Of a stretch of DNA of 64,000 nt, positions 1 to 64,000 are shown one piece after another. The position numbers and the translations under genes are program-made. The DNA lies in the NCBI RefSeq assembly GCF_030263895.1, contig NZ_CP127161.1, positions 3,472,001-3,536,000 on the forward strand, given 5' to 3'. The notes under the pieces are model-generated. The model saw only the letters and a list, made by a program, of their open reading frames with translations, made no database searches and was not told where the DNA came from. Positions within the stretch are counted from its first letter, which is position 1, and the number at the start of each line of letters is the position of its first letter. The DNA comes from Proteiniborus sp. MB09-C3. Lineage in GTDB: Bacteria; Bacillota; Clostridia; Tissierellales; Proteiniboraceae.

Positions 1-253
1 TATACGCCTTAGCAGTTTCAATCCATTCGTTTTCTATAAGAATCTTCTCAACTATATCCTGTATCATCTCGACTGATGGATTTACATTAATCATTTCCTT
101 TTCAATATAATCCACTGTTTTTTCTGCTAACATAAATGCAGCATCATAATCCTTTATCCCCACAGAGCTTGAAGCCTTGAATATTGCATTTGCTATTTTT
201 TCAATATTAAATGGAACTTCTCGCCCATCTCTTTTAATTATTTTAGTAATCAC
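1..253 (-). CDS. nrdD: Anaerobic ribonucleoside-triphosphate reductase, N-terminal ATP-cone (partial)
   Basis: Only the first 84 codons are inside the window; the gene runs off the left edge. The translation begins with a typical ATP-cone (KIIKRDGREVPFNIEKIANAI), the allosteric nucleotide-binding module at the N-terminus of class III, oxygen-sensitive, glycyl-radical ribonucleotide reductases. The start is GTG at 251-253 with an AGGAGG site at 262-267. ATP-cones also occur in NrdR and in class I/II reductases. The immediate start with the cone and the anaerobic gene setting favour NrdD, but the catalytic part is not visible. The two NrdR-like boxes upstream support a ribonucleotide reductase. 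Confidence 0.8.
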   Translation of the reverse strand, partial: MITKIIKRDGREVPFNIEKIANAIFKASSSVGIKDYDAAFMLAEKTVDYIEKEMINVNPSVEMIQDIVEKILIENEWIETAKAY

Positions 254-363
254 TTTACTTTCCTCCTCAAAATTGCACATAAGCTATTCTATTGTGTTAG
301 TTAAGTTAATATATATTTTCCTGCATGTAAATGATAGTGTTAAAAATAATATAAAATCTACAT

Positions 364-411
364 TGTTCTATATATGGTATATAAATTTTAACACATACCA
401 TATATAGAGGT
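364..411. promoter_or_regulatory. Tandem NrdR-box-like sites upstream of nrdD
   Basis: Two 16-bp AT-rich sites, 364-379 and 396-411, share the core TACCATATATAGA in opposite orientation. They form a perfect 14-bp inverted repeat (367-380 and 395-408). Their centres are 32 bp apart, about three helical turns, which is the usual arrangement of paired NrdR boxes. Each site departs from the NrdR consensus core by about one base. The sites lie about 110-160 bp upstream of the nrdD start. That NrdR represses nrdD here is inferred. Confidence 0.6.
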
Positions 412-504
412 CAATGGATAGTTTTTAAATATAAATAGCTAATTTATTAGGTTCATGATTATGAATTGAAATTAAATCCTTCTCCTAATATTTCTCAATA
501 AAAT

Positions 505-528
505 AACTCAGCAAGGATTTGCTGAGTT
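505..528 (-). terminator. Hairpin terminator after the methyltransferase gene
   Basis: A perfect 10-bp stem (505-514 with 519-528, loop 4) lies about 100 bp past the stop of the methyltransferase gene read leftwards. The U tract is weak. A second, AT-only hairpin (561-573) followed by a better U-run (552-559 on the minus strand) may act with it. The remainder of 254-623 holds only these and the NrdR-like boxes. Confidence 0.5.
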
Positions 529-623
529 TATTACTCATGGTTATTGCACAATAAAAAAACATTCTTATAGAATAAAGGTTTTTATTTAACTATTTTTAAA
601 ACTCTTCATATTTCTGTAACATC

Positions 624-1334
624 TTATTTATCTAGGCTGCCTTGAATTTCAAATATACCTATTGTTTTCTTTCTAGGAATTATGTATGGGTATTCCTTTT
701 CATCTTCACCTGTTTTAACTATCCGTTTAGATAGGAAAAATTCTAAATCCTCTTGACTAATTTCTGGCGAATAGGTTCTAACAAATCTTTGGGCATCTTC
801 TATGGATATAAAGGGTTGACCAAATTTCAGCAAAGCCTTATCAAGGCAATAAGGTATTCCTTTGTCAATTAATTCTTTTTCAACCTTGTCATATGTATTT
901 TTTTTAAATGTTCTATACTTTCTAGGGAATAGTTCCTCTTCATTGTCTTTTCCTACAACAGCAATAAGCTTCTTACAATTAGGAAGAAATCTTTCTATAT
1001 TACGACTTCCAAAAAAACTTATAAAAATGACATCCCAGCTTTCTTCAATATCCTCACAGTCCATTAAACGTGGTTCAATATTTGTAATTTTTCTTAATTT
1101 CATATTTTTCTTTAAAGCATGGATGGCTTCATTGTTGATATCTATACAAGTAATGCTTTCAATGTGTTTACTAAGCTCCAAATCCACAAGACCTAAGCCG
1201 CAGCCTATATCACAAAAAGTAGAGTAGCCTTCTAATTTAGGTGCAATTAATTCAGCAACCTTTTTATTATAACCTGTATAAAAATTAGCATCTTGATACC
1301 ATCTAATGGTATCTGAATTCCAATTAAAATTCAT
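624..1334 (-). CDS. Class I SAM-dependent methyltransferase linked to an ABC importer
   Basis: The protein has a Rossmann-type SAM-binding motif I (FCDIGCGLGLVDLEL, near residue 40) and a following acidic strand end (CIDIN). It has no membrane segment, so it should be cytoplasmic. The ATG at 1332-1334 is chosen because GGGGTGA lies 8 nt upstream; a GTG four codons earlier has no site. It is the last gene of the importer operon, about 80 bp after the binding-protein gene. The substrate is unknown. The context suggests modification of whatever the importer brings in, possibly a metal chelate, but that is inference. It is not one of the cobalamin methyltransferases, which belong to a different fold. 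Confidence 0.75.
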   Translation of the reverse strand: MNFNWNSDTIRWYQDANFYTGYNKKVAELIAPKLEGYSTFCDIGCGLGLVDLELSKHIESITCIDINNEAIHALKKNMKLRKITNIEPRLMDCEDIEESWDVIFISFFGSRNIERFLPNCKKLIAVVGKDNEEELFPRKYRTFKKNTYDKVEKELIDKGIPYCLDKALLKFGQPFISIEDAQRFVRTYSPEISQEDLEFFLSKRIVKTGEDEKEYPYIIPRKKTIGIFEIQGSLDK

Positions 1335-1421
1335 TTTGAATCTCACCCCATTATTTTCAAAGCGGTAAAAAGATATATCTATACCCTTTTACCGCCTGTT
1401 ATGCAATTATATTTCAAATTT

Positions 1422-2543
1422 TTATTTTGAATTCTTTATTAAATCATTGTATTGATCTTCTGATAATTCGCAATGGTAGAATAGCTTATAATATTTGGCT
1501 GTTTCTTCATATAGATTGTATTGAGCTACTTCTGGATACAGTAGTTGAGTTATCCAAATCATACCCATATAGCGATTAACAGATGGAGGAGTTCCCATCC
1601 AATTGTATGGACCCATAGGAACTTCAAAGTATTTGTTGTTTTTAATAGCTTTAAGCTCCTGCCATGCTTTATCTTCAGCTACACCACTATAGTAGCTCCC
1701 TGGTGCAAAAATTATAACCTCAGGATCCCATAAAATAATCTGTTCCATGTCTACAGGATTTCCAGAGCCTTTACTTGAAATATCATCTACTACAGCTACA
1801 TTGTTGCTTACCTGATCTATAATCTCTGCATGGAAAGAATCCTTAGCAAGCACACTAAGCCCATCTTCGCCTACACTATATATTAGGTTAACTTTTCCAG
1901 CCTCGCCAACCTTTTTCATTACTTCTTGTGTATTATTATAGATTTCTTCACAATACTGAGCTAATACTTCAGCTTCTTTTTCTCTTCCTAGAAGATCTCC
2001 TAGCATTCTGTAGGCTTTTCCCATGGATTCTGTTGTTGCTTCAATATGTACAGTAGGTATACCAACTTGCTCTGCAATACCGTCCATATCTTCAGCTATA
2101 GATGACTTTGATTCACCAATGTCAATAATTACTTGCGGATCAGCTTTAGCTACCTCTTCAAGATTTAAATCTCCCTTACCATAAAACTGTCCTAATACAG
2201 GAAGATTATAGTATTCCTTGTCTATATACTGTTCAGCTACAGAGCCCCATTCACCTGAAAGCCCTACAAGCATATCTGGCGCTAAAGCGAAAATCACTAT
2301 TTGAGCAAGCGAACCAGAAGCTGCAATTCGTGTTATATCGGCAGGAACTTCTACTTCACGTCCTGCAGAATCAGTGAAAATTAAGGTTTTATTCTCATCT
2401 TCAGGTTTTTTTTCAGGCTCATCTGAGACTTTATTTACTGGTTCTGTATCAGGTGTTACTTCTGCTCCATTATTACTGCAAGCAGTTATCATGGACATAA
2501 ATAAACAAACTACAATTAGTAATGAAATAATTTTTTTACTCAT
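1422..2543 (-). CDS. ABC importer substrate-binding lipoprotein (BtuF/FecB family)
   Basis: Residues 1-22 form a lipoprotein signal peptide ending in a lipobox (ITAC), so the mature protein should be lipid-anchored outside the membrane. After an acidic, low-complexity linker comes a type III periplasmic-binding fold typical of siderophore, haem, corrinoid or metal-chelate receptors (TDSAGREVEVP, later VDMEQIILWDPEVIIFAPG). The C-terminal section (NWMGTPPSVNRYMGMIW) resembles a clostridial subgroup whose ligand is not established. It is third in the order permease, ATPase, receptor, methyltransferase. The exact ligand cannot be read from the sequence. Confidence 0.85.
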   Translation of the reverse strand: MSKKIISLLIVVCLFMSMITACSNNGAEVTPDTEPVNKVSDEPEKKPEDENKTLIFTDSAGREVEVPADITRIAASGSLAQIVIFALAPDMLVGLSGEWGSVAEQYIDKEYYNLPVLGQFYGKGDLNLEEVAKADPQVIIDIGESKSSIAEDMDGIAEQVGIPTVHIEATTESMGKAYRMLGDLLGREKEAEVLAQYCEEIYNNTQEVMKKVGEAGKVNLIYSVGEDGLSVLAKDSFHAEIIDQVSNNVAVVDDISSKGSGNPVDMEQIILWDPEVIIFAPGSYYSGVAEDKAWQELKAIKNNKYFEVPMGPYNWMGTPPSVNRYMGMIWITQLLYPEVAQYNLYEETAKYYKLFYHCELSEDQYNDLIKNSK

Positions 2544-2595
2544 TTCCTCTCTCCTTTTATTGTTTTATATATTTTTATATTATAAGTAAGAGCAG

Positions 2596-3390
2596 CTAAT
2601 AATTGGCCATATTGGTAATTACGCTTTTAGGAATAGATACTCTTACCTTATCACCATATAAACTCTGGATTTCTACCTCTGTTCCATAGAGATTGTAAAT
2701 CAAATCATTGGTATAGACATCATGTGGTAAACCCCAAGCAAGGATCTTTCCATTCTTCATAGCAATTACGGTATCTGAAAATAAAAATGTCTGATCAGGA
2801 TTATGCGTAGATTGTATGACAATATATCCTTCTTTCACCAAGGACTTCATCTGTGTCAGAACTCTAACTTGATTTCCAAAATCCAAGTTTGCTGCAGGCT
2901 CATCTAAAATAAGAATCTTAGCCTCCTGAACTAAAGCACGTGCTAACAAGACTAATTGCCGTTCACCACCGCTTATCTGAGTATATCCTCTGTTTCTTAA
3001 ATGATATATCCCAAGCCTATCAAGAGCTGATTCCACAAGCTTTACTTGTTTTTTCCCAGGACTTGAAATACTGGATACTTGAACAGTAGTCCCCATGAGA
3101 ACCATATCAAATACACTAAAGTTGAAGGCTGGATAATGGGACTGAGGAATATATGCTATTAATTTTGCCATTTCTTTTACACTAATTTTTTTAATGTCTA
3201 TTCCATTCAATAGAATCTGACCCTTATAGCCTTTTAGCAAGCCTAACATACAACGAAATAATGTGCTTTTCCCCACACCATTTGGTCCTAAGATTGATAA
3301 CAATTGACTATCCTTAGCTGCAAAATTGATATTATTGAGAATAGGTCTATCCCCATAGCTAAAACTGAGGTCTAATACTTCAATACTCAT
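2596..3390 (-). CDS. ABC importer ATPase (BtuD/FecE family)
   Basis: This 264-residue cytoplasmic ATPase has Walker A (GPNGVGKST), a Q-loop region, the signature ISGGERQ, Walker B (ILILDEPAANLD) and the switch histidine (STHNPDQ). It energises uptake through the adjoining permease. Its start overlaps the permease stop by one base (ATGA type), so the two are translationally coupled. Length and motif order are normal for the FecE/BtuD family. The ligand is as uncertain as for the receptor gene. Confidence 0.9.
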   Translation of the reverse strand: MSIEVLDLSFSYGDRPILNNINFAAKDSQLLSILGPNGVGKSTLFRCMLGLLKGYKGQILLNGIDIKKISVKEMAKLIAYIPQSHYPAFNFSVFDMVLMGTTVQVSSISSPGKKQVKLVESALDRLGIYHLRNRGYTQISGGERQLVLLARALVQEAKILILDEPAANLDFGNQVRVLTQMKSLVKEGYIVIQSTHNPDQTFLFSDTVIAMKNGKILAWGLPHDVYTNDLIYNLYGTEVEIQSLYGDKVRVSIPKSVITNMANY

Positions 3391-4400
3391 TAAGCCTCCT
3401 CCTTTCTTGTAATCAGGTAAATGAAGAAAGGAGCTCCGATAAATGAAGTGAGTATACCTAAAGGTATCTCCGTAGCAAGTAAATTTCTTGATACATTATC
3501 TACCATCAATAGAAAAATCGAACCAAATAACATGGATATAGGCATGAGATGCCTGTAATTATTGCCCACAAGCTTTCTAGACAGATGAGGAATTACTAGC
3601 CCTACCCAGCCAATCATACCGCTTACTGACACGCTAGATGCTGTAATGAGGGTAGAACAGATGATTACAATCAATCTAACTCGATTTGAATTTACCCCCA
3701 TGGTCTTCGCTTCATCGTCTCCCATTGTGAGAATATTCATTCTCCATCTTAGAAGAAGTAAAGGAATAAGACCTACAGCCATAGGAATAATTACGAACTT
3801 TATGTCGTTAATCTTAGCTCCATTTAAACTTCCCATAAGCCAATAAGTTATTGCAGGAAGCTGATCATTAGGATCTGCAACCAGCTTAATAAATGATGTT
3901 CCCGCAGAAAAAATCGAGCTGACCATAATACCAGACAGGATTAAGCCCAGTATAGTATTTCCCTTAGCTCTTTTGCTGATTATATATACTAAAGCAACTG
4001 TTAATATACTGAACAGAAAAGCGCTTATAGTGATGGTATAGCTGCTTCCATGATTCAAAATTGCAAGTGCTGCACCAAAAGCAGCACCTGCTGATGCACC
4101 TAAAATCTCCGGCGCTGCCATTGGGTTTTGGAAAACCCCTTGATATGCCGCTCCAGAAGCGGACAAGCAACAGCCAACCAAACAAGACAAAATGATACGA
4201 GGTAAACGTATATTGAATAAAATAGTTTCTACTCTATTAGTCCAAAATTGTTCTATTGGATAAATTCTTGATATCAAAATTCCAAGTAGTTCTTTAATAT
4301 GTATAGGATATCTGCCAAGTCTAAAGGAAAAAATAATTGCAATAACTAAAAGAACTCCAAGACTAATGACTACTAGGTTATTCCTATTATACTGCTTCAT
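3390..4400 (-). CDS. ABC importer permease (BtuC/FecCD family)
   Basis: This 336-residue very hydrophobic protein has about ten membrane segments and the FecCD hallmarks RLPRIILSCLVG, GVFQNPMAAPEILG and GWVGLVIPHL. It forms the transmembrane channel of a type II importer. It is the first gene of its operon, with AAAGGAG about 8 nt before the ATG. A structured leader (4428-4494) lies between its start and the likely promoter region. Substrate is unknown; siderophore, haem, corrinoid or another metal chelate are all possible for this family. Confidence 0.88.
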   Translation of the reverse strand: MKQYNRNNLVVISLGVLLVIAIIFSFRLGRYPIHIKELLGILISRIYPIEQFWTNRVETILFNIRLPRIILSCLVGCCLSASGAAYQGVFQNPMAAPEILGASAGAAFGAALAILNHGSSYTITISAFLFSILTVALVYIISKRAKGNTILGLILSGIMVSSIFSAGTSFIKLVADPNDQLPAITYWLMGSLNGAKINDIKFVIIPMAVGLIPLLLLRWRMNILTMGDDEAKTMGVNSNRVRLIVIICSTLITASSVSVSGMIGWVGLVIPHLSRKLVGNNYRHLMPISMLFGSIFLLMVDNVSRNLLATEIPLGILTSFIGAPFFIYLITRKEEA

Positions 4401-4427
4401 TTCTTACTCCTTTCCACACAAAAACTA

Positions 4428-4494
4428 AACTTCAATCTGCTCCAGCGCCTAATTTTAACAGGTATAATCAGCAGTATATTTACGACTTGAAGTT
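4428..4494 (-). promoter_or_regulatory. Folded 5' leader RNA of the importer operon (unassigned)
   Basis: On the minus strand an 8-bp closing stem (4487-4494 with 4428-4435) encloses a 5-bp stem (4470-4474 with 4437-4441). Inside lies a purine-containing loop with a possible 3-bp CCU/AGG helix. The closing stem ends 27 nt before the permease ATG. There is no U-run, so it is not a terminator. The nested design looks like a small riboswitch or protein-binding leader. I could not match it to the cobalamin, FMN, THF, fluoride, preQ1 or guanidine classes. Confidence 0.4.
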
Positions 4495-4594
4495 ACTTCT
4501 AATTGTTTTGTGTATTTCATGAAAAATGATTGAAACAAATCCTATTAAATGCATAATGCTTCAAATTTTGCTATTTGAAAATGCTCTCTCTTAA

Positions 4595-4673
4595 TATGAA
4601 ATGTATCATTATATTTCATATAATATAACGGGTTTTATAATGTGTCCGTTATGTTTATAGCAGTATAACGGAC
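4595..4673. promoter_or_regulatory. Palindromic operator candidates upstream of the importer operon
   Basis: Two separate inverted repeats lie here. The first, 4595-4602 with 4613-4620 (TATGAAAT...ATTTCATA), has the spacing of a Fur-type box. The second, 4644-4652 with 4665-4673 (GTCCGTTAT...ATAACGGAC), has 9-bp perfect arms; a third copy of the half site, ATAACGGG, is at 4625-4632. The position upstream of a metal-chelate importer fits metal-responsive control. No regulator can be named with confidence. Confidence 0.4.
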
Positions 4674-4680
4674 GCTTAAG

Positions 4681-4709
4681 AAAAAGGCTTAGTTTCCTTC
4701 GCCTTTCGC
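4681..4709 (-). terminator. Terminator after cobN (weak)
   Basis: Read leftwards, AAAGGC and GCCTTT pair across a 12-nt loop and are followed by TTTTTCTT. It lies about 200 bp past the cobN stop. The stem is only 6 bp, so this is a modest call. Confidence 0.4.
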
Positions 4710-4908
4710 TTAATTCATTATGTTAATTATTTCATTAACAGAAATAACTAAATTTCATAACTTTATTATATAGGACAGCCTATGCTAAGTCAATAATAAT
4801 TCTTGTTTTGCAGCTCTTTGATAATAGATATCAGAATTATAGACATAGCTTTACACTTACTTTTTCATTTCTTAATAAATACAGCAAGTCCTCTAAGTAA
4901 AGATAGAA

Positions 4909-7900
4909 TTAAATCTTTTCCTCTATACTTCCCTCTATTTGAAAATATACCTTTCTAAGCTCCTCCAGCTGTTCCTTTGTAGCAGCCCAATATCCTCTTT
5001 CTTTAGCCTCTAGCATTCTTTCTAGTATATCTAAATATGCCCATCTGTTGTTTTCCTTCATTTTCTCACGCATATTTTCATTTGATATATAAGTAGAATG
5101 CAAGCTGTCGAATATCCAGCTTTTTACTTCATTTGTAGTAGATGAAAGCCCTATTAGATTTTCAAATATCTTCTCTATCTTTTGAACACCATGATATTTA
5201 TTTTGCAGCATGCCTTCTATCCATTTAGGATTTAGCAGTCTAGTCCTTACTCCACGTTCTATAGATTTCTCCACACTATCAGTTTCTATCTTCTCTCCAG
5301 TAGTATCATTGATATATATCTTAGCCTTTTCTTCCTTAGATACTTCAACTGCCTTAGCCAGACCTCCAAAATGTCCATAAAAATCATCTAAGTCTGTAAC
5401 CTCATATCCGTGGTAGCTCCTTATTTGAGATACTATATCTACTTTAGACAGCATGTCTTCAAATAAGCCTTCCACATTTTTTCCTCTATAATTTCTTGTA
5501 TATACATTCCCTGTATTTTGTATGAACAGCTCTCCTATTTGTTCTTCCATATTCCAGTTCTTAGTTTCTATTAGCTTAGTTACTCCATTACCATATTCTC
5601 CTTCTCTAGGTCCAAATAACCTAGCATATGATAATTCCCCCGCTTCTTCCCTTGTATAACCTTGGTCAATAAGTTTTTCATAGACCTTTTTACTATTAGC
5701 CTTAAAATAATTCAATTCATCAGACTCATCTAATAGATAAATGTCTCTAAATATATTATTGAGCTCATCAACCATATTAGGAAACATATCTCTAAAAAAG
5801 CCAGACATATCAATGGTTATATCTATTCTAGGCCTGCCTAGCTCCTCAATAGGAATAATTTCATATTGAAAACTGAACTGACTTTTGTTTTTTAGTATTC
5901 GTACCCCTAAATAGCTTAATATCTGTCCTAGAGTTTCTCCTTGTGTTCTGGATGTTTCTATTCCCCACAGCACAATAGCTACATTATTAGGATAAGTATC
6001 AGTTTCTTGCACATATTTTTCTATGGTGTTTTCTGCTATTCTCCATCCTCTTTCACAGGCAACCTCAGTAGGAACTGAATGAGGATCAAACTGATACAAG
6101 TTATATCCTGTAGGAAGCACTTCTGGATTTCTAAATACATCTCCACAAAGCTTCGCCGGTATATATTCACCACTTAAGACTTTTAACAAGCCATTCATTT
6201 CATTACACTGCTTAGCATTTTCCATACACTTTTTTCCGTACTCTAATGTGTCAAGATATACGCTGCTTACATTTTTGCCTTCTAAAAATTCATCTACTAT
6301 TTCAGAAGCCCTTTCGTCTAATCTTTGCAGTATATCAACCTTATTCGCTTGTAAAAGCTTATCATAGTCTAATCCTTCATTTTCGCATATTGCCCTTTTT
6401 AAGGATTTGACCTCTGATCTGTCATACCTTAATATGAACTTCATATACTCTACTGCTTCCATATCTGAATACCCTTTTCCAAAGGTATGAAGTCCATAGG
6501 GCACTAAGGCTCTTTTCATTCTATAGAGTTCATTTTCTAAAGTATCTAAGTCTTCTAACTCAATGTTTATCTCTCTTGCCTTCTCTTCTATTTTGCTGAA
6601 TATTTTATCACATTTAGTAGGATCAGTTTGTTCTGCACTGTGATATTCATTTATCAATGACTCTACTAGGAGCAAATCTCCATACAATTCTCCTTGAACA
6701 AATTGAGGTGGCTGATAGCTTATCAGTACTGCATGAGATCTTCTCTTTGCTATTGAAGATTCTGCTGGGTTAGTACAGTTGTATATATATGCGTGGGGAA
6801 TATCATGTACAAGCATATCTGGATAACAGCCAGCAGACATACCACATTCTTTCCCCTTTAAAAACTCAAGAGTTCCATGGGTTCCCACATGAATCATTAT
6901 ATCAGCATTAAACTCTTCCTTTAGCCATTTATAGTAGGCTTGATACTGATGATGAGGTGTAAGTGCCTTATCATGATATGCTTTTTCTGGATTCTCATGT
7001 ACTCCTCTAGTAGGCTGTAAACCTATGAATACATTCTGAAACACTTTTCCCGGAATTAAAAAATCAGCTTCTTTTGTCATTATGCTTCCAGGTGCTTCTC
7101 CCCACTGGTTACAGGTTTCTTTATAGGATAATGTACCTTCCTTTTCTTCTATATACTCTTTTGAATCATACTTAATCATATGATCACTTAGCTGGTCCTC
7201 TCCCCATCTTCCTGAGTTTACTATTTTTCCAGCAGTGAAGTAGTCCATTAGCTCTTCTTTGCTCAGAGCATCTACACTGTAGCCTTCTTTTTTTAATGTA
7301 CTGAGTATATTCTCTACGGACTCAAAGGTATTTAAAAATGCTCCACCAAATATATTGCCTTCTGATGGAGGATAATTATAGCATATGATAGCTACTTTTT
7401 TAGCCTTATTTTCTTTATACCTTAGCTGAATCCATTTCTTTATCCTATTTATTAGTTTTTCAACCCTATCCTCAATTATATCTACTTCTATTAGCTCAAT
7501 CTTGAATTCTTCATTCCATATATGGTCAGTAATTGCTCCTACAGGATAGGTTTCTATTGAACCATCTAGCTCTGGCAGCATTACAGTAGTTAAAAATTCA
7601 GCGGTACTAATTCCTCTTTCTGATTCCAGCCATTCTGAAGCTTGTCTTTTAGGCATAAAAAAAGGATGAAGACATGGAGCGTTTATCTTAGTCAATAGCT
7701 CCATGGATTGTTGTGCATCTTCTCCCATAGGTCCTGATCCTAATCTAAATGACATAAAGTTCAATATCAAATCCGTCTTTGGAGATTTAGGAGAAAGCAG
7801 TATATCTTCAATTTCCTTTAGATGTCTTCTCCCATAAGACATAAATGCTATGGGAATCACATTTGCAAATTCAGATATTCTACTAGATATTTTACCTATG

Positions 7901-8628
7901 GCACTTTGTACTCTATTAGGCGCACTGTTGCCATAATAGAACATAACCACAGTAGGCTTACTATAATCTATATATCCAGAAGCTATATACTCATCTATAT
8001 TTGAAAATCTCTCCATGTTCATAGGATTACATATTGATATTGGATTATACTGACTAGGCTCTTTAGGCTCTGGAAGATTTCCATAGCCACCATAGTCTCT
8101 TAATATTAAATGCAGCATATTGGTTATCTCCTCTATGCCTGCATTCTTCCAATGCCTTCCTATATTCACATAGTTTATAATATCCTTATGCTTTCTAGAT
8201 AAGGTATCTCTATCTATAAGCTCTATTTCCTTCGCTATGCTGAGAACTTCATCTGTAAGCAATTTTTTATCAGACTTATTTACTCGGCTTGTAATCTCAT
8301 TTACAGTAAATTCTCCTAGTCTTGAAATTGAACTTAAATTATTTCTTCCTAAATTTCCTATAATAACTGTATTACAATCAGCAGATTTACAAGCCTTAAA
8401 GCAAGTTTTTCCCACTGCCTCTCCGCTTCCCATTAAGTCAAGTATTATAAAATCTCCCTCTAATATAGCTTTTTCTATTTCTTTTAAATCATTATCTTCT
8501 GTTTTTCTTCCAACGTAGAAAAGCTTTAATTCTAAAATATCTCCATATTTTTCTGTCAAAATACTTTTAGTCTCTATAATATCTGCTATAACAGGGTTAG
8601 ATACACTTACTACGACTAATTTAAGCAT
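4909..8628 (-). CDS. cobN: CobN/BchH-type metal-chelatase large subunit
   Basis: This 1239-residue protein matches the tetrapyrrole-binding, catalytic subunit of three-component, ATP-driven chelatases. The central block contains the hallmark VGTHGTLEFLKGK, followed by MSAGCYPD and IYNCTNPAE. Length fits CobN (about 1250). The start at 8626-8628 is chosen because GGAGGTGA stands 5 nt before it; two upstream ATG codons lack such a site. It is last in the riboswitch 1 operon and follows genes for ChlI- and ChlD-type AAA+ partners. CobN normally inserts Co2+ into hydrogenobyrinic acid diamide in the aerobic route. In an organism with Cbi enzymes its tetrapyrrole substrate, or even its metal, is open. 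Confidence 0.88.
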   Translation of the reverse strand: MLKLVVVSVSNPVIADIIETKSILTEKYGDILELKLFYVGRKTEDNDLKEIEKAILEGDFIILDLMGSGEAVGKTCFKACKSADCNTVIIGNLGRNNLSSISRLGEFTVNEITSRVNKSDKKLLTDEVLSIAKEIELIDRDTLSRKHKDIINYVNIGRHWKNAGIEEITNMLHLILRDYGGYGNLPEPKEPSQYNPISICNPMNMERFSNIDEYIASGYIDYSKPTVVMFYYGNSAPNRVQSAIGKISSRISEFANVIPIAFMSYGRRHLKEIEDILLSPKSPKTDLILNFMSFRLGSGPMGEDAQQSMELLTKINAPCLHPFFMPKRQASEWLESERGISTAEFLTTVMLPELDGSIETYPVGAITDHIWNEEFKIELIEVDIIEDRVEKLINRIKKWIQLRYKENKAKKVAIICYNYPPSEGNIFGGAFLNTFESVENILSTLKKEGYSVDALSKEELMDYFTAGKIVNSGRWGEDQLSDHMIKYDSKEYIEEKEGTLSYKETCNQWGEAPGSIMTKEADFLIPGKVFQNVFIGLQPTRGVHENPEKAYHDKALTPHHQYQAYYKWLKEEFNADIMIHVGTHGTLEFLKGKECGMSAGCYPDMLVHDIPHAYIYNCTNPAESSIAKRRSHAVLISYQPPQFVQGELYGDLLLVESLINEYHSAEQTDPTKCDKIFSKIEEKAREINIELEDLDTLENELYRMKRALVPYGLHTFGKGYSDMEAVEYMKFILRYDRSEVKSLKRAICENEGLDYDKLLQANKVDILQRLDERASEIVDEFLEGKNVSSVYLDTLEYGKKCMENAKQCNEMNGLLKVLSGEYIPAKLCGDVFRNPEVLPTGYNLYQFDPHSVPTEVACERGWRIAENTIEKYVQETDTYPNNVAIVLWGIETSRTQGETLGQILSYLGVRILKNKSQFSFQYEIIPIEELGRPRIDITIDMSGFFRDMFPNMVDELNNIFRDIYLLDESDELNYFKANSKKVYEKLIDQGYTREEAGELSYARLFGPREGEYGNGVTKLIETKNWNMEEQIGELFIQNTGNVYTRNYRGKNVEGLFEDMLSKVDIVSQIRSYHGYEVTDLDDFYGHFGGLAKAVEVSKEEKAKIYINDTTGEKIETDSVEKSIERGVRTRLLNPKWIEGMLQNKYHGVQKIEKIFENLIGLSSTTNEVKSWIFDSLHSTYISNENMREKMKENNRWAYLDILERMLEAKERGYWAATKEQLEELRKVYFQIEGSIEEKI

Positions 8629-8777
8629 GTTAGTCACCTCCATATTATCTGGCATAATGCTGGCTCATTTTGTTACTCAACAGAAATCACTTATTCTAAA
8701 ATGGACTTTCCATATTAATTATGACAATAAATTAACTCTATGTGCTAGTTAATATAAATTGCATTGTAAATGGTTTG

Positions 8778-10634
8778 TTAGCTAAGCAGTGTCAAATGCC
8801 TTACAGAATCATATATTGCCTTATCACTTAAATCCTCTATGCTCAAATAATGTCCTCCTAATCTCATAGAAAGCTCTTTTAATGTCCCAAATTTTAAAAA
8901 TCCACTTTCTGTATCTAATACTAGAGATTTAATTTCTTTTTCCCTGATTTTCTCTGCAATTTTAAAGCATTCCAGTAAAGGATCTTCTCCTGTCAAAGAT
9001 ACATTTGCTCTTCCATCTGATATGACTACAAGCAATGGTATCATATCCCTGTCCTTTATCCACTGACTCTTTATTTGGTTATATGCTGTAGTCATGCCAG
9101 CTGAAAGGGGTGTCTTCCCTCCAGAGGGCAATTCACTTAAGTGTTTTTTTGCTAACTCTACACTTCTAGTAGTCTGTAGCAAAACCTCTGCAGATTCTTT
9201 TCTAAAGGCTATTAGTGATACCTTGTCCCTTTTTTCATAAGCATCTGTTAATAGCGACATTATGGCTCCCTTTACTGCCTTCATTCTTTTTTTGGCAGAG
9301 ATAGACCCACTGGCATCTACTAGGAAAAATATAGTTGCCCCAGTTCTTTTTTCTCGTATTTTTTCTCTTAAATCACTTTTGTCTATGGCTATGGCAACTC
9401 CGTTTTTTTCTCTATACTTTTGATAAGGCGCCGCCGCTCTTAGAGTTCCGTCTAAAGCTATATCTTTTATTTCGCTATTTTTAGGCATGTATCTTATATA
9501 TCTGCCCTGCTTTGAATCAGTTTTTGTTACGCTCCTCTTTCCAGAACCCTTTCTTATTTTTCTATCTCTGCTTCTAAACTGTATATTTTTGGTCTTAAAT
9601 GTATGTCCAATATCTTCTATCACTTCTATATCTGAAGACAATGCAGTAGAATCCAAATCATCAAAGTCATTTAAGCTGTCTTCTATGTCTTTTTCGGCCT
9701 CCTTATCTTTATTTTCATTTTTCTCATCATTATTACTATTTTCCTGATTATTTGCATCATCTTTGTTTTCTTCTCTATCCCTTGGCTTTTTCCTCATTCT
9801 ATGGGGCAATACATAGCCAAATGCCTCTTTTATATCCTCTATATTAGCCTCTATTCTATTATCTAATGCTGCTATTGCCTTTACAGCTTCCACAGCTATT
9901 ATTTCAGTTCTATTTCCCTCACAGCCACATTCATCCAAAGTACTGATAATAGTATTCAGCAGCTCCTTAGATATCTTAATTTGATTTATAAGCTTTTTCC
10001 CATTTTCTATTTTGTCCTTTAATGCTATGCATTCCTTAAGCCATTGCTCATGAAAATTTTCTTTATCCCCTTCATATAATAATCTTCTTCGAATGATTTC
10101 TTTTCTGTTTTCTAAATTCATTTCTCCTTCTACAGATACAAATAATCCGAACTTATCTAAAAATATGGACTTCAAGCTTCCTTCCTCAGGATTCATAGTT
10201 CCTATAAGCACAAATCTGGAGCTATGCTTATAGGAAATTCCTTCTCTTTCAATATTATTAAAGCCTGAAGAGGACACCTGCAATATAGTATTTATAATGC
10301 TATCACCTAATAAATTCACTTCATCAATATAGAGTATATTTCCATCAGCTTTTTTAAGTATCCCTTCATCAAGTTCCTTATTCCCAAATAATATTGCCTT
10401 TTCTAAATCTATACTGCCTATTAGCCTGTCTTCGGTAATATTTAAAGGTAAATCTATAATATCAACGGAATTAAATATAGATGGTATAGACCTGACTATA
10501 GTACTTTTACCTGTACCTTTTTCCCCACTTATGAGTACTCCACCGATTCTAGGATTCACTAAATTTAGCAATATGGCTTTCTTTAATTTTTCCTGACCTA
10601 CTATTGCAGTAAAAGGATATATGGTCCTGTTCAA
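8778..10634 (-). CDS. ChlD/BchD-type chelatase subunit (AAA+ and VWA domains)
   Basis: The N-terminal AAA+ module has a P-loop ([10 protein letters not shown]), YIDEVNLL as Walker B and GTMNPEEG. A strongly acidic and Asn-rich linker follows (about residues 290-330). A C-terminal von Willebrand A domain has a MIDAS site (DASGSIS, the Thr of KTPLS, and VISDG). ChlD forms a double hexameric ring with ChlI and contacts CobN. TTG at 10632-10634 is preferred as start because AGGAGG is 7 nt upstream; the in-frame TTG two codons earlier is too close. It follows the ChlI gene by a few bases and precedes cobN. Confidence 0.85.
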   Translation of the reverse strand: MNRTIYPFTAIVGQEKLKKAILLNLVNPRIGGVLISGEKGTGKSTIVRSIPSIFNSVDIIDLPLNITEDRLIGSIDLEKAILFGNKELDEGILKKADGNILYIDEVNLLGDSIINTILQVSSSGFNNIEREGISYKHSSRFVLIGTMNPEEGSLKSIFLDKFGLFVSVEGEMNLENRKEIIRRRLLYEGDKENFHEQWLKECIALKDKIENGKKLINQIKISKELLNTIISTLDECGCEGNRTEIIAVEAVKAIAALDNRIEANIEDIKEAFGYVLPHRMRKKPRDREENKDDANNQENSNNDEKNENKDKEAEKDIEDSLNDFDDLDSTALSSDIEVIEDIGHTFKTKNIQFRSRDRKIRKGSGKRSVTKTDSKQGRYIRYMPKNSEIKDIALDGTLRAAAPYQKYREKNGVAIAIDKSDLREKIREKRTGATIFFLVDASGSISAKKRMKAVKGAIMSLLTDAYEKRDKVSLIAFRKESAEVLLQTTRSVELAKKHLSELPSGGKTPLSAGMTTAYNQIKSQWIKDRDMIPLLVVISDGRANVSLTGEDPLLECFKIAEKIREKEIKSLVLDTESGFLKFGTLKELSMRLGGHYLSIEDLSDKAIYDSVRHLTLLS

Positions 10635-10648
10635 TTTCAAGCCTCCTA

Positions 10649-11689
10649 TTAGTTTTCCAGCAGCTCATGAATAACTGTAATATCTAAATTTCCTTCTTCA
10701 AAGGGTCTTTTCCTCATTCTATGTGGTATTACAAATTTCAGAGCTTCGGCTAAATCCTCTTTAGTTACTATTGTTCTGCCATTGAAAGCAGCTATTGTAG
10801 CAGCAGTCTTAATAGCAGTTATATCTCCTCTATGTCCGTCTAAATCAAGCTTTATGCATATTCCAACTGTAGCCTCTAATATATCATCTCCATATGTTAC
10901 CTGTGACAATATATTCTTAGCGCTGATTATCTTTCCTGCAAGCTCATTATTTTCTCTCTCAAAGCTCTTTATGAAAGCTTCTGGGTCATTTTCGTAGCGC
11001 ATACGTCTATTTATTACTTCTATTCTATTTTCATTGTTCTTTTCTCCAATTACATCTACAACAAGTCCAAATCTATCTATGAGCTGTGGCCTAATATCTC
11101 CCTCTTCTGGATTCATAGTTCCCACAAGTATAAACCTAGATGGGTGAGCATAAGATATGCCTTCTCTTTCTATGTTATTGACTCCCATAGCAGCAGCGTC
11201 CAACAGTATATCTACTATATGATCCTCTAAAAGATTTATTTCATCTATATAGAGAATATTTCTGTTAGCAAATGCAAGTATTCCAGGCTCAAACTTTTTT
11301 TCGCCTCTTTTTATAGCCGTCTGTATATCTAATGTTCCTGCAACTCTATCCTCTGTAGCATTTATAGGCAACTCTATTACTTTCATTTTTCCTTCTCTTG
11401 CCTCAAGCCTTTCACCGGCATTTACTTTGCTTCTGCATTCTTCGCACATTTTGCTCAAATCTAATGGATCACAGCTAAGTATACAATTCTCTACCTCTTC
11501 TCTCCTAGGTAAAAGGTCTACAATAGATCTAACAGCTGTAGATTTACCAGTTCCTTTTTCGCCTCTAATGAGAACTCCACCTATTGACGGGTTAATTATA
11601 TTAAGAATCAACGCTTTTTTCATATCTTCTTGACCAACTATTGCAGTAAATGGGTAATTTTTTATGCTTTCTGTATTCAGATTAATCAC
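10649..11689 (-). CDS. ChlI/BchI-type chelatase AAA+ ATPase
   Basis: This 346-residue AAA+ ATPase has [16 protein letters not shown] at the N-terminus, Walker A (GEKGTGKST), Walker B (LYIDEINLL) and sensor GTMNPEEGD, all typical of magnesium/cobalt-chelatase ATPase subunits. A short Cys cluster (SCDP and MCEEC, residues about 70-90) is present. It is the motor that, with ChlD, drives CobN. The GTG start has AAGGGG only one base away, so the true start may be slightly downstream (for example CTG four codons in). It belongs to the riboswitch 1 operon. Confidence 0.85.
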
Positions 11690-11697
11690 GCCCCTTT

Positions 11698-12432
11698 CTA
11701 CTTCATTTCTCTAAAGCTCATATAGACCCCAAAAACATAAAAGATAACAGAATATATAAAAAGTATAAAAATAGATTTGTAATCAAAATCACCACTTAAA
11801 ACAATACTTCTAAGAGAAATAGAAGCATGAGAAAGGGGTAAAATACTTATTATTTTCTTTATGATTAAAGGCAGGTTATTCAAGGAAAAAAAAGTTCCAC
11901 ATAAAAAAGACATAGGCGTCATTATATAAGTAGTAAATCTATTCATATCATAATGACTGTCTATAGATAGTGCTGCTCCATATCCAAGAGCAGAAAATAA
12001 AAAACTATTTAAAAAGCATATTATTATGAAATAAATATCTATATTTATCTTAATTCCAAATAGATAGGATACCAGCACTATAAGTGCCGCGGCATACATA
12101 CCTCTCAAAGCTCCTGACAATATATGACCTAATGCCATCAAAGGCATTCTGACAGGAGAGGTTAAATAATATTCAAAGCTTTTCTCATGTAATTTAGATA
12201 TATTTATCCTCATAGCGACTGCATTAAAGCTAGTATTCATAGTAGAAAGAGCTATTATGCCGGGTATTATGAAATGCATGTAGGTTGAACCCTCTACTAT
12301 CACATCTCTTCCAAGCCCCCATCCAAATGCTATAAGGTATAAAATAGGATTCATCACAGCACTAGAAGTAATTTTTCCAATTCTTCTTTTGAAAAAGATA
12401 AATTCTCTCCACATTACAGTAAATACTTCCAT
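11698..12432 (-). CDS. ABC-2-type transporter permease
   Basis: This 244-residue protein has about six membrane segments and the ABC-2 (NodJ/DrrB-like) pattern, including [23 protein letters not shown] and [12 protein letters not shown]. The family usually exports lipids, polysaccharide, drugs or haem-like compounds. One base separates it from the matching ATPase gene. It sits between importer genes and chelatase genes in a cobalamin-riboswitch operon, which is an unusual place for an exporter. The cargo is unknown; a metal or tetrapyrrole is possible but not shown. Confidence 0.85.
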
Positions 12433-12433
12433 T

Positions 12434-13270
12434 TTATATTACCTTCCTATTTGTAAAGTTGTAAAATACGTCTTCTAAGGTGGTTTCCCTAAGAGTATAG
12501 TTTAAGCTAGTAATTTTATTGGAATACTCTATTGCATCTTCTTTATTTTTAAAATATTTGTATATAGTTTTCATCTCATCATCAAAGTATTCCATAGTGT
12601 AAGTCCCTAGATCTTTCTTAAGGTTATCAGGGGTATTCTTGTCAATTATTTTTCCTTTGTCTATTAAACATACCTTATTGCAAAGATAATCTGCCTCTTC
12701 AATATAATGAGTAGTTAGTAAAACAGTTTTTCCCATAGCCTTCATTGCCTTCAGTATGTCCCATATTTTTCTTCTGCCATTTAAATCTATACCTACAGTA
12801 GGCTCGTCCAAAAATATAATTTCTGGATCGTTTATTAATGCTTTTGCAATCATCAGACGTCTAGCCATGCCACCAGAAAGGTTCATAGCCTTTCTATCTT
12901 TATAACTCTCTAACTCCATAAATTCTAAAAGTTCAAATATCTTTTTTTTATAATCTTTAACACTAAAGAGTTTCGATGCAAAAACTAAATTTTCATATGC
13001 TGTAAGCTCTTTGTCCAGATTAGTATATTGAGGCACTATTCCTAATATTTTTTTTACGTCCTTATTATTTCTAGTCATTTTCTGACCATTGATGTATATA
13101 TCTCCGCTGGTTGGCTTTAATAATCCTGTGAGCATTTTTATGATTGTAGTTTTTCCAGCTCCATTTGGGCCCAAAAGTCCTATAAAGTCTCCACTATCAA
13201 TATTTAAGCTCACATTGTTTACAGCAATAAAATCATCAAACTTCTTCGTAACATTGTTTATCTGTATCAT
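12434..13270 (-). CDS. ABC-2-type transporter ATPase
   Basis: This 278-residue ATPase is of the DrrA/CcmA type. Walker A is GPNGAGKTT, the signature LSGGMARR and Walker B EIIFLDEPTVGID, with switch His in LTTHYIEEAD. A C-terminal extension of about 60 residues is typical for exporter ATPases of this group. The SD and start are ordinary. It pairs with the permease at 11698-12432 and is expressed with the chelatase subunits. Confidence 0.88.
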   Translation of the reverse strand: MIQINNVTKKFDDFIAVNNVSLNIDSGDFIGLLGPNGAGKTTIIKMLTGLLKPTSGDIYINGQKMTRNNKDVKKILGIVPQYTNLDKELTAYENLVFASKLFSVKDYKKKIFELLEFMELESYKDRKAMNLSGGMARRLMIAKALINDPEIIFLDEPTVGIDLNGRRKIWDILKAMKAMGKTVLLTTHYIEEADYLCNKVCLIDKGKIIDKNTPDNLKKDLGTYTMEYFDDEMKTIYKYFKNKEDAIEYSNKITSLNYTLRETTLEDVFYNFTNRKVI

Positions 13271-13296
13271 AAAATATCACTTCCAAAAAGTTTTAT

Positions 13297-14079
13297 TTAA
13301 GCAGTCGTCTTTTTAGGAATAAAGTATGGACAATTATTTATCTTATCATCATATATATCAGCATCTATCCTAAAAACATCCTTCAATAAGCATTTATTGA
13401 TTATTTTATCAGGTGTTCCCAATTCGCATAGTTTTCCATCTTTTATAACCAAAATCATATCTGAATACCTAGCAGCTTGATTTAAATCATGCAGAACCAT
13501 GACTACAGTCAAACCTAAGGTTTCGTTTAATTCTTTTACCAGCTCTAAAACCTCTACTTGATAAGATATGTCAAGAAAGGTTGTAGGTTCGTCAAGTAGC
13601 AGTATTTTAGGCTTTTGAGCTAATGACATAGCTATCCAGGCTCTCTGTCTTTCGCCGCCAGAAAGTGTTGCAACAAATCTTTTTCTTAAGGAGCTAAGGC
13701 CTGTCTTTTCTAATGCCCAGTCTACTATCTCCATATCTTCTTTCCTTAGCCTTTTCCCAAACTTTAAGTGGGGGTATCTTCCATAGGATACTAGCTCTTC
13801 TACGGAAACATCTGAGGACACATTTTTTACTTGTGGTAATATAGCCAATCTTTGTGCAATAATCTTAGTATTTATTTCATCTATATTAGTTTCATCTATA
13901 TAAATGCTTCCTCCTGATGGCTTCAAGCACCTGCTCATAGCTTTAAGCAATGTGGATTTTCCTGAGCCATTAGGCCCTATGATAGTCACTATCTGTCCAG
14001 AATTTATTTCGAAGTCAATATTTTTAACTGCTTCTTTATCCCCATAATTTACGCTTATGTTTTCAATCTTCATTTTCAT
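13297..14079 (-). CDS. Metal/corrinoid importer ATPase (FecE/BtuD family)
   Basis: This 260-residue ATPase has Walker A (GPNGSGKST), signature LSGGERQR, Walker B (ILLLDEPTTFLD) and switch His (VLHDLNQAARYSD). It begins one base after the permease stop. Together with the permease (14081-15085) and lipoprotein (15168-16223) it makes a complete type II importer under riboswitch 1. Such importers carry siderophores, haem, corrinoids or cobalt chelates. B12 control points to a corrinoid or cobalt source, by inference. Confidence 0.9.
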   Translation of the reverse strand: MKMKIENISVNYGDKEAVKNIDFEINSGQIVTIIGPNGSGKSTLLKAMSRCLKPSGGSIYIDETNIDEINTKIIAQRLAILPQVKNVSSDVSVEELVSYGRYPHLKFGKRLRKEDMEIVDWALEKTGLSSLRKRFVATLSGGERQRAWIAMSLAQKPKILLLDEPTTFLDISYQVEVLELVKELNETLGLTVVMVLHDLNQAARYSDMILVIKDGKLCELGTPDKIINKCLLKDVFRIDADIYDDKINNCPYFIPKKTTA

Positions 14080-14080
14080 A

Positions 14081-15085
14081 CTAATATTCTCCTCTTCTTC
14101 TAAGTAGATATAAGAAAAACGGAGCTCCTAATGCTGACATTATAATGCCTACTGGTATTTCTGTCGGAGCAAATAGAAGTCTTGCAATAGTATCGCAGAG
14201 CATTACTATACTAGAGCCTGTAAAAATACATGCTGGTAATAGATATCTATAATCGGAGCCTATAAATAATCTAGTCATATGCGGCACTATAAGTCCTACG
14301 AATCCTAGAAGACCTACAACGCTTACTGCACTGCCTGCTAATAGTGAAGATATTATGATAAAAACAAATCTAGTCTTTTCTACATTTATCCCAAGACCTG
14401 TTGCTACTTCATCTCCTAGCATTAGTATGTTTAGTTTGTTTGGTATGAGTAAAAGCAATATTATCCCTACTATTGCATAAGGAAATATAGTATTTACATG
14501 TCGCCAGTTAGTTGCAGAAAGACCTCCAACCATAAATCCAATAACTCCAGCCACCTTATTTGGGAAAAAAGTCATTATTGCATTTGTTCCAGCTCCTAGT
14601 AGTGAAGAAACTGCCACACCAGCTAATATCAAGCGAGTAGGCACTACTCCCTCTCTCCATGCCAAAAAATATATGAATAAAGTAGCCAATAGTGCTCCAG
14701 CAAAAGCTCCTACAGGTGCTAAATAATAAAAATCTGGAAAAAGTATTAGAATAATCAATGTCATAAGCCCTGCACCAGATGAAACTCCAATTATATTAGG
14801 TCCTGCTAAAGGATTTCTCATGACTCCTTGCAATATGGCTCCAGATAAAGCTAGACATGTGCCAACAAATGCAGCAACTATGGTTCTAGGCAGTCTGACA
14901 TTCCATATTATTTGATAATTTACTGTAGATTTATCAAGTAATATGGCATTTACTATTTCTTTAGGTGATATATTTACAGCTCCGTTTCCTATACTTATAA
15001 AAAAGCTGGCTATTGAAATGCATATGAATATAAATAAGATTAAATTTTTTTTCATCACTTCATTCTTTGTATCACTGCTGGCCAT
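14081..15085 (-). CDS. Metal/corrinoid importer permease (FecCD/BtuC family)
   Basis: This FecCD-family permease has RLPRTIVAAFVGTCL, GVMRNPLAGPNIIG and GFVGLIVPHMTR, with about ten membrane segments. The start at 15083-15085 is preferred because AAGGGG lies upstream of it; an ATG twelve codons earlier has no SD and would overlap the intergenic hairpin region. It lies between the receptor and ATPase genes of the riboswitch 1 operon. Confidence 0.88.
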   Translation of the reverse strand: MASSDTKNEVMKKNLILFIFICISIASFFISIGNGAVNISPKEIVNAILLDKSTVNYQIIWNVRLPRTIVAAFVGTCLALSGAILQGVMRNPLAGPNIIGVSSGAGLMTLIILILFPDFYYLAPVGAFAGALLATLFIYFLAWREGVVPTRLILAGVAVSSLLGAGTNAIMTFFPNKVAGVIGFMVGGLSATNWRHVNTIFPYAIVGIILLLLIPNKLNILMLGDEVATGLGINVEKTRFVFIIISSLLAGSAVSVVGLLGFVGLIVPHMTRLFIGSDYRYLLPACIFTGSSIVMLCDTIARLLFAPTEIPVGIIMSALGAPFFLYLLRRRGEY

Positions 15086-15122
15086 GTTTTCAATTCCCCT
15101 TAGTATTAGCATTTTAGACATA

Positions 15123-15152
15123 GGCTGTATAGCCTAAAGAGACTATACAGCC
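15123..15152 (-). other. Intergenic stem-loop between receptor and permease genes
   Basis: A perfect 10-bp stem (15123-15132 with 15143-15152) and 10-nt loop occupies the short gap after the receptor stop. No U-run follows, so complete termination is unlikely. Stem-loops at this place in ABC operons often stabilise the upstream receptor mRNA against 3' decay, which is the inferred role here. Confidence 0.5.
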
Positions 15153-15167
15153 ATATCATTTATTTAA

Positions 15168-16223
15168 TTAATTAAATATTTCTGGATAAAGTATTTTTGC
15201 TAAGCCCTCATATGCCTCTGCATATCTTGCATTTGGTTTATATAGATATAAGTCTTTTGGAAGAACTATATATCTTCCTTCTTTTACTGCGGTAAGTGAT
15301 GCCCATGCTGGGTTATCTTCTACGTCTTGCTTTAGTCTTTCCATTATTTTTTCCTTGTCACTTCCCATAGTTTGTACAAAAATAAAATCTGGATCCTCTT
15401 GTATTATTTTCTCCATACTAAATACTTTTGCATTTGCTGGATCAGTTTCACCATCAGATATGTTTATAGTATTAAGATCTTTAAGCATTTCTCCTACCAT
15501 TGATTCTGAGTTTCTTACGGTAATGCTTTTAGCTGAAGCAAATACTATTAAAGTCTTGTAATTTTTATCTTTAGGTGCCTTTTCTATTATTGCATCTACA
15601 CCCTTTTTAACTTCATTGATATGCTTTTCATACAAATCTTCTCTATCTGTTATTGCAGTGAAAAGTCTTACTGTTTTATAATAATCCTCTAAATAATCAT
15701 TTCCTAAGGATATAACTTGAATATTATTTTGTTCTAGAACTGGTACCATCTCTGCTTGAACCTTGAAGCCATTAGTTACAATAACTAGGTCTGGCTCTAG
15801 TGCTAATACCTTTTCAAGGCTTGGAGCACCAGAAGTTCCTACAACTTCAGCTGACATAGCTTTTTCAACAGGCTTTTCTTCTGATTCTTCTACTCTGCCT
15901 ATTACTTCTCCACCACAGCTATCCCAAATATCCAGATAGGAATTGTATAAGCAAACTACTTTTCGAGGAAGTTTTTTAATAGTTACTTCTTCTCCTCTTG
16001 CATCTGTAAATACAACATTGTCATCATTAATAGTTACTCCATATTCAGATACAGCTTTATTGGTCTCTGGATCCTTATTTTCTTTTTCTCCTTCATTGTT
16101 ACTTTCATTGATATTGCTTGATACATTATTATCATTTCCTCGATTTTCTCTATTGCAGCCTACAAATATTGCTCCAACCATTACAATAATTAATAACAAT
16201 GAGATTATTCTTGATTTTTTCAT
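15168..16223 (-). CDS. Metal/corrinoid-binding lipoprotein (BtuF/FecB family)
   Basis: A lipoprotein signal peptide ends in the lipobox IFVGC. An Asn/Glu-rich linker of about 35 residues follows, then a type III binding-protein fold (FTDARGEEVTIKKLPRKVVCL, GTSGAPSLEKVLALEPDLVI). The receptor is tethered outside the membrane and delivers ligand to the permease gene just downstream. It is the second gene after riboswitch 1. Its ligand is inferred to be a corrinoid or cobalt complex from that regulation only. Confidence 0.85.
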   Translation of the reverse strand: MKKSRIISLLLIIVMVGAIFVGCNRENRGNDNNVSSNINESNNEGEKENKDPETNKAVSEYGVTINDDNVVFTDARGEEVTIKKLPRKVVCLYNSYLDIWDSCGGEVIGRVEESEEKPVEKAMSAEVVGTSGAPSLEKVLALEPDLVIVTNGFKVQAEMVPVLEQNNIQVISLGNDYLEDYYKTVRLFTAITDREDLYEKHINEVKKGVDAIIEKAPKDKNYKTLIVFASAKSITVRNSESMVGEMLKDLNTINISDGETDPANAKVFSMEKIIQEDPDFIFVQTMGSDKEKIMERLKQDVEDNPAWASLTAVKEGRYIVLPKDLYLYKPNARYAEAYEGLAKILYPEIFN

Positions 16224-16251
16224 AAGTTATTCCTCCTAGTATTTTTTATAG

Positions 16252-17034
16252 TTAATTGTTTTTCATAGCATCTTTTAAATGTGATACAAATATATCCTGA
16301 ATTTTTTCATTTTCGCCTAATCCATTCATGGTTACTTCTACTTGAAATCCATTGCTTATTAATATACTTTTCCATGAATCCTCTTCATCACCAGCCATAT
16401 CATTCATTGCATGATCCCCAGCTACAAGCATGAAAGGCATTAACTTCACCTTATTTATTTTTTGCTCCAACAGCTGAGATATTATATCCTCTAATTTGGA
16501 ACTGCCTTCTATTGTTCCAATAAATATCTTGTCTGAATACTCTTCTCTAAACTGTCTTTCTAATAAATCATAGCTACTGTCTGAATCATGGTCAGTTCCA
16601 TGTCCCATGAAAACCACAGCTTCATTATTATTTAAGGCTTTTATTTCAATTGCTTCAACTGACCTTTTATAGTCTGCATCATTGTTTAGCAATGGTGCTC
16701 CTACATGTATTGTAATGTCACTATTCTTTTCTTTGAACAACTCAACCTGTCTTAAAAGCTTATTGTACTCATGTCCAGGTATTATGTGAAGAGACTGTAT
16801 AAAAACTTGACAAATCCCTTCTTGTCTCATTTTTTCTAATGCTTCTGTTACATTATTTACTAATATTCCATCTCGCTTTCTTAGTTTATTGATTACCATC
16901 TGAGAAGTAAATGCTCTCTCTACTTGGTAGTCACTAAACTCTTTTTTAATTTTGTTTTCTATGCTTTCTATGCATAGTCTTCTAGTTTCTTCATAACTAG
17001 TACCAAAGCTTACTACAACAATTCCTTTTTTCAT
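16252..17034 (-). CDS. cbiK: Sirohydrochlorin cobaltochelatase
   Basis: The protein starts KKGIVVVSFGTSYEETRR, the CbiK signature; SLHIIPGHEY and MGHGTDHDSD supply the histidines expected to bind metal. It inserts Co2+ into sirohydrochlorin without ATP, the early cobalt insertion of the anaerobic cobalamin route. The 260-residue length is normal, and there is no signal peptide, so it is cytoplasmic. The ATG at 17032-17034 has AAGGAGG 5 nt upstream. A longer in-frame reading would start inside the terminator at 17106-17140 and is rejected. It is the first gene after riboswitch 1. A second chelatase type (ChlI/ChlD/CobN) is encoded in the same operon. Confidence 0.92.
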   Translation of the reverse strand: MKKGIVVVSFGTSYEETRRLCIESIENKIKKEFSDYQVERAFTSQMVINKLRKRDGILVNNVTEALEKMRQEGICQVFIQSLHIIPGHEYNKLLRQVELFKEKNSDITIHVGAPLLNNDADYKRSVEAIEIKALNNNEAVVFMGHGTDHDSDSSYDLLERQFREEYSDKIFIGTIEGSSKLEDIISQLLEQKINKVKLMPFMLVAGDHAMNDMAGDEEDSWKSILISNGFQVEVTMNGLGENEKIQDIFVSHLKDAMKNN

Positions 17035-17105
17035 CTTGCCCTCCTTAATTTTTATTTTGTCAACATTCCTTCTGCAATGAGGTGTAGTGTATTTGTATTT
17101 AAGCA

Positions 17106-17140
17106 AATAAAAAAACCACAGCCTTTAAAACTATGGTTTC
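17106..17140 (-). terminator. Riboswitch 1 terminator (expression platform)
   Basis: A 9-bp stem including one G-U pair (17131-17139 with 17113-17121, loop 9) is followed on the minus strand by a U-rich run. It lies between the cobalamin aptamer and cbiK, so it is the probable off-state terminator. Confidence 0.75.
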
Positions 17141-17203
17141 GTAGTATGCATAAAAAATCTATACACAAAATAACCACTTCCCACCGAAGGCTTATTTATA
17201 AAA

Positions 17204-17364
17204 TTTACAGGCAGGTCTCCTGACTCGTGGTACTTCCTACTCTCAAAACCTTCCCAGAGAAGCTTCTCCAGTGGCAAATAATGATTTCGTTCCCACTTAC
17301 AGTAGCGGGGGCTGTAGCGGATTCACACCGCTTTCCCTATTATTCTTGTTAAAGCACCTGTAAT
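17204..17364 (-). promoter_or_regulatory. Cobalamin riboswitch 1, upstream of cbiK
   Basis: Read on the minus strand, the P1 stem pairs 17357-17363 with 17205-17211. Between lie the conserved cobalamin-aptamer blocks: AAUAGGGAA, AAUCCGCUACAGCCCCCGC (the B12 box region), CCACUG and the closing AGUCAGGAGACCUGCC. It should reduce expression of the cbiK-to-cobN operon when adenosylcobalamin is plentiful. It begins only 27 bp after the cbiJ stop, so it may act as an internal switch on transcripts running in from cbiJ. Confidence 0.95.
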
Positions 17365-17391
17365 TTTTAACTATTTAATTTTATTACATTG

Positions 17392-18150
17392 TTACACTTT
17401 ATAACTCTTGTTAACAGTCTCTATAACTTCATCTATGCTATTACATAAGCTTGTATACTCTATATTGGGACGTTGTATCATAACTACATTTACTCCTGCT
17501 TCTATTGCTCCTATAACCTTTTCTTTAGTACCTCCAACGTCTCCACTATCCTTTGTCACCATATGCCTTATATTATAATTGCAATATATGGCTTTATTAA
17601 GCTCCTTTGTAAAAGGTCCCTGAACTGCTATTATCTGCTTTGGAAGCAATCCCAGCTCTTCACATTTTTTCACTACAGAATGGGTAGGAAGGACTCTTGC
17701 ATATAATCTACTGATGTCAAGAGAAGATGTGAAAGCCTGTAGATTATTGCTGCCAGTAGTCAGTAGAATATTCCCTTGAGTTTCTTTTAAATATAGTACT
17801 GCACTGTTATAGTCTGGAAAATAATGTACTCCATCATATACATGCCCTTCTCTTTCAAATCTTAAATATTGTATTCCCATAGATTTACTTGCAGCCATAG
17901 CATTTTTTGAAACCTTATCTGCATATGGATGGGTAGCATCTACTATATATTTTATATCTTTTTTTCTTATTAGCTTTTCCATATCAGTTTTTTCTAATCT
18001 TCTAGATATTATTTCTGTTATATTTTTATCAGATTCAACCAGCATTCCTCCGTACTCTGTAGCTGTAGAGGCTATTACTGGATATCCCATATTAGTCAGC
18101 AGCTCTATTATTTTTCTGCCGTCAGATGTCCCTGATAAAACTAGTATCAT
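17392..18150 (-). CDS. cbiJ: Cobalt-precorrin-6A reductase
   Basis: The 252-residue protein has the CobK/CbiJ fold signature: LVLSGTSDGRKI at the N-terminus, IKYIVDATHPYAD, and VTKDSGDVGGTKEKV near the end. It reduces cobalt-precorrin-6A to 6B in the cytoplasm with a nicotinamide cofactor. It overlaps the cbiH stop by 4 bp, showing coupled translation, and is the last gene before riboswitch 1. Length is normal. Confidence 0.92.
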   Translation of the reverse strand: MILVLSGTSDGRKIIELLTNMGYPVIASTATEYGGMLVESDKNITEIISRRLEKTDMEKLIRKKDIKYIVDATHPYADKVSKNAMAASKSMGIQYLRFEREGHVYDGVHYFPDYNSAVLYLKETQGNILLTTGSNNLQAFTSSLDISRLYARVLPTHSVVKKCEELGLLPKQIIAVQGPFTKELNKAIYCNYNIRHMVTKDSGDVGGTKEKVIGAIEAGVNVVMIQRPNIEYTSLCNSIDEVIETVNKSYKV

Positions 18151-18887
18151 AGCTTATATCCCCTAGGTGTTATCATCTTTTCTTTTACTGAGTAGGTGTT
18201 TGAATTCCCCACAATAACTGTAGTAAACATATTTATTTCATGCCTTAGCATGTCTCCAAGTGTAGTTACGATAACTGATTCGCCGGCTCTTTTAGCATTT
18301 CTGACTATTCCTACTACTGTATTTTCACTTTTATATTTCAACAGTATCTCTCTGGCTATTTCTATTTGCTGTTGTCTTCCCTTACTTTTAGGATTATACA
18401 GGCATACTACAAAGTCACCTTCACCTGCACAATGAAGTCTTTTTTCAATCAGAGTCCAATCTGTAAGCAGATCGCTTAGGCTTATAGTAACATAGTCATG
18501 CATAATAGGCGCCCCTAGGGATGCTGCCGCTGCATTTGCGGCTGTAACTCCTGGTACTATCTCTACTTCTATATCACTTTTATCCTTTAATACTACTTCA
18601 AGCATTATTCCAGCCATTCCATAGACACCAGAATCTCCACTGCTAACTAAAGATACAATCCTGCCCTGTTTTGCATATTCTAAGGCTTCTGCACATCTTT
18701 CTATTTCCTTTTTCATTCCACTAGAAGCTACTTCCTTATCTTTTATCATATCTTCTAATAAATCCACATAAGTCTTGTATCCAACTATTATGTCTGATTT
18801 GTCTATAGCATTTTTAGCTTCTAAGGTCATATGCTCCTTATTTCCCGGACCTATTCCTACTACATATATCTTTCCTATTTTTTTCAT
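18147..18887 (-). CDS. cbiH: Cobalt-factor III (precorrin-3B) C17-methyltransferase
   Basis: This 246-residue SAM-dependent enzyme belongs to the tetrapyrrole methylase family (GIGPGNKEHMTLEA, SSGDSGVYGMAGIMLE, VPGVTAANAAAA). It contracts the ring and methylates C17. Matches to CobJ/CbiH are clear in YNPKSKGR and IVRNAKRAGE. One base separates it from cbiG. Nothing is unusual in length or motifs. Confidence 0.92.
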   Translation of the reverse strand: MKKIGKIYVVGIGPGNKEHMTLEAKNAIDKSDIIVGYKTYVDLLEDMIKDKEVASSGMKKEIERCAEALEYAKQGRIVSLVSSGDSGVYGMAGIMLEVVLKDKSDIEVEIVPGVTAANAAAASLGAPIMHDYVTISLSDLLTDWTLIEKRLHCAGEGDFVVCLYNPKSKGRQQQIEIAREILLKYKSENTVVGIVRNAKRAGESVIVTTLGDMLRHEINMFTTVIVGNSNTYSVKEKMITPRGYKL

Positions 18888-19901
18888 CTATACTTCCTCC
18901 CATATAGATAAAGTTATTCCACTATAAGATTTTTTTCTCATTAAAAAATGTCCCTTTTTAGCTGTAAGTGCAGCACAAGGCTCACAAACTGCACCTACCC
19001 CTATGGTTTTTCTCACAAACTCTGAACACTGAAATTTATGTTCTACAGTCTTTATTTCTTCTCTCTGAACTATCTTAACAATAGTTTCATAGTGTTTTGC
19101 GGCTTCAAATATTCCTGCTTCCTTCTGTTTAACATCCACTGTTGCAAAATGCTTTATACTTCTACAGTCAATATTTAAAGAATTTAATGCTTCTGTTACT
19201 GCACATATTATAGCTTCACTGCTAATTCCTGACTTACATCCTATGCCTATTATTATGTTCTTAGGTATTAGTTGAACCTCATATATATGGTCAATATTCA
19301 AAATCCTGTTGGTTACGTAAATCCTACCTTTTGCTTCTCCCTCTGTTACTATGTTGTCAGGAAGCTCTATGCCCATATCTATATCGGATTCTATACGGAC
19401 CATCTCATCATTTACTATAAGTGCTGTAACATTTTTAGCATTAGTCATGCTGGATATCTGGCAATCTAATTTTTCAGCCAATGTATCTACTGCTATTAAA
19501 CCCTTCACATCTGATGCAGTAGTTATTACAGGCTGTCCTCCTATTTTATCTGCCAATAGCTCAGCGGCTTTATTGGCTCCTCCTAAATGTCCTGACAATA
19601 GACTTATTACAAACTGCCCTCTTTCATCCATGACTAATACTCCAGGGTCTGTAGTCTTATTTACTATATACTTTGCTATACTTCTGACTACTATTCCAGT
19701 AGCCATGATAAAAAGTATAATGTCATAGCTATAAAATATACTTCCTATAAATTCATCAAGCTTTCTGTCTATTGTTAATGTTTCTTCATCAGTCCATTTT
19801 TCTAATGTATAGATGTCTAAGTTCATCTCATTTAGCAATCTCTTTACCTTCTTAGCCTGATGAGTTCCCCCTTTAGTTAATGTAACTACTGCCCAGTTCA
19901 C
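18888..19901 (-). CDS. cbiG: Cobalt-precorrin-5A hydrolase
   Basis: CbiG opens the lactone ring and releases the C20 carbon as acetaldehyde. The N-terminal part (YDIILFIMATGIVVRSIA, DERGQFVISLLSGHLGGAN) and the C-terminal CbiG domain (IGIGCKSGISSEAI, VGAVCEPCAAL) are both present, so the 337-residue protein is complete. It overlaps cbiF by 4 bp and sits in the cbiCDETFGHJ run. Confidence 0.92.
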   Translation of the reverse strand: MNWAVVTLTKGGTHQAKKVKRLLNEMNLDIYTLEKWTDEETLTIDRKLDEFIGSIFYSYDIILFIMATGIVVRSIAKYIVNKTTDPGVLVMDERGQFVISLLSGHLGGANKAAELLADKIGGQPVITTASDVKGLIAVDTLAEKLDCQISSMTNAKNVTALIVNDEMVRIESDIDMGIELPDNIVTEGEAKGRIYVTNRILNIDHIYEVQLIPKNIIIGIGCKSGISSEAIICAVTEALNSLNIDCRSIKHFATVDVKQKEAGIFEAAKHYETIVKIVQREEIKTVEHKFQCSEFVRKTIGVGAVCEPCAALTAKKGHFLMRKKSYSGITLSIWEEV

Positions 19902-20653
19902 TTGGCACTCCTGTATTCATGGCTAAAATTCTTATCATATAGCTTAGATAATTCATACTCATCACCTAAAAAGTCTCCCACTAAAATCTGTGCGGTTTTA
20001 GTTATTCCTTCTGCCTTCACTTTTTCAGCTATATTGCTAAGATTTCCTATTACTATCTTTTGATCATCCCAGCTAGCCTTTTGTATCACTGCAACTGGTG
20101 TGGCTTCGCCATAATGCTCCTTTAATCTGTCTGCAACCTGATCTATCATCTGTACAGAAAGGAATATGGCCATAGAGGCCTTATGCGATGCTAGACTCTC
20201 AAGACTTTCTCTTTCAGGTACCTTAGTTCTTCCTTCTAATCTAGTGCATATTATTGTCTGTGAAATATTTGGAAGCGTAAATTCTTTTTTAATAGCTGCA
20301 GCCGATGCTACAAAAGAACTAACTCCAGGTATTACTTCACTATCTATGCCTAGCTTTTCAAGAGCATCTATTTGCTCTCTTATGGCCCCATATATACTAG
20401 GATCTCCTGTATGAACTCTAGCAACCTTCTTTCCTTCTCTGATACTCTCATCTATCACTTCTATTACTTCTTCCAATGTCATAGATGCACTATTGTACAC
20501 TACACTTCCTTCTTTTCTGTCCTGTAGCACCTGTTCATTTACAAGGGAGCCTGCATATATGATTACATCAGATTCATCTATTATTTTTTTACCTTTTATG
20601 GTTATCAGCTCTGGATCTCCAGGTCCTGCACCTATAAAATATACCTTGCTCAT
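19898..20653 (-). CDS. cbiF: Cobalt-precorrin-4 C11-methyltransferase
   Basis: This 251-residue tetrapyrrole methylase has VYFIGAGPGDPELITIKG, VARVHTGDPSIYGAIREQ and IPGVSSFVASAAA, which are the CbiF/CobM signatures. It methylates C11 with SAM. It starts six bases after cbiT ends. In related operons cbiL often lies at this junction, but no gene fits in the gap. Confidence 0.92.
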   Translation of the reverse strand: MSKVYFIGAGPGDPELITIKGKKIIDESDVIIYAGSLVNEQVLQDRKEGSVVYNSASMTLEEVIEVIDESIREGKKVARVHTGDPSIYGAIREQIDALEKLGIDSEVIPGVSSFVASAAAIKKEFTLPNISQTIICTRLEGRTKVPERESLESLASHKASMAIFLSVQMIDQVADRLKEHYGEATPVAVIQKASWDDQKIVIGNLSNIAEKVKAEGITKTAQILVGDFLGDEYELSKLYDKNFSHEYRSAK

Positions 20654-20659
20654 ATTAAT

Positions 20660-21250
20660 TCACCTCTTATCTGCTGATATAATGTATATTGGATTTTGAG
20701 ACTCCATCATAGTTAAACTGCCTATTGCTCTTCCTTTAGCTATGGACACGCATATAACTTCTATGTTCTCAAACTCTCCTGATTTCATAAGCTCTTGGGA
20801 TTTATACAGGTTTTCTATTGTAATGGCATTGACTACTATTCTGCCGTTTGGCTTCAAATTATGTGATACCCAGTCGAATATACCTATTATGTTTCCTCCT
20901 GTTCCTCCCAATACTACCTTATCAACTTTACCTATTTGGGTTAAAGCTTCTGGAGCTATTCCTTCTATTACATCTATATTATTCACACTAAAAATACTGC
21001 TGTTTTCCTTAATAAGCTGTATGCCTTCTTTATTCTTTTCCACTGCATATACTTTTCCTTCATTAGCCACTAAAGCAGCTTCTACGGATATAGACCCTGT
21101 GCCTGCCCCTATATCTACTATAGAATCTGTACTTTCCAGCCTTAATTTACTTATAGTAATAGCCCTTACTTCTTCTTTAGTCATAGGCACTTTCCCACGT
21201 TTAAATAAGCTATCAGGTATTCCTGATGTGGCATAAGCCCATCTACTCAT
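20660..21250 (-). CDS. cbiT: Cobalt-precorrin-6B C15-methyltransferase (decarboxylating)
   Basis: A class I methyltransferase fold with SAM motif IVDIGAGTGSISVEAA and the CbiT-specific start PDSLFKRGKVPMTKEEVRA and VLGGTGGN. With CbiE it performs C15 and C5 methylation and decarboxylation. The 196-residue length is normal for stand-alone CbiT. It overlaps cbiE by 8 bp, consistent with the frequent CbiE-CbiT fusion elsewhere. Confidence 0.92.
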   Translation of the reverse strand: MSRWAYATSGIPDSLFKRGKVPMTKEEVRAITISKLRLESTDSIVDIGAGTGSISVEAALVANEGKVYAVEKNKEGIQLIKENSSIFSVNNIDVIEGIAPEALTQIGKVDKVVLGGTGGNIIGIFDWVSHNLKPNGRIVVNAITIENLYKSQELMKSGEFENIEVICVSIAKGRAIGSLTMMESQNPIYIISADKR

Positions 21251-21863
21251 TGCTAATCACCACCACACAAATATGGTATTCTTTTTTCTCCGCAAATTGC
21301 TCAATGCTTCCTTTAGTTATTTTTTCATTTTCGTATGATAGATTTTCTCCCACATACATTATCTTTTGGTCAATTCCATTTATTAATAGCTCAGTAGCAA
21401 TTTTATCTGGAGTCCACTTATTGTCAGTAAGCAGCCCTACCTTGTCATATTCTTTAACTTTTTCAATAAATTCACTTTTCCTACCGTGTAGGCTTCCTAA
21501 ATAAGCATCTTCCCAGCTTTGTCCTATCCTTGCAAACATGTATTGCATAGAGCTTATGCCTGTTATTACATCTAATTCCTCAGCACCAAAATACTTCTTT
21601 AAATATCTAAGCATACTATAAAATCCCGTATCTCCTGAAACTACTACAGATATTTTTTTACTATCTCTATTATCATTTATAAACTCTATCATTTGAGAAA
21701 GGTTATTTCCTACTATAAAAGTAGCTTTACCACTTACATCGATGCTTTCAAGATTTCTCTTTCCTGCAATTACTATATCTGACTGTGCTATAGCACTTAG
21801 CGCCTTAGGCAATATATAATCAGTATGACCTGGTCCCAGTCCAACTACTGCTATCTTACTCAT
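21243..21863 (-). CDS. cbiE: Cobalt-precorrin-7 C5-methyltransferase
   Basis: The 206-residue protein is a tetrapyrrole methylase with VVGLGPGHTDYILPKA, VVSGDTGFYSMLRYL and YLGSLHGR, as in CbiE. It uses SAM to methylate C5. It overlaps cbiD by 4 bp and cbiT by 8 bp, so the three are likely translated together. Confidence 0.9.
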   Translation of the reverse strand: MSKIAVVGLGPGHTDYILPKALSAIAQSDIVIAGKRNLESIDVSGKATFIVGNNLSQMIEFINDNRDSKKISVVVSGDTGFYSMLRYLKKYFGAEELDVITGISSMQYMFARIGQSWEDAYLGSLHGRKSEFIEKVKEYDKVGLLTDNKWTPDKIATELLINGIDQKIMYVGENLSYENEKITKGSIEQFAEKKEYHICVVVISNE

Positions 21864-22975
21864 ATCTTGAACTCCTCAAGCATTAATTTACCATTGCTGC
21901 ATATGCCTAACATCCCATGCTTTAAAGAAAAAATTAATGTCCCAAATTTAATCTGGTCATAGGCCCTTTCTTCACATTTTTTGCTTATCTTCTGTGCAAT
22001 AAAGTCAAATACTTTTTCCATATTACTTAGTAGGATAAAGTCTATAGCTTCTTCTGTAGTGTTGCTCTCCATTATGCTTTTCACAAGCAGTTGAGATCCT
22101 CCAAGGAGTGCACAATTTGCTGCAAGGGTTTCTAATCTGCCATCTGCTACCTTACTATGAGTGTTAAATATTCCAGCAGCAACCTTAATAAGCTTTCCTA
22201 TGTGTCCTACAAAGAAAATCTCTTCTACATTGTATTCAACTGCTTTATCTATCATAAACCCTATATAATTGCTAGTCTTAATCAGCACCTTTTCGTTTAA
22301 TTTATACTTTGCTCCAAAATCCTTCCCATAGTTTCCCGGTGAAAAAATTATTTTTTTAATACCCTGTTCCTTTAATATAGATAGTTCTAGCTCTAAAGAG
22401 CTTTTAAGTGCTTCCTCTGACATAGGCTCAACTATTCCTGATGTTCCAATAATAGATATTCCTCCTTCTATACCCAGCTTAGGATTGAAGGTTTTTTTTG
22501 CTATTTGAACTCCATCTGGCGCATATATTTTGATATTAACACCCTTATCATGAGGAAGCACCTTGCCAACCTCTGCTAAAATCATTTCCCTAGGTACTGG
22601 ATTTATAGCGTATTCACCAACAGGTACTGATAGACCTGGCTTAGTAACCATGCCTATGCCTACTCCGCCTGTTATATTAATTTTTCTTTCATGGTTTCTA
22701 GTAACCTCTGCATATATTTTTAGACCATCAGTAGAATCTGGATCATCTCCTGCATCTTTTTCTATACAGCAGGTTGCACAACTATGGCTAAAAGATGGTT
22801 CTTCTACTTTAAGCCTAAGCTTCCATCCTTTTGGAGTATCTATTTCTATAAAGTCTAGTGCTCTTTTAGAAAAGAGCATTTCTGTAGCAGCTTTTGCAGC
22901 TGCTGCTGCACAAGAGCCTGTAGTATATCCGTATCGTAGTTTTTTTCCATCCTTTACTACATACCGTTCTAGCAT
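21860..22975 (-). CDS. cbiD: Cobalt-precorrin-5B C1-methyltransferase
   Basis: CbiD is recognised from LRYGYTTGSCAAAAAKA near the N-terminus, GDDPDSTDG, GGVGIGMVTKPGL and SPGNYGKDF. It transfers a methyl group to C1 and is specific to the cobalt-early route. The 371 residues match the usual length. It starts 3 bp after cbiC ends. Confidence 0.93.
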   Translation of the reverse strand: MLERYVVKDGKKLRYGYTTGSCAAAAAKAATEMLFSKRALDFIEIDTPKGWKLRLKVEEPSFSHSCATCCIEKDAGDDPDSTDGLKIYAEVTRNHERKINITGGVGIGMVTKPGLSVPVGEYAINPVPREMILAEVGKVLPHDKGVNIKIYAPDGVQIAKKTFNPKLGIEGGISIIGTSGIVEPMSEEALKSSLELELSILKEQGIKKIIFSPGNYGKDFGAKYKLNEKVLIKTSNYIGFMIDKAVEYNVEEIFFVGHIGKLIKVAAGIFNTHSKVADGRLETLAANCALLGGSQLLVKSIMESNTTEEAIDFILLSNMEKVFDFIAQKISKKCEERAYDQIKFGTLIFSLKHGMLGICSNGKLMLEEFKI

Positions 22976-22978
22976 AAC

Positions 22979-23605
22979 CTAATCCTGTAGCATATACAAA
23001 AAGGCATTGATTATTGCTGCTGCAACAGTACTTCCGCCCTTTCTGCCTCTGGTTATTATATAGGGTACACCTAAATCTCTAATAGACTCTTTAGACTCTG
23101 CTGCTCCGACAAATCCTACAGGTACTCCTATTATTAAATCAGGCTTTGCCTTTCCTTCTTCTATGAGCCTTTTTAAAGTAAACAAAGCAGTAGGTGCATT
23201 GCCTATTGCAAATATTCTTATGCTCATATCTGAAGCTGCTTTTTCTAAGGCTATCATGGATCTAGTGATACCAGTCTCTAAAGCTTTCTTTGCTACGTCT
23301 TCATCATGAACGAAATTGAATATTTGTACTCCAAACCTTGAAAGACTTTTTTTATTTACTCCACCTATTATCATCTGAGTGTCAGAATAAATACAACAGC
23401 CTTCTTTTAGTGCTTTCTTGCCTGCTTCAATAGCCTTTGGATGAAACTCAAGTAAGTCTGCATATTCAAAATCTGCTGTAGTATGGATTACTCTTTTAGC
23501 TATTTTGCCCATGCTTTCTTCAAACTTTTTTTCTCCTAATTCTTCTGTTATTATTTCAAAGCTTCTACACTCTATTTCTTTGGGATCTTTTACATACTTA
23601 TCCAA
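22979..23605 (-). CDS. cbiC: Cobalt-precorrin-8 methylmutase
   Basis: CbiC moves a methyl group from C11 to C12 to give cobyrinic acid. Diagnostic stretches are VIHTTADFEY (catalytic His), FAIGNAPTAL and GVPVGFVGAAESKE. The start is TTG with a GAGGAGG site that overlaps the region of the cobO stub's stop. Length (208) is normal. Confidence 0.92.
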   Translation of the reverse strand: MDKYVKDPKEIECRSFEIITEELGEKKFEESMGKIAKRVIHTTADFEYADLLEFHPKAIEAGKKALKEGCCIYSDTQMIIGGVNKKSLSRFGVQIFNFVHDEDVAKKALETGITRSMIALEKAASDMSIRIFAIGNAPTALFTLKRLIEEGKAKPDLIIGVPVGFVGAAESKESIRDLGVPYIITRGRKGGSTVAAAIINAFLYMLQD

Positions 23606-23617
23606 TGCTAATCCTCC

Positions 23618-23698
23618 TCACAGTAAGCTGATATAGCTGTTTAAAGTGGTTTTACCTTTTCCGTTTCCTGTATATACATGAATATAACCTTTGTCCAT
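23618..23698 (-). pseudogene. Remnant of cob(I)alamin adenosyltransferase (CobO/BtuR), P-loop stub
   Basis: Between cbiA and cbiC is a 26-codon reading frame with its own GGAGGAG SD and ATG. It reads DKGYIHVYTGNGKGKTT, exactly the N-terminus of CobO/BtuR-type ATP:corrinoid adenosyltransferases with the P-loop, then leaves the family pattern after the second Thr and stops with TGA eight residues later. A full enzyme has about 170-200 residues. The rest is missing, so a large deletion after the P-loop is inferred. It cannot be an active enzyme; a regulatory or coupling role for cbiC translation is possible. No intact adenosyltransferase is in this window. Confidence 0.85.
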
Positions 23699-23713
23699 TT
23701 ACTCTCCTCCAAT

Positions 23714-25072
23714 CTATCTGCTTTTATAGTCTAAGCATTTATTCAAAAACTCTTCTAAAAATTCTAAGTTGCTATAGAAGTGAATATGAGGATAGCCTGC
23801 TACTACATTATTTTTTACTAATCCGCATTTCCATTCACCTATAAATTTTTCTCTATACTTAGTTACATGATAGTAGTATTCTAGAGCATCATTTTTCTCT
23901 ATACATGATCGGTGAAACTCATGGGCACGTATTTTTATTCCTGTTTTAGTCTCAACATTCACGTAGCCAAAGCGATTTAATCTATTAGTCATCATAGATT
24001 TAGCATCAAAAAATCCAACCATATTGTGATACTGTCCCTGTAAATCTACTATTCCTTCTGTAAGATACATTAGTCCTCCACACTCTGCATAAGCAGGAAG
24101 TCCATTATCAAGCAATGTTTTAATATCTGTTCTCATGGAAGTATTTTCTTCCAGATTTTCTGCAAACATCTCAGGAAATCCTCCGCCTATATAAAGACCA
24201 TCTACTTCAGCTGGCACACTAGTATCTTTCAAGGGACTAAATGGTAAAAGCTGAACGCCTGCTTCTTCCATTAGCTGTAGATTATGCTGATAGTAAAAGC
24301 TAAATGCAGTATCCATTGCAATACCTATTTTAAGTCCTTTGTATTTCATAAGAATATCTTTAGCAGGATTCTCTACAGTCTCTATATCTTCCACATTAGC
24401 AATTTCTTCTAAAGCATTTAAGTCAATGTATTTTTCTACAAGCTCTACTAAGCCATCTATTTTTTGATTCAGTTCTTCTACTTCATCAGCGGGAATTAAA
24501 CCTAGATGTCTGCTTTTTAAGGATATGTCTGCATTTTTGGGAAAATATCCTAAACACTTTATGCCTAAATCTCTTTCAACAACGAGCTTAAGCATTTCAT
24601 AGTGCTTTTCACCACAGACCTTATTAAATATTACTCCTTTAACTTCTACGTCTTTGTCATACATCATATATCCCATTACAAGAGCTGCTGCGCTTGTGGA
24701 CATGGCCTTAGCTTCAGCTACTAATATTACTGGAGTCTTTGTGATTTTTGCTACATGGGCTGTACTCCCATTGCTTCTATCTATTCCAAAGCCATCATGC
24801 ATTCCCATGACGCCTTCAATGATAGATATATCCATATTCTGAATGTTTTTATTGAACAAATACCTTACAGTATTGCTGTCTAAAATCCAGCTATCTAAGT
24901 TATATGAAGGATTCCCTGTAACAAATCTATGAAAGCTGGGATCTATATAATCAGGTCCAACCTTGAAGGGTGCTACCTTTTTCCCTCTCCTAGTAAGTGC
25001 TGCCATAATTCCTAAGCTTACTGTAGTTTTGCCGCACCCACTATGTGTTCCAGCTATTACTACTCTTTTCAT
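23714..25072 (-). CDS. cbiA: Cobyrinate a,c-diamide synthase
   Basis: The N-terminal half is a P-loop ATPase (GTHSGCGKTTVSLG) and the C-terminal half a class I glutamine amidotransferase with the nucleophile in YAECGGLMYL and a His at HEFHRS. It amidates the a and c carboxylates using ATP and glutamine. At 452 residues it is complete, in contrast to CbiP in this cluster. Its stop and the cobS gene overlap by one base. Confidence 0.93.
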   Translation of the reverse strand: MKRVVIAGTHSGCGKTTVSLGIMAALTRRGKKVAPFKVGPDYIDPSFHRFVTGNPSYNLDSWILDSNTVRYLFNKNIQNMDISIIEGVMGMHDGFGIDRSNGSTAHVAKITKTPVILVAEAKAMSTSAAALVMGYMMYDKDVEVKGVIFNKVCGEKHYEMLKLVVERDLGIKCLGYFPKNADISLKSRHLGLIPADEVEELNQKIDGLVELVEKYIDLNALEEIANVEDIETVENPAKDILMKYKGLKIGIAMDTAFSFYYQHNLQLMEEAGVQLLPFSPLKDTSVPAEVDGLYIGGGFPEMFAENLEENTSMRTDIKTLLDNGLPAYAECGGLMYLTEGIVDLQGQYHNMVGFFDAKSMMTNRLNRFGYVNVETKTGIKIRAHEFHRSCIEKNDALEYYYHVTKYREKFIGEWKCGLVKNNVVAGYPHIHFYSNLEFLEEFLNKCLDYKSR

Positions 25073-25803
25073 TACATTAACCTCCCTAATAGATATGCAA
25101 ATAAAATAAATACTGATTGAGATATTTCTATAATAAATCCTATAGTATCTCCAGTATTGCCGCCAATCTTGTTATTAATATATTTTGATATTAGTATTGC
25201 TACGGCAAGTGTAGAAAATAAGGCTATTGTACTAATGGGATATCCCACTAAAAGACTTAAAATGATGGCAAAAGTTGTAGAAATGACTACTTCTTTTTTT
25301 CTACAATTCTCTATAAATGCCTTACCCATCCCCTGTCCTTTTCTAGCATATTTGTTATTTGATGCTGATAAAATAGCAGCACTACGCCCAACAACAGGCA
25401 GCATAATAAGAAGCTTAAAGTCAATATAACATGTAAATACTAGATTCCATATTAGTATCATAATTATACCAATGACTCCAAAGGTTCCTATCCTGCTATC
25501 CCTCATGATTTCTAAAATTCTTTCTCTATCTCTGTTACTGAATACGCCGTCAAATGTATCAGCCAAACCGTCTATATGAAGACCTCCAGTTATCCATATA
25601 TAAATAATCCATGATAATAGAGCTATCACCGGAGCATGTACAATATCCTTGAAAAACGCAGGTATATACATAATAAAGCCTACGATTAGCCCAATAACAG
25701 GAAATAATTTTATCCCATTTATAAGGTCTTTTTCATCATAATCATAATTGTATTTTACTGGTATTCGTGTAAAAAAGGTTATCATCAATAGCAAACTTTT
25801 CAT
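25072..25803 (-). CDS. cobS: Adenosylcobinamide-GDP ribazoletransferase (cobalamin synthase)
   Basis: CobS joins adenosylcobinamide-GDP and alpha-ribazole in the membrane. About six hydrophobic segments and the CobS motif GGLHIDGLADTFDG with the nearby acidic SNRDRERILEIMRDSRIG are visible. The ATG at 25801-25803 is chosen because GTGAGG lies 6 nt upstream; the GTG four codons earlier has no SD. The lower ligand-activating gene cobT was not seen in the window. Confidence 0.92.
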   Translation of the reverse strand: MKSLLLMITFFTRIPVKYNYDYDEKDLINGIKLFPVIGLIVGFIMYIPAFFKDIVHAPVIALLSWIIYIWITGGLHIDGLADTFDGVFSNRDRERILEIMRDSRIGTFGVIGIIMILIWNLVFTCYIDFKLLIMLPVVGRSAAILSASNNKYARKGQGMGKAFIENCRKKEVVISTTFAIILSLLVGYPISTIALFSTLAVAILISKYINNKIGGNTGDTIGFIIEISQSVFILFAYLLGRLM

Positions 25804-25815
25804 TTCAGGCCTCAC

Positions 25816-25968
25816 TTAGTTTTATAGATTCTTCACTGACTTTAGAATGACAAGATTGTGTTCGGAACAACACCAGAATTGCCACTCTAAGTATTATGAA
25901 GAGTCTAAAGATTTTATATCAGAATAAGAGCATGTCCCCATTATATTTCTTTAAAGCTTGGGCGACAG
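25816..25968. repeat. Degenerate copy of the clostridial hairpin repeat upstream of cobS
   Basis: 25828-25918 resembles an eroded copy of the repeat seen at 26580-26755: a left part like GATTCTTCACTGACTTTAG then AATGACAAGATTG, and a right part like GCCACTCTAAG with GAGTCTAAAG. The arms are still roughly inverted. It fills the gap between cobU and cobS. The match is imperfect, so the relationship is an inference. Confidence 0.4.
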
Positions 25969-25970
25969 TC

Positions 25971-26531
25971 TTATTTAATTTTCAAAGGAATTCCAGACAC
26001 AGTAAAATATACTTCATCTGCTTGTTTTGCCAGATATTGATTTATCCTGCCTGCAATATCTCTAAATATGTTTCCCAATTTATATGAAGGCACTAGCCCC
26101 ATTCCCACTTCATTAGTTACTATAATCAGCTTCTTTTTATGCTTAATGATTACTGCTAAAAGCTCTTTTACTTCTTTAAATATATTCTCCTCTAATGAAT
26201 CTATTTCTTCCATAGAGCAATTATCAAAATCTATATTACCTTCTAAAAGTATATTGGAAACCATGAGAGTCATACAATCTAAGAGGACTAAATCACATTC
26301 AAGAAAATCCTTCTCTTTTTCTAATATATTGAAGCCTCTATATCTCTCAATAGTAGCCCAAGTATCAGGTCTTGAAGCCCTATGCTTTTTTATTCTATCT
26401 CGCATACCATCATCAAAGGCTATGGCAGTAGCTATATATACTATTTTCTCTCCCAGCTCCTTGGCCTTAGTCTCTGCTAGACTGCTTTTTCCACTTCTGG
26501 CTCCACCTGTGACTAAAATAAATTTGGACAT
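25971..26531 (-). CDS. cobU: Adenosylcobinamide kinase / adenosylcobinamide-phosphate guanylyltransferase
   Basis: CobU phosphorylates adenosylcobinamide and then transfers GMP to it. The N-terminal P-loop GGARSGKSSLAE, the guanylylated-His region (IKKHRASRPDTW) and VLLDCMTLMVSNIL are typical. Length 186 is normal. Repeat elements lie on both sides, so the gene is separated from cobS and from the importer genes more than its neighbours are. Confidence 0.93.
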   Translation of the reverse strand: MSKFILVTGGARSGKSSLAETKAKELGEKIVYIATAIAFDDGMRDRIKKHRASRPDTWATIERYRGFNILEKEKDFLECDLVLLDCMTLMVSNILLEGNIDFDNCSMEEIDSLEENIFKEVKELLAVIIKHKKKLIIVTNEVGMGLVPSYKLGNIFRDIAGRINQYLAKQADEVYFTVSGIPLKIK

Positions 26532-26579
26532 ATGACCTCTCCTTAACAGAATATAGTAGAATTATACGTTCATAGCTTG

Positions 26580-26755
26580 AGATCCTTCGCTACGCTCAGG
26601 ATGACAAGATTATATGTTCAATGTGGCAACTTTTGTAACTCTGAACATAGCGAAGAAGTCTAGCCTTTCTTCTTTTTGTCACTCTGAGCGTAGCGAATGA
26701 GTCTAGGTTTCCCTCTTTTTGTCACTCTGAGCGTAGCGAATGAGTCTAGGTTTTT
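26580..26755. repeat. Palindromic repeat cluster between importer ATPase and cobU
   Basis: Two nearly identical direct units at about 26675-26712 and 26716-26753 share TTTTTGTCACTCTGAGCG and TAGCGAATGAGTCTAGG. An inverted partner at 26580-26610 reads GATCCTTCGCTACGCTCAGG then ATGACAAG; an eroded unit lies near 26640-26670. The arms can pair as a long imperfect hairpin. Similar sequences recur between genes in many Clostridia. No coding sequence is seen in 26532-26808. Confidence 0.75.
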
Positions 26756-26808
26756 GAAATAGATTCTTTACTTCGTTCAAAGCAACAAGCATTGTATTTT
26801 TCAGCTAT

Positions 26809-27585
26809 TTACATCGGTATAATATACGGAGTTTTATCTCCATTCCTTTTAAGAATATCTACTTTTACATCATATACATTTGATATGTTTTCCTGAGTCA
26901 GAACTTTTTCAGGTGTATCCATGATTTTTATTTGTCCTTTATCTAAGAGAACCAAATAATCGCTATATCTTCCTGCAAGGTTTATATCATGAAGAGTCAT
27001 TATTACAGTCAACTTATTTTGTGTATTGAGCTTTTTACAAAGGTCAAGTATCCCAACCTGATATTTTATATCTAGATGTGATATTGGCTCATCAAGTATG
27101 AGTATCTCTGGCTGCTGTGTTAAAGCCCTTGCTATCATAACTCTTTGCCTTTCCCCGCCACTTATTTCATTTATACTCTTATCTCGCAGTTCCCAAGTTC
27201 CAGTACTGAGCATAGCTTCTTTTGCAATATCTATATCTTTTTTGCCTTCACTCTGAAATCTATTTAAATATGGAAATCTTCCCATAAGTACCACATCAAA
27301 AACTGAAAAATCAAATTGAATGTCAGTAGTCTGATGAACAACAGCTATTATCTTAGCTAATTCCTTGTATTTTATATTAGATACATTTTTGTTGTTCACA
27401 ATAATTTTCCCATCATTGGGTTTAAGTATATTGCATATATTCTTTAAAAGCGTAGTTTTACCAGAGCCATTTGGCCCTAGTATACCTACGAAGCTTCCTT
27501 TTGGAATATCTATATCGATACTTTTCAAAATTTCATCAGTATCATATTTAAAAGTTAATCTTTCAATAACTACAGCAGAATTCAT
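26809..27585 (-). CDS. Corrinoid importer ATPase (BtuD family)
   Basis: The ATPase has Walker A (GPNGSGKTT), signature ISGGERQR, Walker B (ILILDEPISHLD) and switch His (TLHDINLAGRYSD). The ATG at 27583-27585 has AGAGGTG 6 nt upstream; the GTG three codons earlier has none. With the permease and the fused binding protein it forms an importer inside the riboswitch 2 operon, amid late corrinoid genes, so corrinoid uptake is the likely job (BtuCDF), by context. Confidence 0.88.
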   Translation of the reverse strand: MNSAVVIERLTFKYDTDEILKSIDIDIPKGSFVGILGPNGSGKTTLLKNICNILKPNDGKIIVNNKNVSNIKYKELAKIIAVVHQTTDIQFDFSVFDVVLMGRFPYLNRFQSEGKKDIDIAKEAMLSTGTWELRDKSINEISGGERQRVMIARALTQQPEILILDEPISHLDIKYQVGILDLCKKLNTQNKLTVIMTLHDINLAGRYSDYLVLLDKGQIKIMDTPEKVLTQENISNVYDVKVDILKRNGDKTPYIIPM

Positions 27586-27596
27586 AATGTACACCT

Positions 27597-28637
27597 CTAT
27601 ATTAGCTTTCTACTCTTTGATTTTTTTAATAAATATAAGAAAAATGGTCCTCCAAATATGGAAGTAATTATTCCAACTGGTATTTCTGTGCCTGGAACTA
27701 TGGTTCTAGCTAAAGTATCGCTAAGCAATAGGAATATTCCTCCACCAATAGCTGATACAGGCAAAAGCATCTTGTGATCAGCATCAAATAAAAGTCTGAA
27801 TAAGTGAGGCACAATTATCCCAACAAAGCCTATTATTCCACTTACAGATACTACACAAGCAGAAAGCAAGGATGCAGTTACTAGTATCATTTTCTTTACT
27901 CTCTCCACGTTTACCCCCATATTTTGAGCATCTTCTTCCCCCATAACTATGGCATTCATTTCTCTTGAAAGTGAAACTAAGAAGACAAGACCTGCTGCTA
28001 CAGGGACAACTATAACTCCTATCTGCTTCCAACTAGCTCCATTGAAGCTTCCCATAGTCCATGATACTATACTGGCCAGTTCGTCATGATTAAATATCAT
28101 CATTATAGATACTCCAGCCGATAGTATAGAACTCATTACAATTCCTGCAAGAAGTATAGATGTAGTGGATATTTTATTCCCAACTCTAGCTAAATTATAG
28201 ACTATTATAGTGGTAATTAATGCACCGACGAAGGCAAATATTGAAGTAATCCCAAAACCGAATACTCCTTTGTTAAGTCCTAGTACAATTCCTATGGTTG
28301 CCCCAAAGGCAGCCCCTGATGATACACCCATTACATAGGGGTCTGCCATTGGATTTTTAAATATGGCTTGATAAGAGCTTCCTACAACTGCTAATACACT
28401 CCCAACCAATGCCGCAAGTAGTATTCTTGGAAGTCTTATGCTTAATACAATAAATATATTTGACTCCTTAATATTACTAATATCAACCTTGGAGCTTAAG
28501 AAGCCAATCTTACTTGATATTATTTTCACTGTATCTTTCAAAGGAATCTTTACAGCGCCTACTGTTATAGAAAAAAGTATAGAAATAGCCAGTATCCCTA
28601 ACAGTATAATGATTTTTATTTTATTGTTTTTTCTCAT
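27597..28637 (-). CDS. Corrinoid importer permease (BtuC family)
   Basis: This 346-residue FecCD/BtuC permease has RLPRILLAALVGSVL, AIFKNPMADPYVMG and GFVGIIVPHLFR with about ten membrane segments. It starts shortly after the binding-protein gene and precedes the ATPase by a few bases. Its place between the Thr-P decarboxylase and cobU suggests a corrinoid or cobinamide substrate. Confidence 0.88.
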   Translation of the reverse strand: MRKNNKIKIIILLGILAISILFSITVGAVKIPLKDTVKIISSKIGFLSSKVDISNIKESNIFIVLSIRLPRILLAALVGSVLAVVGSSYQAIFKNPMADPYVMGVSSGAAFGATIGIVLGLNKGVFGFGITSIFAFVGALITTIIVYNLARVGNKISTTSILLAGIVMSSILSAGVSIMMIFNHDELASIVSWTMGSFNGASWKQIGVIVVPVAAGLVFLVSLSREMNAIVMGEEDAQNMGVNVERVKKMILVTASLLSACVVSVSGIIGFVGIIVPHLFRLLFDADHKMLLPVSAIGGGIFLLLSDTLARTIVPGTEIPVGIITSIFGGPFFLYLLKKSKSRKLI

Positions 28638-28662
28638 GTACTATCACATACCTTAATGTAGT

Positions 28663-29901
28663 CTAAAAGCTTAATTTGTTAACTATATTTTTATTAAACA
28701 TTTCAACAAGTACCTTTAATCCTTCATCTATTAGCCTTGGTGAAGGCCTGCTGAATACATCTCTATCTACTATTTTGTAATTATTATTCTTAATAGCCTT
28801 TAATCCCTTATAGTTGTCACTTGTAGTCATTGTTTCATAATCTGAGTCTGGTCCAAATATAATATCAGGATCATTGTCTATAAGCTTTTCTAAGCTATAG
28901 CTCCAGCCTGTCACATCATCCGCTACATTTATTCCTCCAGCTACTCTTATGATTTCTGATATAAAAGTATCCTTCCCTGCTGTATACTCACCATATTGTC
29001 CTGTGCCAACTACATAATAAGCTTTTGGTTTATTCTTTACATTGCCAGTATACATCTTTACTGTCTCTACCTTTGACTTCATAGTTGAAACTAAGGCCCT
29101 TGCTTCATAGTTTTTATTTACCACTGCACCTATTTTTAATGTATAGTCATACATCTCTTCTAATGTTTTAGGTGATTCTTTAGCAAGTACTGATAGCTTG
29201 CCTTCTTTAAACTTGTTTAAAATTTCTTCTTTATAATGAGTAGCAGCTATTACAAGGTCTGGATTAATATCTATAACCACCTCAACATTAGGCTCATACA
29301 TACTCCCTACTTCTTTTATAGCTGAAACAGCCTTAGGATAGTTACAATATTGGGTTCTACCCTTAACCTTGTCTCCTGCTCCTATGGCAAATAGAGTTTC
29401 TGTCACATCTGGCGCTAATGATACTATAGTGCTTGGCTCCTTAGCTACAGTATACTTAATTTCATTGCTTTCTATTGTCACTGGATAAGATATGTTTTTT
29501 TGCTTATCAGCTCTTATACCATTAGTGCCTTTGTCCCATTTAACATCATAGCCTAATGTTTCAAGAATAAATCTAAGTGGCAAATACACTTCCTGTCCAT
29601 TTTTGTATGACTTTGAATCTAGGGTAAAATCTGTATTGTTTACTTTAACCTTGTTTGTATTCAATGTAAATCTCAATTCTACTTCTTTATTTTTTACTAT
29701 TGCCGTACTTTGATTTAGTGTAAAGTCTAAACCAAGGCTTTTTAAGCTACTTCCCGCTACAAAGGTCCTTCCGTCCTTTAATTCTGTAGTTAAGACTTTT
29801 GTACTGCCATCAAACTTTAAGCTAGTAGATGCAAAAGCTAATCCTGAAAATAGTGCTGTTATTAAAATTGAAATTAACAATAATCTAGATATATTTTTCA
29901 T
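28663..29901 (-). CDS. Binding protein of the corrinoid importer with a copper-amine-oxidase-N-like domain
   Basis: A signal peptide (about residues 1-24) ends in Ala-X-Ala style (LAFA) and has no lipobox Cys. Residues about 25-130 resemble the copper amine oxidase N-terminal-like domain found in many clostridial surface proteins (VNNTDFTLD, LPLRFILETLGYDVKWD). From about 140 a BtuF-type fold follows (IVSLAPDVTETLFAIGAGDKV, INPDLVIAATH, LIDNDPDIIFG). Normal BtuF-like receptors are about 300 residues; the extra domain explains 412. Without a lipid anchor the extra domain may hold the receptor at the wall or membrane, which is inference. Confidence 0.85.
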   Translation of the reverse strand: MKNISRLLLISILITALFSGLAFASTSLKFDGSTKVLTTELKDGRTFVAGSSLKSLGLDFTLNQSTAIVKNKEVELRFTLNTNKVKVNNTDFTLDSKSYKNGQEVYLPLRFILETLGYDVKWDKGTNGIRADKQKNISYPVTIESNEIKYTVAKEPSTIVSLAPDVTETLFAIGAGDKVKGRTQYCNYPKAVSAIKEVGSMYEPNVEVVIDINPDLVIAATHYKEEILNKFKEGKLSVLAKESPKTLEEMYDYTLKIGAVVNKNYEARALVSTMKSKVETVKMYTGNVKNKPKAYYVVGTGQYGEYTAGKDTFISEIIRVAGGINVADDVTGWSYSLEKLIDNDPDIIFGPDSDYETMTTSDNYKGLKAIKNNNYKIVDRDVFSRPSPRLIDEGLKVLVEMFNKNIVNKLSF

Positions 29902-29921
29902 TTTTGTTTCCTCCTGTTTTT

Positions 29922-30965
29922 TTATTGTTCCATATACTTTTTAATTGCATATATGATTTTCATGTTTTCTTCTCTTTTTCTCACTGCTATCCTTATATAT
30001 TTATCTGATAGGCCTTCAAAATCCTTACAGCTTCTTACGAAGATTTTTTTATCTAGCAAGTACTCCTTTAATGACTCCGAAGTATGTCTAAGAAGTTTAA
30101 TTAAGAAAAAGTTTGTTTCACTAGGAATTATCTTGATATCAGGTATGCTTCTTAGCTCATTGTATAAAAATTGCTTTTCTTCAAAATACCATTGTTGAGT
30201 TTGCTTCAAATATTGGTCGTCCTTTAAAAGTAAAGGTATGCTTCTAAGGGCAAGACTATTTATAGTCCAAGGCTCCTTCATTTCATTAAGCTTAGATACG
30301 ATATCCTCTCTCCCAATTCCATATCCTATCCTTAAACCTGGTACTGCATATATCTTAGTCATTGACCTAAGTATAAATATGTTATATTCCTCAACGAATG
30401 ACATGCAAGACTCTTTATCAGTGAAATCTATAAATGATTCATCTATAAATAAATATGCATTTATTTCTTTAAGCTTATCTAGCACAGGAATTAGCTCCTT
30501 GCTTTCAGTAAATACTCCTGTAGGATTATTGGGATTGCATATAACTAATACATTTGGCTTTATATGGTCTATAGTAGAAATAAGTTCTTCTATTTGTAGG
30601 GTAAAATCTTCTTCTTTAGTATAGTAGTTATATATGCTGCTTCCTGCCAATTCAAAAGCCTTGCTATATTCAGTAAAAGTAGGCTTCACAATGAGTACTT
30701 TTTCGGCTCTTATGCTCCTAGCAAATAGATATATAAGCTCTGTAGCTCCATTACCAAGTATGAAGTTTTCACTTTTCAAGCCTAGATGATGAGCCAAAAA
30801 CTCCCTTCCACTTATCCCATCTATTTCAGGGTATCTCACCATTTCTTCCAGTTCTTTTTTTAAAGCTTCTATCAATAGCTCAGGCACCCCTAACGGATTT
30901 ATATTGACACTAAAATCCGTTATTTCCTGATGATCTTCTCCATAGTATCCTCCGTGTTTATTCAT
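29922..30965 (-). CDS. cobD: L-threonine-O-3-phosphate decarboxylase
   Basis: This class I PLP enzyme of 347 residues has FSVNINPLGVP at the start, NGATELIYL, CNPNNPTGV and the PLP lysine in SMTKIYAVPGLRIGY. It makes (R)-1-amino-2-propanol phosphate, the linker of the nucleotide loop. The symbol follows Salmonella usage (cobC in some genomes). Histidinol-phosphate aminotransferase is the nearest alternative, but the position next to cbiB supports the cobalamin role. Confidence 0.88.
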   Translation of the reverse strand: MNKHGGYYGEDHQEITDFSVNINPLGVPELLIEALKKELEEMVRYPEIDGISGREFLAHHLGLKSENFILGNGATELIYLFARSIRAEKVLIVKPTFTEYSKAFELAGSSIYNYYTKEEDFTLQIEELISTIDHIKPNVLVICNPNNPTGVFTESKELIPVLDKLKEINAYLFIDESFIDFTDKESCMSFVEEYNIFILRSMTKIYAVPGLRIGYGIGREDIVSKLNEMKEPWTINSLALRSIPLLLKDDQYLKQTQQWYFEEKQFLYNELRSIPDIKIIPSETNFFLIKLLRHTSESLKEYLLDKKIFVRSCKDFEGLSDKYIRIAVRKREENMKIIYAIKKYMEQ

Positions 30966-31002
30966 GCGTACTTTTCTCCTTATTTTTAACTATCTTGTAG
31001 AT

Positions 31003-31959
31003 TTAAATAAAACTCAATAAAATTATCATAAAAACTGCTGTAACTAGCTCTGCTCCATACATTATCTTTATGGTGTCCTTAATATGATATATATTTAATT
31101 CCCTGTGCGCATCCCCTATAGCTGGCTTATATACTTTTTGTCCAAAATACGTATTCGTACCGCCAAGCTGTATTTCAAGCAATCCTGCAACTGCGGATTC
31201 TGGATATCCGCAGTTTGGGCTCTTATGATTATGTCTATCTCTCACGAGTATCTGCATACCTTTTTTACCGTTATAACCCAAAATCATTCCAGCTAGTATC
31301 ATCAATATACTTCCTAGCCTTGCTGGTATAAGATTAGCAATGTCATCGAGCTTGGCAGATGCATAGCCTATCTTTGTATAAGGCTCCTGAATATAACCTA
31401 CCATGGAGTCTAGAGTATTTATTGTTTTATATAACAGAATAGCTTGCACTGGAATATTGAAGCAAAAGCCTATTCCTAAGTAAAATAGTGGAGCAAGCAC
31501 TCCATCAATTGTGTTTTCAGCTACTGTCTCTATAGCCCCTCTAATTATATCTTCAGAATTTAAATGTGTAGTATCTCTGCCTACCAGATAAGACAGCATT
31601 TGTCTGCTCTTTGTCATGTCATTTGATTCTAAAGCTTTATATACTTTCATAGTCTCTGTATCCAGACATTTAGCAGCTAACAGTGCATATATAAGATATA
31701 TTTCTATAAATATCTTCAACAATGGATGAATCATTTCTGCTAAGACTAATGCTACGGTACTCACTACTAAGACAGTAACTATGGTAGCTGCTGTTAATAT
31801 AAAGCCGCCTACCTTTAGATCTAGATTTAAGCTTCTAATAAGCTTTTCATATTTCTTTATAGCTGCTCCTATGAAACGTACAGGATGAGGCCAGCTTGGT
31901 GAGTCTCCTAAAACATAATCTAAAGCTATTGATATAACCAAAATAATACTATTACTCAT
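31003..31959 (-). CDS. cbiB: Adenosylcobinamide-phosphate synthase
   Basis: CbiB attaches aminopropanol phosphate to adenosylcobyric acid in the membrane. The protein begins with [20 protein letters not shown] and contains [25 protein letters not shown] and [13 protein letters not shown], all typical, with several membrane segments. It overlaps the end of cbiP by 8 bp. Length 318 is normal. Confidence 0.93.
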
Positions 31960-32857
31960 CTTTGAGCCCCATTATTTCTTTAATCTTTTCTATGTCAACA
32001 TTATTTCTAAATGTATCTGCAAGCCTTTCAAATTCTTTGTTTCTTAATTCCTTGAATTCTTGTTGAAGATTTAAGCTAGCATCCTCTTGTTTCATGCTCA
32101 ATAACTGAATTGGTTTTTGAGCTATATTATAATCATTTTTAACAACTAGGCTATCCTCTTCTTCTAGGTCTATGTTCATATAAGGAACCACACCAAGACA
32201 AGGCTTGTTTACTAGCTCTTCAATCATTTTTATCCCTGGCTTTAATAGTTCTAAATCTCCTCTAAACTTGTTTATTATAAAACCCTTTATTCTATTTTTT
32301 TCATCCTCTGACATCAGCATGATAGTCCCATATATTGATGCAAATACTCCACCTCTATCTATATCTCCTATAAGAATTACCGGAGCATCTACTAATTCTG
32401 CTAGACCCATATTGACAATGTCATTTTCCCTTAGGTTGATTTCAGCTGGACTGCCTGCTCCTTCAATGACTATTGTGTCGAAGGATGAAGCTAACCTATC
32501 ATATGCTTCTTTTATTAAGCCCTTTAGCTCTGTTTTTTCATTATGGTATTCTGAAGCAGTCATGTTTTTATAAGGCTCCCCATTTAGCACTACCAAGCTT
32601 CCAATATCACTCATAGGCTTTAATAGTATTGGATTCATATTTTCGTCTGGCTCTATCATAGCAGCTTCTGCCTGAATAGCCTGCGCTATAGATATTTCTT
32701 TATTGTTTTTTGTTAAAGTAGATTTAGAGGACATATTCTGTGATTTAAAGGGAGCTACATTGCAGCCATCCTGTTTTAATACTCTGCACAGTGTTGCAGT
32801 CAATATACTTTTACCAACTGATGAAGCAGTCCCCTGAAACATAATATTCTTTGCCAT
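31952..32857 (-). CDS. cbiP: Adenosylcobyric acid synthase lacking the glutamine-amidotransferase domain
   Basis: Residues 1-235 match the ATP-dependent synthetase half of CbiP/CobQ ([60 protein letters not shown]). Normal enzymes have about 490-510 residues; this one has 301. The class I amidotransferase domain, with its CGG nucleophile elbow and catalytic His/Glu, is absent. Yet the last stretch ([25 protein letters not shown]) resembles the extreme C-terminus of the family. The pattern is an in-frame internal deletion of about 190 residues, with no frameshift. Amidation would need free ammonia or a separate glutaminase. It is the first gene after riboswitch 2 and could be a decaying gene. 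Confidence 0.88.
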
Positions 32858-32909
32858 TAAATCACCTCCCTAAAATTAATCTTATGTAGGTCAAAAAAAT
32901 GAAACGATT

Positions 32910-33054
32910 CATCCGAAACAATCGGGTTAGGTCATTTGCAGTTTCGAAGCACAAATTTGTTCACTCCCTACGGTCGTGCAAATTTGGTTCTCATTGCATT
33001 TGACCTACCTACGATTCTTTCGGAAAAGCATCCGAAACAATCGGGTTAGGTCAT
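32910..33054. repeat. Palindromic repeat element between riboswitch 2 and cbiP
   Basis: An imperfect palindrome has arms 32913-32940 and 32995-33023 with a loop of about 54 nt. A 26-bp exact direct copy of the left-arm region (32910-32935) recurs at 33029-33054, touching the terminator. The loop contains CTCCCTACGGTCGTGC flanked by two CAAATTTG motifs. The layout is REP/MITE-like, with no coding capacity. It must be transcribed as part of the cbiP leader. Confidence 0.75.
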
Positions 33055-33087
33055 AAAAAAAAACACATAGGGCGCCCTATGTGTTAA
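33054..33087 (-). terminator. Riboswitch 2 terminator (expression platform)
   Basis: A perfect palindrome AACACATAGG-GCGC-CCTATGTGTT (10-bp stem, GCGC loop) is followed on the minus strand by nine or more U. It lies about 50 nt after the aptamer, so it is the likely cobalamin-controlled terminator. Confidence 0.9.
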
Positions 33088-33135
33088 TTTCATACAATGA
33101 AGTTAACATGCTCCCCTCCGGAACAGTTAGTAGCT

Positions 33136-33298
33136 GGTTTCATGGCAGGTTTCCTGACTTACAGATCACTTTACTCTCTTCTCCTTCCCAGTTTCCTAGT
33201 GGACAATAGAAGATTTCATCCCTGTTTACAGTAGCGGGGGCTGTAGAGGATTTAAACCTCTTTCCCTTTTAACTTCTTTATAGAAGCACCCTGAAACT
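33136..33298 (-). promoter_or_regulatory. Cobalamin riboswitch 2, upstream of cbiP
   Basis: P1 pairs 33292-33297 with 33137-33142 on the minus strand. The conserved blocks GGGUGCUUCUA, AAAGGGAA, ACAGCCCCCGCUACUGUAAAC and the end AGUCAGGAAACCUGCC identify a cobalamin aptamer. It controls the long run from cbiP onward, lowering transcription when adenosylcobalamin is present. Confidence 0.95.
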
Positions 33299-33322
33299 AT
33301 TTAATTGTCTGATTACCTTTCT

Positions 33323-33351
33323 AGTATATTTGAATAATGTTTTTTTGTCAA
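33323..33351 (-). promoter_or_regulatory. Sigma-A promoter of the cobalamin operon
   Basis: On the minus strand TTGACA (33346-33351), a 17-nt spacer and TATACT (33323-33328) form a near-consensus promoter. Transcription would begin near 33316, just ahead of riboswitch 2. Confidence 0.85.
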
Positions 33352-33402
33352 TGATATTAGGTCTTTAATTCTAGAAATCCCCCTTATCTTACGCTTTCTA
33401 AT

Positions 33403-33777
33403 TTATGAAAGGCTTCCTTCTTTACTTTCTGCTTCTTTGTTTTTTTCTTCTGTTATTTTATCTTGTTCTATACTAATAGTTAACTCATCTATCTTAGCTT
33501 GAAGCGTAGCATTCTCATCTGTAAACTTTGTCACTTCCTTCGTCAACTGCTTAATCTTCATATTTTGCTTTATTTGTTTAATAAGACCTAATAAAAGTAC
33601 AATTATTGCACCTACAATAGCAGACACTAATATAACCACAGCCTGAGATACTGTAAATTTTGCAAATAAAAAATTAATCTCTACATTTCCAGCATTTTGA
33701 ATAGCAAATATAGCAACTAAAACAGCAAATAATAAAGACACAATAAATTTAAATTCCATGTTTACCTTCACCTGCAT
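33403..33777 (-). CDS. LapA-domain membrane protein
   Basis: This 124-residue protein has two hydrophobic segments (about residues 8-28 and 43-65), then a basic and coiled-coil tail. FAIQNAGNVEINFLFAKFTVS is close to the LapA (DUF1049) pattern. Such small two-pass proteins sit in the cytoplasmic membrane; their role in Gram-positives is unclear. Both the first ATG and the ATG seven codons in have usable SD sites, so the start is uncertain by six residues. It stands alone, just upstream of the cobalamin promoter. Confidence 0.75.
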   Translation of the reverse strand: MQVKVNMEFKFIVSLLFAVLVAIFAIQNAGNVEINFLFAKFTVSQAVVILVSAIVGAIIVLLLGLIKQIKQNMKIKQLTKEVTKFTDENATLQAKIDELTISIEQDKITEEKNKEAESKEGSLS

Positions 33778-33853
33778 AAATTTCTCTCCCTTGTAAGTAA
33801 TTTTCTACATAACTAATTATAACATTTTTAATTCACAATACACAATTCGCAAT

Positions 33854-33888
33854 AAAAAAAGAGATTCTTCATGAAGAATCTCTTTTTT
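33854..33888. terminator. Bidirectional terminator hairpin
   Basis: AAAAAGAGATTCTTC pairs with GAAGAATCTCTTTTT, giving a long stem with A/U runs on both sides. It ends the degraded ATPase remnant to its right when read leftwards. Confidence 0.85.
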
Positions 33889-34018
33889 ATATTTTTCCAT
33901 CTTTCATATGAACTATCTTATCTCCAAAGGAAGCGATATTTATATCATGAGTTACTAGAATAATAGTTGTCCCTTTATAGTTCACGTCCTCTAAAATTGT
34001 CATAATATCTCTGCTAGA
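33887..34018 (-). pseudogene. C-terminal remnant of an ABC-transporter ATPase (MacB/LolD type)
   Basis: A frame of about 43 codons reads SSRDIMTILEDVN, then TIILVTHDINIA and KIVHMKDGKI before a TAA. This is the end of a LolD/MacB-type ATPase: the segment after Walker B, the switch His and the last strand. A stop codon lies just upstream, and no Walker A, signature or permease is found nearby. The remnant keeps a terminator directly behind it. It marks a past deletion. Confidence 0.75.
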
Positions 34019-34072
34019 TTAGTCTGTTGACCCAAGTGAAAAATAGAGCAGAAACAAATCTCATAAAATCCC

Positions 34073-34786
34073 CTACTTAAATAGATTCTCGACTTCTTCA
34101 GGTGCAAGAGGGATATCCATACCTTCTTCCCAAATTAAAATTCTATCATTGTCATCTTTACCTTCATAATAAGCCTTTTTCACATCTCTAATTATAATTC
34201 CTCCATCAAAGAATCTAATCGAAGGCTTCTCTTTAAAATCCTTTGTTAAATCAATAATTCTCCATTCAGTCCTCATGCTGTTTTTAGAACTGAATATGGA
34301 TTTCAATATAGTCTTTTTTAAAGATATAATGTAATAAGAATCTTGTATATCCTTTTGTAACTCTCCTTGAAAAGATACTCCTGTCCCCTCTGATAAAATT
34401 GTAGATTCATCAGCACCCTTTATATCTATACCAAAGCAAATCTTTCCATCCCTGAGCTTATATACTCCTTTAAGAGTCACCTGCTCACTGGCTATAGAAA
34501 CAGTCTTCTCATTAGCAAAATAGACCAACCCAACCATTAAAGCTATTATACTGACCAGTGAAACTGCCAATTTTATTATATAAGACTTTCTTATTTTTCC
34601 CAGGAAATCAATCCTGTCCTTTGCTTTAAACTCCTGAGCTTCAATATCTTTAGTCATCGCTTCATAGACTTCTTTACAATGGGTGCAATCATTTAAATGC
34701 TCCTCTATGAATTCATTGGTAGAAGGACTTGTCAGTTCATTTATATAATTCGGCAATAAATCATATACTAATTCACATTTATTCAT
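34073..34786 (-). CDS. Anti-sigma factor with zinc-finger N-terminus
   Basis: The N-terminal cytoplasmic part has a ZAS-like arrangement (Cys4, His30, then CTHC at 34-37; EEHLNDCTHC). One membrane segment follows at about residues 71-90, then an extracytoplasmic domain of about 145 residues without recognised family. It overlaps the ECF sigma gene by 8 bp, the usual pairing in which the anti-sigma holds the sigma until a signal arrives. The signal is unknown. Confidence 0.85.
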   Translation of the reverse strand: MNKCELVYDLLPNYINELTSPSTNEFIEEHLNDCTHCKEVYEAMTKDIEAQEFKAKDRIDFLGKIRKSYIIKLAVSLVSIIALMVGLVYFANEKTVSIASEQVTLKGVYKLRDGKICFGIDIKGADESTILSEGTGVSFQGELQKDIQDSYYIISLKKTILKSIFSSKNSMRTEWRIIDLTKDFKEKPSIRFFDGGIIIRDVKKAYYEGKDDNDRILIWEEGMDIPLAPEEVENLFK

Positions 34787-35273
34787 TTTCTTTCAGCTCC
34801 TTTTGAATTTTTGTCTTTCCCCTATAGAAATTAACCCTTGCCCAAGTCTCATTTTTACCCATTATATCTCCTATTTCCTTAAAGCTTAATCCTCCTAAAA
34901 TTCTCAAATACATTAACTCTCGAATTTCTCCTTTTAACTTTCTCATAGATTTATATATTTCTACCTGCCCTTCTTTATCCATAAATATCTTTTCAGGTGA
35001 GATAAAAATTGAATTGTTTTGTAAATCTTTTTCTTCTAACAAAATAGTCGAATATTTTTCATTTTTTCTTATTTCCTCATAAAATACAAATTTCCCAATT
35101 TGACAAAGCCAGGTAAGAACTTTGCATTCTCCTCGAAATTCTTTATGCTTTTCCATAGCCCTGTAAAAAGTTTCTGCAGTTAACTCCTCAGCAAGCCCTG
35201 GATCCCTAACAAGGGTTAAAAGATATTTATATACTGGCAAAGCATATGCTTTATAAATCTGATCCATATTCAA
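34779..35273 (-). CDS. ECF-family RNA polymerase sigma factor
   Basis: This 164-residue protein has region 2 (YKYLLTLVRDPGLAEELTAETFYRAM) and region 4 (ELMYLRILGGLSFKEIGDIMG, with WARVNFYRGKTKI as recognition part). The TTG start has AGGTGA 7 nt upstream; an ATG two codons later is also possible. It is the first gene of a two-gene operon with its anti-sigma. Many such pairs autoregulate, but no promoter with a clear ECF signature was assigned. Confidence 0.9.
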   Translation of the reverse strand: MNMDQIYKAYALPVYKYLLTLVRDPGLAEELTAETFYRAMEKHKEFRGECKVLTWLCQIGKFVFYEEIRKNEKYSTILLEEKDLQNNSIFISPEKIFMDKEGQVEIYKSMRKLKGEIRELMYLRILGGLSFKEIGDIMGKNETWARVNFYRGKTKIQKELKENE

Positions 35274-35455
35274 CTCTCTTTCACCTGCCTCATATATAAG
35301 TGCTAATAAAACATATTTCGTTACATTATGGAAAAATATTTTGTTTATCTCTTAAACTATATATCTACTTAGGATTAATAGACAACCGTACTTTAGTCTA
35401 TTATCATATTTCCAATCGAATAGATCTGTGTAGCATAACTGTTCAAGCATCAAAC

Positions 35456-35483
35456 AAACCACATCTCAAAAAAGATGTGGTTT
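35456..35483. terminator. Terminator-like hairpin upstream of the sigma factor gene
   Basis: AAACCACATCT pairs with AGATGTGGTTT (11 bp, 6-nt loop). U-runs are short on both sides. It lies about 100 bp past the stop of the 35584-36153 gene and could end that transcript. I see nothing else in 35274-35583; a short plus-strand frame there has no supporting features. Confidence 0.6.
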
Positions 35484-35583
35484 ATCTAACGTTTAATTCT
35501 ATATAATTCTTATTATATGTCCTAAATATCAACATGAATAATGCTTATAACCCATATTTCAATGCAATTTCCTTTAATTCTTC

Positions 35584-36153
35584 TCATGTTGGTGTTTCTG
35601 TAATTAAACTTGCTTTAGTAGATTCAACATAAGACTTTGCTTTTTCCATAGTTTCGTCTGGAATCATTGTATTCTTCAAACAAACCTGACTGAAAAACCA
35701 AAATTGCTGCTCATATTCTAAATTTTCTTCCTGCACAGCAATCAATCTTTTAAACCACTCCTCCTGCAATAATTTCGGATGAAAAGCGGATTCACGCCAG
35801 AGTGTCATTCCCAAATCTTTAAAATAATAAGTACAACTGAGATATTCATCCTCGCAGTCACAATCGTAATCACTAAGTTTCTTTAAGGAATCAAAAATAT
35901 CTTCTGCTTTTGTATTAAATAAATCTATATCATTTAACATAACTTTATAGTTCTCAAGATTATTCATATATATTTCAGAAACTATATCTTCTATATAGGT
36001 AATATGGTAATCATCATATCGTACTAGAATTCCCTCTCCCTCTGGTTCTTCTTTACAGTAAGCAGGAAGAAGAATTTCTTCAACTTCTTTTCTTGTCATT
36101 CCAAATAAAATATTTCCTATTCCTTTATGCGGATAAACAATAACTGTCTTCAT
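35584..36153 (-). CDS. Conserved hypothetical protein of immunity-protein style
   Basis: I do not recognise the family with certainty. The 189-residue protein starts KTVIVYPHKGIGNILFGMTRKEVEEIL, a pattern common in small cytoplasmic proteins found near toxin or accessory genes. It is acidic, with DCDCEDE near residue 98, and has no signal peptide or membrane segment. The SD (GGAGAAT-like) and ATG are normal. It stands between the VOC gene and the sigma factor gene. A link to a toxin is not shown, as no toxin gene is adjacent. Confidence 0.6.
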   Translation of the reverse strand: MKTVIVYPHKGIGNILFGMTRKEVEEILLPAYCKEEPEGEGILVRYDDYHITYIEDIVSEIYMNNLENYKVMLNDIDLFNTKAEDIFDSLKKLSDYDCDCEDEYLSCTYYFKDLGMTLWRESAFHPKLLQEEWFKRLIAVQEENLEYEQQFWFFSQVCLKNTMIPDETMEKAKSYVESTKASLITETPT

Positions 36154-36189
36154 AGTATTCTCCTCCAGAACGAATAATAAGCCATATTT

Positions 36190-36594
36190 CTATACCTGTG
36201 AATCCCTTATTTCAATCTCTGTACCTTCTGGAGCTTTAATTTTAAATAAATATCCATCTTCAACCTTATATATTGTTTCTCCATTTTTAACTTTGAAGTT
36301 TTTATATCCTAATTTTCTTATCCTGTCAAATTCTTCTTGAATGTTATGGACTAAAAAACACATATGAACTATTCCTTCATTTAATGAACTCCATTGTTTT
36401 AACCTTTCCCCCTTTTTAGCAGTCTGTAATTCAATCATGAATGTTCCTAATTTTAACCAAGTATTAAAATCTCGTCTATGAAAGTTTTCAGTTTCTTTAA
36501 CTAATTCAAATCCTAAAATCTTAGTATAAAATTCAAGTGATTCTTCATATTTTTCCGTTTGAATACATACATGATGCATCATTTTTATGCTCAT
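36190..36594 (-). CDS. VOC-family (glyoxalase-like) protein
   Basis: The protein has two beta-alpha-beta-beta-beta modules typical of vicinal-oxygen-chelate proteins: MHHVCIQTEKYEESLEFY at the start and HMCFLVHNIQEEF in the middle, ending APEGTEIEI. His near the N-terminus and Glu near the end (EIEI) are plausible metal ligands. The ATG at 36592-36594 has GAGGAGG 6 nt upstream; a longer reading from TTG would start inside that site. Substrate is unknown. Confidence 0.8.
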   Translation of the reverse strand: MSIKMMHHVCIQTEKYEESLEFYTKILGFELVKETENFHRRDFNTWLKLGTFMIELQTAKKGERLKQWSSLNEGIVHMCFLVHNIQEEFDRIRKLGYKNFKVKNGETIYKVEDGYLFKIKAPEGTEIEIRDSQV

Positions 36595-36778
36595 AACACG
36601 CCTCCTCAAGCAGCTGTTTATATGATTTTATTAAAAATGCTTAAGCCATCACATTATTATTTCTAAGTTCATTATGTATAATATGTTTTCATATCTTACA
36701 TTAAAGAGCTCAAAGTTAGCATGCTCATAATCTTGAACAAAGTTTTATACCAATCTGTATGAAAAAACATGGGTTTCC

Positions 36779-36945
36779 TTAATCATAATAGTCACCATAA
36801 TCATCTTTGGTTAAATTGGTAATATATATTTTCCATTCCTCTATAACATTTGTTATATTTTCCATAGTTTCATCAGGTAGCTTTTCTTCAAACATAATAG
36901 TATCAACAGCTTCTTCTCCATATGTCCTAACATAAGTAAATAGAA
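36779..36945 (-). pseudogene. 3' fragment of a second copy of the HEXXH lipoprotein gene
   Basis: This frame ends RTYGEEAVDTIMFEEKLP, then EEWKIYITNLTKDDYGDYYD and TAA. It matches the C-terminus of the intact lipoprotein (38802-40316) with few changes. DNA similarity extends downstream to about 36702. The remaining coding part of this copy is missing; the AlbA/ATPase gene begins three bases away. The 5' remnant is at 38477-38620. Confidence 0.88.
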
Positions 36946-36947
36946 AT

Positions 36948-38222
36948 TTATTTAAGTCTATAAGTTGTTCCAGGACCTTTACCTAGTTTTTGTATTATGT
37001 TTTTATCTACAAGATTATTTATTATCCTAAGTGTCTTAGACTTACTAAATCCTGATTTTTCATCTATTTCTCCCCTTGAAAGTTCTACTTCATCTTTCAC
37101 TATATCAAGTATAAGCACCTCTTCTTCTGATAAATCCAATTGATTAAAATTTGTAGTTGGTAATAACATACATATGCTATTTCTACTTATATCAAAGCTT
37201 GGTTTAGATAGGTTTCTTTCATATTCCTTATTTATTCTCGCTATCCCAGTTCCGAACTTTTCTATAATGTCTAATCTGTAGAACACTCCTGCTATTATTG
37301 GGTTTCTTAATACTGAAATATTCCCATATAAATACTCATCTTTAGAAATACCTTCTGGTAATCCTCCGGGTGAAATTATCTCTATCCTATCTTCATACAT
37401 AGATATTTGTATATATGAATTTATATCCCAAATTCTATGAACTATTGCATTAGCTAGAGCTTCTCTAAAAGCTTCCTTAGGAATTAGTTCTTTTTTAACT
37501 CTTATATACCCTTCTATTTCCTCATATTGATAGTATTGTTCAAAGATTTCTATGGCTCTATCATATTGAGATAATAAAGATTTTTTATTGATAGTTTCCC
37601 TATATAGAATTTTGCTGATATCTTTTCCAAACCTTACTATATCAATTCCGGAAAACTCCATATTGTTATCGTCAGCTAATAGTTCTGCAGCAATATTATA
37701 ATATCCATCTTTATTATAGAGACCTAAAGTCTTTAAAATATCTAAATTTATATTTTTTATTCCTGTTTTTTCTTTTAGCTTAAATTCTAATTTATTAAAT
37801 TCTAAGTCTTGAGATGATGACCCTGCCTCTTCATAATCCATATTTATTCCCTCAATAGCTAATCTTCTTAATTCAAATCTATCCACCTCTAAAGTAGCAG
37901 AATCCGATCTCTTATAAGCTTTTCCCTTATAGTAATATGGTGTATCTCTGCCTTTCATAACATTTAATACGATAATAGTCTTTTCGCCTATTTTTTTCAC
38001 TTCTATTTTAAAATTTGGGGCAGGTTCTATAGAGTCATTTATCATATTCTCTATCCTAAGGCATTCGTCTTCTACACGGTCTATTCCTATCAAATCACCA
38101 CTATCATCTATTCCAAATATAATCTGTCCGTCATTATAATTTGAATAAGCACTAACTGTTTTTAAAAATGTCTTAGTTATCTCTTTTTTAAATTCTAAAT
38201 TAAATTTTTCTTTCATTCCCAT
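36948..38222 (-). CDS. AlbA-type DNA-binding/ATPase transcriptional regulator
   Basis: Residues about 1-120 form an AlbA_2/Schlafen-like domain (LEFKKEI, SAYSNYNDGQIIFGIDD, KGKAYKRSDSAT). The middle has an HATPase_c_4-like region (EAFREALANAIVHR, ISPGGLPEGIS, RNPIIAGVFYRL, KFGTGIARI). The C-terminal 65 residues look like a winged helix (LSRGEIDEKSGFSKSKTLRII). ATG at 38220-38222 is favoured, with AGGGAGGT 10 nt upstream. It stands inside the remains of the duplicated lipoprotein gene. Inverted repeats upstream may be its operator. Targets are unknown. Confidence 0.82.
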   Translation of the reverse strand: MGMKEKFNLEFKKEITKTFLKTVSAYSNYNDGQIIFGIDDSGDLIGIDRVEDECLRIENMINDSIEPAPNFKIEVKKIGEKTIIVLNVMKGRDTPYYYKGKAYKRSDSATLEVDRFELRRLAIEGINMDYEEAGSSSQDLEFNKLEFKLKEKTGIKNINLDILKTLGLYNKDGYYNIAAELLADDNNMEFSGIDIVRFGKDISKILYRETINKKSLLSQYDRAIEIFEQYYQYEEIEGYIRVKKELIPKEAFREALANAIVHRIWDINSYIQISMYEDRIEIISPGGLPEGISKDEYLYGNISVLRNPIIAGVFYRLDIIEKFGTGIARINKEYERNLSKPSFDISRNSICMLLPTTNFNQLDLSEEEVLILDIVKDEVELSRGEIDEKSGFSKSKTLRIINNLVDKNIIQKLGKGPGTTYRLK

Positions 38223-38279
38223 AAACAACACTACCTCCCTGATATCCATAGCAAAATTTTATCATAAATATTTATTGTT

Positions 38280-38346
38280 TGCAACGATACATAGAATTGT
38301 TGCATTTATCGTTTCACTTTAATGCGATTGCTTGATTATCGTTGCA
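38280..38346. promoter_or_regulatory. Inverted-repeat operator candidate for the AlbA regulator
   Basis: TGCAACGATA (38280-38289) and TATCGTTGCA (38337-38346) are exact 10-bp inverted repeats 47 bp apart. A partial copy (TTGTTGCATTTATCGTTT, 38297-38314) lies between. They are about 60-125 bp upstream of the regulator start, suggesting autoregulation; this is not proven. Confidence 0.5.
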
Positions 38347-38476
38347 TAACAATAGAGGCGATATTTATGTTCTCATTTATAAATATTACTTTCTGCCTTT
38401 TTAAAATTTATTAAGGATGCAAATTCAGATCTATTGATTTGTCAAAATTTTCTACTAGTGTCATTGTAGTATGGTT

Positions 38477-38620
38477 ATAATTAATATCTTCATATTTCTC
38501 ATATACGAAATGACCCCTTTTTAATATAATCACTTTCTCTTGAATCATCTCCTCATTAGAACTCAATTAAATTAATCGTACCATTATTTTGAATATTATG
38601 AAAACTGTGCGTAGGACATG
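38477..38620 (-). pseudogene. 5' remnant of the second lipoprotein copy
   Basis: 38477-38564 matches the upstream region and first nine codons of the intact lipoprotein gene (40290-40376), including MRNMKILII. Then the frame diverges and stops. 38565-38620 matches 40493-40550 with about 120 bp deleted. Together with 36779-36945 it shows a tandem duplicate whose middle was replaced. Across 38223-38801 I see only this remnant, the operator repeats and the duplicated terminator. Confidence 0.8.
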
Positions 38621-38667
38621 TCACCGATTCGCATGTAAAATAGCCATTTATATTCCATGGCTTAGAT

Positions 38668-38698
38668 ATAAAAATCCCCCAAACCTAAGTCTGAGGGA
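38668..38698 (-). terminator. Terminator of the HEXXH lipoprotein gene
   Basis: TCCC(C)CA pairs with TGAGGGA around a 10-nt loop, followed on the minus strand by a U-run. It lies about 105 bp after the lipoprotein stop. It is a near copy of the terminator at 40625-40655, supporting duplication of the whole unit. Confidence 0.7.
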
Positions 38699-38801
38699 AA
38701 ATCTAAAATATACTCAGAAAAATTCAAAGGGCTCAAAGTTAGCATGCTCATAATCTTGAATAAAATTTTGTACCAATCTGTATGAAAAAACATAGACTAC
38801 C

Positions 38802-40316
38802 TTAATCATAATAGTTACCATAATCATCTTTGGTTAAATTGGTAATATATATTTTCCATTCCTCTATAGTATCTGTCATATTCTTCATAGTTCCATCAGG
38901 TAATTTTTCTTCAAACATAATAGTATCAACAGCTTCTTCTCCATATGTCCTATCTATAAAATTAAACAGTGAAATCCAATAAATAGTTGGATATGTCCAC
39001 CCGCTCACATAAAATAACTGGGGTATCTCTTCTCCAGATTCAATAAATGTATGGATCAATAAATCATTAAAAAGTAAGTGATAATCATCTTGATTGAGCT
39101 TTCTTCCTAAATACTTTTCAACTTCAGCTAATGGGTCGATTAAAATCAGCTCATTTTTTTGAATATTCTCTATGGCAGCTTTATACCAATAATTCAGGAA
39201 ATAGTCCAGCTGAAAGTTACGAGAATAATATACTGCTCTCATTTCATCATATGCTGTATATTTAAACTTTCGATTAAAGCAATCATCCACAAAATGGACA
39301 AATTCGTGACTAAATGAAGATGCTGTGTCAAGGCTAATTTTACGGGAATATTTCTCATATTTTCCAACCAATCTATCGCCAGTGTCATTATAAATTCCAT
39401 TATAAACTTCAACAGTGATAGTTGGAAGCTTACTGCTATCAAATTCCAATACTTCTTCAAGTCTTGATATTTCCTCATAGAAAATATTCATATAATCATA
39501 GAATGTTTTTGTATCATCATGAATATTAGGATAATGATCCGAAAGTAACTCTTTGTTATTTAGGTACAAAACCCAATAAATATTTTCTGTAGAAAAAGCA
39601 ATAGTATTATCTTTTGGGTTCTGATTAAAAACTTCTCTATTTACTATTCTAATATCCTTAAAATCACCACCATTATTCTCAATCCATTCATCCAAAACTT
39701 CACTAACCTTATTAGCATGTACTGATTCCGATGATTTTTTCATTAAATCAAATAAATACTCGCCTCCATATTTATCTAAGATATAATTAACTAATTCTGT
39801 TGCAACATATTTTGCTATTTCTACCTCTGATTCAGAAGCAATCTCAGGTGTGAAATTAATATAGGATAAGAACATGTAATCCCAATACTCTTCTATTTCT
39901 TCAATACTATAATTATTAACTTCCTCAAATTTTAAGTCATAGGTTTTAGCTATATCATGTATTACACCATACATAAGTCCATAATTTAGGTAATCTGAGA
40001 ATTCATGTTGCAAAATAATCTGCATCAGTTCAAAGTCAATTATGTTTTCAAAGTCAATTATTATTTCATTTTTGGGATGATCAATTCTTGTATTATTTGC
40101 TATGATAAATTTCACTTCATCAAGCTCATAACCCTTATCATCAAAGTACTTATACACTTTATCTATTTTTGACTTTATCTCCTTTACCTGTTCATCTGTT
40201 ATGCCCTCAACTCCTGTAATAGTATAGCTGTACTCCTTACTGGTTGGTAAAACAGCACAACCTACAAAGCATAATATAGCAATTATGACTATAATTAATA
40301 TCTTCATATTTCTCAT
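38802..40316 (-). CDS. Putative zinc-metallopeptidase lipoprotein (HEXXH)
   Basis: The start at 40314-40316 gives a lipoprotein signal peptide with lipobox CFVGC, so the protein should be anchored outside the membrane. The C-terminal half carries an HEFVH zinc-binding motif at about residue 337 (SSFSHEFVHFVDD), with downstream acidic residues as possible third ligand. The N-terminal half has a similar but incomplete site, HEFSD at about residue 104, suggesting a duplicated peptidase-like fold with one inactive half. No named family was recognised. A TTG two codons upstream is another possible start. Substrate unknown; lies after the LTA-synthase-like gene. Confidence 0.65.
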   Translation of the reverse strand: MRNMKILIIVIIAILCFVGCAVLPTSKEYSYTITGVEGITDEQVKEIKSKIDKVYKYFDDKGYELDEVKFIIANNTRIDHPKNEIIIDFENIIDFELMQIILQHEFSDYLNYGLMYGVIHDIAKTYDLKFEEVNNYSIEEIEEYWDYMFLSYINFTPEIASESEVEIAKYVATELVNYILDKYGGEYLFDLMKKSSESVHANKVSEVLDEWIENNGGDFKDIRIVNREVFNQNPKDNTIAFSTENIYWVLYLNNKELLSDHYPNIHDDTKTFYDYMNIFYEEISRLEEVLEFDSSKLPTITVEVYNGIYNDTGDRLVGKYEKYSRKISLDTASSFSHEFVHFVDDCFNRKFKYTAYDEMRAVYYSRNFQLDYFLNYWYKAAIENIQKNELILIDPLAEVEKYLGRKLNQDDYHLLFNDLLIHTFIESGEEIPQLFYVSGWTYPTIYWISLFNFIDRTYGEEAVDTIMFEEKLPDGTMKNMTDTIEEWKIYITNLTKDDYGNYYD

Positions 40317-40624
40317 ATACAAAATGACCCCTTTTTTTAATATAGTTACTGTCCCTTGAATCATATCCTCATTAGAACATCGTTCAATATATTAACTTAT
40401 AGAAAGTAACACTTAAGTAGTAAACCATTTTATTCTATGGGATTTTATCTCTTTTAATATAATTGATGAAACAATTATATTACTTGCTTCATCAATCGAA
40501 TTAATCATATCATTATTTTGAATATTATGCAAATTATAACTAATTTGTATATAAAACAGCTACAAGACAGTTATTGCCTATTATAAGTAAGTAAAATAGC
40601 CATTTATATCCCCATGGCTTAGAT

Positions 40625-40655
40625 ATAAAAATCCCTCAAACCTAAGTCTGAGGGA
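40625..40655 (-). terminator. Terminator of the LTA-synthase-like gene
   Basis: TCCCTCA pairs with TGAGGGA (loop 10), and the minus strand continues with UUUUUAU. It is about 50 bp past the gene's stop. The rest of 40317-40707 is an AT-rich leader of the lipoprotein gene with no further feature. Confidence 0.8.
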
Positions 40656-40707
40656 AAATCTAAAATATACTTTTTTTAAGTTAGTAAACTTCATAGAATA
40701 ATTCCGA

Positions 40708-42540
40708 CTAATTTGAATCCTTTTTAGACTTGTCCTGAAGAAAATTACGGCTATAATAATATTCCATATTTCTGAAATCATCATATAGCTTTTGATTTTC
40801 AGGTGATAGCTCTGATGTATACTTACCATTTTCCTTAAAATATACTTGATTGACTACGTCAATATTAGCTTTAAAATCCGTTAAAAACTGCATGTATTCA
40901 TTGCCTTCCCATCCAAAGTACTGGAATATCTCAGGCATGAGGAAGTTTGGACTTATGTTTTTGCCCTCGCTACTAAAATCCTTCCCAGCAACTTGCTTTG
41001 CAGCATCATTTCCCCAAATTATATATGGAGTTTCGTAATAATTTAGAAATCCTTCTTCGCTTGAAAAGTCAAGATTTATGTCTAGCATACTATAGCCTGT
41101 GGCACCCTCTCCAAGCCATGGGTTATGATCTCCAAAAAACACTACTACTGTTGGCTCTTCTTCATTTCTAAAATAATCAACAAGCTTCTTTATAGCAGAG
41201 TCTGTCTTATATATGCCTGCTAGATAATTATTGATTATATTGTAGGTTCCTTCATCATAGTGATCTTTTTTAGCTAAAAATTGGTTGTCTGAATATTTTT
41301 CATTAGAATAAGGGCCATGATTTTGATATGTTACAGATAAATTAAAATAAGGCTGATTATTTTCCTTGCTATCCTCATATCCTTTTATTATATAATCAAA
41401 GAATTCCATATCCTCATAAAAAGCTTCTTGTATAGCCTGATATTTATTTTCGTAATAATCAAATGAATCAAAACCTAGATATTCGTTCACGTTACGTCTA
41501 TTATAAAACCATCCATAAATAGGATGCATGGCTTCTGTTCTGTATCCTTGCTCCTTGAAATACCTTACAAAGGAGTTAGTATTTTTTATATAATTAGGAT
41601 GAGTATTAAACCCGGTAGCAAATGCTCTTTCTGTGTCAATTGTCCCTCCAGCAAAGATATTTGTAACTAAATTTCCATGTAAAGACTCCTTCTGAATTTG
41701 ATGAAAGTTCTCATAAGGGTCTATTCCAAATTCTACACCATCAAACTTTGAGAAATCATTATATGCCTCTAGCATTACGGCAATAACATTAATCTTTTTA
41801 TTTTCAGGGATGTCACTATACTTATATTTATTCAATTCTTCTATTGCTTTATCCTCATCGTATCCTTCAAGCTCTGTATCCTTTGCACCTTGGATACTGT
41901 ATATAAAAGGATATACAAAGCCTTTTGACTGGAACTGTTGAGTCTGAGACCATACATTAATTATGGACTTATCGCCTACGCTAGCATAAGTTTCATAATT
42001 AAAATAAGGCTTACCAAAGATAATTATACTTAATACACAAACAAATGTTAAAGAATATAGTCTTATTTTTCTGGATGTAATTTTATAGTTTAAAAACATC
42101 TTTAGTATTACTGTTATAATAATTAGTCCTACTATTAAAATAACCATATTTCGGGTTAATTGAATCTCATATTTACCTTTCATCTCCATAGATTCTTTTA
42201 TTAGCTTTATATCTATAAAAGAAAAGGGATCATCTCTAAAGGTAAGCTTAAATCTATTGACTATAGACATAGTGACAAATAGCAGCCAAGATGAAAGAAA
42301 GCCTACCCACAACCTATTAGAAATAATATAAACAAAAGACATAAATAAAAAGATTGGAACTAAATTCATTAGTATTAATTTTATACTTTTAAAGTAACTC
42401 AAAAACATTGGCATGTTCCATGTTGAGCTAGAAAATATAAATGTCACAGACATTATAAAAAAGCTTAATGCAAATAAAACAAATATGGTAAATAGCTTCT
42501 CTAGAAATTTGTTTTTAAACTGAAAAATATTTTTAATCAT
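40708..42540 (-). CDS. LTA-synthase family sulfatase-fold membrane enzyme
   Basis: Five hydrophobic segments fill residues 15-175 and an extracellular sulfatase-fold domain follows. The metal/nucleophile residues are visible: Glu in MLEAYND (258), Thr300 in AGGTIDTER, and FFGDHNPW for the Asp/His ligands. The Thr number coincides with the catalytic Thr of Staphylococcus aureus LtaS. Such enzymes transfer glycerol phosphate from phosphatidylglycerol to a glycolipid or polymer. Whether this is the main LTA synthase or a primase/phosphonate-type paralogue cannot be told. GGAGG lies 9 nt before the ATG. Confidence 0.88.
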   Translation of the reverse strand: MIKNIFQFKNKFLEKLFTIFVLFALSFFIMSVTFIFSSSTWNMPMFLSYFKSIKLILMNLVPIFLFMSFVYIISNRLWVGFLSSWLLFVTMSIVNRFKLTFRDDPFSFIDIKLIKESMEMKGKYEIQLTRNMVILIVGLIIITVILKMFLNYKITSRKIRLYSLTFVCVLSIIIFGKPYFNYETYASVGDKSIINVWSQTQQFQSKGFVYPFIYSIQGAKDTELEGYDEDKAIEELNKYKYSDIPENKKINVIAVMLEAYNDFSKFDGVEFGIDPYENFHQIQKESLHGNLVTNIFAGGTIDTERAFATGFNTHPNYIKNTNSFVRYFKEQGYRTEAMHPIYGWFYNRRNVNEYLGFDSFDYYENKYQAIQEAFYEDMEFFDYIIKGYEDSKENNQPYFNLSVTYQNHGPYSNEKYSDNQFLAKKDHYDEGTYNIINNYLAGIYKTDSAIKKLVDYFRNEEEPTVVVFFGDHNPWLGEGATGYSMLDINLDFSSEEGFLNYYETPYIIWGNDAAKQVAGKDFSSEGKNISPNFLMPEIFQYFGWEGNEYMQFLTDFKANIDVVNQVYFKENGKYTSELSPENQKLYDDFRNMEYYYSRNFLQDKSKKDSN

Positions 42541-42703
42541 AAGTTATTGTCCTCCAAACTAAAAGTGATTTTATAATATAGTAGCAAATAACTATAAAAT
42601 TACTTCACAATTAATTATACACTTTTTTTGCCTTTTATGTAATAGTAAAAAGTAGAACACCACATAAAGCCAAAATTTATGTTGTAAAAAAGCCTCTAGA
42701 GCC

Positions 42704-42735
42704 TAAAAAAACAAGAGACGGATTAATCCGTCTCT
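42704..42735 (-). terminator. Terminator of the YcdB/SLH protein gene
   Basis: A perfect palindrome AGAGACGG-ATTAAT-CCGTCTCT is followed on the minus strand by UUGUUUUUUU. It lies about 60 bp past the stop. Confidence 0.88.
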
Positions 42736-42793
42736 CAATGTACCCTATTTTTGTCGTGGAAAAGACTAGTTCATTCCACAGATGATGCGTAGC

Positions 42794-44899
42794 CTATTTT
42801 ATACTTAGCAGGTTATATACCACAACTGCTGCTTGTTCTTTTGTCATATTAGTTTTAGGATTAAAGATATCATTATCTCCTTCAACTACTCCCAAGCCTG
42901 ATGCTATGGCAACATACCCTATAAGCTCTGAAGATATCTTATCTGCATCTTTAAAGCTTAGCTTGTAAATATCTTTTAAATTTGCTACTTTTTCATATCC
43001 TAATGCCCTCACAACATACTTTGCTGCCTCTTCCTTTGTAATTGTTGATTCAGGTGATTTCTCGTTTTCTTGTATTATCTTTTCGTTAATTAAATACTTA
43101 TATAGTTTTTCAATAAAATCTTTGTCTTCATCTGAAACATCATAATAAGAGTTTTTAGCTTTTAATATCAAGTATAGAAATTCCTTTTGTTTTATATTTG
43201 CTTTAGGATTAAATTTATCACCTGAGAATGATACTCCATACTTTGCTAATGTCTCTATTTGCATCTTTGCATAGCTATCTTCAATATCGCTATATTGAGA
43301 AACAGTATTGTCCTTATATGGTCTATTTAATCCATATAAAAGTTCTCCTGTAAAAGCATCTATATTCAATGGTTTATCCTTTTTAATAGCATAAATGAGT
43401 TTAGCATTATTTTCTTCTTTTTCTTGTTCATCATATATTACGTAATCCTTTGCATATTGAAGCTCCATGCCTATTTTGTTATATAAAATATCATATGCCT
43501 TATCTAAATTGATTGCTTTATCAGTTGACGGAAGCTGACCTTTGTACCAGTTGTAGTTATAGTTTGTAATTTCCCCTGTCACCGCATCCATATTTAGGTC
43601 AAAACCATTTCCTTGGAAATAAGCATTGCCTACCTTTCTAATAAATGTGAAGTACTGCTGTCTTGGCATTTCTTCTGATAAAGGCCTAACTATTGGCTCA
43701 TTTATATCTATAAGTTCTACTGAATTAAACTTATCTTTTTGCACTTTCTTTATAAATTCTTCAGCCTTCTTTTGCAATTCCTCTCTATCGTATTTAGCTA
43801 CTGCTTTTTCTGAGTAAGGAACATACTTGTAGAAGCTTTTAATATCTTTATTTTTTGCATCTACAGATATGTTAATATGGTTTTCTTCTTTATGAGAAAA
43901 ACTCATACTCCACATAAAATCATCTTTGTTATACCATTGAGAATATAGATTTATATTGTTTAATTTATATTCATCGTCTATTTGTAATATTTGTCTTGCA
44001 ACCTTTTCCGCTTCCTCTTTGCTAATTATATCTTTAGCTTTTGACACTGCTTCTAACTCTTCAGGAGAAAGGCTTACGCTACCTGCTACATTATCTGCAG
44101 CCATTTCTTTATCTGCTACATCATCATTTCCATATCCTATATAATAATTAAAGCTTGTTGGCTCTCCAGTTTTTGCGTCAATTTCTTTATCATTATTTAA
44201 ACTTGTATAAACTATATACGGAGTAAGCTCTCTATTCCTGCGCTCAAGCTTATATACTAATTTTAGGCCTATTTTTTCAGCATAAGCTTTTTTTGCATCT
44301 TCTAACCCTATTATGCCATCCTTACTATCAAATTTAATATTCTTATCCCAATAACAGTTAAAGCTCTGTACTTCTCCTGTCATATTGTCTACATTTACAT
44401 ATATACGGTTTTGGTAGAAAGGTACTCCATTTTCTATTCTATAATAGTTATAATAATACGTTCTATCATAAACATTTAAGGGCTCGTTGCTCTCTATATA
44501 CATTACCTTATCTACTACTTCAGGAACTACCTTCTTGAGAAAATTATTTGCTTTCTCTAATCCTTCTTCTTTACTAACTTTAGGCAGAGTATCGTTGCCT
44601 CTTTCTAAATTATAGTTATATTTATAGTAATCCCTTACCATGCCGTCAGAATCAATAGTTACCTGCAGATCCCCTGCTTTTTCAGTACTATCATACCATC
44701 TTAAATAATACTCTACTGTCCCAGAATAACTGTTAATTTGATATTCGAACTTATCATAATCACTAGTGATGTTAAATAATGTTTTTGCTTTTTTGATGAC
44801 ATTTTCCAACTCTTTATCATACCCTTCAAGAGCGCTAACAGGCATAACAAAAGTAAACAACATAAATAATGCTAAAATTAGACTTATACTCCTTTTCAC
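42794..44899 (-). CDS. Secreted YcdB/YcdC-repeat protein with S-layer homology domains
   Basis: The GTG start (GGAGGG 8 nt upstream) opens a signal peptide cut near VSALEG. Residues 25-510 hold repeated YcdB/YcdC-like units (VSKEEGLEKANNFLKK, MTGEVQSFNCYW, ISKEEAEKVARQIL, VTGEITNYNYNWY). These are PepSY-like modules often seen in exported clostridial proteins. The last 170 residues contain SLH repeats (FSGDKFNPKANIKQKEF, ITKEEAAKYVVRALGY, FNPKTNMTKEQAAVVVYNLL), which bind wall polymers. So the protein is probably non-covalently bound at the surface. Ligand or enzyme activity is unknown. Confidence 0.85.
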   Translation of the reverse strand: MKRSISLILALFMLFTFVMPVSALEGYDKELENVIKKAKTLFNITSDYDKFEYQINSYSGTVEYYLRWYDSTEKAGDLQVTIDSDGMVRDYYKYNYNLERGNDTLPKVSKEEGLEKANNFLKKVVPEVVDKVMYIESNEPLNVYDRTYYYNYYRIENGVPFYQNRIYVNVDNMTGEVQSFNCYWDKNIKFDSKDGIIGLEDAKKAYAEKIGLKLVYKLERRNRELTPYIVYTSLNNDKEIDAKTGEPTSFNYYIGYGNDDVADKEMAADNVAGSVSLSPEELEAVSKAKDIISKEEAEKVARQILQIDDEYKLNNINLYSQWYNKDDFMWSMSFSHKEENHINISVDAKNKDIKSFYKYVPYSEKAVAKYDREELQKKAEEFIKKVQKDKFNSVELIDINEPIVRPLSEEMPRQQYFTFIRKVGNAYFQGNGFDLNMDAVTGEITNYNYNWYKGQLPSTDKAINLDKAYDILYNKIGMELQYAKDYVIYDEQEKEENNAKLIYAIKKDKPLNIDAFTGELLYGLNRPYKDNTVSQYSDIEDSYAKMQIETLAKYGVSFSGDKFNPKANIKQKEFLYLILKAKNSYYDVSDEDKDFIEKLYKYLINEKIIQENEKSPESTITKEEAAKYVVRALGYEKVANLKDIYKLSFKDADKISSELIGYVAIASGLGVVEGDNDIFNPKTNMTKEQAAVVVYNLLSIK

Positions 44900-44977
44900 G
44901 CTAAACCCTCCTATTTATTCTAATGATTATATTTAAGACGCATTAATAAAAGGGAAAGTTCCATATCATAGAAAAAA

Positions 44978-45979
44978 CTATTTAAAAATAACCTTATCGC
45001 AATTAAATACAAAATCCATATGGAATGGACATTCGTTTTTTCCGCCAAATAGATTATTCATTCCTAGTGCTATATGATAAGTTCCTAGCGCTTTTTCATC
45101 AAATAAACTATGACCAGTTAAATCTTTAATCTTAGGATTAAGTCCAATACCAAACTCACATAGAATTCTATGATTATCCGGTAAGGAGAGTAAAAAATTC
45201 TCAAGCTGTTCTGATGAGCATTTAACAAGACTGCCATCCTTAAAAGTCATATGTACATTCTCATAGTTTTGTCCTCTAAAAATGATTTGTGGAATAAGCA
45301 ATTTCCCATGACTATTGCCTTCTATAGGTGCTATATAGATTTCTCCTGGAGGGAAATCACCACATCCATCATCTGCGTGCCATTGTCTGTTACTAATATC
45401 TAGCTTCAATGAATATTCTTTTCCAGTAACTATCTCTATGCTTTTCTTGCCTTTAAGAGCTTCAATTTTATCTTTGCAGACTTTTTTTAATTCTTTAAAA
45501 TCTACAGATAGGGCATTGCATAGTATATCTTTATAAAGGCTATACTCAATACCTGCATTATCAGCATTTATTTCTGTAGGCATATTTAGCTGTATATAAT
45601 ACTCCTTATTATCAGTCAATGCTTTAAATAATCCAGCTAGACTTTTTTTGAACATGGGGATATCTTCTTCTAGTATTCCTTCTGGAAAGCTTGGAGGATA
45701 CATGAATATATCCACTGCATTTTTAAAAGAAGATAATACCTCAAAATATCCACTAGAAATATTTTCTTCATTTCTTATTAAATTAAGAACTACCTTTTCA
45801 AAAAAATTTCTTGAGCAATGATGTTTAAAGGGAATTATTCCTTTTCTGCTTAGGTTTTCCGAGATCAGATCCAAAACCTCTAAATCTTCATTATCTCCCC
45901 AAAAATTCAATAAAACAAAATCTCCTTTTTCAAATGGAAATCCTTCGCAAATATTTGAAATTACGTCTATAAAATCCAT
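44978..45979 (-). CDS. M29-like metallo-aminopeptidase
   Basis: The C-terminal two thirds match M29 (AmpS/PepS) aminopeptidases: GDFPPGEIYIAPIE, a substrate-strand region, CEFGIGLNPKI, DEKALGTYHIALG, and FHMDFVF. These give Glu, Glu, His, and His/Asp residues at the positions of the dinuclear metal site. At 333 residues it is shorter than standard M29 enzymes (about 400) and the N-terminal half is divergent. ATG at 45977-45979 has AGGAGGAG 6 nt upstream; an upstream in-frame ATG lacks a site. It appears to be a single gene. Confidence 0.8.
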   Translation of the reverse strand: MDFIDVISNICEGFPFEKGDFVLLNFWGDNEDLEVLDLISENLSRKGIIPFKHHCSRNFFEKVVLNLIRNEENISSGYFEVLSSFKNAVDIFMYPPSFPEGILEEDIPMFKKSLAGLFKALTDNKEYYIQLNMPTEINADNAGIEYSLYKDILCNALSVDFKELKKVCKDKIEALKGKKSIEIVTGKEYSLKLDISNRQWHADDGCGDFPPGEIYIAPIEGNSHGKLLIPQIIFRGQNYENVHMTFKDGSLVKCSSEQLENFLLSLPDNHRILCEFGIGLNPKIKDLTGHSLFDEKALGTYHIALGMNNLFGGKNECPFHMDFVFNCDKVIFK

Positions 45980-46103
45980 AATATCTCCTCCTATTATTTT
46001 CTGTTTCTGTATGTATCGAATTAATATTAACATATGGAATTCAAAAATGCAATCTATTTTGGTTTATATAGAAATAAATCTTGACTATTTAATTATATAA
46101 CTA

Positions 46104-46132
46104 TTGAAATACTATATGAAATGATGTAGAAT
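46104..46132 (+). promoter_or_regulatory. Sigma-A promoter of the plus-strand ArsR operon
   Basis: TTGAAA (46104-46109), a 17-nt spacer and TAGAAT (46127-46132) lie 31 bp before the first gene's ATG. Confidence 0.75.
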
Positions 46133-46163
46133 AATAATATAAAATATTAGGAGGATGTACGAT

Positions 46164-46547
46164 ATGAAGGATGCAAATTGGCTGAAAGAAGCTTATCTTC
46201 TTTTCTTAGATGAAAGGCAAGCAAATTTAAAAGCTCTTATTGAAAATTTACATGAAGAAGAACGTATAGATGAGGCTATTTTAGAAAAAATAAAACTCAA
46301 CATAGTTGAAATTTTCTCTAAAATATTTAACATTAGTATCTCTAATAATTGCGAAGCTTCTAAAGAAAAGTATTTAAGTTATTTAGATAAAATATCTAGT
46401 CCTTGGCAAATAAATAAACTTAAAGCTATAGAATTTGATAGAGAACAAGAAATCATAATAGAAAGCATTAAAATTCAAGAAGCAGATGAGCTAAAATCTA
46501 AGTTTTTAGAATATTATAGCCAAAGCACTGAGCAAGGAGTGATGTGA
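46164..46547 (+). CDS. Uncharacterised cytoplasmic protein paired with an ArsR regulator
   Basis: I do not recognise this 127-residue protein. It is alpha-helical and charged, without signal or membrane segments; motifs include LKEAYLLFLDERQANLKALI and the tail LKSKFLEYYSQST. The ATG at 46164 has AGGAGG 9 nt upstream; an ATG three codons earlier abuts the site. The next gene, an ArsR/DUF2087 regulator, starts directly after its stop, so the two form an operon. It may be a partner or modulator of the regulator. Confidence 0.7.
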   Translation: MKDANWLKEAYLLFLDERQANLKALIENLHEEERIDEAILEKIKLNIVEIFSKIFNISISNNCEASKEKYLSYLDKISSPWQINKLKAIEFDREQEIIIESIKIQEADELKSKFLEYYSQSTEQGVM

Positions 46548-47096
46548 TTGAACTCAATAAAAATATTTAAATGTTTATCTGACAGTTCAAGGCTAAAGAT
46601 AATAAATAGTCTAATGATAGAGCCTATGTATGTGGAATTATTAGCAGAAAGACTTGATCTGTCTACTTCAACTGTATCCTTTCATCTAAAAAAACTAATG
46701 GATGCTGATATAGTTTCTTCTGAGAAGGAACAGTATTATACAATCTACAGCTTAAATGAAGAGATATTTTCTCTAAATCTTAAAGATTTGATAAAAGATA
46801 ACAGAAAAGAAGAAGATATATTAGAACAAAGAGAGAAAAAATACAGAGATGGAGTTATAAAATCTTTCTTTCAATATGATAAATTAAAAGAAATACCGGT
46901 ACAAAATAAAAAGAAGCAAATTGTACTAGAGAAAATAGTAGAAAGCTTTGAAGAAAACAGGAATTATACGGAAAAAGAAGTCAATCTTATAATATCTGAT
47001 TTCCATGATGATTTTTGCACAATAAGGAGAGATTTAATAGGGTTTGGCCTTATGGAAAGAAAAGATGGAATATACAAAAGAAAAATAGATGTTTAG
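46548..47096 (+). CDS. ArsR-family regulator with DUF2087 C-terminal domain
   Basis: Residues 1-75 form an ArsR winged helix (IFKCLSDSSRLKIINSL, LDLSTSTVSFHLKKLMDADIV). Residues about 115-180 match DUF2087 (EKEVNLIISDFHDDFCTIRRDLI, GLMERKDGIYKR). No cysteine pair for metal binding is seen in the recognition helix, so metal sensing is unlikely. The TTG start has AAGGAGTG 6 nt upstream. It is co-transcribed with the small protein before it. DUF2087 proteins are often linked to stress or antibiotic genes; targets are unknown. Confidence 0.85.
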   Translation: MNSIKIFKCLSDSSRLKIINSLMIEPMYVELLAERLDLSTSTVSFHLKKLMDADIVSSEKEQYYTIYSLNEEIFSLNLKDLIKDNRKEEDILEQREKKYRDGVIKSFFQYDKLKEIPVQNKKKQIVLEKIVESFEENRNYTEKEVNLIISDFHDDFCTIRRDLIGFGLMERKDGIYKRKIDV

Positions 47097-47132
47097 CTCA
47101 TTCAACGATATTTAACAGACTGAAATTAGCTT

Positions 47133-47154
47133 AAGGGGGAATTTTCCCCCTTTT
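47133..47154 (+). terminator. Terminator of the ArsR operon
   Basis: AAGGGGGAA and TTCCCCCTT pair with a very short loop, followed by a short U-run. It lies 37 bp past the stop. It may also serve the convergent MutS-like gene. Confidence 0.85.
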
Positions 47155-47192
47155 CATAAAATCACCTCTAGATAAAGCTAAAGAGGATCTTC

Positions 47193-48992
47193 CTAGTCCT
47201 CTAATATTTTAATGCCTACTAATTTCATTAAATATTTTGCATTTGTTGATGTAGATTTACCTTCCCTGATTTTATAGCCAAAATATATTTTATTGTTTCT
47301 GTACTGTTCAGAAAAATTATAATTCACTATACGATCATGTTTATCTAATGTACATAGCTCTAAATCATGGGTTGTTATGGCTCCTATTGTTCCTAATTCA
47401 TTAAGATTTGCTAAAACATTTTTAGCACCGAGTATCCTATCTTTAGAGTTCGTTCCTCTAAAAATCTCATCAATAAGAAAAATCAGCTTTCTATCCTTTT
47501 CCGCATAATTGATTATTTCTTTAATTCTAAGAAGCTCTGCATAAAAAGTTGATATACCGTTTTTCAAATCATCTGTAACTCTCATACATGTAAATATATT
47601 CATTATTGCACATGACATTTTAGTAGCATATACAGGTGCACCACTATATGCTAATACTAGATTAATACCTATTGTTCTTAAAAAAGTGGTTTTGCCAGAC
47701 ATATTTGATCCAGTAATAATAAAAATATTGTCATCCAAGCTTATATTATTCAATACTCTTTCTTTACTATTTATTAAGGGATGGCCTAAGGATGTAGCCC
47801 TTACACTTAACTTAGAGTTATCAATAGTTGGGAAAGAATTATTTTCATCTACATGTAGCAAAACACTTAGACTCATAAGAGATTCTATTTCTCCTATGGC
47901 TTCAATCCATTTCTTAACTTCTAATCCATACTTGTTTTTCCAATATTCTAATGAAAAAACACATTCATAATCCCATAATAGTAACCCATTTAGTATAAAA
48001 TATGGGATGGGACTGTGTCTAATATTAATTTTTTCTGAAATTTTATCTAATTCTTTTATTACTAACATAGATGAATATTTTTCATTGAACAACACCTTTT
48101 TTATATCATTTAGTTTTTTAGATTTAAAATTCTCTTTTTCTATTAGCTCTAATATGTTTTTATAGGTCTCTAAATTATATTTAAAATCTCCCACTGTATT
48201 CATAGTTCTACTGTTTTTTGAAAAACCTATTAGCCACATTATATATTGAAAGAAGATTAATGCTGCAGACAGCATATACATATTTTCAATTTTAAATATT
48301 ATGATTGCAAAAGATAGTGGAGTAAATATTATGGGCATAATATGAATTAATTGCTTAATCGTTTTAGATCTTATTGAGGTTTCTTCACTTTCAGCATATT
48401 TAATCACTTTTTCTGGGCTTTGAAGCTTTTCCTTATGTTTACCTGATATGTATTCTAGGCTTTGACAAAAATCTAGCTTTTCGCTTAATTCTTTTATTGC
48501 TTGCTGTCTTAATGCTATTTCGCCCTCATCATATTGGGCTTGTAATAAAGTATTAGTTAGTCTTGCCCTTCCATGCCAAGTATTAGTTATATTAATAAGT
48601 TGAAATAAAGAGCCTTGCCCTACTATGTCTAAGTCGAATGAATATCTATGCTTTCTATCTACAAATTCTTCTCCAGCATCATTAAAGTCAATCCAACTTC
48701 CATCGATTCTAGCTAAATATCTGTTATTTATATCTATGATTCCTCTTGAGAAATTTAACTTATCTTTAATTGCATTATGATATATTATTAAGCAGATAAA
48801 CAGTATACATAGGACACATACTGAAATTAAATAGTTCTTGGTAAAGCTGACTTTGAAAACAGCATATAGAGCACATATAATTACTACAAAGGTTATAATC
48901 CTAGCAGTACTGATTAAACTGGATTTTTTATTGTATTGTTCAATGATTTCATTATGCTTTTGTATTCTCATAATAAACTTATCTCTAATCAT
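47193..48992 (-). CDS. Membrane-anchored MutS-family ATPase
   Basis: The C-terminal part (about residue 390 onward) is a MutS domain V ATPase: Walker A GSNMSGKTTFLRT (428-440), Walker B LIFLIDEIFRGTNS (503-516), and a switch region TTHDLELC. Two hydrophobic pairs at about 30-70 and 215-255 should cross the membrane, unlike true MutS. There is no mismatch-recognition domain or Smr nuclease. At 599 residues it fits a clostridial MutS-like group whose function is not known. GAGGA lies 6 nt before the ATG. Confidence 0.82.
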   Translation of the reverse strand: MIRDKFIMRIQKHNEIIEQYNKKSSLISTARIITFVVIICALYAVFKVSFTKNYLISVCVLCILFICLIIYHNAIKDKLNFSRGIIDINNRYLARIDGSWIDFNDAGEEFVDRKHRYSFDLDIVGQGSLFQLINITNTWHGRARLTNTLLQAQYDEGEIALRQQAIKELSEKLDFCQSLEYISGKHKEKLQSPEKVIKYAESEETSIRSKTIKQLIHIMPIIFTPLSFAIIIFKIENMYMLSAALIFFQYIMWLIGFSKNSRTMNTVGDFKYNLETYKNILELIEKENFKSKKLNDIKKVLFNEKYSSMLVIKELDKISEKINIRHSPIPYFILNGLLLWDYECVFSLEYWKNKYGLEVKKWIEAIGEIESLMSLSVLLHVDENNSFPTIDNSKLSVRATSLGHPLINSKERVLNNISLDDNIFIITGSNMSGKTTFLRTIGINLVLAYSGAPVYATKMSCAIMNIFTCMRVTDDLKNGISTFYAELLRIKEIINYAEKDRKLIFLIDEIFRGTNSKDRILGAKNVLANLNELGTIGAITTHDLELCTLDKHDRIVNYNFSEQYRNNKIYFGYKIREGKSTSTNAKYLMKLVGIKILED

Positions 48993-49287
48993 GAAAAATC
49001 CTCATCCCATCATATAGCATTTTAAATATTTCATTAATCTTTAATTTAATCGGTTGCGCTAGTTAGCTTATACTTATCTAGTTTATCACAATTGCATGAC
49101 TTTAAATACTCTTTCTTCAAATATTCAACGTTATCAATCTATAAAGTATATATATCTTTTATAATCATTTTATGCAAATTTTTTTGTGTACATAGGAGGA
49201 ATCTATAAATATAATTTTCTTCATTATTCAAATTTCGCAATCATATGAATAGCTAAAATAAATGAAGGCAATAGAATGCAAAATTTC

Positions 49288-50376
49288 TTACTTAGCTTTA
49301 GAGAATGACCATAAATTTCGTATCTGTGGCATCACAACTTGTAAATCCCATTCTTTATTGCTTCTTTCTATGCTATTAGGATCATGAATTAGAAGTTTTC
49401 CATCTGAAGTTATTCCCCTTAATACTATAAAATGTCCAATAGTTGTAAAATCACCTGCTCTTACTGAAGCTATAATTGGTCTTCCATTTTTTAATTCTTT
49501 AGTAATTGCTGCTTCACTTAAGATTATTTCCGATGACTTTAATCCAAAACCCTTTATCCCTTTAGACATTAATAACCAGCTTGTTCCTGCTTCATCTTCA
49601 TAAAAACCTTCCTTTTGACTATAATCTGCTATTACTTTAGGATTTAGCGTAGTATCACCTGTTAACCCAACAGCTACCATAGATAAGCAAACTGGCCCGC
49701 ATCCATTTATCGCAATCATATTATCACCATATTGCCTATAGCCCCACCTTTTATCCCATTGTAAAAATAATGGTATCTTTCCTTTTTCATAATCATCTGA
49801 GATATCAATTTCTCCTTCATAGCTTTGACGATTCAAATAATCTGAAATGAAATCAATTGTTTCAGGATTTTTAATCAATAAATCTAGTATTTCTGTAGGA
49901 TATTCATTGATGTTGTCAATAATAAAGTCTATTTTCTTTACATCTTCTGACATCTGAGAAAGCTGTGAAACATATATTTTTTGTTCTTCAGTATAATCTA
50001 CCATATTCTCAATACTTTCTTTTTTATTGGCATTTAAGTTAGTAAAGTATAACCATATTTTAGAACATATTACGTAAACAATAAGTAGAAGCAATGCAAG
50101 CAGTATTAAGCGTATTATTGGTTTTTTTCTGCTTTTAGCTTTTCTTCTTTGTCTAGTTTGCCTAGTTAAAGCATAATCATTCCTACTGTTAAGCAAATAA
50201 TCTACATTCACATGAAAAGCATCACCTATTGCAATATAATCTTGCATTTTCGGCTGTGATTGCCCTAGTTCCCACTGAATAACTTTCTGCTTTGATACTC
50301 CTATTTTATTTGCAAATTGTTCCTGTGACAAGTTATTTTCTAATCTTAACTTTTCTAGATCTCTTGCAAAATTCAC
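49288..50376 (-). CDS. HTH-transmembrane-C39-like peptidase fusion
   Basis: Three parts are visible. Residues 2-60 are an XRE-type helix-turn-helix (LRLENNLSQEQFANKIGVSKQ, VIQWELGQSQP). Residues about 85-108 form one membrane segment after a very basic stretch. Residues about 195-360 form a C39_2-like papain-fold peptidase with Cys226 in INGCGPVCLS, His315 in TIGHFIVL and Asp332 in IHDPN. DNA binding would be inside and the peptidase outside. GTG at 50374-50376 has GAGGTGA 5 nt upstream; a TTG eight codons earlier does not. A sensor or bacteriocin-processing role is possible. Confidence 0.85.
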   Translation of the reverse strand: MNFARDLEKLRLENNLSQEQFANKIGVSKQKVIQWELGQSQPKMQDYIAIGDAFHVNVDYLLNSRNDYALTRQTRQRRKAKSRKKPIIRLILLALLLLIVYVICSKIWLYFTNLNANKKESIENMVDYTEEQKIYVSQLSQMSEDVKKIDFIIDNINEYPTEILDLLIKNPETIDFISDYLNRQSYEGEIDISDDYEKGKIPLFLQWDKRWGYRQYGDNMIAINGCGPVCLSMVAVGLTGDTTLNPKVIADYSQKEGFYEDEAGTSWLLMSKGIKGFGLKSSEIILSEAAITKELKNGRPIIASVRAGDFTTIGHFIVLRGITSDGKLLIHDPNSIERSNKEWDLQVVMPQIRNLWSFSKAK

Positions 50377-50466
50377 GTCTATCACCTCATAGGTAGCCAA
50401 TGACTCCCAGTATTTATTATAAAGTACTGTGAATCATTGGCATTTATTTTGTTCACTATTACATAT

Positions 50467-50586
50467 CTAATTACCTTCTATCATATCCTTAAAAGCTTTT
50501 ATGTTTTCTTCATACATTCTTTTTTTATATCTTTTTGTAATTCCTCCTATTAATTTATTTGCCTTAATACAATTATATCTTTCCAC
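50467..50586 (-). CDS. Possible small basic protein (39 aa)
   Basis: A GTG-started frame encodes a Lys/Arg-rich peptide (VERYNCIKANKLIGGITKRY, then KKRMYEENIKAFKDMIEGN). The composition and amphipathic C-terminus look coding, but no SD is properly placed. It may be a small protein, or the tail of a degraded gene. Otherwise 50377-50749 has only the terminator at 50698-50733. Confidence 0.25.
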   Translation of the reverse strand: MERYNCIKANKLIGGITKRYKKRMYEENIKAFKDMIEGN

Positions 50587-50697
50587 TCTATTTCATATAT
50601 TAAAACTTCCTTAATATATTCTTAAGTTTATAGTAAGATTTTAGCTGTTTACTAGCAGCGTTCTCTTATTACTGTCTTTTGGTTATTTGTACTGTTA

Positions 50698-50733
50698 TAA
50701 AAAATAGACTGAAAGCTTTCAGTCTATTTTTTA
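50698..50733. terminator. Bidirectional terminator after the CPBP protease gene
   Basis: AAAAAATAGACTGAAAG pairs with CTTTCAGTCTATTTTTT, a long stem with A and U runs on both sides, just past the stop of the CPBP gene. Confidence 0.9.
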
Positions 50734-50749
50734 TGGTATATATTATAAA

Positions 50750-51424
50750 TCATAGTATTTTAAACATTCTCATTCCAATCAGCATAATAGCTGCATCTGC
50801 TAATATATGAACTATCCATGAATTAATAAAATTCTTGGATTTTGTGTCTATATAATCGAAAATAAATCCTACTGAAACTAGGCCAAATATGGCTAATATT
50901 ATTAGCCACGGATTAAACCAATTTTTGAAAATTCCTATATGATATAAAGCAAATAAAGCTGATGAAAAAATATATGCCAGCTTTTTGAAGCCAAGTTCAT
51001 ATAAATTCAGAAATATAAATCCTCTAAAGAAGAATTCCTCTAGGAATGAATTAACGAAGGTTATATAAAAAGCTACCAAAAGGAAGTTATTCGAGCTTAC
51101 CTTAGATTTAGATTGCAGCTCGTTAGCAATCGTGTTTAAATCTATTGCATCCTTTAGGAAAAAATAAGCTGATATAAGAACTATAAAACAAGCCACCCCT
51201 AGCCCTGCTCCTAAATACAAATCTTTTTTATTGATTTTAATTTTATCTGACACTGGAGATCTTTTTATTAAACGAACATAAATATAGGGGAGGACAGTGA
51301 AGAAAATTATTTTACATAGAATTTTTACTAAGTAGCTCATAACCAGTACTTGCTCAATAAAATAAAGTATAATGCAGGCTATAATAGATGAAATAATTAT
51401 ATACTTTTTACTTTTATTCCTCAT
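50750..51424 (-). CDS. CPBP-family intramembrane metalloprotease
   Basis: This 224-residue multi-pass protein has the CPBP (CAAX/Abi) motifs: EEFFFRGF for the EExxxR pair, FALYHIGIF for the HxxxF-like His, and a third His near WIVHILADAAI. About six membrane segments are seen. AAGGTGA lies 4-5 nt before the ATG. Family members cleave membrane peptides or protect against bacteriocins; the substrate here is unknown. Confidence 0.85.
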   Translation of the reverse strand: MRNKSKKYIIISSIIACIILYFIEQVLVMSYLVKILCKIIFFTVLPYIYVRLIKRSPVSDKIKINKKDLYLGAGLGVACFIVLISAYFFLKDAIDLNTIANELQSKSKVSSNNFLLVAFYITFVNSFLEEFFFRGFIFLNLYELGFKKLAYIFSSALFALYHIGIFKNWFNPWLIILAIFGLVSVGFIFDYIDTKSKNFINSWIVHILADAAIMLIGMRMFKIL

Positions 51425-51528
51425 GATTCACCTTCTTTTCTAATTTCAAACACTATACAATTGACACTTATTTTAATATTATCAACTCTTCTATTATTCT
51501 TCAACATCCTATTATTTTTAAATGCATA

Positions 51529-51560
51529 AAGCTCCCAGTCAGTATTCTAGCAAGGAGCTT
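51529..51560 (-). terminator. Terminator-like hairpin after the acyltransferase gene
   Basis: AAGCTCC and GGAGCTT pair around an 18-nt loop four bases after the acyltransferase stop. The U-run is poor. Confidence 0.55.
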
Positions 51561-51564
51561 AGGG

Positions 51565-52734
51565 TTATGCCACTTTCGGAGTCTTCTCTTTTTTAGTTGA
51601 CAGTACAGGAACTTTTCCTATAAATAGCCATCTCCACTTAAATAATGCAAAGAAATAACATAAAAGTATAGTTAGGGTCCATCCTAATCCTATAATAATC
51701 GCTATGGAGCTTATTCTGCTATACCCTATGTGATTTGGAAAATTGGACATTAGTTTAATTTTTATGTATTCTAGTACCATTGGATGTGCAAAATATACAC
51801 CCAACGAATATGTACCAAAAGATTTTATTAATCTTATTAAAGTATTACCCTCATCCTTTATTTTTCTTGTTAGCCATACTAAAACCGCAAATGTTAAGAG
51901 TCCGTACACCATATTCATTGGTCTTATGGAACCATATCTTTCAAAATTATATCTGCCTTTATTGACATAAATATCAAGATACACTTCTCCTAAAAATAAA
52001 ACTATGGATAAAGCATAAAAAGGTATCAATAGCTTTATTTTCCTGTCCACAAATTCAACAAATTTATCATAATGATAGGCTATAATGCCTCCAGTTATAA
52101 AATAAAAAAACCAACCTAAAAAAGTTTTCCAATAATATGCATTGATGAAATTAATAATAGCTATATTTGTAGGTTTTCTAAAATAAAATTCGTATATAAG
52201 TATTATGGCTTGAAGTATAGCAGTACATACAAATACCTTAAAGGGATTGTCCATCATGCTTTTTGACAAATATTTAATTAATAAGGGAAAAATAATATAA
52301 AATTGGACTATAAGAAAAATAAAATATAAATGTGAAGATCCTTCTCCTAATAATATGTTTTTAGGAAGTCCCAAAAGTCCATCTAAGGTTATAGGGATTC
52401 TGTACATATAACTAGAAAAAAGAAAATATCCAATTGACCATAATATGTAAGGCAAGACTAAAAATGTAGCCTTCTTTTTATAAAATCTAGCTCCATCAAA
52501 TTCCTCTGGTTTTCTATAATTATAAAAAAGTACAAACCCAGAAACCATCATAAATACAGGTGTACCAAATCTGAAGAATTGGTTTAGAAATATTCCTAGA
52601 TACATAGCCTTACTTTTAAACTCTGAATATAAAGCAAAGCCACCAGTTGCATGTATGGTAAATATACCAAAAGCAGCTATAGCTCTAATATAATATAATT
52701 CTAAGACTTGATGTCTTTTCTTCACCATCATCAC
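51565..52734 (-). CDS. Acyltransferase-3 family membrane protein
   Basis: This 389-residue protein has about ten membrane segments and the acyltransferase-3 start LYYIRAIAAFGIFTIHATGG, where the His is the presumed catalytic residue, then RFGTPVFMMVSGFVLF. Members acylate sugars of surface polymers. Four in-frame start codons (GTG, ATG, ATG, GTG) follow GAGGGC, so the exact start is uncertain by three residues. The SLH and LTA-synthase-like genes nearby suggest a cell-surface target, by inference. Confidence 0.88.
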   Translation of the reverse strand: MMMVKKRHQVLELYYIRAIAAFGIFTIHATGGFALYSEFKSKAMYLGIFLNQFFRFGTPVFMMVSGFVLFYNYRKPEEFDGARFYKKKATFLVLPYILWSIGYFLFSSYMYRIPITLDGLLGLPKNILLGEGSSHLYFIFLIVQFYIIFPLLIKYLSKSMMDNPFKVFVCTAILQAIILIYEFYFRKPTNIAIINFINAYYWKTFLGWFFYFITGGIIAYHYDKFVEFVDRKIKLLIPFYALSIVLFLGEVYLDIYVNKGRYNFERYGSIRPMNMVYGLLTFAVLVWLTRKIKDEGNTLIRLIKSFGTYSLGVYFAHPMVLEYIKIKLMSNFPNHIGYSRISSIAIIIGLGWTLTILLCYFFALFKWRWLFIGKVPVLSTKKEKTPKVA

Positions 52735-52848
52735 GCCCTCTAATTATTTTCTGAAACCTTCAAGCATTAACACTATATTATAATTTTTTTTCTATTCAGT
52801 CAAATTTGCCAATTTCTCTAATTATTATAAACATTCCTGTACAAAACT

Positions 52849-52894
52849 AAAGTGCCATCTTTCTATTGACTCATTTCATAGAAAGATAGCACTT
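52849..52894 (-). terminator. Terminator after the chemoreceptor gene
   Basis: A 17-bp stem with one G-U pair (52849-52865 with 52878-52894) lies 4 bp past the stop. The U-run is short. Confidence 0.75.
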
Positions 52895-52898
52895 AACT

Positions 52899-55409
52899 TT
52901 ACTTCTCCTTAATCATGTTATCGTATTTAAGCATTCCTAAAGGAGATAATTTATTACTTATAATTCCATCTTTTGAGCATATACCATTTTGCGAATGATA
53001 TAAAGGAATGCACGGAGCATCTGCAGATATTATATTTTGTATTTCCTTATATAGCTCTAGCCTTTTAATAGGATTAACAGTATATTTTGCCGTATCAAGG
53101 AGCTTCATTAGCTCCGGATTATCATATCCACTATAATTAGAAGCACTATCTGGTGAGAATAGAGGTTCTATAAACGAAGATGGTTCCATGGCATCTGCAA
53201 TCCAACCATACATGAATATATCATATCCTTTTTGAAGCTTTGTTGATTCAGAATATTCTTTATTAGACACTTGTTTATATTTACAAGTGATACCTATAGC
53301 TTTTAAGTCTTCTTCAATGTACTTAAAAACAGAATTAATATTTTCTCCGCAAAGAATATTCAGAGGCTGATTCAAGTTTACCTTTTCTCTTCTAAGGATT
53401 TCCTTTGCCTTTTCAGGATTATAATCATAACCCCTTACATGATCAGTCGGTACTAGTCCATGTGGAATCATGCACTTTGCCTCAGAGGCAAGCCCGCCTA
53501 GCATTTCATTTATTATCCTTTTCTTATTTATTGCATGGTTAAGAGCTTGTCTTACGCTCTTGCGTGTATAAGGAGAATCAGTATTTTTAGTTTTAAAACC
53601 AATATAGAATGTAGATAGTAAATCTGTAGCCCTATAGTTTCTGTAATACTCAGTATTTCTGATGCTTTCTATATCCTTTTTATTTTTTACTATATAAAAA
53701 TCATATTTTCCTTCAAGAAAGCTATTGAGAGCATTTTCATCTCCGCTTTCTACCTCTACGATGTCACAATATGACCTTCCCCCAATATAATTCTCAAATG
53801 CTGCTAACTTATATACATTATCCTTAAACTCTACTAGTCTGTAAGGACCACAACCTACTAAATTGCCCTTTGCTAACTCTTCTGAATCCATTACAGCACA
53901 ACAATATTGCGATATAGATAATAAGAAACCATTGAAAGGTATAGTCAATTTAATAGATAACCTATGATCATCTAAAAGCTTAATTCCGCTTACCTCTCTA
54001 GCCTTTCCTGACATAAACTCCTTGGCACCTTCTATATAATCTATAAACCAAGTGTTTGGAGATTTTAACTGTGGTGAAAGCATTCTCTCTAGAGAATATT
54101 TTACATCCCTTGCACGAACTTTTTTTCCATTATGGAATGTAGCATCGTTTCTAAGAATAAATACCCAAGTTAGGTTGTCATCTTCTACATACCAGTTCTT
54201 TGCCAAGAGTGGTAGAACATCTCCTGTATCGCTAGTAGCAAGCAGACTAGCATGGATATTGGTCAGCACTCTAATAGTTTCCATAGCATTTCCCACAGCT
54301 GGATCCATAGTGGCTAATGGCTCAGCAATATTACATCTGATAGTTATTGCTTCTTTTTCAGTGTGGACTGTCTCTTCTATTAACTCCTTTGTCATGGAAT
54401 CAAGAAGACTGGAAACTCGTCCCAATGCTGCCAATGCGGCTTTTGTAGATTGAGTGTTCATCAAAGCATTCTCTACCATAGACATAGCCTTATCAGAAGT
54501 TTTCGACATTTCATCGGTAGAAAGAACTATGGCTTCAAGACTAGTTGTTTGAACAGATATTGCCTTGTTAATTTCATTTATGGTTTCAATCATAGCCCGA
54601 ATGGCCTCTTCAATTTTTTTAAATGAAGTGTTGGATTGCTCTGCAATATTTGATCCTTCAGTTATTTTTTCATTACTCTTATCAATGGCATTAATTGTTT
54701 TATTTACATTAGTATTTATATTCTTTATAATTTCAGATATCTCATTAGCTGATTTTGCACTTCTATTTGCTAACTCTTTAACTTCATTTGCTACAACTGC
54801 AAAGCCCCTACCTGCATCACCAGCTCTAGCAGCCTCGATTGCAGCATTTAAAGCTAACAAATTTGTTTGGCTTGCTATGTCTTTAATAATATTTAAAATT
54901 TTATCTATTTGCGCAGTACTAACTCTAAGTCCATTTATTTCCGCTATAACCGATAAAGTGGATTCATTTATTTCCTTCATAGCTTCTATTGTATTATGTA
55001 CAGCGCTACTGCCTTCCTCTACAACACCTAATGTATCCTGTGCTGTTTGATACGACATACTGGCGCTAGCATTTAACTCTTCAGCCATTGCTGAATAATT
55101 GCTGATTTCAGATACTACCTCTGAAATTGACTTTGTTTGTTCTTCTACTCGCTTAGATATTGCCTCTATAACACTTACCAGATTTTCCACTTGACTGTTA
55201 GTGTTTTCTATCCTTATGTCTAGCCTATTTAGTAAATTTTCTTCGTTTTGTTTGATTAAGTTAAGTCTAGAAGATATTATATTTTTATCTTCATATGTAA
55301 TTGGTTGAGCTGCTGGCTCATTTTTCTTTTTCTTAAATCTACCTTTCCATGTGCTGACCAAATCCCATCCCCCCAAATATAGTGACTTCTCAAACACCCC
55401 AAGATTCAT
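52899..55409 (-). CDS. Soluble chemoreceptor fused to an SBP_bac_5-type peptide-binding domain
   Basis: Residues about 45-345 are a methyl-accepting chemotaxis signalling domain with the hairpin tip [20 protein letters not shown] at about 178-197. Residues from about 353 to the end match an oligopeptide/dipeptide-binding protein ([48 protein letters not shown]). No signal peptide, HAMP or membrane segment is visible, so the whole protein should be cytoplasmic, sensing an internal ligand. The first ATG lacks an SD; the TTG at codon 17, behind a G-rich stretch, may be the true start. The domain order, signalling part first, is the reverse of usual receptors. Confidence 0.88.
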
Positions 55410-55512
55410 TATTTATTTTAGTTTATACCATTTATTACAAAAATGCAAGAATTTCGACACAAGCAGATTGCCGAAATCTTTGATTTCGTGTAAGTCGCTT
55501 ATGTAGTGGCTC

Positions 55513-55543
55513 ATAAAAAAACTCTCCTCAAATTGGAGAGTTT
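55513..55543 (-). terminator. Terminator of the RsbW-like gene
   Basis: AAACTCTCC and GGAGAGTTT pair (9 bp, 7-nt loop), followed on the minus strand by seven U. The stem overlaps the last bases of the stop codon. Confidence 0.85.
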
Positions 55544-55928
55544 ATATATATTTTATTGAAACTACTTTATTTTTATCAACATAAAATTCATCGCTGAGGC
55601 CATCTACTATGACAAGACCTCTGCCACAGCATCTAAGCTCTAGAGGGTTATATTGGTTTTTATCGTATATGAAGCCGCAGCCTTCATCAATTACCTCGAT
55701 TCTAATTCGCTTATCATGTATTTCCAAAAACAACTTAATGAACTTATCAGTATCACAATTATTTCCATGTAAAGCGCTATTTACTACGAGTTCATTTAAT
55801 ATAAGCCTTATATCAAATAATAGGGACTCGTCCTTTATTATTTTACATAACTCCTTTAATATATCTTCCATTGTTAATTTTATATTAAATAAGTCGCTTT
55901 TTATTATTTGATTTATTCTAAAATTCAA
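55542..55928 (-). CDS. RsbW/SpoIIAB-like serine kinase (HATPase_c_2)
   Basis: This 128-residue protein has a GHKL ATPase fold: N box LILNELVVNSALHGN, G1 box DEGCGFIYD and G2 box CGRGLVIVD. Family members are anti-sigma kinases or switch-protein kinases of partner-switching systems. No anti-anti-sigma or sigma gene is adjacent, so its partner is elsewhere. TTG start with AGGGGA about 7 nt upstream. It lies just upstream of the chemoreceptor gene but is separated from it by a terminator. Confidence 0.85.
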   Translation of the reverse strand: MNFRINQIIKSDLFNIKLTMEDILKELCKIIKDESLLFDIRLILNELVVNSALHGNNCDTDKFIKLFLEIHDKRIRIEVIDEGCGFIYDKNQYNPLELRCCGRGLVIVDGLSDEFYVDKNKVVSIKYI

Positions 55929-56107
55929 GGCAAATCCCCTCTATCTATATATAATAAATACTCATATCTATTATGATTTTACCCAGAAAAAGCTCACCTA
56001 ATCAGATTCATAAAAATACTGCTTATTGTTTAGTATTAGACATCAACATTTTTTATTATACCATAATTCTATTATATTTAAAAATTTAAAAAATCAAGTA
56101 TAAATCC

Positions 56108-56137
56108 TTGTTAAAAAAATATATAATGTTATATAAT
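56108..56137 (+). promoter_or_regulatory. Probable promoter of the rubredoxin gene
   Basis: TTGTTA (56108-56113), an 18-nt spacer and TATAAT (56132-56137) lie about 80 bp before the ATG. A second TATAAT at 56122-56127 offers an alternative. Confidence 0.5.
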
Positions 56138-56219
56138 ATATAAAACAAACTTGGTTTAGAAAATGCTTTATTGGGTATTATTATGTTGTACATAAAACAT
56201 AAATGAAAGGGGAATTATT

Positions 56220-56381
56220 ATGGAAAAATACGTATGTATACCATGTGGTTATGTTTATGACCCTGCTGAAGGGGATCCAGACAGTGGAATAGCTCCAGGA
56301 ACACCTTTTGCAGAACTGCCAGATGATTGGGTATGCCCAGTATGTGGTGCATCTAAGGATGATTTTGAGGTAGAAGAATAG
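56220..56381 (+). CDS. Rubredoxin
   Basis: This 53-residue protein has both CxxCG knuckles ([10 protein letters not shown] near the start and [11 protein letters not shown] near the end), which hold one iron atom with four cysteine sulfurs. The internal sequence [13 protein letters not shown] and DDWVCP is standard for the family. It is a small cytoplasmic electron carrier, often serving oxygen and peroxide detoxification in anaerobes. GAAAGGGGA lies just upstream of the ATG. A terminator follows, so it is a single-gene unit. Confidence 0.97.
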
Positions 56382-56404
56382 TATTAATTTTAACAGGAAA
56401 ATAA

Positions 56405-56447
56405 AACAACTGAGATGGAATATTTCTTTCTCAGTTGTTTTTTTATT
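56405..56447 (+). terminator. Terminator of the rubredoxin gene
   Basis: AACAACTGAGA pairs with TCTCAGTTGTT, followed by TTTTTT; 24 bp after the stop. Confidence 0.92.
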
Positions 56448-56567
56448 TATACAAATGAACAAATCTCATAATCTAAATCGTTGATCTTACTTAGATTTAT
56501 TGAATTTTACTCTATTTATCAAATGGAGTAAATGTGAACAGAATCACTAGCAATTAAAAATCGCTAT

Positions 56568-57221
56568 TTAGTTCACTACAATGCATTTTAAGTAGAATAT
56601 TTCTCTTTCCTTGCCATAGGCTAGTTTTTTAGCCCATTTTGTGTCTAAGCTCTTAAGCATATTATTATCCCATATATATGCATCCTCAATGTTAATTCCA
56701 TAAGCCATATATTGTTTCTTTAAATGCGTCTTTATAAAATCTATGGACAGTATAGGAAGTTCTCTTTCATGAATCTCTCTTTTTTCATATTTAGTACTAT
56801 AGGTGACACAAATATCTATCTCAGCCTTAACCTTCGAAATTTTTTTAATATTACTTAGCACAATTTCCTCTCCCTTGACAAGCCCATCTCTTAAGCTACC
56901 CCAAGGCAAGTTTATAGTTATTTTATCCGCTGTAGCTGTCATTTCATTTGGTAAATCATCCACATTTCCAACAACAAACAGTATATTATTTAACCCACCC
57001 TTAGAGGGCTTTTTTGTTGTCTTGATAGAGTACTTGCGCATGTTATCTATCGACGAATCTACGCCTATATATAATTCTCCAGCATTACTTTTTGCTCTTT
57101 TATAAATAAACTGTCCATCCCCAGTACCTATATCAATAGCTACTGAGTTATATTGTTTAACTATGTTTTTAAACTCATATTTGTTTATTTCTATTATCTG
57201 ATTCCCTACTAGTATCTTCAT
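56568..57221 (-). CDS. KamB/NpmA-family 16S rRNA (adenine-1408-N1) methyltransferase homologue
   Basis: The protein aligns by eye along its whole length with KamB/NpmA, the enzymes that methylate A1408 of 16S rRNA and give aminoglycoside resistance. Matches are VAIDIGTGDGQFIYKRA (SAM site), GVDSSIDNM, KKPSKGGLNNILFV, INLPWGSLRDG and SLDTKWAKKLAYGKER. Trp107 in PWGSL and Trp196 in TKWAKK correspond to the two tryptophans that hold the target base in NpmA. The second ATG (57219-57221) is 6 nt from GGAGG and is preferred. The SD is buried in a hairpin (57228-57269) behind a consensus promoter. Resistance itself is not demonstrated. Confidence 0.88.
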   Translation of the reverse strand: MKILVGNQIIEINKYEFKNIVKQYNSVAIDIGTGDGQFIYKRAKSNAGELYIGVDSSIDNMRKYSIKTTKKPSKGGLNNILFVVGNVDDLPNEMTATADKITINLPWGSLRDGLVKGEEIVLSNIKKISKVKAEIDICVTYSTKYEKREIHERELPILSIDFIKTHLKKQYMAYGINIEDAYIWDNNMLKSLDTKWAKKLAYGKEREIFYLKCIVVN

Positions 57222-57227
57222 CATAAT

Positions 57228-57296
57228 CCTCCGATTTCTTTTTTACATCTTGTAAAAAAGAATCAAAGGTGGTCCTCTGGCAAAAATTCTTTTGCC
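57228..57296 (-). promoter_or_regulatory. SD-sequestering leader hairpins of the methyltransferase gene
   Basis: On the minus strand 57251-57269 (CCUUUGAUUCUUUUUUACA) pairs with 57228-57247 to give a 19-bp stem with one bulged A. Its 3' arm ends in CGGAGG, the only SD of the gene (57228-57232). A second hairpin, GGCAAAA/UUUUGCC (57290-57296 with 57279-57285), lies upstream. There is no terminator, so control would be at translation. Confidence 0.7.
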
Positions 57297-57335
57297 AAAA
57301 AGACTAATGATGAAAACTAATAGTATTGTTAGTTA

Positions 57336-57380
57336 TTATCTATTATATATCAGTAATCTATCAAGATAGAGTTTAACCAT
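57336..57380 (-). CDS. Possible 14-codon leader peptide upstream of the methyltransferase
   Basis: The frame MVKLYLDRLLIYNR ends in two stops (TAA TAA). AAAGGA stands 8 nt before its ATG. It starts about 23 nt after the predicted transcription start and ends 40 nt before the first leader hairpin. Size and position resemble the leader peptides of erm-type attenuators. No comparative support is available, so the call is tentative. Confidence 0.45.
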   Translation of the reverse strand: MVKLYLDRLLIYNR

Positions 57381-57409
57381 CTTAATCATCCTTTCTAAAA
57401 TACACCATA

Positions 57410-57438
57410 ATTATAAATAATCATCCATGATATGTCAA
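57410..57438 (-). promoter_or_regulatory. Consensus sigma-A promoter of the methyltransferase gene
   Basis: TTGACA (57433-57438), exactly 17 nt, and TATAAT (57410-57415) on the minus strand. Transcription would start near 57403, giving a leader of about 180 nt. Confidence 0.88.
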
Positions 57439-57523
57439 TTAATTATTCATAAGACATAAATACTGATTATTATAAAGTAATGATAATCATGATATAGTCA
57501 TTATTCCTATTTTCATACCATTC

Positions 57524-59044
57524 TTATCTTTTCATCAATGGAAAGGCTATGACATCCTTTATTGAATTAGCTCCTGTTAAAAACATGATCAATCTATCTA
57601 TACCTATTCCAAGCCCTCCTGCTGGCGGCATTCCTATATCAACTGCCAGTGCAAACTCTTCATCCATGGGGCTTGCTGTTTCTAGTCCTGCTCTTAACTG
57701 CTTAGCCTGTTCATATAGCAAGATTCTTTGTCTTATTGGGTCATTCAGTTCTGAATATGCGTTTCCTAACTCTACACCATATGCATAGGGTTCAAACCTT
57801 TCTATTAACTCATGGTTGTCTCTGTGAACCTTGCATAATGGTGAAGTTTCAACTGGAAAATCTATTACAAAGGTTGGCTGTATAAGCTTTTTTTCACAAT
57901 AGTTTTCAAACAAATATACAATCAGGTCTCCCTTTGCAGCTTGTTCCATATTAATCGCTCTAAGCAATTCCTCTGATAATAGATTTTTAATATTCATAGC
58001 CTCAATTATTTTTTCCTTAGATAAATTTTCAACATCTATATCTGTTTCACTCTTTACTAAGTCACACATTCTCGCTCTTCTCCAAGGTGCCTTAAAATCT
58101 ATTTCAACACCATCATAAGCTATTTTAGACGAGCCATTTACCTGAGTAAATACGTACTCATAAAGGTCTTCCATTAACTCCATCATATCAGTGTAATCAG
58201 CATAAGCCATGTAGCACTCGAAAAGTGTAAACTCTGGATAATGAGTTCTGTCAATACCTTCGTTTCTGAAGGATCTTCCAATGGTATATACTCTTTCAAT
58301 TCCCCCTATCATAAGTCTTTTTAAATACAGCTCAGGTGATACATTCATGAATGCATCAATATCTAAAGCATTTATATGACTTTGAAAAGGCTTTGCCTCT
58401 CCGCCACCATATTTAGTGTCAAGAATTGGAGTCTCTACCTCAACAAAGCTTCTTGAATTCATAAAGCTTCTAATAGCTGTCATTGCTCTGGAGCGTTTAA
58501 TAAATCTTTCTTTCACCCCCTCGTTCATAATCATATCTAGGGTACGGTGCCTTTGCCTCAAATCTGTATCTTGTATCCCATGATACTTTTCAGGTAAAGG
58601 TCTTATGGATTTAGATAGTATGGTAATATCCTCTGCCTTTAATGTTATTTCTCCTGTCTTAGTTTTGAAAACATTTCCTACTATACCAATTATATCCCCT
58701 ATATCTATTAGCCTTAATAAATCATATTTTTCTTCTCCTACTATATTTCTACTAATATACACCTGTAGGCTGCCCTCTTGATCAACTATATTCAAAAAGG
58801 TTACTTTTCCCATTTTTCTAAACAGCATTATTCTTCCAGCAATAGTAAACTGTTGTTCCTCAGATATACTTTCAAAATTATCTACAATATTTCTAGAATG
58901 TGTTACACTTCCAAAGCTATATGGATATGGATTAACTCCTATATCAATCAGTTCATTCAATTTCTTTATACGCTCGACCATATGATTATTTGCATCACTC
59001 ATTATTTGCTGCAGGTTTTCTAAATCTTCATAATATCTATACAT
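57524..59044 (-). CDS. lysS: Lysyl-tRNA synthetase, class II
   Basis: The protein charges tRNA-Lys. The N-terminal OB-fold (FTIAGRIMLFRKMGKVTFLNI) is followed by the class II catalytic core: motif 1 (FVEVETPILD), motif 2 (FRNEGIDRTHYPEFTLFE) and motif 3 (GLGIGIDRLIMF). The 506 residues are normal. The ATG at 59042-59044 has AAGGAGG 7 nt upstream, giving about 14 residues before the usual SDANNHMVERI start. A T-box leader upstream controls it by uncharged tRNA. Confidence 0.95.
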   Translation of the reverse strand: MYRYYEDLENLQQIMSDANNHMVERIKKLNELIDIGVNPYPYSFGSVTHSRNIVDNFESISEEQQFTIAGRIMLFRKMGKVTFLNIVDQEGSLQVYISRNIVGEEKYDLLRLIDIGDIIGIVGNVFKTKTGEITLKAEDITILSKSIRPLPEKYHGIQDTDLRQRHRTLDMIMNEGVKERFIKRSRAMTAIRSFMNSRSFVEVETPILDTKYGGGEAKPFQSHINALDIDAFMNVSPELYLKRLMIGGIERVYTIGRSFRNEGIDRTHYPEFTLFECYMAYADYTDMMELMEDLYEYVFTQVNGSSKIAYDGVEIDFKAPWRRARMCDLVKSETDIDVENLSKEKIIEAMNIKNLLSEELLRAINMEQAAKGDLIVYLFENYCEKKLIQPTFVIDFPVETSPLCKVHRDNHELIERFEPYAYGVELGNAYSELNDPIRQRILLYEQAKQLRAGLETASPMDEEFALAVDIGMPPAGGLGIGIDRLIMFLTGANSIKDVIAFPLMKR

Positions 59045-59094
59045 TTACCTTCCTCCTTCACATGCACTTATATTTTTTAGCAGTTCTAAAACAA

Positions 59095-59385
59095 TAAAAA
59101 AACTCTCACCCCCAAGACAATAGTCTTAGGGACGAGAGCTGCTTATTTCGTGGTACCACCCTAGTTTACTGATATGTCACCATATCAGTCTCTTTAAGTA
59201 CGGCTTTGTTAAGCTTATACTTTATCTCTATAACGGGAGCTCCCGTCACATCATCACTTTAAAAAGGTCCAATGTGAAACTCAGAGTCTTTTTTCAATAG
59301 ACAACATTATACCCATTCTCAGCTTATAGGGCTCTCTGTAACAATAAATTGCCTACCTACTCTTCTCTTCATAGTCTTTAAATGT
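59095..59385 (-). promoter_or_regulatory. T-box leader of lysS (probable lysine specifier)
   Basis: The conserved T-box AGGGTGGTACCACG is read on the minus strand at 59149-59162. Its terminator follows (stem 59103-59138 and seven U at 59095-59102). Upstream, stem I parts are visible: AGAGTAGG near 59360 and AGAGAG near 59335. In the specifier loop GAA is followed by AAA (59290-59292), the Lys codon expected for lysS. Antitermination on uncharged tRNA-Lys is inferred. Confidence 0.92.
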
Positions 59386-59529
59386 TTTGTATAATTCTAT
59401 CACTGATGGATTAATCTGTCAACTACAAATATATGTTGACCAGCATCAAAGAGTAAACTCTTTATAATTTAAGTTAGTCACTTTATTACAGTCTAATCTA
59501 TACAAAATATTCCGAAATAATGTTTCTTC

Positions 59530-59690
59530 TCATAATTGAAAAAACGATACTTTAATTGCAGATGCAACTAAATTTAGTTTGATAATGTCTTCAACGGTTA
59601 TGAAATCCTGGCGAAAAGATTCTAGTAACCTTGAAGATATTTCTTTTATAGAAGCCTTTAAGCCTCTTATTAGCTCATATCCCTGTTCAA
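59530..59690 (-). pseudogene. Short C-terminal-like coding remnant
   Basis: A frame of about 53 codons without an obvious start reads GYELIRGLKASIKEISSRLL, then ESFRQDFITVEDIIKLNLV and a stop. Codon use looks coding and the end resembles the tail of a helical protein, but I cannot assign a family. A stop lies immediately upstream. Apart from this and the T-box, 59045-59777 has no other feature. Confidence 0.3.
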
Positions 59691-59777
59691 ATTAAGGTCT
59701 CATATGTAGTTTTAGATAACTTTCATTTTATAAGATTATATAATAGAAAACCCAAGGAAAACTACTCTTCCTAAGGT

Positions 59778-60062
59778 CTATTTTACTTTCCTTATAATTA
59801 TCTCTTCGTGTCTCGTTACTTCGTTTTCTATTCTCTCTAACTGACTGTTTATTTGAGTATGACCATCAAATAAGGCTTGTAGTTTTTTACCATGCTCATT
59901 TTCGATGTGAATAACTGTTTTTTTGACGCTTGCTAATTCACCTTCTACTCCGTCAAACCTTCCTTCCACCTTGTCGAGCCTTCCTTTAACGTCTTTAAAT
60001 CCCTCTTGCATTTCACCGTACATTTTCGACATTAGCTCAAATAATTGTTCATTTCCGCTCAC
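59778..60062 (-). CDS. Small coiled-coil protein
   Basis: The 94-residue protein is almost entirely helical with heptad-like repeats (DVKGRLDKVEGRFDGVEGELASVKKTV) and no signal or membrane segment. Proteins of this style are common in Clostridia and have no known function. GTG start, with GGAGGG about 6 nt upstream. It stands alone between the remnant at 59530 and the divergent regulator pseudogene. Confidence 0.75.
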   Translation of the reverse strand: MSGNEQLFELMSKMYGEMQEGFKDVKGRLDKVEGRFDGVEGELASVKKTVIHIENEHGKKLQALFDGHTQINSQLERIENEVTRHEEIIIRKVK

Positions 60063-60230
60063 GATTTTCCCTCCTGTTTACATTTGTATTCTGTAAATTT
60101 GCGTATCACTTTATCCGTATCTATTACCTATTAGTTTAATTATATAATAAAAATTGGATATAGCAAACATATTTCAGAAAAGATTTTAACTCGGAATTAT
60201 ACGCATTTTGTTCCTATACTCATCCACATA

Positions 60231-60258
60231 TTTACATTTTTTCTCTTTGTTATATAAT
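60231..60258 (+). promoter_or_regulatory. Promoter of the XRE/TPR regulator pseudogene
   Basis: TTTACA (60231-60236), 16 nt and TATAAT (60253-60258) precede the regulator start by about 115 bp. Nothing else is seen in 60063-60373. Confidence 0.55.
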
Positions 60259-60373
60259 ACATGGTAGTAAATGATTTTACAACCTACTTTAATGTTAGTT
60301 GACTTTGAAGAATTATTCTGATAATATGTTTAATTTTTTCTATATGCTTCATAACATATTTAAAAGGAGAGTA

Positions 60374-61289
60374 ATGTTCTTGTATTACAATCTTAGTTTG
60401 TTTGGCAAAAAGTTATGTAAGCTTAGACAAGCCTTAGGTTTTGCCCAAGATGAGATTGCCAGATTATCAAGTATAAATATACAGACTTTAAGAAGAATAG
60501 AAAATGGTAAAGTAATTCCTAAGCAGGAAACCCTAGAACTTTTATCTCCTATATATAAAAAAGATTTAAATAATTTACTTCTCAAATATAGAATGGATGA
60601 CTATTCAGGTTTTAATGACATCAAAAACAGATTCGAGTCTAAAATCGACAGGGATGAATTCTATACCCTAGATATTGAGCTAAATGAATTAAATAACTTA
60701 CTTACCAACGTAAATCACCCTTATTTCAAATTACTCATCAAGCAACTAATATTTCTAATAGAAGCAATTATATTAAATAAAAAAGAAAAAAACCAAATAT
60801 GGCTCTCGAAAAACTGATTAAAGCTATTGAAATTACTACTCCAAACTTTTCTATGTCTAATTATGATTCTTTTATCTATAGTACTATGGAAATTAGAATA
60901 CTAATGAATACAGGTCTATTGCTAGATATAATTGAATCAACAGAGAAATCTTTAGAGATTATGGAATTTTGCTTTAAGTCTATGGAGCCAATGACGAAAT
61001 ATATGCTAAAATATGCTACAATTTGTCTTATATATATCACAAGCTATGTAGGCATGAAGAAGCTTTAGAAGTTGCCTCCTCAGGTATAAACTATTGCTTA
61101 GATAATAGAGACTATATTGGATTAAATCATCTATATTTTAGAAAAGGTATAGCAAAACTTGAACTCAAACATGATGACTATATGGAATTTTTAAGAAAGG
61201 CAGTATACCAATGTGAAGTTTTAGGGCAGCAAGAATTGGAAAATATGATGGTACGTAATTGTAAGAAAGTTTATAATATAAAACTATAA
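60374..61289 (+). pseudogene. XRE-type regulator with TPR-like domain, broken by two frameshifts
   Basis: The first frame (ATG 60374, SD AAAGGAGAG) encodes an XRE helix-turn-helix (LCKLRQALGFAQDEIARLSS, IQTLRRIENGK) and runs to 60817. The homologous reading continues in another frame from about 60795 (ALEKLIKAIEITTPNFS), after a run of seven A at 60785-60791. It changes frame again near 61023 (SYIYHKLCRHEEALEVASSG) and ends at 61289. Joined, the pieces form one regulator of about 305 residues with C-terminal TPR-like helices, as in peptide-responsive regulators. A sequencing error at the A-run cannot be excluded for the first break. Confidence 0.8.
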
Positions 61290-61316
61290 TTTTGACTATA
61301 AAAAACCTGAGGCAAA

Positions 61317-61949
61317 CTATTCTTCCTCAGGTTTTATTCTATCTAAATCAGCATGCTCATCTTGTAATTCCAAAATACTACCTACTGTCTCCCATACCTT
61401 TTCAACATTTAATTTCTTAGCTGCTGAAAAGGGTATGATTAAATCATTGTTTGTTACCCCTAGCTTTTTCTTAATAATATTTGTGTACTTTTGCCATTGA
61501 CCCTTTGATATTTTATCTGCCTTTGTAGCTATAATATAGCCCTTGTACCCAAAGGATTTTATCCAGTCATACATCATTTTATCGTGTTCTCCAGGCTCAT
61601 GTCTTATGTCTAGCAGCAGAACTACTTCCTTAAGACTTTCCCTGCTTGTAAGATATTTTTCTATCATCTCTGCCCATCTTTGTCTCTCAGTGACAGATAC
61701 CTTTGCATATCCATATCCAGGCAGGTCAACTATTCTAAAATCTCCATTTATGTTATAAAAGTTTATAGTCTGAGTTTTTCCTGGCTGTCCACTGGTTCTG
61801 GCAAAATTATTTCTATTTATTAAAGCATTTATCAGTGAAGATTTCCCTACATTTGACCTTCCAGCCAACGCAATCTCAGTTAAGCCTTCTTCTGGATACT
61901 GGATTGGCTTTGCAGCTACCGCTTCTAATTCTACTTTTCTAATTTTCAT
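61317..61949 (-). CDS. engB: Ribosome-biogenesis GTPase YsxC/EngB
   Basis: This 210-residue GTPase has G1 [11 protein letters not shown]2 in the region [11 protein letters not shown]3 [10 protein letters not shown] and G4 TKADKI, all as in EngB/YsxC, needed for assembly of the large ribosomal subunit. ATG at 61947-61949 is chosen because AGAGG stands about 9 nt upstream; an ATG three codons earlier abuts that site. It overlaps the lon stop by a few bases, the lon-engB order common in Firmicutes. Confidence 0.93.
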
Positions 61950-64000
61950 TTTTCTCATCCTCTTTAACTAGTGCATAGCTTAAAACTTCATCCATAGTCT
62001 TTACAAATACAAACTCCATTTTTCTCCTTACCTTATCTGGAATCTCCTCTGCATCTTTTTTGTTATCCACTGGAAGAAGGACCTTTGTTATGCCTGCTCT
62101 ATTAGCTGCTAATACTTTTTCCTTAACTCCACCAATAGGAAGGACTCTTCCTCTTAGTGTAATCTCTCCAGTCATGGCTACATTTCTATTTATTGGCACA
62201 TTTGAAAGTGCAGAAATAACTGCTGTAGATATAGTAATACCTGCTGAAGGCCCATCCTTTGGTATGGCTCCCTCTGGCACATGTATGTGAATATCCCTAT
62301 CCTTATAGAAATTATCATCTATTTTAAGTTCAGCTGCCTTTGACCTTATATAGCTGATTCCAGCCATAGCTGACTCCTTCATCACATCTCCCAGTTGTCC
62401 AGTAAGCTGTAGTTTACCAGTTCCAGGCATAGGCGTAACCTCTATTGACAGAGTTTCTCCACCTACTGCAGTCCAAGCTAAACCAGTAGCTATACCAACT
62501 TGATTTTCCTCCCCAACCTTTTCGTATCTAAATCTTGGAACTCCTAGATATTTTTCTAAGTTTCCACTATTTATTCTAACTGTCTTCACATTGTCTTCTA
62601 CAATCTTTTTAGCAGCCTTTCTGCATAGGTTTGCTATGTTCCTTTCAAGATTTCTTACTCCAGATTCTCTAGTATAGTTATTTATTATATCTCTTATAGT
62701 ATTTTCAGATATGTGGACATTTTCTTCTTTTAATCCATGCTCCTTCATCTGTTTAGGTAATAAATATCTAATAGCAATTTGAAGCTTCTCCTCCTCTGTA
62801 TAACCTGAAATCCTAATGACTTCCATTCTGTCGAGAAGTGGCCCTGGTATTGAAGCCGTAGTATTTGCTGTAGTTATAAACATTACCTTTGAAAGATCAA
62901 AGGGTGCTTCAAGAAAATGATCCGTAAATGTATTATTTTGTTCTGGATCTAGTACCTCCAATAATGCTGAAGCTGGATCTCCTCTAAAGTCACTGTTTAA
63001 TTTATCTATTTCATCAAAGAGAAACACGGGATTTTTAGAGTTAACCTTCTTTATAGATGATATTATCCTTCCTGGAATAGCACCTACATAAGTCCTTCTA
63101 TGTCCTCTTATTTCCGCTTCGTCTCTCACTCCACCTAAAGACATTCTTACAAACTTCCTATTAAGTGATTTCGCTACTGATTTAGCAATCGATGTTTTAC
63201 CTACTCCAGGTGGCCCTACCAAACATAGAATAGGTCCTTTAATTCCCTTTGCCAGCCTTCTGACAGCTAAATATTCTAGTATTCTTTCCTTTACATCTTC
63301 AAGTCCATAATGATCTGCATCTAGTATTTCCCTTGATTTTTTAATATCTATTCTATCCTTGGTTTCTTTGCCCCAAGGCAGCTCTACAATCCAATCAAGA
63401 TAAGTCCTGATAACACCAGATTCAGCAGATGAAGGAGACATTTTAAAAAGTCTGTCTACTTCCTTAAAGGCCTTTTCCTTAACTTCCTCAGGCATTTTTA
63501 GGCTATCTATTTTTTCCCTATAATTTTCTACTTCTTCTAAAAGCTCATCATCTTCTCCAAGCTCATATTGTATAGCCTTTAATTGTTCTCTTAAATAGTA
63601 TTCCTTCTGCACCTTACTTATCTGTTTCTTAACTCTTTGGCTTATCTTTTCCTCTAGCTTTAGTATCTCTATTTCTTCCTTTAAAATAATTTGAAGTATC
63701 TCTAAACGCTTATATGGATGAAAAGCTTCTAAAATTTTCTGTTTGTTTTCAAGTGTTAAAAACATATAAGAAGCTATAACATCTGCTAGCCTACCTGGTT
63801 CCTCTATTTTTGATACATTTACAAGAGCTTCAGCAGTTATCCTGTTGCCTATGCTTATATATTCTTCAAATGAATCAATTACCATTCTCATAAGAGCCTC
63901 TACCTTTTTGTCCTTAGTAATTTCTTCATCAAATATAAGCTCTTCTATTTCTACTTCGAAATATGGTTCTTCTTTTATAACTTCAGTTACTCTTGCCCTA
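61939..64000 (-). CDS. lon: ATP-dependent protease Lon (5' end outside the window)
   Basis: The frame stays open to the right edge ([20 protein letters not shown] upstream of the first internal ATG), so the gene starts beyond 64000. About 687 residues are present of about 780. Walker A is GPPGVGKTS, Walker B in [11 protein letters not shown], and the Ser-Lys dyad lies in KDGPSAG and GVKEKVLAA. Lon degrades damaged and regulatory proteins in the cytoplasm. It is followed by engB with overlap. Confidence 0.96.

Follow-up and report, generated by a model that had tools for sequence, protein, structure and literature searches.

Can a solute-binding protein (SBP), an extracytoplasmic fold of transport, serve as the sensor of a chemoreceptor inside the cell? 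This question is raised by a gene of Proteiniborus sp. MB09-C3, which we analysed within a window of 64,000 nucleotides (the whole stretch of DNA under study, to which all coordinates refer unless stated otherwise). Cytoplasmic chemoreceptors are common and the ligands of most of them are unknown; the sensor family concerned here has dozens of ligand-bound structures. Since the sensor is a 480-residue soluble domain of a structurally well-covered family, the ligand question is directly testable in this case. Our analysis makes it rather likely that the gene encodes a soluble cytoplasmic chemoreceptor, in which a C-terminal SBP domain acts as sensor for a cytoplasmic ligand, plausibly a short peptide.

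The reading frame in question (52899-55409, minus strand) is open across 836 codons without interruption, and its residue numbers are used throughout. The first-pass annotation had taken the entire frame as the gene. The frame itself is real, its annotated start probably is not: when 47 full-length homologues are aligned, the position of residue 17 is occupied by M (31 sequences), V (7) or L (5), and in 43 of the 47 a start codon lies exactly at this column, nearly always with a Shine-Dalgarno sequence before it, while other possible starts just upstream are variable. At the same position, the present gene reads GGGGGG-N7-TTG. Because the start codon falls into one column in 43/47 homologues, we moved the start to the TTG at 55361. 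The ATG at 55409 is thus probably not the true start, and the gene most likely spans 52899-55361 and encodes 820 aa. Features of the receptor gene and its direct neighbour are compiled in Table 1.

Table 1 Features of the receptor gene and of the gene directly upstream of it (coordinates within the window)
Feature	Coordinates	Strand	Basis
Receptor gene, revised CDS, TTG start, 820 aa	52899..55361	(-)	Start column conserved in homologues and ribosome-binding sites
Shine-Dalgarno-like GGGGGG, 7 bases 5' of TTG	55369..55374	(-)	Sequence; layout common to nearly all homologues
Short basic N-terminal segment (M)VSTWKGRFK	55332..55361	(-)	Homologue alignment, N-terminus comparison
MCP coiled-coil hairpin, approximately residues 45-353 (Pfam MCPsignal core 54501-55043)	54351..55277	(-)	PF00015; homologue length
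Hairpin tip, putative CheA/CheW contact region, 26 residues	54789..54866	(-)	Most conserved region
Family-5 solute-binding domain, residues 357-836 (Pfam SBP_bac_5 core 53139-54218)	52902..54341	(-)	PF00496; AF2 pLDDT 80.5; PDB Z 33-35
Codon of Asp739, equivalent of DppA Asp408 (binds ligand amino end)	53193..53195	(-)	Alignment to 1DPP
HATPase_c_2 (anti-sigma-like) gene, directly upstream of receptor	55542-55928	(-)	Profile match

The domain order initially read from the sequence, an MCP signalling domain followed by an SBP_bac_5-like domain, was confirmed by Pfam far above the respective cut-offs and is kept in the 47 homologues. MCPsignal (PF00015) covers residues 123-303 with 146.9 bits (cut-off 34.6; E = 6.9e-43) and SBP_bac_5 (PF00496) covers residues 398-757 with 223.4 bits (cut-off 32.4; E = 6.5e-66); no further domain in the Pfam scan of the receptor exceeded its own cut-off. 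A sequence search against the PDB aligned residues 53-338 with a Thermotoga soluble receptor fragment (2CH7) and residues 355-809 with 8UPI, the binding protein of a peptide ABC transporter (E = 2e-37). The signalling stretch between residues 60 and 340 has a length of 280-281 residues in 47/47 homologues. The most conserved part of the whole protein is the hairpin tip (mean top-residue frequency 0.77 versus about 0.5 elsewhere), in which the motif EAARAG occurs in approximately 43 of the 47 homologues. One match to the consensus of methylation sites was found, a largely conserved stretch of 10 residues (106-115). An alignment with seven membrane MCPs of the host revealed no large indel in the hairpin (approximately residues 60-345), and joint arrays with these receptors therefore appear geometrically possible. 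The SBP domain is conserved to the same degree as the coiled coil. A full-length AF2 model built with five sequences reached a pLDDT of 44, too poor to place the SBP domain on the hairpin.

Is this receptor located inside the cell? Neither a transmembrane helix nor a signal peptide or lipobox was detected in any of the 47 homologues by hydropathy scan and N-terminus comparison. The top 19-residue hydropathy is 1.28 in the host receptor and 0.92-1.70 across all homologues; on the same scale, the seven membrane MCPs of the host genome reach 2.8-3.5. N-termini of secreted SBPs encoded in the host genome mostly score 2.0-2.9; the exception L078 is a truncated reading from an internal Met that skips the signal segment. 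One secreted SBP gene of the host genome (G000:C1:3238710-3240383) carries an internal TAG inside the matched stretch. As no 19-residue stretch in the homologues tops a hydropathy of 1.7, the receptor is predicted to lack a membrane or signal segment, and the original claim holds in this regard. It had been anticipated that a frameshift or an upstream region might add such a segment. Both were looked for at the receptor gene and neither is present; a missed upstream signal segment is ruled out by the conserved start position. After the revised start, the N-terminus of the receptor, (M) followed by 12 residues, is short and basic and resembles the pattern M-[FIL]-x-x-[FW]-[KR]-[KR]-K found in most homologues. 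N-termini that are both basic and hydrophobic occur in 20/43 receptors compared to 17% among neighbouring genes, and a peripheral membrane contact of this segment is possible. The protein is very probably a functional chemoreceptor with a cytoplasmic location.

A search for the same domain order elsewhere returned the 47 full-length homologues, which are 28-79% identical. The fusion is present in 27/249 genomes and 18/92 sampled genera of the host's order. Within the phylum, it also extends to further families and to another class, in which 11 of 15 genomes carry it. Since 47 full-length homologues keep the same order across genera and families, the fusion is not an artefact. No relative was detected in the viral contigs searched, and in two genomes from other phyla, both rich in MCPs and SBPs, the parts occur separately and are never joined. 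It is highly improbable that the receptor is an ordinary chance fusion of two genes or a pseudogene in decay. A few homologues, in Tissierella sp. P1 and as a second copy in genome G235, are indeed broken; however, the 47 full-length homologues keep order and signalling-domain length down to 28% identity and form one clade, and the explanation is refuted for the receptor family as a whole. The broken copy in Tissierella sp. P1 (L013:2831-6002) has interrupted frames, and the one in G235 (G235:C46:16726-18494) is broken by stops. Tandem duplicates of the receptor occur in G535 and G349 (L109, L110), and two diverged paralogues each are found in G198, G231, G236 and G238.

In a quick tree of SBP domains with some long branches, those of the receptors form one clade (SH-aLRT 98), whose sister group consists of two secreted, lipobox-bearing lipoproteins and which stands apart from the host's own SBPs. 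Following this topology, a single capture of the SBP domain from a secreted lipoprotein SBP fits the data. The captured clade lends support to the initial notion that an extracytoplasmic transport fold was recruited as an intracellular sensor.

The motility context fits a chemoreceptor. Within the order, CheA is present in 26/27 carriers of the fusion but only in 68/222 non-carriers (Fisher p = 1.6e-11, kinship ignored), and the sole exception among the carriers is an assembly of 84% completeness in which the hit is fragmentary. FlhA was found in 22/22 genomes tested, 21 of which are carriers. The host genome encodes CheA and CheB and contains 18 MCP matches. Sigma-28 promoters upstream of 44 homologues were not above shuffles, save two good sites (L031, L034), and none was found in the window. 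An ABC permease/ATPase operon is absent from the window, and genes for transporters or peptidases do not recur consistently beside the receptor in the fetched loci; only three of these (Clostridium sp. Cult3, Tissierella sp. P1 and G231) have an Opp/Dpp operon close by. Support for the initial suggestion that imported peptides couple diet to motility is weak. The HATPase_c_2 gene directly upstream of the receptor occupies the same position in a congeneric species (L085). Two further genes of the window attracted our attention. At 56568-57224 (minus strand), a gene of the NpmA family of 16S rRNA (adenine-1408 N1) methyltransferases (220.8 bits, cut-off 60) adjoins a lysyl-tRNA-synthetase-like gene and is a candidate for a chromosomal, intrinsic aminoglycoside-resistance methyltransferase. 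At 49288-50400 (minus strand), a single open reading frame combines HTH_3, a hydrophobic segment and a C39-like peptidase domain, possibly a membrane-bound regulator with a peptidase domain.

What does the receptor bind? For residues 345-836, AlphaFold2 gave a model (pLDDT 80.5) that is matched best by 8UPI, the glutathione-binding protein GbpA, MppA, DppE, OppA and DppA (Z 33-35 over 450-480 residues). The first four of these reach a Z of about 35, a level at which the alignments span 454-478 residues. NikA, NikZ, AccA, MoaA and a sialic-acid binder match at Z 32-35. Given that nickel and opine binders come within a few Z units of the best matches, the fold alone does not fix the ligand. A more specific hint is provided by Asp739, with D at this column in 46/47 homologues. 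In GbpA, the equivalent Asp forms a salt bridge with the amino terminus of the ligand. Binding of dipeptides and glutathione is considered to depend critically on this residue, and HbpA2, which has lost it, was regarded as highly unlikely to bind peptides or glutathione (PMC3295651). The residue is not universal, being absent from OppA of Clostridium sp. Cult3. It is also present in the secreted sister SBPs and may therefore be inherited rather than selected. Arg355 of DppA, the ligand of the carboxylate, aligns with Ile685, in a column occupied by I, V or L in most homologues. Because of this replacement, a DppA-like dipeptide binding mode is unlikely. With Asp739 kept and Arg355 mostly replaced by Ile, Val or Leu, our best guess is a ligand with a free amino group that is not bound as a DppA-style dipeptide. 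A C-terminal domain devoid of the ligand pocket had been considered as an objection to the receptor reading; the SBP fold turned out to be complete and the Asp for the amino end is retained. We regard binding of a ligand by the SBP domain as likely, and the chances that this ligand is peptide-like as even.

The same receptor might instead respond to a non-peptide ligand, e.g. a metal chelate, a sugar acid, an opine, an amino acid or another cytoplasmic metabolite, which we consider possible but the less probable case. Family-5 SBPs bind many ligand classes, as the high scores of the nickel, opine and sialic-acid binders illustrate, Arg355 of DppA is not kept, and the family-5 regulator SgrR answers glucose-phosphate stress and is a reported glutamate binder (PMC13060122). 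On the other hand, the amino-binding Asp is nearly invariant, the best sequence and fold matches are mainly binders of peptides and glutathione, and members of SBP_bac_5 in model bacteria are predicted to bind peptides almost exclusively (PMC9602780). It appears improbable that the SBP domain senses a protein partner, such as a signalling protein or the side of an Opp/Dpp transporter that faces the cytoplasm, or serves as a structural module. SBP surfaces do dock onto permeases and receptor domains (PMC9602780) and the carboxylate Arg of DppA is lost here, but the domain has a complete fold and equals the coiled coil in conservation, no transporter is linked, and the SBPs of ABC importers dock outside the membrane, unlike this predicted cytoplasmic domain.

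How would a cytoplasmic receptor with a small-molecule sensor work? As the fusion is kept in dozens of related species, its carriers probably steer by small molecules inside the cell. The ligand would be a small molecule already present in the cytoplasm; within this presumed class, a short peptide or some other compound bearing a free alpha-amino group is our best guess, e.g. a peptide that was imported or a fragment of cell-wall peptide. Binding in the SBP cleft would most likely close the two lobes, and closure would pull on the C-arm end of the dimeric coiled-coil hairpin. The pulled hairpin would then change the activity of the CheA kinase, presumably coupled at the far tip, and this change would bias flagellar motion, the direction of the response being likewise presumed. 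More tentatively, and with considerable doubt, the receptors could form a conserved family that steers by the intracellular level of peptides, as set by net uptake and breakdown or by cell-wall turnover, in which the basic N-terminus may hold the receptor at the membrane beside the array. If the domain is peptide-binding, the consequences are twofold: (i) peptide-fermenting clostridia would perform metabolism-dependent chemotaxis toward peptides, and (ii) the receptor would join SgrR as a clear example of how a binding protein of transport was 'domesticated' for sensing inside the cell.

We found no description of the combination of MCP and SBP_bac_5 in the literature searched, which covered few subscription journals. 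According to a survey of model bacteria, the Pfam profiles for SBPs also pick up the sensor domains of signalling proteins in the cytosol (PMC9602780). Closest in architecture are receptors of the TlpD/McpA type with a C-terminal CZB domain, which are likewise soluble MCPs without a membrane segment, carry the sensor where the C-arm of the hairpin ends and have a conserved kinase-contact tip. Their sensor is a zinc-binding four-helix bundle, whereas the present receptor has no CZB and no PAS domain and only SBP_bac_5, approximately 480 residues, after the hairpin. The hairpin of TlpD is about half as long as that of Tsr (PMC12871147), in contrast to the membrane-receptor length found here; structures of TlpD show that its C-terminal domain is coupled to the tip across a distance of more than 140 A (PMC12871147). 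SgrR and DsvR (HTH plus SBP_bac_5) also employ a family-5 SBP as C-terminal sensor of a cytoplasmic regulator (PMC13060122), but their output is a DNA-binding HTH instead of a chemotaxis hairpin. The receptor has a weak match to the SgrR model (34 bits) that does not extend beyond its SBP part, and Pfam and NCBIfam scans revealed no HTH family apart from this match. With OppA, DppA, MppA, DppE and GbpA, the receptor shares the complete fold (Z 33-35) and the amino-binding Asp; unlike them, it is fused to an MCP and has no signal peptide, lipobox, cognate permease operon or equivalent of DppA Arg355. Cooperation of an SBP fold with a chemoreceptor is also known from membrane chemoreceptors that are activated by solute-loaded SBPs. 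In these systems, a free-standing extracytoplasmic SBP docks on an external receptor domain (PMC9602780), whereas in the receptor described here it is covalently attached and predicted to reside inside the cell.
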